A program made the position numbers and the translations under genes. The notes beneath the pieces were generated by a model that was not told where the DNA came from, ran no database searches, and saw only the letters and a list, made by a program, of their open reading frames with translations. A DNA stretch of 23,653 nt from a virus: the IMG/VR virus record IMGVR_UViG_3300017729_000038, positions 1 to 23,653 of that record, one strand, 5' to 3'. Below, one piece after another: positions 1 to 23,653 of this stretch. Every line of letters begins with the position of its first letter. The stretch's first letter is position 1.

Positions 1-1656
1 AACGCCGAGGGCGACGTCTGCGGCGTGCAGGCGGTGCTGCTGACGCCGGACGGGAAGAAGCGCGAGCATAACAACATCAACAAATATTCACGCGGATCAC
101 TGGTCGGCAATGCCATGCGGATCGGCGATCAGCACGAGGGCGGCGCGATCATATTGGTCGAGGGGCCAGAGGACGCGCTGAGCGTGCGCCAAGCGATCAT
201 GGGCCATGTCGAGGCGACAATCGTCTGCACGTTTGGCAAGTCGGGCATGAAGACGTTCAACGCGCCACGCGCATCAGACGTCACGATCTGCGCAGACCCA
301 GACTTAGACGTGGAGGCGGTTTCCGACGTGCTGCGAGGCGACGGCAGCACCGACGTCCACGTCGTGCGCTTCGACGCGCTGGGCGTGGAAAACGTAAAGG
401 ATGCCAACGACTACCTGCAGGAAGCCGGCGCGGAGAAGCTGCGCGAGGCGCTGGCGCTGGCGAAGCCGGTCGAGGAAGTGAAGCAGGAGCGCATCGCAGG
501 CGAGCGCCAGTGGCCAACTGCATACGAGCCAATAGATCCCGCAACAATACCGGCGCGGCGGTGGATCTACGGGCAGCACTACATACGAGGCCATGTCAGC
601 GTGCTTGCCTCGGCGGGCGGCGTCGGGAAGACGTCGCTGCAGATCGTGGAGGCATTGTGCATTGGCACCGGCAAGCCGCTGCTGGGCGAGGCCATACACG
701 AACCGTGCAAGGTGTGGATCATTAACCTCGAAGACCCGCTGGAGGAGATGCAGAGACGCCTTGCGGCGGCGATGCTGCATTACGGCGTCACCGCCGAGGA
801 AATACGGGGGCGCTTGTTCCTCGACGCCGGAAGAAGCTTGAACATGGTGTTCGCCAACCAAGGGCGCGACGGGATCGAGGTCAACGACGAGATGCTTGAC
901 TACATGGCGGCCAAGATCAAGGAGAACGACATCGGCATGGTGATGATCGACCCGTGGGTTGGCGCGAACCAGATCAACGAGAACGACAACGTGGCCATGA
1001 ATGCAGCCGTCGGTGCCGTGCGTAGCGTCTGCGACGAGACAGATTGCGCCGTGGCGCTGGTGCATCACATCCGCAAGGGCAACGGGGATGAGGCAACCGT
1101 AGACAGCGTCAGGGGCGCGGGGTCGCTGATCGGGGCGGCGCGTGCGGCGCGGGTCATCAACAAGATCAGCTCGGAAGACGCGCAGAAGCTGGGCGTGTCA
1201 GAGGCGGAGAGCCTCGGCATATTCCGCGTGGACGACGGCAAGGCAAACTTGGCGCCGCCAGCAGCCAAGGCGGTCTACCGGCGCATGGTGGGCGTGCAGC
1301 TGCCAAACATGGAATATGTCGGCGTGGCCACTGAATATGCGATGCCGGATCTCTTCGACGGCATATCGGCGCGCGACGCGATGAAGGTGCAGCGTGACGT
1401 CGGGGCGGCGGAGGCAGCGGATGACCCGTACCGCGAAAACGTGCGCAGCAAGCGCTGGGTCGGCGTGGCGGTGGCAGGCGCGCTGGATCTGGACTTGGAG
1501 AAGAAACACGAAAAGGCGAAGGCCAAGGCAATCGCCAAGACGTGGATCGATACGGGCGTATTGCGCACGGCCAAGTGGACGGATGCGCGCGCTGGGCGTG
1601 ACGTGCAAATCGTGACCGTCGGGGAGTGGATCAACGGCGATGAGGCGGGCTTGTGA
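1..1656 (+). CDS. Toprim primase / RecA-like replicative helicase (5' end outside window)
   Basis: The frame is open from base 1, so the gene begins upstream; the GTG at 25 is internal. Counting from that GTG, a Toprim domain spans about residues 40-135, with the catalytic glutamate in LVEGPEDAL (E46), the metal-binding DPD at 91-93 and a KDANDYL motif. A RecA/RepA-type AAA ATPase follows, with Walker A SAGGVGKT (196-203), Walker B-like MVMIDPWVG (305-313), a HHIRKG segment and an RGAGSLIGAARAARVI segment (363-378). A winged-helix-like tail ends at WINGDEAGL. In this family the protein makes primers and unwinds phage DNA at the fork. An N-terminal zinc-binding or primase part is presumably upstream. 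A repeat array, possibly an origin, lies directly downstream. Function is confident; how primase and helicase duties are shared is inference. Confidence 0.88.
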   Translation, partial: NAEGDVCGVQAVLLTPDGKKREHNNINKYSRGSLVGNAMRIGDQHEGGAIILVEGPEDALSVRQAIMGHVEATIVCTFGKSGMKTFNAPRASDVTICADPDLDVEAVSDVLRGDGSTDVHVVRFDALGVENVKDANDYLQEAGAEKLREALALAKPVEEVKQERIAGERQWPTAYEPIDPATIPARRWIYGQHYIRGHVSVLASAGGVGKTSLQIVEALCIGTGKPLLGEAIHEPCKVWIINLEDPLEEMQRRLAAAMLHYGVTAEEIRGRLFLDAGRSLNMVFANQGRDGIEVNDEMLDYMAAKIKENDIGMVMIDPWVGANQINENDNVAMNAAVGAVRSVCDETDCAVALVHHIRKGNGDEATVDSVRGAGSLIGAARAARVINKISSEDAQKLGVSEAESLGIFRVDDGKANLAPPAAKAVYRRMVGVQLPNMEYVGVATEYAMPDLFDGISARDAMKVQRDVGAAEAADDPYRENVRSKRWVGVAVAGALDLDLEKKHEKAKAKAIAKTWIDTGVLRTAKWTDARAGRDVQIVTVGEWINGDEAGL

Positions 1657-1671
1657 GCGTGTCCACGTTTA

Positions 1672-1800
1672 CCACAGTGGACTGTGGGGGACTGTGGAAG
1701 TGTGGGAATAATACAGTGAAATCCTTCCACCACAGTCAACGTATATATATACGTGACTGTGGTGGTGGACTGTGGTGGTGGAAAACGGACTGTGGAAGGG
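1672..1800. repeat. Iteron-like array of ACTGTGG repeats
   Basis: Seven copies of the 7-mer core ACTGTGG occur in about 125 bp of non-coding DNA. Five are on the + strand, starting at 1681, 1691, 1756, 1769 and 1789. Two are inverted, at 1672-1678 and 1730-1736. Several extend to GGACTGTGG followed by GG, TGG or AAG. The copies at 1672-1678 and 1681-1687 form a perfect dyad with a GG spacer. Clustered short repeats beside a replicative helicase gene resemble initiator-binding iterons. Repressor operators, or a decayed coding repeat, are alternatives. The last copy runs into the Shine-Dalgarno of the next gene. Confidence 0.7.
1727..1765. repeat. Long near-perfect inverted repeat with TATATATA core
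   Basis: The arms CCACCACAGTC (1727-1737) and GACTGTGGTGG (1755-1765) are perfect complements. Between them, after one unpaired A at 1738, lies a second self-complementary block, ACGTATATATATACGT (1739-1754). The whole element could extrude as a cruciform or fold as a long RNA hairpin. The AT core flanked by repeat units is what a DNA-unwinding element or a dimeric operator looks like. There is no U-tract, so an intrinsic terminator is unlikely. Confidence 0.75.
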
Positions 1801-1812
1801 AGGGATACTTGC

Positions 1813-2400
1813 ATGGCTAATCAGAAGGGGCGTCGCCCTACGGCAAAGCAGATAGCGGCGAAGGGGAAGTTTACGGTTGGCGAAAGGACGGAGCCAATAC
1901 CGGCGTCTGTCTGGGGTCAGCTGGAACCGCTGGATCGGGTGGCGAGGGAAATGACGGAGCGGTGGGGTGATGCGTTGCCGTCGCTGGTCACGCCGGATCT
2001 GGCAGGCAAGTTCGAGGCGGCCTATGAAGCGCTGAAGGAGGCCATCGTGGAGCGTGACGTCGTCAGGACGAATAAGATCGCCACGCAGCTCATGGCGGGG
2101 TGGAAGCGCATGGAAGCGGAAGCGGAGGGCGCGGGGCATAAGCCGCTGTCGCCGCACGCGTGGTGCGTGGAAGTGGATGGCGGGAAGATCGTGTGCTTCG
2201 CGAGGCAGGGATGCGCTGAGCTGCGCAAGCGGTATCCGCAGTGGGTGGTCTACTCGTTCGAGGATGCGGCGTGTATACTGAAGCAGCATTTCAGCGAGGC
2301 GTTTCTGCAGAAGGCGTTTGAGACGTTTCCCAACGCGAAGGTGACGCGTGTGGTGGATGGAGATGGCAACAATAACATTGAGGATGACATACCATGGTAA
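1813..2400 (+). CDS. Uncharacterised phage protein, 195 aa, upstream of DUF6378 and terS
   Basis: The family is not recognised. The ATG at 1813 is chosen because GGAAGGGAGGG ends 8 nt upstream. An upstream in-frame GTG at 1753 would translate the repeat array and is unlikely. The basic N-terminus (MANQKGRRPTAKQIAAKGK) looks disordered. A helical middle follows (about 45-105), then a compact domain with WCVEVDGGKIVCFARQG, an RYPQWVVYSFEDAACIL segment and an acidic end (DGDGNNNIEDDIPW). The stop overlaps the next start by 7 nt, so translation is probably coupled. Its place between the replication and terminase genes suggests a DNA-metabolism or packaging accessory, but no function can be assigned. 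Confidence 0.8.
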   Translation: MANQKGRRPTAKQIAAKGKFTVGERTEPIPASVWGQLEPLDRVAREMTERWGDALPSLVTPDLAGKFEAAYEALKEAIVERDVVRTNKIATQLMAGWKRMEAEAEGAGHKPLSPHAWCVEVDGGKIVCFARQGCAELRKRYPQWVVYSFEDAACILKQHFSEAFLQKAFETFPNAKVTRVVDGDGNNNIEDDIPW

Positions 2401-2663
2401 CGAGGGAAGATATCTTGCGCACGGCGGGTGACTTGATCACGGGCGACAGGCAGCGGACGTATGGATCCGCAAAGGCGTCGCACGCGACCATTGCTGGCAT
2501 GTGGTCGGCGTATCTCGGCGTGCCTGTGACCGAGGTGGACGTGGCGGCGATGATGGTGCTGCTCAAGGTATCGCGGTCGCGCTCAAGCGATCACTCGGAT
2601 AACTGGGTGGACGTGTGCGGTTACGCTGCGATAGCGGGTGAACTGGAGGCTGGCGATGGGTGA
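2394..2663 (+). CDS. DUF6378-like phage protein
   Basis: This 89-aa protein has the pattern I associate with DUF6378: an R-x-YG segment (RQRTYGSAKASHATIAGMW), WSAYLG, then VDVAAMMVLLKVSR and a C-terminal DNWVDVCGYAAIAGEL. The family is common in phages near replication or packaging genes and has no established function. The conserved Asp, Lys/Arg and Tyr residues suggest a small all-helical fold. The start ATG sits inside the stop region of the previous gene (CCATGGTAA), and the gene overlaps the next start at 2656 by 8 nt. The family name is from memory and was not searched. Confidence 0.78.
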   Translation: MVTREDILRTAGDLITGDRQRTYGSAKASHATIAGMWSAYLGVPVTEVDVAAMMVLLKVSRSRSSDHSDNWVDVCGYAAIAGELEAGDG

Positions 2664-3099
2664 AATCGGGAAGGCGAAGATCGCGGCGATCAACGCGGTC
2701 GGCGAGGACGAGATATTCGACCGGATGTCACGCGGTGAAACCGTGAGCAAGATCATTGGCGAGTTCAATGTGGGGTGGAAGCTGTGGAACAAGTGGCTCG
2801 ACGCTGAGCGTGGGCGTAAGGAGCGCTACAGAGCGGCTCAGGAGGCCGCTGGGCACTTCTTCGCGTCACGCGCGGTGGATACGGCGCAGAGCGCTGATCC
2901 CGCGACGGTGAACGTGTCACGGCTTCAGGTGGACACCGACAAGTGGATCGCGTCGAAGCTGAACCAGCAATACGATGTGCGGCAGAAGGACATCGCGATC
3001 AACATCAGCGTGAACGACTTGCACGCGCAGGCAGCGCAGTTGCTTGGCGACGTGGACGATATCGAGGACGCTGAGATCGTGGAAGAGGATGGCGAATGA
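2656..3099 (+). CDS. terS: Probable terminase small subunit
   Basis: 147 aa. The ATG at 2656 follows GGAGG at 2645-2649 with a 6-nt gap and is preferred over the GTG at 2638. An N-terminal helix-turn-helix-like segment runs from about residue 16 to 45 (IFDRMSRGETVSKIIGEF, then WKLWNKWLD). A helical middle (residues 50-105) contains RLQVDTDKWIASKLN, common in small terminases and related packaging regulators. The tail is acidic (DDIEDAEIVEEDGE). Small terminases bind the packaging site and load the large subunit. The terL gene follows after a 344-nt regulatory gap. The role rests on fold pattern and position; a DNA-binding regulator is the alternative. Confidence 0.72.
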   Translation: MGEIGKAKIAAINAVGEDEIFDRMSRGETVSKIIGEFNVGWKLWNKWLDAERGRKERYRAAQEAAGHFFASRAVDTAQSADPATVNVSRLQVDTDKWIASKLNQQYDVRQKDIAINISVNDLHAQAAQLLGDVDDIEDAEIVEEDGE

Positions 3100-3245
3100 T
3101 GGCGATTTTGCACATCGAGAGAGGGAAGCGCATAGGCGCGCGCGGTTACACATTTTTGACCAAATGGTCAAATATCGACGCTCCGCAGCGCAGAAATATG
3201 CACAACGATACAACTTTAAATAGTTGTAAAACGCTAACGTGCTGA
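3096..3245 (+). CDS. Possible 49-aa overlapping ORF (doubtful)
   Basis: An ATG at 3096 overlaps the terS stop as ATGA and opens a 49-codon frame (MMAILHIERGKR..., ending ...CKTLTC) that stops at 3245. It could be translated by termination-reinitiation. No family is recognised and composition becomes AT-rich and non-coding-like after about 3190. The first RutR-type palindrome lies inside it. It is most likely a chance frame. Confidence 0.2.
   Translation: MMAILHIERGKRIGARGYTFLTKWSNIDAPQRRNMHNDTTLNSCKTLTC
3156..3171. promoter_or_regulatory. RutR-box-like operator, perfect palindrome
   Basis: TTGACCAAATGGTCAA matches all 14 specified bases of the published E. coli RutR box, TTGACCAnnTGGTCAA. 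RutR is a TetR-family regulator released from DNA by uracil or thymine, and homologues exist in many Alphaproteobacteria. The match is seen in the sequence; host binding is inference. Confidence 0.65.
3209..3228. repeat. Small AT-rich dyad
   Basis: TACAACT (3209-3215) and AGTTGTA (3222-3228) are perfect 7-bp complements around TTAAAT. It sits between the two RutR-type boxes. It could be a minor operator or a weak hairpin. No U-tract follows, so it is not an intrinsic terminator. Confidence 0.4.
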
Positions 3246-3247
3246 TA

Positions 3248-3275
3248 TTGCTGCATATTTTATTTAACATAATAA
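3248..3275 (+). promoter_or_regulatory. Candidate sigma70-type promoter before terL
   Basis: TTGCTG (3248-3253) and TAATAA (3270-3275) are 16 bp apart inside the AT-rich core. Transcription would start near 3282, so the downstream RutR-type box (3312-3327) would lie about 30-45 bp into the transcript, suitable for blocking. The match to consensus is partial and AT-rich DNA gives such pairs by chance. Confidence 0.35.
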
Positions 3276-3311
3276 CGATTATGCGATTCCAGCCGGTTTC
3301 GGGCGCGTTTT

Positions 3312-3327
3312 TTGACCAGATGGTCAG
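3312..3327. promoter_or_regulatory. Second RutR-box-like operator
   Basis: TTGACCAGATGGTCAG matches 13 of the 14 specified RutR-box positions; only the last A is replaced, by G. Its centre is 156 bp from the centre of the first box, close to 15 helical turns, so both would lie on a similar face of the helix. Confidence 0.55.
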
Positions 3328-3443
3328 GTTTGACCCCCCCCTCTTTTGGCGCGGCGGGGTGCAATTGCAATGACCCCCCCACGCATACCCGCCATACCCC
3401 CCACCCCTTCACGTTTTCCGAAAAATAGGAGCCACGCGAAAAA

Positions 3444-4865
3444 ATGACCAGCACCCCCGCACCCCAAGATAACCCGTTTCTGGCGCTCATGCGCCGCTAT
3501 CGTGACGACCCTGTCCGCTTTGCCGAGGAGGTCATTGGCATCGAGCCCGACGAGTGGCAGGTTGAGCTGCTGGACGCCGTCTCCGCGCCTGCCATACGCC
3601 GTGTAAGCGTGCGCAGCGGCCACGGCGTCGGCAAAAGTACCGGCGTCGCCATGGCTGCGCTGTGGCACGTGTTGATGCGCGTGCCGAGCAAGACGGTTGT
3701 CACGGCGCCCACCAGCGCGCAGCTATTTGACGCGCTGTTCGCTGAGATGAAGGCATTGGCCAAGAAGCTGAAGCCGCCGTTTGACAGCCTGCTAGAGGTG
3801 AAGTCTGATCGGATTGAGTTAAAGAGCCACCCCGAGAGCACGTTTATTTCGTGCAGGACGTCACGGGCGGAGCAGCCCGAGGCGCTGGCCGGCGTTCACA
3901 GCCCCTCGGTGCTGCTGCTTGCTGACGAGGCCAGCGGGATACCCGAGGCGGTGTTTGAGGCTGCCAGTGGGTCGATGTCCGGCCACACCGCGACGACGGT
4001 GCTGACGGGCAACCCCACGCGTAACACGGGGTTCTTCTACGAGACGCACAATCGGCTGCGCGACGACTGGCACACGATGCATGTTTCCTGTGTGGACAGC
4101 CCGCGCGTCAGCGATGACTTCGTGGCGGATATGCAGCGCCGCTACGGGCCCGATTCCCCCGCTTATCATGTGCGCGTGCTTGGCAATTTCCCGCCGTCCG
4201 AGGAGGACACGGTGATACCCGTCTCGCTGATCGAGGCTGCCATGGCCAGCGACGTGCGTGTGCATGAGAATACGGCGAGCATATGGGGTCTGGACGTCGC
4301 GCGTCAGGGCGGGGATGCGTCTGTCTTGGCCAAGCGGCAGGGGCCCGTCGTGCATCCGCTCAGCGTGTGGCGCAATCTCGATCTCATGCAGCTTACTGGT
4401 GCCGTGAAGGCGGAGTATGACGCGCTGCCCGCGGATAAGCGTCCGCAGGAGATCATCGTGGATAGCAACGGGTTCGGCGCAGGCGTGCTGGATCGGCTGC
4501 GTGAGGTTGGGCTGCCGGCGCGCGGGTTGAACGTGTCGGAGCGCGCCGCCGCCAATCAGACATATGTGAACCTGCGCGCGGAGCTGTGGTTCAAGGCGAA
4601 GGCGTGGCTGGAGGGTATGGATGTTAAGCTGCCGCGTGACGACGCGTTATATGCTGAGCTGGCGGCGCCGCGATATCACTTCACGTCAAGCGGCAAGATG
4701 CAGGTCGAGAGCAAGGACAGCATGAAGAAGCGGCGCGTTGCCTCGCCAGATCGCGCCGACGCCGTGTGCCTGTCATTGGCGACAGACCACACGGCGATGC
4801 ATTTCGGTTCCAAGGTTGGCGGGTGGGGCGCGCCCCTTCGCAGGGGCATACGCGGGGTCGTTTAG
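3444..4865 (+). CDS. terL: Terminase large subunit
   Basis: 473 aa, a normal length. The ATP-driven packaging motor has Walker A SGHGVGKS (58-65), Walker B VLLLADE (156-162) and a coupling-like LTGNPTRNTGFF segment (187-198). The RNase H-like nuclease domain that cuts concatemers has acidic residues in WGLDVARQGGD (D284), IIVDSNGFGAGV (D340) and SPDRADAV (D436/D439). The product acts at the portal with the small subunit to fill the prohead. The ATG at 3444 lies 12 nt after AGGAG, a slightly long spacing. The upstream gap carries two RutR-type boxes and a structured untranslated stretch with a terminator follows, so terL may be its own transcription unit. Confidence 0.95.
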   Translation: MTSTPAPQDNPFLALMRRYRDDPVRFAEEVIGIEPDEWQVELLDAVSAPAIRRVSVRSGHGVGKSTGVAMAALWHVLMRVPSKTVVTAPTSAQLFDALFAEMKALAKKLKPPFDSLLEVKSDRIELKSHPESTFISCRTSRAEQPEALAGVHSPSVLLLADEASGIPEAVFEAASGSMSGHTATTVLTGNPTRNTGFFYETHNRLRDDWHTMHVSCVDSPRVSDDFVADMQRRYGPDSPAYHVRVLGNFPPSEEDTVIPVSLIEAAMASDVRVHENTASIWGLDVARQGGDASVLAKRQGPVVHPLSVWRNLDLMQLTGAVKAEYDALPADKRPQEIIVDSNGFGAGVLDRLREVGLPARGLNVSERAAANQTYVNLRAELWFKAKAWLEGMDVKLPRDDALYAELAAPRYHFTSSGKMQVESKDSMKKRRVASPDRADAVCLSLATDHTAMHFGSKVGGWGAPLRRGIRGVV

Positions 4866-4873
4866 GGGCGGGT

Positions 4874-4902
4874 TTGCATTTTCTCTGAAAAAAGTTTACC
4901 TT
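4874..4902 (+). promoter_or_regulatory. Weak promoter-like pair after terL
   Basis: TTGCAT (4874-4879) and TACCTT (4897-4902) are separated by 17 bp. If active it would drive a short structured transcript ending at the terminator at 4980-5017, with readthrough into the small basic genes. The -10 match is poor. Confidence 0.25.
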
Positions 4903-5017
4903 GAGCCTTGCTCAGAGTGGTTTCATGTCCACGTCTGTACCTCATCGCGGGTTTTCCTCCCTGTACCCGCACAACTTGACCCCGTTGCGCCCCTCCCAGC
5001 GCGCGGGGTTTCTTTTT
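4902..5017 (+). ncRNA. Candidate structured untranslated RNA downstream of terL
   Basis: Three hairpins follow one another in non-coding sequence: TGAGC-CTT-GCTCA (4902-4914), GCGGGT/ACCCGC with a 12-nt loop (4947-4970), and the terminator hairpin (4980-5008). It could be the terL 3' UTR or a short separate RNA. No known RNA family is recognised. Confidence 0.3.
4980..5017 (+). terminator. Rho-independent terminator after terL
   Basis: CCCCG (4980-4984) pairs with CGGGG (5004-5008) and GCGC (4987-4990) pairs with GCGC (4999-5002), with a small TT/G bulge and an 8-nt loop. The tract TTTCTTTTT (5009-5017) follows. It would end or attenuate the terL transcript. Confidence 0.75.
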
Positions 5018-5061
5018 GGCGTTTTAATGTTATTATATCGCAAGATATTATGGAGATTGTG

Positions 5062-5196
5062 ATGCCAAATGTAGATGGTAAAAAGTTCCCGTACACAGCC
5101 GCAGGTAAAAGGGCTGCAGCCTCGGCGATGAACAAGAAAAAGAAGAAGCAGTATGGCACAACGACGAAGCGGAAGACTTCCGCCCCCAAGAAGTGA
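5062..5196 (+). CDS. Small basic phage protein, 44 aa
   Basis: The ATG at 5062 has GGAG 6 nt upstream. The N-terminus MPNVDGKKFPYTAAGKRAAA is followed by a lysine run (KKKKKQYGTTTKRK). About a third of the residues are Lys or Arg, so nucleic-acid binding is plausible. I recall similar tiny KKFPYT proteins near terminase and portal genes in marine phages, with no known function. The motif PYTAAxKRA recurs at the C-terminus of the protein encoded at 5382-5741. The stop overlaps the next start (TGATG). Confidence 0.75.
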   Translation: MPNVDGKKFPYTAAGKRAAASAMNKKKKKQYGTTTKRKTSAPKK

Positions 5197-5381
5197 TGTG
5201 GACGGCGCTGCTCCTGCTTTGCAGCGTCGAGGGTAACTGCTTTGCGTTTGGCAGCCCCGTGATGCAGAGCGAGAGCCAGTGCATACAGTCCATACCGAGC
5301 GGGCTGAAATACGCGCGGCAGACGTTTCCTGCGTACCGCGCGGTGGATTATCAATGCGTCCAGTGGGGCGAAGGAGCGTAG
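5196..5381 (+). CDS. Small cysteine-containing secreted or membrane-anchored protein
   Basis: 61 aa from the ATG at 5196, which shares its first base with the preceding stop; an in-frame GTG lies 3 nt upstream. The N-terminus MWTALLLLC is hydrophobic like a signal or anchor, and cysteines lie at 9, 15, 29 and 54. The exported part may therefore carry one or two disulfides. No lipobox with the usual following residue is clear. No family is recognised. It sits oddly among three highly basic cytoplasmic-looking proteins and could act on the host envelope; that is inference. Confidence 0.65.
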   Translation: MWTALLLLCSVEGNCFAFGSPVMQSESQCIQSIPSGLKYARQTFPAYRAVDYQCVQWGEGA

Positions 5382-5741
5382 ATGGCGACGGCGAAGAAGA
5401 CCAACCCGAAGCTATGGGAAAAGTCGAAGGCGCGAGCTAAGGCTAAGATGGGCGGGCATAGCGCGCGTGCCATGCAGCTCGCCACTAAGTATTACAAGGA
5501 AGCGGGCGGCGGTTATTCTGGCTCAAAGAGCAGCGGCAACAGCTTGTCCAAGTGGAGCAAGCAAGACTGGGATTATTCCGGCAAGGAGGGCAAAAGCCGC
5601 TACCTGCCCAAGTCTGCACGCAAAAGTTTATCATCTGGTCAAAAATCTGCCGGATCGCGCGCCAAGAATAAGGCGACCAGCGCTGGCAAGAAGCGCGCGC
5701 CCTACACGGCTGCAGAAAAACGCGCGGTGAAGAGGGCGTAA
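5382..5741 (+). CDS. DUF5872-like basic protein
   Basis: 119 aa, starting directly after the previous stop with AAGGAG upstream. Residues about 8-65 show the DUF5872 pattern: NPKLWEKSKARAKAKMGGHS, ARAMQLATKYYKEAGGGY, then NSLSKWSKQDWDY. An RYLPKSARKSL segment follows, then a Ser/Lys/Arg-rich linker and a C-terminal KKRAPYTAAEKRAVKRA. The family occurs in phages and in large DNA viruses and has no established biochemistry. The high positive charge suggests DNA or RNA contact, perhaps with the packaged genome; this is inference. The family name is from memory. A partial RutR-type site lies inside the gene (5627-5642). Confidence 0.8.
   Translation: MATAKKTNPKLWEKSKARAKAKMGGHSARAMQLATKYYKEAGGGYSGSKSSGNSLSKWSKQDWDYSGKEGKSRYLPKSARKSLSSGQKSAGSRAKNKATSAGKKRAPYTAAEKRAVKRA
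5627..5642. promoter_or_regulatory. Partial RutR-box-like site inside a gene
   Basis: TTTATCATCTGGTCAA matches 12 of 14 specified RutR-box positions, with one perfect half-site. The 14-mer TTTTTGACCAGATG, read on the minus strand from 5645 to 5632, is identical to a stretch overlapping the operator at 3312. It may be chance, since it lies in coding sequence. Confidence 0.25.
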
Positions 5742-5992
5742 TGGCGACGAAACGCAAATCAGGCCCAAGCCTATCTGTTGGGCGCGGCGAGAAGCTTTCG
5801 GTGAAGCGTGGCGGCGGTTTAACCGCCAAGGGGCGCGCAAAGTACAACAAGGCGACCGGCAGCAAGTTAAAAGCCCCCGCGCCGAGCCCCAAAACGAAAT
5901 CAGAGAAAGCGCGTAAAAAGTCGTTCTGCGCCCGCTCACGCGGCTGGACGGGTGAACGCGGCAAGGCAGCACGCAGAAGGTGGAAGTGTTAA
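5741..5992 (+). CDS. DUF6321-like basic protein
   Basis: 83 aa. The ATG overlaps the previous stop by one base (TAATG). The sequence has the DUF6321 hallmarks as I recall them: LSVGRGEKLSVKRGGGLTAK, GRAKYNKATGSKLKAP, and the C-terminal SFCARSRGWTGERGKAARRR followed by WKC. The two cysteines (in FCARS and the terminal WKC) are typical. No function is established, but the protein is rich in Lys and Arg. The adjacent DUF5872-like gene forms a pair I also associate with large DNA viruses. Virion or genome association is inference. Confidence 0.82.
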   Translation: MATKRKSGPSLSVGRGEKLSVKRGGGLTAKGRAKYNKATGSKLKAPAPSPKTKSEKARKKSFCARSRGWTGERGKAARRRWKC

Positions 5993-5993
5993 G

Positions 5994-7088
5994 ATGAGCA
6001 TACTCGACGACATTATTAGAGCGGCAATGCGTGGCAGATACCCAGAAGTGATGCCGCCTGTTCTCAAGTTTGACAAGAAAAAGGGCAAAGAATATCTTGC
6101 TAAGGAGCTTGGCCCAGAGGCAAAGCAAGTTAAGAAGGCTCGCGATGCTGCGGTTAAACGAGTTAACGCCGGTGATTATGACCCGTATTTTGACGTCTCC
6201 GAGAGGTTTCCGGTCGATAGGCAGAACTATCCGATTGCTTCGCAGCCAAATCAAACGCTGCAGGTTTTGCCCGCGAAGCAGGAAACCATTGAAAAGTATA
6301 GACAAATTTACAATAACCCAGAAAGCAAAAAACGGCTGCAGGAGGCATATCTAAAAGGATTGGATATCCCCGAAACGCAAGGCTGGTATTTTATGGGCCA
6401 GCTCGAAAAAGAGTTTATCGATGAATATGGCCCAGAGCAGGGTCGCAAGATGTTCACAGCGATGTTTGCTGACCCGATGGCGGCATGGACTGGCGGAGCA
6501 GACCCAACGGCAAACCTTCTTATGGCAACATATGATAATTTCAGAAAGGTGCAGGGCGCAAACCTGCCGGAAAAAGCTTTTGACTTTCCATATCCTATCG
6601 GCGGTAGGTTTTTAGGAACAAACGCCGCTCAAGCCAAAAAGGTTGAGGCCGCCGGAGAAATAAACCCCAGAACCAACCCAAAGCGGTTCAATTTTTCAAC
6701 AAATTTTCAAGGCGCTGCTGATCGAGCCACCATGGATGAGCAGATGATGACAATGGGATACGGCATGAACGTGCCAACCCCCAACACCTATGGCGCCGTT
6801 GAAGAAGTGGCCATGGAGCTGGCTGATAAAAATCGCACTACACCTATGGGGTTCCAAGAGGTTGCGTGGCATGGCGGATCAGGCAAAATCGGAAAGCCGA
6901 TGATCCAGTTTGTAAACGAAGCCATTGAGCGCACAAGCTCAGTGACTGGCATGAAGCCGCAAGACGTCGTAAAAGGCATGGTGCGCGGATCAATTCCCAT
7001 ATTTGGCGTGGGAGCTGCGGGGATGGTTCAGCAAAACCAAAATCAATCCGACATATTAAATTATTTTCAAGACAAGGGCATCCAATGA
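5994..7088 (+). CDS. Uncharacterised phage protein, 364 aa (DUF7178-like?)
   Basis: The ATG at 5994 is chosen because GGAAG lies 8 nt upstream and it follows the previous stop by 1 nt; a longer in-frame start at 5952 would overlap the DUF6321-like gene. The N-terminus is basic (FDKKKGKEYLAKELGPEAKQ). The middle has MGQLEKEFIDEYGPEQGRKM and PMAAWTGGADPTANLLMATY. The second half has FPYPIGGRFLGTNAAQAKK, DRATMDEQMMTMGYGMNVP, NTYGAVEEVAMELADK and GFQEVAWHGG, which I associate with an uncharacterised phage family (possibly DUF7178). The C-terminus ends in a small-residue-rich helix. The DNA is visibly more AT-rich than terL and portal, suggesting separate acquisition. Function unknown. Confidence 0.75.
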   Translation: MSILDDIIRAAMRGRYPEVMPPVLKFDKKKGKEYLAKELGPEAKQVKKARDAAVKRVNAGDYDPYFDVSERFPVDRQNYPIASQPNQTLQVLPAKQETIEKYRQIYNNPESKKRLQEAYLKGLDIPETQGWYFMGQLEKEFIDEYGPEQGRKMFTAMFADPMAAWTGGADPTANLLMATYDNFRKVQGANLPEKAFDFPYPIGGRFLGTNAAQAKKVEAAGEINPRTNPKRFNFSTNFQGAADRATMDEQMMTMGYGMNVPTPNTYGAVEEVAMELADKNRTTPMGFQEVAWHGGSGKIGKPMIQFVNEAIERTSSVTGMKPQDVVKGMVRGSIPIFGVGAAGMVQQNQNQSDILNYFQDKGIQ

Positions 7089-7249
7089 TCAAGATGACGT
7101 ATGAAATGAAAATGAACGATTTTGGCATGTCTTTGTTTAAGCATGACCCGTCTTTTGACATAGAAATCATCAGTAAAGTCGAAGACGGATCATTCGAGGG
7201 TGGATATCACGTTAAGGTTACAGAAGAGCGAGACGAAGGTGCAGAATAG
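7085..7249 (+). CDS. Small overlapping ORF, 54 aa
   Basis: ATGA overlap with the previous stop (ATG 7085, TGA 7086-7088) opens a 54-codon frame ending at 7249. It encodes MIKMTYEMKMNDFGMSLFKH and continues with an acidic tail (VTEERDEGAE). Overlaps at both ends and conserved coding composition support a real, coupled small gene. No family is recognised. Confidence 0.6.
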   Translation: MIKMTYEMKMNDFGMSLFKHDPSFDIEIISKVEDGSFEGGYHVKVTEERDEGAE

Positions 7250-8252
7250 ATACTACACGCAGCCAGACGGGTCTGTCGTTATTCAAGACGCTGTGACAGG
7301 CAAAGTAACTGTAACCAACCCACCAGCGCGTCTTTCCGCTGCACCGCCCGAAGGCTTTATTGGCCGCGCGCGTCAGGGGCTGACGTCTGGTCTGCAGAGA
7401 ACGGGGCTTTCGCCTTACATGGCGCGCCGCACCAGCGAAGGGATTTTAGGCAGGCCATTTGCGCGGCCACAATCTGAGCTTCCATTTTTGGAAACGCTTG
7501 GCGTTGCCAACGCAACGCCAGTGGTCGCTGGAGGATTGATGGCAGGAGAGGCTTTCACACAAGCGGCACAGGGGAACCGCAGCGCTGCGCTTGGTAATGC
7601 GGCACTAAGTATTTTAGATATTGGCGGAAGCGGGGCTGGTCTAAAAGCAGCATACAGGAACGCGCGCCAATCGCCTGAGCTTATTGACATACCGCAGACG
7701 CCAGAAGGTAGAAAGTATTTTCAGGGCATTTTGGCCGAGGCTCAGGATAGTCAGGGGCCGCTTGGATATCAGGTTAGCGTTTATGAGCCAGAAGCTTATA
7801 AAGGCATGAGGATGACGGCTTCGCCAAACGCTGACGCGGGGTATGCAATTTCGCCAGAAGGAGAAATTGTTTCGCTCGTTAAGAATAAAGACTCCAAGAT
7901 GAAAGGTTTTGCTGGCAAAGCATTGAAGCGAGCCGATGATGATGGCGGGGTGTTCTTGAACGCATTTGACACTGAGCTTACCAATCTTTACGGCAAGGCT
8001 GGATTTAAGCCGGTATCTCGCGTTGAGTTTGACGAAGAAATGTTTAGATCCCAAATCGGAGACGAGGCCGTAGATGAATTTATGGAGGCCAATGCTAGAT
8101 TTAACGAAGGCAGGCCGGATCTTGTATTTATGGTGCGCGACCCTGAGTTTGCACCTAAAGCAATGAGCGGTCAGGGTGGCCAGAAGGCTGAGTATGACGA
8201 GGCTTATGACATATTGCTGCGAGAAATGAATAGGCTGGGCTACAATGATTAA
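7239..8252 (+). CDS. Uncharacterised accessory protein with GNAT-like C-terminal segment
   Basis: 337 aa from the GTG at 7239, which overlaps the preceding small gene by 11 nt and gives a natural N-terminus (MQNRYYTQPDGSVVIQ). A GTG at 7200 is possible but deeper in overlap. Residues about 85-145 are rich in Ala and Gly with weakly hydrophobic helices (NATPVVAGGLMAGEAF, AALGNAALSILDIGGSGAG). From about 165 a compact domain contains GYAISPEGEIVSLVKN, LNAFDTELTNLYGKAGFKPV and RPDLVFMVRDP. The LYGKAGFK type of ending, preceded by a strand and a Gly-rich stretch, resembles acyltransferase (GNAT) folds in other phage proteins. No catalytic assignment is possible. It lies in the AT-rich accessory block. 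Confidence 0.72.
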   Translation: MQNRYYTQPDGSVVIQDAVTGKVTVTNPPARLSAAPPEGFIGRARQGLTSGLQRTGLSPYMARRTSEGILGRPFARPQSELPFLETLGVANATPVVAGGLMAGEAFTQAAQGNRSAALGNAALSILDIGGSGAGLKAAYRNARQSPELIDIPQTPEGRKYFQGILAEAQDSQGPLGYQVSVYEPEAYKGMRMTASPNADAGYAISPEGEIVSLVKNKDSKMKGFAGKALKRADDDGGVFLNAFDTELTNLYGKAGFKPVSRVEFDEEMFRSQIGDEAVDEFMEANARFNEGRPDLVFMVRDPEFAPKAMSGQGGQKAEYDEAYDILLREMNRLGYND

Positions 8253-8334
8253 AGTTAGAGATTTTAAAGCGCAGTGCATTGCCGCATTGAAGAAAAAGTC
8301 AGACCAGCGAAAGGTTGATGAAGATGGAAAATGA
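8245..8334 (+). CDS. Possible 29-aa bridging ORF
   Basis: An ATG at 8245 overlaps the previous stop region, and the frame (MIKVRDFKAQCIAALKKKSD, then QRKVDEDGK) stops at 8334, inside the start of portal. It would couple translation between the two genes. Such a short frame may be chance, but it mirrors the arrangement at 7085-7249. Confidence 0.35.
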   Translation: MIKVRDFKAQCIAALKKKSDQRKVDEDGK

Positions 8335-10447
8335 GATCAACGACCTAGTCAACGAGTTGGAGCAGGAAATCGACCCCAACGTGATGAGCGACGACGAGCT
8401 GCAGGGCATCGTCGGCAAAGAGATCGACGACGCGATTGACTACATCGACAACAACATCTCGCCGATCCGCGCGCAGGCAACCGAGTATTATCGGGGTGAG
8501 CCGTTTGGCGATGAAGAGGACGGGCGCAGCCAAGTGGTCAGCATGGACGTACGCGATACCGTACAGGCCATCCTGCCGTCGCTGATGCGGATCTTCCACA
8601 GCACCGACAACACCGTTGAATACGCGCCGCAGGGGCCCGAGGACATCGCTGCGGCGGAGCAGGCGACCGATTACGCGAATTTCATCATCAACCGTGATAA
8701 CAACGGCTTCTTGGCCATGCACTCCGCGTTCAAGGATGCGCTGATCCGCAAGGTTGGCATTCTCAAGTGTTGGTGGGATGATCAGACCACGATTGACGCC
8801 TACAATTACACCGGCCTCGACGATAACGCGCTGGCGGCGCTTGCCGCTGACCCCGACGCGATGATCACCGTGCAGGCGTCTATGCCTGTCGGCGGGCCTG
8901 CGCTGAACCCCACGACGGGTGAGACGCTGCCGCCCCCGATGATGCACGACGTGCGCGTTGAATATACGCGCCCCGATGGACGCGTTAAGCTGGAGGCTGT
9001 GCCGCCCGAGGAGCTGCTAATCTCCCGCGAGGCCAAATCTATCGCGGAAGCAGATTACGTCGCCCACAGGCGCATTGTGACAGTCTCAGAGCTGGTTGCG
9101 ATGGGATATGACTACGACGAGGTCGCCAGCATGTCATCCGCGTATGACGACATGAACACCAACGTCGAGCGTTACACGCGCAACCCCGCGCTGACCAACG
9201 AGATGAACGAGCGCAACGATCCGGCGATGCGTAAGGTGCTGTACGTCGAAAACTATATCCGCGTTGATTATGACGGCGACGGCATCGCGGAGCTGCGCAA
9301 AATCTGCACGGCGGGCGACGGCAACAAGATACTGAACAACGAGCCGATTGACATGGCCCCCTTCGCCACGTTCTGCCCAGACCCAGAGCCGCACGACGTC
9401 TTCGGCATCAGCGTCGCGGATACCGTCATGGACATCCAGCGGATCAAGTCTGTCATCATGCGTAACACGCTGGACAGCTTGGCCATGTCCATACACCCCC
9501 GCGTGGCTGTCACAGAGGGCATGGTTAATTTAGATGACGTTATGAACACAGAGGTCGGCAGCATCATCCGCCAGCGCCAAGCCGGTCAGGTGCAGCCGCT
9601 GTCGATGCCATTCGTTGGCCGCGAGGCGTTCCCCGTTCTGCAATATATGGATCAGGTCAAAGAGGCCCGCACAGGCATCTCAAAGGCGTCTCAGGGGCTA
9701 GACGCCAACGTGTTGCAGTCTACCACTGCCAGCGCCGTTGCAGCGACTGTGAGCGCCGCTCAGCAGCACATCGAGCTGATCGCGCGCGTCTTTGCAGAGA
9801 CCGGCATGAAAGACTTGTTCAAGATCGTGCTGCACCTGATCACGACGCATCAGGACGCGCCCCGCATGGTTCGCCTGCGCAATGAGTTTGTGCCGATTGA
9901 CCCGCGTGTGTGGAATAGCAACATGGATGTGTCGATCAACGTCGCTCTTGGCCGTGGCACAGACGCCGAGCGTATGATGATGCTGCGCCAGATCGGCGAG
10001 ATGCAGAAGGACGCGATGAAGACTATGGGGCCACAGAACCCGCTGACCGACATCACGAAGCTCAGCAACACGCTCAAGGCGATGACAGAGCTGGCCGGTT
10101 TCAAGGATACGTCGCAGTTCTGGAGCAACCCCGCAGAGTTTACGCCGCCTCCGAAGCAAGAAAAGCCGGACGTGAACGAGATGCTGATACAGGTGCAGAT
10201 CCAGCAGATCCAAGCGGACATCCAGAAGAAGGCCGCGCAGTTGCAGCTTGACCGCGAGAAAATGCAGATGGATGACGACCGCAAGCGTGACGAGCTGGAG
10301 GCGGAGCTGTTTGTGAAGGCCGAAGAGATGAAGGCCAAATATGGCGGACAGTTGAACGTGGAGCAGATCAGATCCGAGTTGGCGATCAACCGCGAAGTTC
10401 TGAAGGCGCAGGCGGACGTAATCAAGGAGGCTGCGCGTGAAGACTAA
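8324..10447 (+). CDS. Portal protein
   Basis: 707 aa. The ATG at 8324 has AAAGG 9 nt upstream; the ATG at 8318 is too close. The protein fits the long portals of podophages: an acidic N-terminus (DDELQGIVGKEIDDAIDYID), RSQVVSMDVRDTVQAILPSL followed by MRIFHSTDNTVEYAP, AFKDALIRKVGILKCWWDD, a VLYVENYIRVDYDGDGIAEL stretch, and DVFGISVADTVMDIQRIKS. The C-terminal 100 residues (QIQADIQKKAAQLQLDREKM onward) are a long coiled coil like the barrel helices of P22-type portals. It forms the dodecameric ring through which terminase pumps DNA and where the adaptor attaches. Position before scaffold and capsid genes agrees. Confidence 0.92.
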   Translation: MENEINDLVNELEQEIDPNVMSDDELQGIVGKEIDDAIDYIDNNISPIRAQATEYYRGEPFGDEEDGRSQVVSMDVRDTVQAILPSLMRIFHSTDNTVEYAPQGPEDIAAAEQATDYANFIINRDNNGFLAMHSAFKDALIRKVGILKCWWDDQTTIDAYNYTGLDDNALAALAADPDAMITVQASMPVGGPALNPTTGETLPPPMMHDVRVEYTRPDGRVKLEAVPPEELLISREAKSIAEADYVAHRRIVTVSELVAMGYDYDEVASMSSAYDDMNTNVERYTRNPALTNEMNERNDPAMRKVLYVENYIRVDYDGDGIAELRKICTAGDGNKILNNEPIDMAPFATFCPDPEPHDVFGISVADTVMDIQRIKSVIMRNTLDSLAMSIHPRVAVTEGMVNLDDVMNTEVGSIIRQRQAGQVQPLSMPFVGREAFPVLQYMDQVKEARTGISKASQGLDANVLQSTTASAVAATVSAAQQHIELIARVFAETGMKDLFKIVLHLITTHQDAPRMVRLRNEFVPIDPRVWNSNMDVSINVALGRGTDAERMMMLRQIGEMQKDAMKTMGPQNPLTDITKLSNTLKAMTELAGFKDTSQFWSNPAEFTPPPKQEKPDVNEMLIQVQIQQIQADIQKKAAQLQLDREKMQMDDDRKRDELEAELFVKAEEMKAKYGGQLNVEQIRSELAINREVLKAQADVIKEAARED

Positions 10448-10679
10448 GCAGCAGGTAATTGATGACGGCAAGCAGGCGCAGCGACTTTTAGACGATACCG
10501 ACCTCAAGCGATTTCTCGCTGAGATCGAGCAGGATTGCTGGCGCGAGTTCAAAGCGACTGGCGTTGGCGATGCGGACAACCGAGAGGCTGTCTACATGAA
10601 ACTGCGCGGGGTTGAGCTGGTTCAGCAATCCCTGCGTGCAATGGCGGACAACGCGACTATTGAAATGAAACAGAAATAG
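10437..10679 (+). CDS. Small helical protein between portal and scaffold
   Basis: 80 aa. The GTG at 10437 has a near-perfect AAGGAGG 6 nt upstream and overlaps the end of portal by 11 nt. The sequence is charged and helical (KQAQRLLDDTDLKRFLAEIE, QDCWREFKATG, MKLRGVELVQQSLRAM), likely a coiled coil. Small proteins of this type often sit here in short-tailed phages, but I know no assigned role. A head-assembly cofactor is possible. Confidence 0.8.
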   Translation: MKTKQQVIDDGKQAQRLLDDTDLKRFLAEIEQDCWREFKATGVGDADNREAVYMKLRGVELVQQSLRAMADNATIEMKQK

Positions 10680-10706
10680 CCGCATAATAAAGGAGATTGA
10701 CGCAAA

Positions 10707-11717
10707 ATGTCAGATACTAACACCCCGCAAGGGATTGGCCTGACCGACGCGCAAAATGCAATCAGTGCTATGTTTGCACCCCAAGAGGATAATGCAGAGG
10801 CAACTGATGCGCTAGAGACTGAAGCTGAAACTGAAGATCAGGATCAAGCTGACGTCGAAATGGCTGACGAAGAGATCGACAATTCACCCGTCGAAGGATC
10901 TGAAGTCGAGCTTGATGAAGAGGACGACGCCGACAGCTCTGGCGATCAATCCTTCGACATACTATCCGCCACGGTGGAAGTAGACGGCGAAGAGATTACG
11001 GTTGAGGATCTGAAAAGCGGACATCTAAGGCATCGAGACTACACCCGTAAGACGCAGGAGCTGGCTGAGATGCGCAAGTCGTATGCAGCAGAAGCCGAAG
11101 CAATCGAGCGGGAGCGTGCGCAATACGCTCAACTACTGCCAGCATTAAGCCAGCAGATTGAGCAATCGGTGCAAGACGAGCCTGATTGGGACACACTGTA
11201 CGACACAGACCCCACGATGGCAGCGAAAGCGGAGCGACAGTGGCGAAAGCAGCAAGAGCAGAAGAGCGCTCAGATGCAAGCCGTTCAAGCCGAGCAGGCC
11301 CGCCTGCGTGATCTTCAGCAGAAGAAAATGCAGCAAATGGAACAGCAGTATCTGGAAGAGCAAAGAACCGCTCTGCCTGATCTGATCCCAGAGTGGCGCG
11401 ACCAGAAGGTTGCATCCACCGAAGCTGGGCAAATTCGTGATTTCCTCCTTACAGAGGGTTTTAACGAAGATGACGTTCAAGGGCTGAAAAACGCGACATT
11501 GGTCAAACTGGCGAGGAAAGCCATGCTTTACGACAGAGGCGAAACGCGTGCTAACGAGGCGAAAGTGAAGCCTAAGAAGCCGCGCAGCAAAACTCTAAAA
11601 GCAGGTTCTCGCGGTTCAGCGCCAAAGCCGAAGACTGCCGCGCAGGAAGCGCAACAGCGCCTACAGAAGTCTGGCCGCGTGCAAGATGCAGCGGCTGCAA
11701 TTAAAGCCTTGCTATAA
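10707..11717 (+). CDS. Scaffolding protein
   Basis: 336 aa with an AAGGAGA Shine-Dalgarno. Residues about 25-90 are very acidic and disordered. DILSATVEVDGEEITVEDLK and GHLRHRDYTRKTQELAEM (about 93-131) are typical of phage scaffolds next to the capsid gene. A long Gln/Glu/Lys coiled coil (about 125-230) follows. The C-terminus is basic (KPKKPRSKTLKAGSRG, then a helical RVQDAAAAIKALL), as in scaffolds whose basic helix-turn-helix tail binds coat protein. It guides prohead assembly and leaves before or during packaging. It lies directly upstream of the capsid gene. Confidence 0.88.
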   Translation: MSDTNTPQGIGLTDAQNAISAMFAPQEDNAEATDALETEAETEDQDQADVEMADEEIDNSPVEGSEVELDEEDDADSSGDQSFDILSATVEVDGEEITVEDLKSGHLRHRDYTRKTQELAEMRKSYAAEAEAIERERAQYAQLLPALSQQIEQSVQDEPDWDTLYDTDPTMAAKAERQWRKQQEQKSAQMQAVQAEQARLRDLQQKKMQQMEQQYLEEQRTALPDLIPEWRDQKVASTEAGQIRDFLLTEGFNEDDVQGLKNATLVKLARKAMLYDRGETRANEAKVKPKKPRSKTLKAGSRGSAPKPKTAAQEAQQRLQKSGRVQDAAAAIKALL

Positions 11718-11729
11718 TGGAGAAGAAAT

Positions 11730-12686
11730 ATGGCAATAGTAGCAAACACCTTTACGTCATTTGACGCCAAAGGTATCCGCGAGGATCTTGCGAATGTAAT
11801 CGCAAACATCTCGCCTGACGAAGTACCGTTTCAAAGTAATGTTGGCTCAGAAAGCGTTTCAAACACGTTTTTCGAGTGGCAAACTGATTCGCTTGCGGCT
11901 GTTAGTAAAACAGCGGTAATTGATGGCGACGACGTAACGTCATTCGACAGCACAGCCGCAACGGTTCGGATTGGTAACTATACGCACATTTCACGTCGTA
12001 CATTGATTGTTGCAGACAACTTGAATGCACAAGATTTGGCCGGAAGAAATGACGAAAAAGCATACCAGATGGCCAAGCGCGGACGTGAGTTAAAACGCGA
12101 TATCGAAGCAGTTTTAACTGACAACAATGCCCGCGTGGCAGGGAACACATCCACAGCTCGCGAGACTGCTGGCTTGGGTGCGTGGATTGCGACTAACACC
12201 AACAAAGCTGGTGACGGTACAAACCCAACTGCCAACGACGGTTCAGACGCTCGTAACGACGGCACGCAACGCGATTTGACCGAGGCTATGGTCAAGGACG
12301 TGATGCAGCAGGCGTTTACGTCTGGCGGCAACCCATCAATCCTGATGGTTGGCCCACACAACAAAACCGTTGTGTCAGGCTTTGCCGGTATTGCTGCTCA
12401 GCGTTACATGGCTCCAAGCGACAGCCCGACCACAATTATCGGTGCTGCTGACGTGTATATGTCAGATTTTGGTACACTTCAGGTTGTGCCAAACCGCTTC
12501 CAGCGTGAGCGTGACGCGTGGTTGCTCGACCCAGAATATGCATCAGTATGCTATCTGCGTCCGATCAACTCGGTGGATCTCGCCAAAACTGGTGACGCTG
12601 ACAAAGCTATGATGCTTGCAGAGTTTGGCTTGAAAGTGTCAAACGAAGCGGCGCATGGCGGCGTGTTCGATCTGAACGTATCATAA
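11730..12686 (+). CDS. Major capsid protein, SU10-like (DUF5309 type)
   Basis: 318 aa. The pattern fits the SU10 major head protein family with an HK97 fold: an N-arm with DLANVIANISPDEVPFQSNV, then FFEWQTDSLA, a long spine-helix region (DEKAYQMAKRGRELKRDIEA), GNPSILMVGPHNKTVVSGFA, then DVYMSDFGTLQVVPNRFQRE and AWLLDPEYASVCYLRP near the end. It forms the icosahedral shell. No decoration or Ig-like domain is fused. A stable hairpin follows its stop. The scaffold gene is immediately upstream, as expected. Confidence 0.92.
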   Translation: MAIVANTFTSFDAKGIREDLANVIANISPDEVPFQSNVGSESVSNTFFEWQTDSLAAVSKTAVIDGDDVTSFDSTAATVRIGNYTHISRRTLIVADNLNAQDLAGRNDEKAYQMAKRGRELKRDIEAVLTDNNARVAGNTSTARETAGLGAWIATNTNKAGDGTNPTANDGSDARNDGTQRDLTEAMVKDVMQQAFTSGGNPSILMVGPHNKTVVSGFAGIAAQRYMAPSDSPTTIIGAADVYMSDFGTLQVVPNRFQRERDAWLLDPEYASVCYLRPINSVDLAKTGDADKAMMLAEFGLKVSNEAAHGGVFDLNVS

Positions 12687-12693
12687 GATTGGA

Positions 12694-12717
12694 GGGGCGG
12701 CGTTTAGGCGTCGCCCC
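12694..12717 (+). other. GC-rich hairpin after the capsid gene
   Basis: GGGGCGGCG (12694-12702) pairs with CGTCGCCCC (12709-12717), 9 bp including one G-U pair, with a 6-nt loop. No U-run follows, so it is not a classical terminator. It may protect the 3' end of capsid mRNA or slow transcription between the capsid gene and the less-needed tail genes. Confidence 0.65.
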
Positions 12718-12735
12718 GCTATCACAGGAGGCAGC

Positions 12736-13035
12736 ATGAAAAGATTATTCAGCCGCGACGTAGACACGGGTATTACGAAATACTGGCACGTCACCGGCAA
12801 GGGCGAATATGTGGTGGAAACTGTACAAGACACCCAGCATATCGCGGAAAGCAACAAGCGAGCTTATAATAACGTTGACGGCAAGTTTGGAGACATGCCG
12901 AAGGTGGCGTCGATCCCGCTTTCAGTGTATTATCAGCTCAAGAGCCAAGGCATTGTGGATGACCCTAAGCGTCTGAAGAAATGGCTGAACGACAGAGATA
13001 ACCGCGTTTTTCGGACAAGAGCCGGAACGCTTTAA
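12736..13035 (+). CDS. Conserved small phage protein downstream of capsid
   Basis: 99 aa with a strong AGGAGG. Recognisable segments are LFSRDVDTGITKYWHVTG, VETVQDTQHIAESNKRAYN, DGKFGDMPKVASIPLSVYYQ, then KRLKKWLNDRDNRVFRTRAG. I recall closely similar proteins after SU10-type capsid genes in many podophages, with no characterised role. Head completion or a regulatory function is possible. The soluble, charged sequence has no membrane segment. Confidence 0.82.
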   Translation: MKRLFSRDVDTGITKYWHVTGKGEYVVETVQDTQHIAESNKRAYNNVDGKFGDMPKVASIPLSVYYQLKSQGIVDDPKRLKKWLNDRDNRVFRTRAGTL

Positions 13036-13044
13036 GGATAGCAG

Positions 13045-13668
13045 ATGGCACTGACAACATATGCGGAGCTTAAAACGAGCGTGGCGGACTTCTTAAACCG
13101 CACCGATTTGACGAGCGCCATTCCGACATTTATTTCGCTGGCCGAGGCTGACTTCAACCGCAAGATACGGCACTGGCGTATGGAAAAGCGCTCGACCGCT
13201 GAGATGAGCGCGCAGTACACAGCCCCGCCTGCAGATTTCTTAGAGCCGATCAGGCTCAGCATGTTAAGCGGCAATACCAGCCGCTTGGAGCCAATCAGCC
13301 AGTCGCAGATGATGGAGCAGCGCCAGCTTGGACAAAACACCAGCGGCACGCCGCGTTTTTACGCGATCACCGACGGATCGATAGAGGTGTATCCAAATCC
13401 AAACTCTGACGACTTAACCGTGGAAATGGTTTATTATGGTAAGCCAGCCGCGTTAAGCGACAGCAACGCCACTAATTGGCTTTTGACTTATTACCCCGAT
13501 GCGTATTTATATGGCGCATTGGTTCACAGCGCGCCTTACCTTGCAGACGATAGCCGCATACAGGTTTGGGCGTCATTGCTGAACAACGCCATTAGTGGTA
13601 TAAATTCAGACAGTGAAAGCGCAAAATATGGCGGCGTTGGATTAAAGATGAAAGCTAGGAGTTACTAA
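13045..13668 (+). CDS. Head-tail adaptor protein, SU10 adaptor-like
   Basis: 207 aa. The sequence fits adaptor (P22 gp4 / SU10 adaptor) proteins: TYAELKTSVADFLNRTDL, TFISLAEADFNRKIRHWRME, then PADFLEPIRLSML, FYAITDGSIEVYPNP, MVYYGKPAALSDSNATNWLL and YPDAYLYGALVHSAPYL. These proteins form a ring beneath the portal that closes the packaged head and docks the tail nozzle. Position after the capsid genes agrees, and its presence argues for a short-tailed virion. Its stop abuts the next ATG. Confidence 0.85.
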   Translation: MALTTYAELKTSVADFLNRTDLTSAIPTFISLAEADFNRKIRHWRMEKRSTAEMSAQYTAPPADFLEPIRLSMLSGNTSRLEPISQSQMMEQRQLGQNTSGTPRFYAITDGSIEVYPNPNSDDLTVEMVYYGKPAALSDSNATNWLLTYYPDAYLYGALVHSAPYLADDSRIQVWASLLNNAISGINSDSESAKYGGVGLKMKARSY

Positions 13669-14040
13669 ATGGCAACGTTAAACGATAGGGTACTAGATAA
13701 CGGCTTGACCGTTTTGGATTCCGAAGCAAATAGAGTTGATATTTGCTCTGCCGAGCCAACTACATACGCCGCTGCGACAAGCACGCTAACGCTTGGCAAT
13801 GAAACCAGCATAAGCATATCAGCCCCTGCCGATGCTTCGCCAAACGGACGTAAGGTTACGCTGTCGGCTATCACTGGTGCATCTGTGACTGCTACCGGCA
13901 CGGCAACGCACTATGCGATTACTGATACTGGCAACAGCCGTTTGCTTGCTACTGGCGCATTATCATCATCACAGGCTGTGACTTCTGGAAACACATTTTC
14001 TCTGACAGCATCAGATATTCGCATTCCAGATCCAGCATAA
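13669..14040 (+). CDS. Conserved phage structural protein, probably fibre-associated
   Basis: 123 aa, starting immediately after the adaptor stop. The pattern (NDRVLDNGLTVLDSEANRVD, ICSAEPTTYAAATS, SPNGRKVTLSAITGASVTAT, HYAITDTGNSRLLATGALSS, ending SLTASDIRIPDPA) matches a family I recall beside tail-fibre genes in alphaproteobacterial phages. It looks all-beta and Ser/Thr/Ala-rich. No function is established. The cysteine-proline region and final IPDPA are family-like ends, so it appears complete. It may be a fibre adaptor or decoration protein. Confidence 0.78.
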   Translation: MATLNDRVLDNGLTVLDSEANRVDICSAEPTTYAAATSTLTLGNETSISISAPADASPNGRKVTLSAITGASVTATGTATHYAITDTGNSRLLATGALSSSQAVTSGNTFSLTASDIRIPDPA

Positions 14041-14051
14041 GGGGCTGAGCA

Positions 14052-15827
14052 ATGGCCGTTCTTAAAAATCGGGCAAAGATGTCCACCAGTACCACAGGCA
14101 CTGGAACAATTACGCTTGGCAGCGCCGAAAGCGGGTATCAGACCTTTGCCGATGCTGGCGTGGCAAATGCAGATGTAGTAAGGTACGTCATAGAGGATAC
14201 GGGCGGTGCATTCGAGATAGGAACAGGCACCTATACAAGCTCTGGCACCACCCTGTCACGCACCGTAAGCGAGAGCAGCAACTCAAACAATGCCATTAAC
14301 CTTAGCGGCTCAGCTACGGTGTTTATCGGGGCTACGGCTGCGGATATTGAGTTAAGCGGCAACATGGCTGGCGACATTACATCTAACGGCCATGCAATAA
14401 AGCTTGGTGATAGAACAGGCTCTGGTGCTAACGAATTAATCATGGGCGCGGGAGATGATTTTAAGCTGTACCATAACGGGTCAACTGGTCACTCAATCAT
14501 CTCAGAAACCGGCTCTGGCAATCTTCAAATTGCTGCGACAAATATTGAGTTAAAGGCTGCCAGTGGTCACGCATTGCTTACTGCCACCTATGGTGGGAGT
14601 GTAGATTTATACCACAATTCTTCCAAAAAGGCTGAGACAACCAGCAGCGGTTTACAAACGACAGGCACACTAAACGTCAACGGTGCTTACACCCTGCCAA
14701 CGGCTGATGGCAGCAACGGGTATGTGCTTACGACAAATGGCTCTGGAGTTGCTTCTTGGGCGGCTGGTGGCGGTGGTGGTGCTGACCTTTATGCTGCTAA
14801 TGAAAGTAGTCCATCAGCACAGCCAAGCGCGACTGGGGCTAATGCGGTGGCGATTGGGGACAGCGCTATTAGTAGTGGCGAAGATGCAATCAGCTTGGGG
14901 GTTTCAAGAGCCACTGGAAATCATAGTTTTGCCGCAGCCATAGCCGGTAATGCGTCACATATTGGCGCTAGAGGCAATTATTCGATTGCGATGGGCTACG
15001 AGGCCGATACTGGATCTTCAAGTCAAGGTGCGGTGGCTATCGGGTTTGAGGCAAGCGCTGGGGCAAATTATGCTTTGGCACTTGGTAGAGCCTCAGCAAC
15101 TGGTGCAGATAGTGTGGCGTTGGGGATAGCCAATGGGGCTAGCAGCTATGGAGCGAGCGGTGCGAACAGCATTTCGCTAGGAAAAAACGCAAAATCGACT
15201 GCAAATTACGCCACAGCGATTGGCGAAAGCACCCAAGCGTTAGGCAATAACAGTGTTTGCTTAGGCTACTACAGCCAATCTCAAGGCCAAGGCACCATGG
15301 TCATGGGGTATGACGCCCAAAGTACAGCCGTTCACTGTACTTCGATTGGCACAAATACGAGAAATGCGGTCGACGGAACATTTAAGTTTAGCGGCGGAAT
15401 GCACAGTGCGTCGGGTGATGCACAAGTAGGTATATACCCTGTGCTTTGCGAAACAACTGATGCTACTGCAACAACGTTTGTTACTTATCACAGCAATACA
15501 ATTACGCCTCAAACAGACAACCAAATTGTTCTTCCGAATAATAGTGCTTACGCTTTTAGCGGAACCATCGTAGCTCGCCAGAAAGCTTCTGAAGGCACCG
15601 CTTGTGCCGCTTGGGAAGTCAAAGGGCTTATCAGGCGCGAGGGCAGCGCAGGGACAACAGTCCTAGTCAACAGCGCAACGACTGTCTTAGACAACACCCC
15701 TAACTGGGGTCTGGCACTAAGTGCAGACACAGCAAATGGCTGCTTAAAAATCCAAGGAACTGGTGCATCAAGCACGAATATTCGGTGGTCATCAACCATC
15801 ACGACCTCAGAACTTACATACGCCTAA
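14052..15827 (+). CDS. Tail fibre with YadA-like head repeats
   Basis: 591 aa. Residues 1-105 form a common fibre N-terminal module (YVIEDTGGAFEIGTGTYTSS, GATAADIELSG) that probably docks the fibre on the virion. Residues 120-235 are beta-rich with repeated KLYHNGS/DLYHNSS motifs. Residues about 262-440 contain roughly a dozen degenerate repeats of the type AVAIGDSAISSG, SIAMGYEADTG and SVALGIANGASS, like the trimeric YadA head beta-roll. A glycine run (239-243) forms a hinge. The last 130 residues (AWEVKGLIRREGSAGTT) look like a compact receptor-binding tip. The fibre is presumably trimeric and recognises the host surface. Confidence 0.88.
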   Translation: MAVLKNRAKMSTSTTGTGTITLGSAESGYQTFADAGVANADVVRYVIEDTGGAFEIGTGTYTSSGTTLSRTVSESSNSNNAINLSGSATVFIGATAADIELSGNMAGDITSNGHAIKLGDRTGSGANELIMGAGDDFKLYHNGSTGHSIISETGSGNLQIAATNIELKAASGHALLTATYGGSVDLYHNSSKKAETTSSGLQTTGTLNVNGAYTLPTADGSNGYVLTTNGSGVASWAAGGGGGADLYAANESSPSAQPSATGANAVAIGDSAISSGEDAISLGVSRATGNHSFAAAIAGNASHIGARGNYSIAMGYEADTGSSSQGAVAIGFEASAGANYALALGRASATGADSVALGIANGASSYGASGANSISLGKNAKSTANYATAIGESTQALGNNSVCLGYYSQSQGQGTMVMGYDAQSTAVHCTSIGTNTRNAVDGTFKFSGGMHSASGDAQVGIYPVLCETTDATATTFVTYHSNTITPQTDNQIVLPNNSAYAFSGTIVARQKASEGTACAAWEVKGLIRREGSAGTTVLVNSATTVLDNTPNWGLALSADTANGCLKIQGTGASSTNIRWSSTITTSELTYA

Positions 15828-15839
15828 AGGAGATAACCA

Positions 15840-16145
15840 ATGGCTATTCAACACAACATATCTGAAGCGAACTCCGATTATGGCATTTCGTTTTCAGGTG
15901 CATATTACCGCATCGTTACAGCGGCTGTCAGCCGTCAGCGTGGGTCAGACCCCAAGTTTACCGTGATGATTGATCTGTCGGCATATGCTACAAGCTCGCC
16001 CACCGATGACACCCGCGAGGTAGACTTCAAGCGTTACAACGCAAATCTCACAGATGTAGAAGCTGCGTCTGGCTCTACGTTCTTAGACAAATGCTATGCG
16101 TGGGTGATGGCGCAAGCCGATATGGATGGCTCTACAGCCGTATAG
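15840..16145 (+). CDS. Small conserved tail-module protein
   Basis: 101 aa with AGGAG upstream. The sequence MAIQHNISEANSDYGISFSG, then AYYRIVTAAVSRQRGS and FLDKCYAWVMAQADMDGSTA resembles small proteins seen between fibre genes of many phages. A beta-sandwich half and a helical end are likely. No function is established. Nothing suggests truncation. Confidence 0.75.
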   Translation: MAIQHNISEANSDYGISFSGAYYRIVTAAVSRQRGSDPKFTVMIDLSAYATSSPTDDTREVDFKRYNANLTDVEAASGSTFLDKCYAWVMAQADMDGSTAV

Positions 16146-16154
16146 GAGTGACTT

Positions 16155-16766
16155 ATGGCACTAACGATCAACCACCAGACGAATGACATCAGCGCCACAA
16201 GCGGCAGTGTAACCCTCGATGGGGCCGCTGCTGGTGGTGGTGCTGACTTAGTTCATATTTCTACACAGACAGTTTCGTCTGCAACAGCGCAAGTTGAGTT
16301 TGATCTAAGCAGTACAGACTATGGAAGTTTTTACGTCTATACATATGACGCCTCGTTTACCGCTGCGCCGACAAATGAATACTGCTTGAACTTTATTTTT
16401 TATAATGGTGCATACGACAGCGGATCTGTAGGCACAAACAGAATGTCTATTAGGTATCAGCAGGGCGTTGAAGCGGCGACTACAATTAGTACATCAGCAG
16501 CGTGGTCGTATGATCTTACGATGCGGTCGGGGTCAACCCCAACCACAAGCACGAAGTTTGGTTTTAGCGGCATTATAGGCGGTCGATTGAGCAGCCCGAT
16601 CCATCTGGATGGTTATTTTGTCGAAGGAACAAGTTGGGCTGCTGGCCCACGCATAAGGGCTGTCGCACCCAACACGTCAAGCAACATGCACTATATGATC
16701 GTTAAACCATCAGGGACTACTTTTGCGGGTGGTAAATTCGCCCTTTATGGATTGAAGGACGCATAA
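16155..16766 (+). CDS. Putative tail fibre or receptor-binding protein
   Basis: 203 aa, Ser/Thr/Gly-rich and all-beta. The N-terminal 30 residues (TINHQTNDISATSGSVTLDG, ending AAGGGAD) look like a short attachment peptide and hinge similar to the GGGGAD hinge in the fibre encoded at 14052-15827. A jelly-roll-like domain follows (SSTDYGSFYVYTYDASFTA, FGFSGIIGGRLSSP, IHLDGYFVEGTSW), ending GGKFALYGLKDA, a common C-terminus of phage fibre tips. It may be an alternative or accessory receptor-binding protein. The next gene overlaps its stop by one base and resembles a tail chaperone. Confidence 0.75.
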   Translation: MALTINHQTNDISATSGSVTLDGAAAGGGADLVHISTQTVSSATAQVEFDLSSTDYGSFYVYTYDASFTAAPTNEYCLNFIFYNGAYDSGSVGTNRMSIRYQQGVEAATTISTSAAWSYDLTMRSGSTPTTSTKFGFSGIIGGRLSSPIHLDGYFVEGTSWAAGPRIRAVAPNTSSNMHYMIVKPSGTTFAGGKFALYGLKDA

Positions 16767-17020
16767 TGAAAAAGATGGTAAACAACCAATTGGCCGATAT
16801 GACATCGGCTGAAATCGAAGAGCATAACAAGCAACCCTCAGACGCCGATTTGCAAATGTTTGTACGCTCTCAGCGCAACAGCCTCCTAGCAGAAACCGAT
16901 TATCTGGCACTGTCAGACAACACGATGACATCAGATATGCAGTCGTACAGACAAGCACTGCGAGACATCCCAAGCCAGTCTGGGTTTCCGACGAATGTCA
17001 CTTGGCCGACGAAGCCATAA
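16766..17020 (+). CDS. Tail assembly chaperone-like protein
   Basis: 84 aa. Residues about 27-84 carry the pattern of small phage tail assembly chaperones (Pfam PF16778 as I recall): RSQRNSLLAETDYLALSD, MQSYRQALRDIPSQSGFP and the terminal VTWPTKP. These proteins help fold or assemble fibres and usually follow a fibre gene, as here. The N-terminus (MKKMVNNQLADMTSAEIEEH) is helical and variable. The one-base overlap TAATG with the fibre gene indicates coupling. Confidence 0.85.
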   Translation: MKKMVNNQLADMTSAEIEEHNKQPSDADLQMFVRSQRNSLLAETDYLALSDNTMTSDMQSYRQALRDIPSQSGFPTNVTWPTKP

Positions 17021-17030
17021 GGAGTAACAC

Positions 17031-17690
17031 ATGCTAGGTTTCAGCCCCTTAGCGTCTGCCCCGCTCGCCGACACAGGGGCTGTTGCAGATGCAGCGTTTG
17101 GCCTTGATAATATCGTTGCTGGCGCACCCACTGTTGCCGCCTCAACGATCAGTCAGGCGCACGTTCTAACGTCCGCCGACATCACTGCCGGTGCGCCGAC
17201 AATAGGAACGCCAAGCGTTTCGTCGGGGCAGTTTCTCACAAGCACTGACATCACGGCTGGCACACCCACGGTGGCTGCCTCAACGATTAGCCAAGCTCAC
17301 ACGCTCACAGCGGTTGATATTACGTCTGGCGTTCCAACTGTCGGTACGCCGTCGATTGGCGCTGACACGCAGCTTACTGCCGCTGATATTACGGCTGGTG
17401 CGCCTACGGTTGGCAATGTCACGCTCATCCCTAATAATCAGCTAACGGCTGGTGATATTACGTCTGGCACCCCGACTGTCGCCGCGTCAACGATAACGCA
17501 AATCATCAGCTTAACGGCTGACAGCATCACGGCTGGCGCTCCGACTATCGGCGCTCCAAGCGTCACGCAGAGCCAAGCGCTGACAGCATCTGACATCGTG
17601 GCCGGTGTGCCGGTTGTCGGCCCAGCACGGTTTAAGTGGCAAGTCGAAACCGTGCCAGCGGCGGTCTGGACAGAACAGGAAGCAGCATAA
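17031..17690 (+). CDS. 23-residue repeat protein of the tail module
   Basis: 219 aa. After a 22-residue leader, eight consecutive 23-residue repeats fill residues 23-206, each of the form LTxxDITAGxPTVxxxxxxxxxx. Units 1, 3 and 6 share the variant PTVAASTI, whereas 2, 4 and 7 share PTIGTPSV or similar. The C-terminus (FKWQVETVPAAVWTEQEAA) is not repetitive. I recall similar GAPTxGTP repeats in tail proteins of alphaproteobacterial phages. A beta-solenoid or fibrous stalk is likely. Function is unknown. Repeat number could vary by recombination. Its stop overlaps the next start by one base. Confidence 0.8.
   Translation: MLGFSPLASAPLADTGAVADAAFGLDNIVAGAPTVAASTISQAHVLTSADITAGAPTIGTPSVSSGQFLTSTDITAGTPTVAASTISQAHTLTAVDITSGVPTVGTPSIGADTQLTAADITAGAPTVGNVTLIPNNQLTAGDITSGTPTVAASTITQIISLTADSITAGAPTIGAPSVTQSQALTASDIVAGVPVVGPARFKWQVETVPAAVWTEQEAA
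17097..17648 (+). repeat. Eight in-frame 69-bp degenerate repeats
   Basis: The DNA encoding the 23-residue units repeats with a 69-bp period. The best conserved segment is of the type CTGACATCACGGCTGGC. The copies are diverged in third positions, so the array is not a fresh slippage product and the protein pattern is under selection. Confidence 0.75.
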
Positions 17691-17923
17691 TGGAAGCCGA
17701 GATGCTCTGGACAGCGGCTCTTACTGCTGGATTGGGCTTGATCGGCTGGGTGCTGAAAAGCGCTGTGGACGAGATGCAGCGCCTCAATATTCTGCTGAAC
17801 AAGACCCGCGAAGAAATGGCGCGCGATTACGTCACCAAGGCAGACAGCACAGCCGTCATGGGTCAGATCGTTTCGCGCTTTGATCGCATCGAAGAGAAAA
17901 TAGACCGCCTGATGGAAAGATGA
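17690..17923 (+). CDS. Small membrane-anchored coiled-coil protein (holin or spannin candidate)
   Basis: 77 aa from the ATG at 17690, which overlaps the previous stop; a longer in-frame start at 17636 would run inside the repeat gene. One N-terminal transmembrane segment (LWTAALTAGLGLIGWVLKSA, residues 6-25) is followed by a charged coiled coil (EMQRLNILLNKTREEMARDY and IVSRFDRIEEKIDRLMER). This shape is shared by inner-membrane spannins and some single-pass holin-like proteins. It begins the run of small genes leading to the endolysin, so a lysis role is likely but unproven. Confidence 0.7.
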   Translation: MEAEMLWTAALTAGLGLIGWVLKSAVDEMQRLNILLNKTREEMARDYVTKADSTAVMGQIVSRFDRIEEKIDRLMER

Positions 17924-17926
17924 GCC

Positions 17927-18388
17927 ATGATAGACCCCGCCACAGCAATCATGGCAGCGTCTACGGCGTTCAACGCAATACGCAAGGGCTGCCAGATCGG
18001 GCGGGATCTGGAGGGCATGGCGGGCGATCTGGGGCGTTGGTCTAAGGCGATCAGCGACTTCGACTTTGCGGCGAAGCGCGTAGAAAACCCAAAGTGGTAT
18101 CAGAGCTTCGGCAGTGTTGAGCAGCAGGCGATGGATCTGTTTGTCCAGAAGAAGCAGCGCGAAAACATGCGCGACGAGCTGCGTAAGATGATTTCCGAAA
18201 CGCTTGGCCCGTCTGCATGGCAGGAGCTGATCCGCATGGAAAACGAGATCCGGCAAAAGCAGAAGGACGCGATGTATAAGCGCATCGAGCGCAAGGAGAC
18301 GATCATCGCGTGGGCGGCGGGCTTGCTACTGTTCCTGATCTGCGTGGGCGCGCTGTTTGGCTTTGTCTGGGTCGCGGTGCGGCGGTGA
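17927..18388 (+). CDS. Tail-anchored protein of unknown function
   Basis: 153 aa. Residues 1-60 (MIDPATAIMAASTAFNAIRK, GCQIGRDLEGMAGDLGRWSK) and a charged helical middle (FVQKKQRENMRDELRKMISE) precede a C-terminal transmembrane segment (IIAWAAGLLLFLICVGALFG, about 125-147) and the basic end VAVRR. I recall similar MIDPxxA proteins in marine phages, without assigned role. An inner-membrane orientation with most of the protein in the cytoplasm is expected. It may belong to lysis or to DNA entry. Confidence 0.72.
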   Translation: MIDPATAIMAASTAFNAIRKGCQIGRDLEGMAGDLGRWSKAISDFDFAAKRVENPKWYQSFGSVEQQAMDLFVQKKQRENMRDELRKMISETLGPSAWQELIRMENEIRQKQKDAMYKRIERKETIIAWAAGLLLFLICVGALFGFVWVAVRR

Positions 18389-18642
18389 TGGCGGACGGTG
18401 TAAGCGGCATAGGATCGGCACCGTTTAACGTTCAGTCGGACATACACCAGCAAACGCAGACGCGTGAGCGCATAGAGGCGCATCTGGTGGAGCAGCGGGT
18501 GGCCAAGGAGCATAGGGCCAACCACACGCATCTGGAGGCGCTTCGGGAGCAGAAGTTGGATCTGGGCAAGGGTTATGATAAGTTCGGCACTAAGACCAAT
18601 GCTGACAGGCCGCAAGGCACAAACATCAATATAAAGGTGTAA
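18388..18642 (+). CDS. Small hydrophilic protein of the lysis-region cassette
   Basis: 84 aa. The ATG at 18388 overlaps the previous stop as TGATG; the longer in-frame start at 18310 lies inside the previous gene. The sequence is polar and helical (IHQQTQTRERIEAHLVEQRV, ANHTHLEALREQKLDL) with no membrane segment. The C-terminus is disordered (TNADRPQGTNINIKV). No family is recognised. It could partner one of the flanking membrane proteins. Confidence 0.65.
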   Translation: MADGVSGIGSAPFNVQSDIHQQTQTRERIEAHLVEQRVAKEHRANHTHLEALREQKLDLGKGYDKFGTKTNADRPQGTNINIKV

Positions 18643-18643
18643 A

Positions 18644-18832
18644 ATGGAAAAGCTTTTGGAATATAAGATCATGCCGCGTCTTATGATGCTGGTAATGACG
18701 GTGATGTATATACGCTGCATCGAGTGGGCGTTAAGCCAACCAGATTTATCGACGCAACAAGCTGGGCTAATATCTGTTGTAACAGGAGCCATGAGCGGAG
18801 CTTTCGCCATATGGCTGGGATCTGAGAAATGA
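18644..18832 (+). CDS. Holin-like two-TM protein
   Basis: 62 aa with AAAGGTG upstream. Two transmembrane segments are visible: PRLMMLVMTVMYIRCIEWAL (about 11-30) and LISVVTGAMSGAFAIWLG (about 42-59). The short, charged N-terminus MEKLLEYKI matches many small class II holins. A holin would form holes in the inner membrane at lysis time and release the endolysin. The endolysin gene lies one gene downstream. Overlap ATGA with the next gene. Confidence 0.72.
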   Translation: MEKLLEYKIMPRLMMLVMTVMYIRCIEWALSQPDLSTQQAGLISVVTGAMSGAFAIWLGSEK

Positions 18833-19173
18833 TTGGCCAGATTATAGGTGCAGTCGGCGGGCTGGCGACAAGCTATCTCGACGGCAAGACGGCTATTCAG
18901 AAAGCGAATGCTGAGATTAAGCTGAAGCAGGCCACAGGCGAGATGGATTGGGAGCAGTCAGCCATCGAGGCCAGCAAAGACAGTTGGAAAGATGAGCTGT
19001 GGACAATTGTTTTCGTGGCAATATTGTGCGCAAATTTTATACCGAGCTGGCAGGACGCGATGCGCGTTGGCTTTGACAATTTATCTAACTGTCCGATGTG
19101 GGTACAATGGGGCATGTACGCTTCCATCGCCGCCAGCTTCGGAATCCGCACAATGAAAGGCTTGAAGAAATGA
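18829..19173 (+). CDS. Membrane protein next to endolysin (second holin-like candidate)
   Basis: 114 aa. An N-terminal weakly hydrophobic part (MIGQIIGAVGGLATSYLDGK), a helical linker (AEIKLKQATGEMDWEQSAIE, then SWKDELW) and two likely transmembrane segments (TIVFVAILCANFIPSW, about 59-74; VQWGMYASIAASFGIRTM, about 92-109) are visible. I recall this SWKDE-containing family as frequent in phages and usually annotated as hypothetical or holin. Stop and next start overlap as ATGA, placing it in the lysis operon directly before the GH19 gene. Confidence 0.7.
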   Translation: MIGQIIGAVGGLATSYLDGKTAIQKANAEIKLKQATGEMDWEQSAIEASKDSWKDELWTIVFVAILCANFIPSWQDAMRVGFDNLSNCPMWVQWGMYASIAASFGIRTMKGLKK

Positions 19174-19784
19174 GCGTCGCACTGAAGCTTCTGCAGGAAA
19201 AGGTTGGCGTTGAGCCAGATGGCGCATACGGGCCAAATACGGCGCGTGCAATCACCAAGCACTACGGCTTGTCTCGCGTTAAGGCCGCGCATCTTCTGGG
19301 GCAGGCGGGCCACGAGAGCGGCGGGTTTAAGCTGACACGCGAAAACCTAAACTATTCGGTGGAAGCCATGATGCGCGTCTGGCCGTCACGCTTCCCCGAC
19401 GAGGATAGCGCCAAGCCGTATGCCCGCAACGGCGCTAAGCTGGCCAGCAAGGTGTATGTCGGGCGTATGGGCAATGAGACGCCGGAAGACGCAGCAAAGT
19501 TTATCGGACGCGGCTTCCTGCAGCTTACCGGCAAGAACAATTACAAGGCGTTTGCACATGACATGCGCCTACCCGAGGTGCTGACAGATCCATCTCTGGT
19601 GGAGGAAGACTACGCGTTTGAAACGGCCATGTGGTTCTTCGACAAGAATGGCCTTTGGAAGATTGCCGGTGAAGGCGTGAACGACGACGCCATCGCCAAA
19701 ATCACCAAGCGGGTGAACGGCGGGCATCATGGGCTGAAGGATAGAGCGGATCGCACGCGGCAGGCGTGGGATTGGCTGAGATAG
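19170..19784 (+). CDS. Endolysin, GH19 chitinase-like
   Basis: 204 aa from the ATG at 19170 (ATGA overlap); the in-frame start at 19098 lies within the membrane-protein gene. The N-terminal LQEKVGVEPDGAYGPNTARA resembles a truncated peptidoglycan-binding repeat. The GH19 domain has AGHESGGF with catalytic Glu49, a second candidate Glu58 in RENLNYS, FIGRGFLQLTGKNNY (111-125) and RVNGGHHGLKDR (181-192). Phage GH19 enzymes cut glycan strands of peptidoglycan. No signal peptide is seen, so release should depend on the upstream holin. It ends the lysis cassette. Confidence 0.93.
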   Translation: MSVALKLLQEKVGVEPDGAYGPNTARAITKHYGLSRVKAAHLLGQAGHESGGFKLTRENLNYSVEAMMRVWPSRFPDEDSAKPYARNGAKLASKVYVGRMGNETPEDAAKFIGRGFLQLTGKNNYKAFAHDMRLPEVLTDPSLVEEDYAFETAMWFFDKNGLWKIAGEGVNDDAIAKITKRVNGGHHGLKDRADRTRQAWDWLR

Positions 19785-19790
19785 CAAACG

Positions 19791-19819
19791 TGGACGACTG
19801 GCGCGTAAAGTAGTATAGT
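19791..19819 (+). promoter_or_regulatory. Candidate promoter before second tail module
   Basis: TGGACG (19791-19796) and TATAGT (19814-19819) are separated by exactly 17 bp, in the only sizeable gap (59 nt) of the late half of the window. Transcription would start near 19826, just before the Shine-Dalgarno (TGAGGA) of the collar-domain gene. The -35 match is moderate. Confidence 0.4.
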
Positions 19820-19843
19820 CGTGTAAGCATTGAGGATTTTGAT

Positions 19844-20587
19844 ATGACGATCAGCATAACCAAACCCACCGTTGGCGGCAGCGAGAACACGTGGGGGGCA
19901 ACGGTCAACACGGCGCTTGATGACGTTGTTGACGTTCTAAACGGTGACACCGCAAGCACCCCAGACTTGACCGCTGGATCATGGAAGGTCGGCGGCACGG
20001 CTATTACTTCAAATGCGGCAGATTTAAACATTTTATCTGGTGCAGCAGCGGCTGGCGTCACAAGCACTGAGTTTGGGTATTTGGACGGAGTCACCAGCGC
20101 AATTCAGACGCAGATCACATCATCACTATTCCCCGCTGGCGGCATTATTCTTTGGAGCGGCTCTACGGCAAGTATCCCAAGCGGTTGGGTCTTGTGTAAC
20201 GGCAGTAACTCAACGCCAGACCTCAGAGACAGGTTTATCGTTGGCGCTGGATCTAGCTACGCCGTAAACGCGACAGGTGGCGCAAGCTCAGTCACGCTGG
20301 CAACAAGCCAGATCCCCGCGCATAATCACAGTGCAAGCTCTAGTTCTTCAACCACAATCCACGATAGCGGTCACAGCCATTCGATTTCTGCTGTTCGTCC
20401 TAGTGAAAGCGGAAATACTATTTCGACTAGCGCCGGCGGCACTTCTGTAACTGCATCAACAAACAGCGCCACTACAGGCATCACTGCATCTACGTCTACA
20501 AGCACAAGCATTGGCAACACAGGCGGCGGTGGAAGCCACGAGAACAGACCACCGTACTATGCACTAGCCTACATTATGAAGACATAA
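19844..20587 (+). CDS. Tail collar-domain fibre protein
   Basis: 247 aa. Residues 1-90 contain an attachment and stalk region (KPTVGGSENTWGATVNTALD and DLNILSGAAAAGVTSTEFGY). Residues about 96-145 form a phage tail collar domain (PAGGIILWSGSTASIPSGWV, NSTPDLRDRFIVGAG). Then come a QIPAHNHS segment (HxH at 160-162), HSHS (177-179), a Ser/Thr-rich stretch and a terminal SHENRPPYYALAYIMK. HxH motifs in T4 gp12/gp37-type fibres bind metal, so a metal-stabilised trimer tip is likely. It probably acts in adsorption. It opens the second tail module after a likely promoter. Confidence 0.88.
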   Translation: MTISITKPTVGGSENTWGATVNTALDDVVDVLNGDTASTPDLTAGSWKVGGTAITSNAADLNILSGAAAAGVTSTEFGYLDGVTSAIQTQITSSLFPAGGIILWSGSTASIPSGWVLCNGSNSTPDLRDRFIVGAGSSYAVNATGGASSVTLATSQIPAHNHSASSSSSTTIHDSGHSHSISAVRPSESGNTISTSAGGTSVTASTNSATTGITASTSTSTSIGNTGGGGSHENRPPYYALAYIMKT

Positions 20588-20590
20588 CAC

Positions 20591-22408
20591 ATGACCCTCG
20601 TACCCCTCGACATCCCCGCTGGATTTTATCGAAACGGCACTGATTTAGAGCAGTCTGGCCGGTGGCGTGATGGCAGCTTGGTGAGATGGCGTGACAACAG
20701 CTTACGTCCAATCGGCGGCTGGCAGGAGCGCAAAGCGTCATTCAGCACAAACCCTGTGCGCGGGATGCACACATGGGAATCAAACACCGGCACGGCTTAT
20801 TTGGCTGGCGGTTCATATAACGAGCTAAAAGCCATGACAGGCGGCGGCACTGTGTATGACATCGCCCCGACCGATTTGGCGACGGGCCGTGAAGACGCGG
20901 AGGTTGAGACGGGATACGGTTACGGGTTTTATGGCGACGGGTTTTATGGAACGCCGATACAGCAAAACGAAAACGCTGTGCCAGAGGAAGCCACCACTTG
21001 GTCTATCGACAATTTTGGCGAATACCTCGTAGCCTGCTCGAAAGATGACGGACGCCTGCTTGAGTGGCAGCTAGACCCAGCCGCGAAGGCTGCTGTAATT
21101 GCAAACGCCCCGACAAGCAATCTGGGCTTGCTGGTCACAGAAGAACGCTTTATCTTCGCGCTGGGCGCGGGCGGCAACCCGCGTACAGTGTCATGGTGTG
21201 ACCAAGAAAATAACACCCTATGGACACCCGCGTCCACGAACCAAGCTGGCTCGCAGATCCTGCAGACGTCTGGTCAGATAATGCAGGCGATCCGCACCAA
21301 GGGGCAGACGCTAATCATCACAGACACAGACTGCCACGCCGCGGTATACGCAGGCCCGCCATTTATTTACTCGTTTAGTAGAGTCGGAACCTCGTGCGGG
21401 GCCATATCGCGCAAGTCTGCTGTAGATACGGATCTAGGCGTGTTCTACATGGGCCAGCGCGGGTTCTTCTATTTCGACTCCAACAGCGTGCGCGAGCTTC
21501 CATGCGACGTGCATGATTACGTCTTCGGCGACTTCAACCAAGCGCAGCAGTCTAAGGTGTGGGGCTTTACCAACGGACAATTCGGGGAGGTGTGGTGGTT
21601 CTACTGCTCCGAAAACAGCACCGAGATAGACAGATATGTGGCTTACGACTACACCGAGCGCCATTGGCTGATCGGCAACTTGGCGCGCACGTCAGGCACA
21701 GAGCGTGGCGTTTTCCGCTACCCGTTCATGGCGGGAGAGCAACCCGAAACGGTAAACTATACAGTCACGGTGGTTAATGACGGTGGCAATAAATATGCGA
21801 TAGCTGGCATCTCTGGATCTGCGCCAGCTTTGACTTTTGTGCGGGGCAACACATATGTGTTTGACCTCTCAGATGCGTCAAACTCTGGGCATCCTTTTGC
21901 ATTTAGGACAAGCGCAGATGCGTCATACACTACCGGCGTAACGACAACAGGAACGGCTGGGCAAGCTGGAGCCAAGGTTACTATAGTGGTGGCGAGCGAT
22001 GCGCCAGATAGTTTAAAATATTACTGCACCGTTCACGGCAATTCTATGGGCAACACAATTTCTGTTGGCGGGCCTGTCAGCATTTATGACCACGAAGTCG
22101 GGCTAAACGTAGACAGCGGCGCGGTCTTCGCGGAAAGCGGCCCGTTTTCTATTGGCAACGGCGATCAGACTGCGCATGTCACCAAGCTCATTCCAGACGA
22201 GGAAACGCAAGGCGACGTAAATGTGACATTTAAGACACGCTTCTACCCAAACGGCGACGAAAGCAGCCACGGGCCGTACACCCCCAACAACCCGACATCT
22301 GTCCGCTTCGCTGGGCGCCAAATGCGTATGCGCGTTGAGGGCGCAAAGCTGGCACCGTGGCGCGTTGGCAATATGCGCGTTGATATAAAACCGGCGGGGC
22401 GTAGATAA
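20591..22408 (+). CDS. Tail nozzle / stabilisation-like protein with inserted cupredoxin domain
   Basis: 605 aa. The framework looks like large beta-propeller tail proteins of short-tailed phages: RNGTDLEQSGRWRDGSLVRW, LRPIGGWQERKAS, GMHTWESNTGTAYLAGG, FYGDGFYGTP, and a C-terminal FKTRFYPNGDESSHGPYTP followed by RQMRMRVEGA and MRVDIKPAGRR. These proteins form the tube or nozzle below the adaptor. Residues about 388-493 are a separate cupredoxin-like domain that interrupts the framework between RYPFMAG and GPVSIYDHEVG. No strong Shine-Dalgarno is seen before the ATG. The stop overlaps the next start by one base. The nozzle role is inferred from pattern and position. Confidence 0.82.
   Translation: MTLVPLDIPAGFYRNGTDLEQSGRWRDGSLVRWRDNSLRPIGGWQERKASFSTNPVRGMHTWESNTGTAYLAGGSYNELKAMTGGGTVYDIAPTDLATGREDAEVETGYGYGFYGDGFYGTPIQQNENAVPEEATTWSIDNFGEYLVACSKDDGRLLEWQLDPAAKAAVIANAPTSNLGLLVTEERFIFALGAGGNPRTVSWCDQENNTLWTPASTNQAGSQILQTSGQIMQAIRTKGQTLIITDTDCHAAVYAGPPFIYSFSRVGTSCGAISRKSAVDTDLGVFYMGQRGFFYFDSNSVRELPCDVHDYVFGDFNQAQQSKVWGFTNGQFGEVWWFYCSENSTEIDRYVAYDYTERHWLIGNLARTSGTERGVFRYPFMAGEQPETVNYTVTVVNDGGNKYAIAGISGSAPALTFVRGNTYVFDLSDASNSGHPFAFRTSADASYTTGVTTTGTAGQAGAKVTIVVASDAPDSLKYYCTVHGNSMGNTISVGGPVSIYDHEVGLNVDSGAVFAESGPFSIGNGDQTAHVTKLIPDEETQGDVNVTFKTRFYPNGDESSHGPYTPNNPTSVRFAGRQMRMRVEGAKLAPWRVGNMRVDIKPAGRR
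21752..22069 (+). other. Cupredoxin-like domain insertion in the nozzle-like protein
   Basis: Residues 388-493 read as a Greek-key beta-sandwich: NYTVTVVNDGGNKYAIAG, ALTFVRGNTYVFDLSD, SGHPFAFRTS, KVTIVVASDAPDSLKYYC, then the C-terminal metal loop. Candidate type 1 copper ligands are all present: His434 (GHPF), Cys479, His482 and Met486 (CTVHGNSM). The loop spacing C-x2-H-x3-M is between those of plastocyanin and amicyanin. Similar domains occur in marine phage structural proteins, as I recall. Copper binding is not shown. Confidence 0.75.
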
Positions 22409-23064
22409 TGTCGTCGCCGATACTCCCAGCGATAGGCGAGGATCTGCGCCAATGGGGGCGTGGCCTGACGCGTTATCTGACGCAAAACTTGTACAAGCTG
22501 GGCTTTAAGACGCCTGACAGCAGCCCCGCCGAAAACGGCGTCATCTTGTGGGATAACGTAAACGGCTACCCAGTCGTGTCGAAAAATGGAGAGTTCCGGC
22601 AGATTGTGCTGGAGGATGGCCACGCTGACTTTATGAAGACGGCTGACGTCACCCCTGCTGCTGCCAACACGGCGTACAAGCTGACATATGACGCGCCGGT
22701 CGGCAACGACGGCATCACGCAAGGCACGCCAGCGTCGCGCATTGTGTTTGAGGAAGCGGGCCAATACGTCATATCGTTCTCGGCGCAAATATCATCGACG
22801 TCAGCCAGCACGGTTCACTTCTACTTCTGGCCCAGCGTCAACGGAACCAACGTAGCCAACAGCGGCATGACCACTGCGCTGCACCAGAATAACGCCACAC
22901 TGGTCACGTCACGCACGCAAATATTTACCGTTGCGGCGAATGACTACTTGGAAGTGAACTACATGATAGACAACACGGCGGGTTTCTTAAATTACACCGC
23001 AGCGTCTTCGCCTGTGCCAGCGATCCCCGCGTCAACCTTGGCCATTACGAGGCTTCACGGATGA
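22408..23064 (+). CDS. Tail protein with TNF/C1q-like domain
   Basis: 218 aa. The N-terminus (LPAIGEDLRQWGRGLTRYLT, QNLYKLGFKTP) is a helical attachment region seen in podophage tail proteins. Residues about 75-218 form a jelly-roll of C1q/TNF type: RIVFEEAGQYVISFSAQISS, TVHFYFWPSVNGTNVANSG, IFTVAANDYLEVNYMID and a terminal STLAITRLHG. Such domains trimerise and often bind carbohydrate or protein receptors. It follows the nozzle-like gene with a one-base overlap and overlaps the next gene as ATGA. A role at the distal tail is inferred. Confidence 0.8.
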   Translation: MSSPILPAIGEDLRQWGRGLTRYLTQNLYKLGFKTPDSSPAENGVILWDNVNGYPVVSKNGEFRQIVLEDGHADFMKTADVTPAAANTAYKLTYDAPVGNDGITQGTPASRIVFEEAGQYVISFSAQISSTSASTVHFYFWPSVNGTNVANSGMTTALHQNNATLVTSRTQIFTVAANDYLEVNYMIDNTAGFLNYTAASSPVPAIPASTLAITRLHG

Positions 23065-23513
23065 TTGATAATGTTGTACAATTTGGCCAAGCGCAGCGGG
23101 TGACGGTTCTGCCGATACCTGAGCGAGAAATAGACGACTACATCGACAGAGGCATGGAGCTGCTGGCTCCGGCGATTAGACGGGTTGAACATAACGTCGA
23201 TCTGGACGATGTAAGAGAAGACATACTGGCCGGCACGTCAATATTGTGGCTGGTTTACCTTGAGGACAAGTTGACCGCAGCGATCACCACATGCGTTGTG
23301 AAACACCCTCAACGTAAGAACCTCAAGATAGAATTTATGGGCGGCAAGCACATGCATGTATGGATGAATAAGGCGGTAGATGTTTTGGCGGGGCTGGCCA
23401 AGGACGCCAAGCTTGACGCCGTGGAGGCGGATGGCCGTAAGGGCTTTGAAAGATATGTGGACGGCTCTGCGTTTCGTCCGATCTACACACACTATGAGAT
23501 GGAGTTGCAATAA
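23061..23513 (+). CDS. GNAT-like phage protein
   Basis: 150 aa. The pattern follows GNAT-fold phage proteins: an N-terminal helix pair (EIDDYIDRGMELLAPAIRRV), a strand with SILWLVYLEDKLTAAITTCV, VKHPQRKNLKIEFMGG, then a helix (WMNKAVDVLAGLAKDAKLDA) and VEADGRKGFERYV. The GRKGF motif before the end is typical of this group, which I recall between nozzle and ejection genes in T7-like phages. A classical acetyl-CoA loop (Q/R-x-x-G-x-G/A) is not clear, so it may be structural rather than catalytic. It overlaps both neighbours. Confidence 0.75.
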   Translation: MIDNVVQFGQAQRVTVLPIPEREIDDYIDRGMELLAPAIRRVEHNVDLDDVREDILAGTSILWLVYLEDKLTAAITTCVVKHPQRKNLKIEFMGGKHMHVWMNKAVDVLAGLAKDAKLDAVEADGRKGFERYVDGSAFRPIYTHYEMELQ

Positions 23514-23653
23514 TGGGCAGCACGACGGAAACCAAGCAAGAAAGCACAATGGATCCACTCCAGCAGGAGATAATTGAGGATCTATACGGGCGCACGACAG
23601 CAATAGCTGACAGCCCATTCGCTGGATATACCGACCCGCTTGTCGCTGGCATG
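23513..23653 (+). CDS. N-terminus of the next late protein (cut by window end)
   Basis: The ATG at 23513 overlaps the previous stop (TAATG), and the frame is open to the last base (47 codons seen). It begins MGSTTETKQESTMDPLQQEI and continues with DLYGRTTAIADSPFAGYTD. Similar Pro/Ala-rich starts are found in internal virion or ejection proteins after the GNAT-like gene of marine podophages. Too little is visible to assign it. Confidence 0.7.
   Translation, partial: MGSTTETKQESTMDPLQQEIIEDLYGRTTAIADSPFAGYTDPLVAGM

Follow-up and report, generated by a model that had tools for sequence, protein, structure and literature searches.

A predicted Xer recombination site between the terminase genes of an uncultured tailed phage, with similar sites in other tailed phages

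What is the role of the 344-bp gap that separates the terminase genes terS and terL in the IMG/VR virus record IMGVR_UViG_3300017729_000038? We analyzed positions 1 to 23,653 of this record, and this whole stretch of 23,653 nucleotides is referred to as the window. A first-pass annotation, made from the sequence alone, had interpreted the gap as a control region with two operator boxes for RutR, the host sensor of uracil and thymine, on both sides of an AT-rich promoter-like segment. Judged by its sequence, the central conserved element of the gap is best read as a predicted Xer recombination site and not as a promoter. Around this dif-like core lie the two boxes, together with an inverted repeat and an IHF-like sequence (Table 1); the core is conserved more widely than any other feature of the gap and had been missed in the earlier annotation. 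A scan of the region gave neither a sigma-70-like promoter nor a terminator, which leaves the postulated promoter-like segment without a match. No switch in GC-skew was seen at the core, because nearly all genes are located on one strand. The 89-aa open reading frame at 2394-2663 matches PHROG families labelled 'phosphofructokinase', a label that was probably carried over.

Table 1. Features in and around the terS-terL gap, in window coordinates.
Feature	Position	Strand	Remarks
terS, small terminase subunit (Sf6-like)	2638..3099	+	PHROG_1482, E=1.6e-12; Pfam PF20901 Sf6_terminase, E=4e-13
Box 1, TTGACCAAATGGTCAA	3156..3171		dyad-symmetric, clade-specific; 0 mismatches to the RutR box TTGACCAnnTGGTCAA (14/14)
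Inverted repeat TACAACT-TTAAAT-AGTTGTA	3209..3228		18/20 columns invariant; kept across the window's clade
IHF-like site, TAACGTGCTGATA	3235..3247	+	identified by consensus match only, 1 mismatch to YAANNNNTTGATW
dif-like XerC/XerD core	3262..3289	-	XerC arm GAATCGCATAA (3279-3289), centre TCGTTA (3273-3278), XerD arm TTATGTTAAAT (3262-3272)
Box 2, TTGACCAGATGGTCAG	3312..3327		1 mismatch to TTGACCAnnTGGTCAA (13/14); 14/16 columns invariant in the clade
C-rich element, TTTGACCCCCCCC...GGTGCAATTGCAATGACCCCCCCACGCA	3328..3389	+	family-wide, in all clades aligned at the core
terL, large terminase subunit	3444..4865	+	tblastn against annotated terminases, best identity 57%

Both boxes lie where they had been placed before and match the RutR box to the reported extent; the spacing of 156 bp and the length of the gap were reproduced as well. 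The two are direct repeats of each other over 18 nt, with a single difference (156 bp start-to-start), and every other site in the window has at least two mismatches to the RutR box. The claim that two such boxes exceed chance expectation was also borne out: in first-order Markov shuffles of the gap, a single match with at most one mismatch appeared once in 20,000 sequences, and neither two matches nor two like 6-2-6 palindromes of any kind were obtained in the 20,000 (0/20,000 each).

A TerL search in IMG/VR yielded 80 loci, including 21 (L003-L023) with a TerL of at least 98% identity. Conservation of the boxes stands for these close relatives and is lost with distance. Both boxes were present as YTGACYRRNYGGTCAR in 17/17 close relatives with the whole gap, one allele reading TTTACC..., and L004, a contig that is cut within the gap, retains box 2. 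The right half of box 1 (GGTCAA) is invariant and box 2 is mostly constant (CTGACCAGATGGTCAG in most close relatives), whereas the neighbouring bases are variable. Across two full genomes from the same clade as the window, the box palindrome forms an intact pair nowhere but in the terS-terL gap. These data support the idea that the two boxes are a genuine pair of sites, dyad-symmetric and kept by selection. No boxes were found in relatives with a TerL of 81-86% identity, though the rest of the gap is retained there; since the boxes occur in the window's clade only, their function is not needed by the whole family.

The core between the boxes (ATTTAACATAATAACGATTATGCGATTC on the plus strand) has the architecture of a dif site, with two 11-bp arms of the XerC and XerD type around a 6-bp centre. 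It shows no mismatch to the proteobacterial dif pattern CGCATAATNNNNATTATGTTAAAT; the best hits in 60 shuffled windows had 4-6 mismatches, on a looser pattern than CGCATAATNNNNATTATGTTAAAT. The XerD arm is identical to that of most gamma- and several betaproteobacteria, the XerC arm resembles the arms of several proteobacteria, and the centre TCGTTA occurs in no dif site of the same compilation (PMC2731167, Table 1).

In contrast to the boxes, the core is not restricted to the clade. It was detected in 70/70 relatives that hold the gap (TerL 81-100% aa identity), located between terS and terL on the same strand at about -130 to -210 from terL, and the ten relatives without a core are contigs that end within ~135 bp of terL. 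The XerD arm is near-invariant among the relatives, whereas the centre and the outer XerC arm vary, with about 20 different centres in the window's phage family. Even terL genes with 99% identity differ in this respect, with TCGTTA in most of the clade and TGTATA in L017. A near-constant XerD arm together with a variable centre and XerC arm is more easily reconciled with self-recombination than with a fixed target on the chromosome. A site between terS and terL was also found in phage C72C1, whose TerL is 46% identical, here with an XerD arm of the Rhodobacterales type. No tyrosine integrase (PF00589) was detected in 13 near-complete relatives.

The sequences next to the core are less uniform. 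The offset of the IHF-like site from the core (-30/-31) is constant in several clades, but the site was not seen in every clade; it is perfect in L017, L032 and L074. Beside the core, some of the other clades carry palindromes or repeats of their own, such as TATGCAGTTTTTGCATA and TGCGGTTTCTGCATA in L078. The C-rich element in front of terL possibly represents a cos site or terminus, or a packaging signal. No near-identical isolate phages of the window were found. Two related circular metagenomic phages (L100 and L101; MW202711.1 and MW202496.1) carry genes annotated as MqsA antitoxin up to a few kb upstream of terL, and the open reading frame at 22408-23064 of the window is intact, with its homologue in a relative (G013:C1:14937-15592) broken into two frames.

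Similar sites occur far beyond this family. A blind scan of IMG/VR with the pattern RATAAYNNNNATTATGTTAAAT gave at least 120 matches, compared to 47 in the whole collection for the reversed pattern, which served as control. Among the matches listed, and with the window's family excluded, 80/99 sites were located outside long reading frames (10/47 controls, p=5e-12) and 16/50 contigs had a PF03237 terL within 3 kb downstream of the site, with the site at most ~2.7 kb upstream (0/47 controls, p=8e-6; one of the 16 under the assumption of a circular contig), and both p-values overstate the independence of the data because the counts include related contigs. A PF03237 terL was present in 19/50 non-family contigs among the matches listed, and 9/10 further candidate reading frames beside the sites were large terminases according to PHROGs. 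The provirus L118 has its site between terS and terL and its own integrase elsewhere; in an E. coli relative of the L118 terminase region, terS and terL overlap and leave no room for an Xer site. Some proviruses combine a mid-genome site with their own integrase. Sites of the RATAAY type were found in 2/184 gammaproteobacterial genomes, a number that says little about host centres, because this pattern omits the commonest gammaproteobacterial dif (CATAA/TATAA); sites of the CATAA/TATAA type were likewise missed by the IMG/VR scan.

Isolated phages, including lytic ones, extend this list. The lytic coliphage rV5 carries GGTGCGCATAA-TAGGTA-TTATGTTAAAT in a 2.6-kb non-coding gap, which combines both E. 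coli dif arms with a centre other than the E. coli TGTATA; the rV5 paper noted the non-coding region and the change in skew there and did not mention Xer (PMC3606486). Similar intergenic sites were found in PVP-SE1, Av-05, WildeMaa, the Klebsiella phages Mulock and ST11-VIM1phi8.3 (between terL and portal), Elizabethkingia phage EKP1 (26 bp before the terminase gene), Listeria phage P70 and Rheinheimera phage Barba2S. The deposited record of Pseudomonas phage SYP has an exact terminal repeat of 351 bp, each copy of which contains the site. As the sites of rV5, PVP-SE1, Av-05 and WildeMaa lie in a non-coding gap away from the terminase genes, the linkage to packaging is not general. On the sequence level, the arms appear to follow the dif of the host, with E. 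coli arms in rV5 and the Rhodobacterales-type arm in C72C1. A further hint in this direction comes from P70, a phage of a Gram-positive host: its intergenic site ACTTCCTATAACATACATTATGTTAACT (L299, record positions 55363-55384) has arms that presumably resemble the dif of Bacillus and Listeria.

We see about even chances that a private dif exists in many tailed phages, among them strictly lytic ones. Such a site would be intergenic, with the arms of the host dif around a different centre, and host XerCD would use it, without any integration, to circularize the genomes of infecting phages or to resolve concatemers and dimers; some lineages would have coupled this site to the packaging locus or to terminal repeats and flanked it with phage-specific regulatory boxes. 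For the window itself, the gap is probably a locus at which host XerCD mediates self-recombination of the phage, with the boxes as operator or accessory sites. The core would then recombine phage with phage, since its centre need match only its own copy. One option is that the ends of a genome with terminal redundancy would be joined, resulting in circularization after injection; the other is that two copies within a replication dimer would be recombined, resulting in multimer resolution. The boxes on either side of the core would be bound by a dimeric protein, which could be an accessory protein shaping the synapse or a repressor of the phage that acts at this locus.

A special case of this self-recombination is that the gap is mainly a physical genome end, either a cos site or a direct terminal repeat, and that the core only closes the ends after injection. 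The 357-bp terminal repeat of phage phiM5, which is located just before terL, and the site inside the terminal repeats of SYP are in agreement with such an arrangement, but phiM5 itself has no core. Furthermore, 8 of about 50 family contigs that end up to 5 kb upstream of terL do so within 35 bp of it (L018, L022, L023, L052, L054, L057, L060 and L077, 0-35 bp upstream), and two contigs end ~342 bp upstream of terL (listed besides: L011, L016). These clustered ends possibly mark a genome terminus or a break of the assembly at C-rich sequence. Contig ends were rejected as proof of genome ends, as they scatter and the C-rich tract may merely break assemblies, and one contig has adapter sequence there. 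The latter (L060, G002:C1:1-31) opens with a Nextera adapter at the C-rich part of the gap, an assembly artefact. Altogether, we regard the restriction to a genome end as doubtful.

It seems unlikely that the core is the attP of a temperate tailed phage that integrates at the chromosomal dif via XerCD in the manner of IMEX phages (CTXphi, VGJphi, TLCphi). A dif-like site in a family without tyrosine integrase (the 13 near-complete relatives) would suit such a lifestyle, phiM5 as the nearest isolate has been described as temperate (PMC10386132), and the centre of L017 is the common proteobacterial TGTATA. Integration at dif, however, needs matching bases adjoining the point of strand exchange (PMC4246890), and this need stands against the wide variation of the centres in the family; a site whose only partner is its own copy needs no match to the host. 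Screening of 84,980 species genomes uncovered three terL relatives, none of them with a junction at dif, and no integrated copy of the window's family. In addition, strictly lytic phages have similar sites, and so do proviruses that encode an integrase of their own. A phage-only contig with a 99% identical TerL (L083, JAQYVZ010000053.1) is assigned to a Desulfuromonadales metagenome-assembled genome, where it was probably mis-binned.

Within the proposed Xer locus, the protein that would bind the boxes can be ranked, with a phage repressor first and RutR last. The tentative front-runner is an Arc-like ribbon-helix-helix repressor of the phage itself (PHROG_3180, E=8.9e-8), which would control late transcription or the Xer synapse. 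It comprises 53 aa and is encoded outside the window fragment, beside a RuvC-like Holliday-junction resolvase in relatives (G013:C1:4521-4679 on the minus strand and 20 other records, 21/29 family records). Identity of the repressor is 85-100% among members of the window's clade and 28-48% beyond it, a divergence that parallels that of the boxes, and the TGAC and GTCA half-sites lie roughly one turn of the helix from each other. Half-sites with this distance suit paired ribbon-helix-helix dimers. On the other hand, the predicted DNA-contact residues (Q, G and R, from an alignment with Arc) are identical in all clades, which would predict a shared operator and not clade-specific boxes, and there is no box at the repressor's own gene. 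Another possible binder is a host accessory protein, comparable to ArgR at cer and ArcA at psi, where the flanks of the recombination site are protein-binding DNA for ArgR or ArcA, with PepA (PMC5357621). FNR/CRP and MatP motifs were rejected by eye on spacing (TGAC-N6-GTCA in the boxes versus TGAC-N3-GTCA in matS).

The original proposal, in which the boxes are RutR operators and the host's sensor of uracil and thymine would set the timing of late genes, perhaps through looping, is very improbable. Its starting points remain: the boxes are exact or near-exact to the RutR consensus as given in the first-pass annotation, two such sites exceed chance, and RutR binds a palindrome of ~16 bp (PMC10891134). 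But the likeness, 14/14 and 13/14 in the window, is not maintained in the relatives. In 12/17 close relatives, one or both boxes depart from the RutR box by 2-3 mismatches, with drifted alleles such as CTGACCAGATGGTCAG or CTGACCGGATGGTCAG for box 2 and CTGACTGGATGGTCAA or CTGACTAAGCGGTCAA for box 1, and more distant relatives are box-less. The spacing, which had been taken as about 15 helical turns in favour of looping, is 156, 168 or 172 bp in close relatives and thus does not keep one helical phase. Besides the missing promoter match, no protein in 94 sampled gammaproteobacterial genomes exceeded the RutR equivalog cut-off, a result that only lowers the prior. Taken together, RutR as binder is not supported.

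The spread of such sites in tailed phages, lytic ones included, is of more interest than the window's gap alone. To our knowledge, and in the literature searched, Xer use has been described chiefly for small phages, among them the filamentous ones, that integrate at dif, and our literature search found no report of Xer sites in tailed phages. Tailed phages may borrow XerC and XerD of the host to circularize or to separate their own genomes. If this is true, lytic tailed phages use host Xer in a different way, namely for closing or resolving phage genomes, which would explain how phages without their own recombinase handle terminal redundancy and dimers. Furthermore, xerC and xerD would become host factors for phage growth, and the arms would give a sequence-based hint to the host of uncultured phages.

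A comparison with known systems places the predicted site as follows. Like the chromosomal dif, it consists of an 11-bp XerC arm, a 6-bp centre and an 11-bp XerD arm with proteobacterial arm sequences, but it is located on a phage, between terS and terL. With the IMEX phages the window phage would share the reliance on host XerCD, together with a dif-like site and the lack of an integrase; those phages are filamentous and integrate at dif, whereas the phage described here is tailed and has a centre that is not matched to the common dif. The plasmid sites cer (ColE1) and psi (pSC101) are likewise sites of the host-XerCD type on an extrachromosomal replicon with a centre distinct from dif. Their accessory DNA is found on one side only, in contrast to the boxes on both sides of the core, which also differ in sequence and belong to a tailed phage. 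Finally, the lox site of phage P1 is a tyrosine-recombinase site near the packaging region, at which terminally redundant DNA can be circularized and dimers resolved; P1 encodes its own recombinase, Cre, whereas the window phage would use that of its host.
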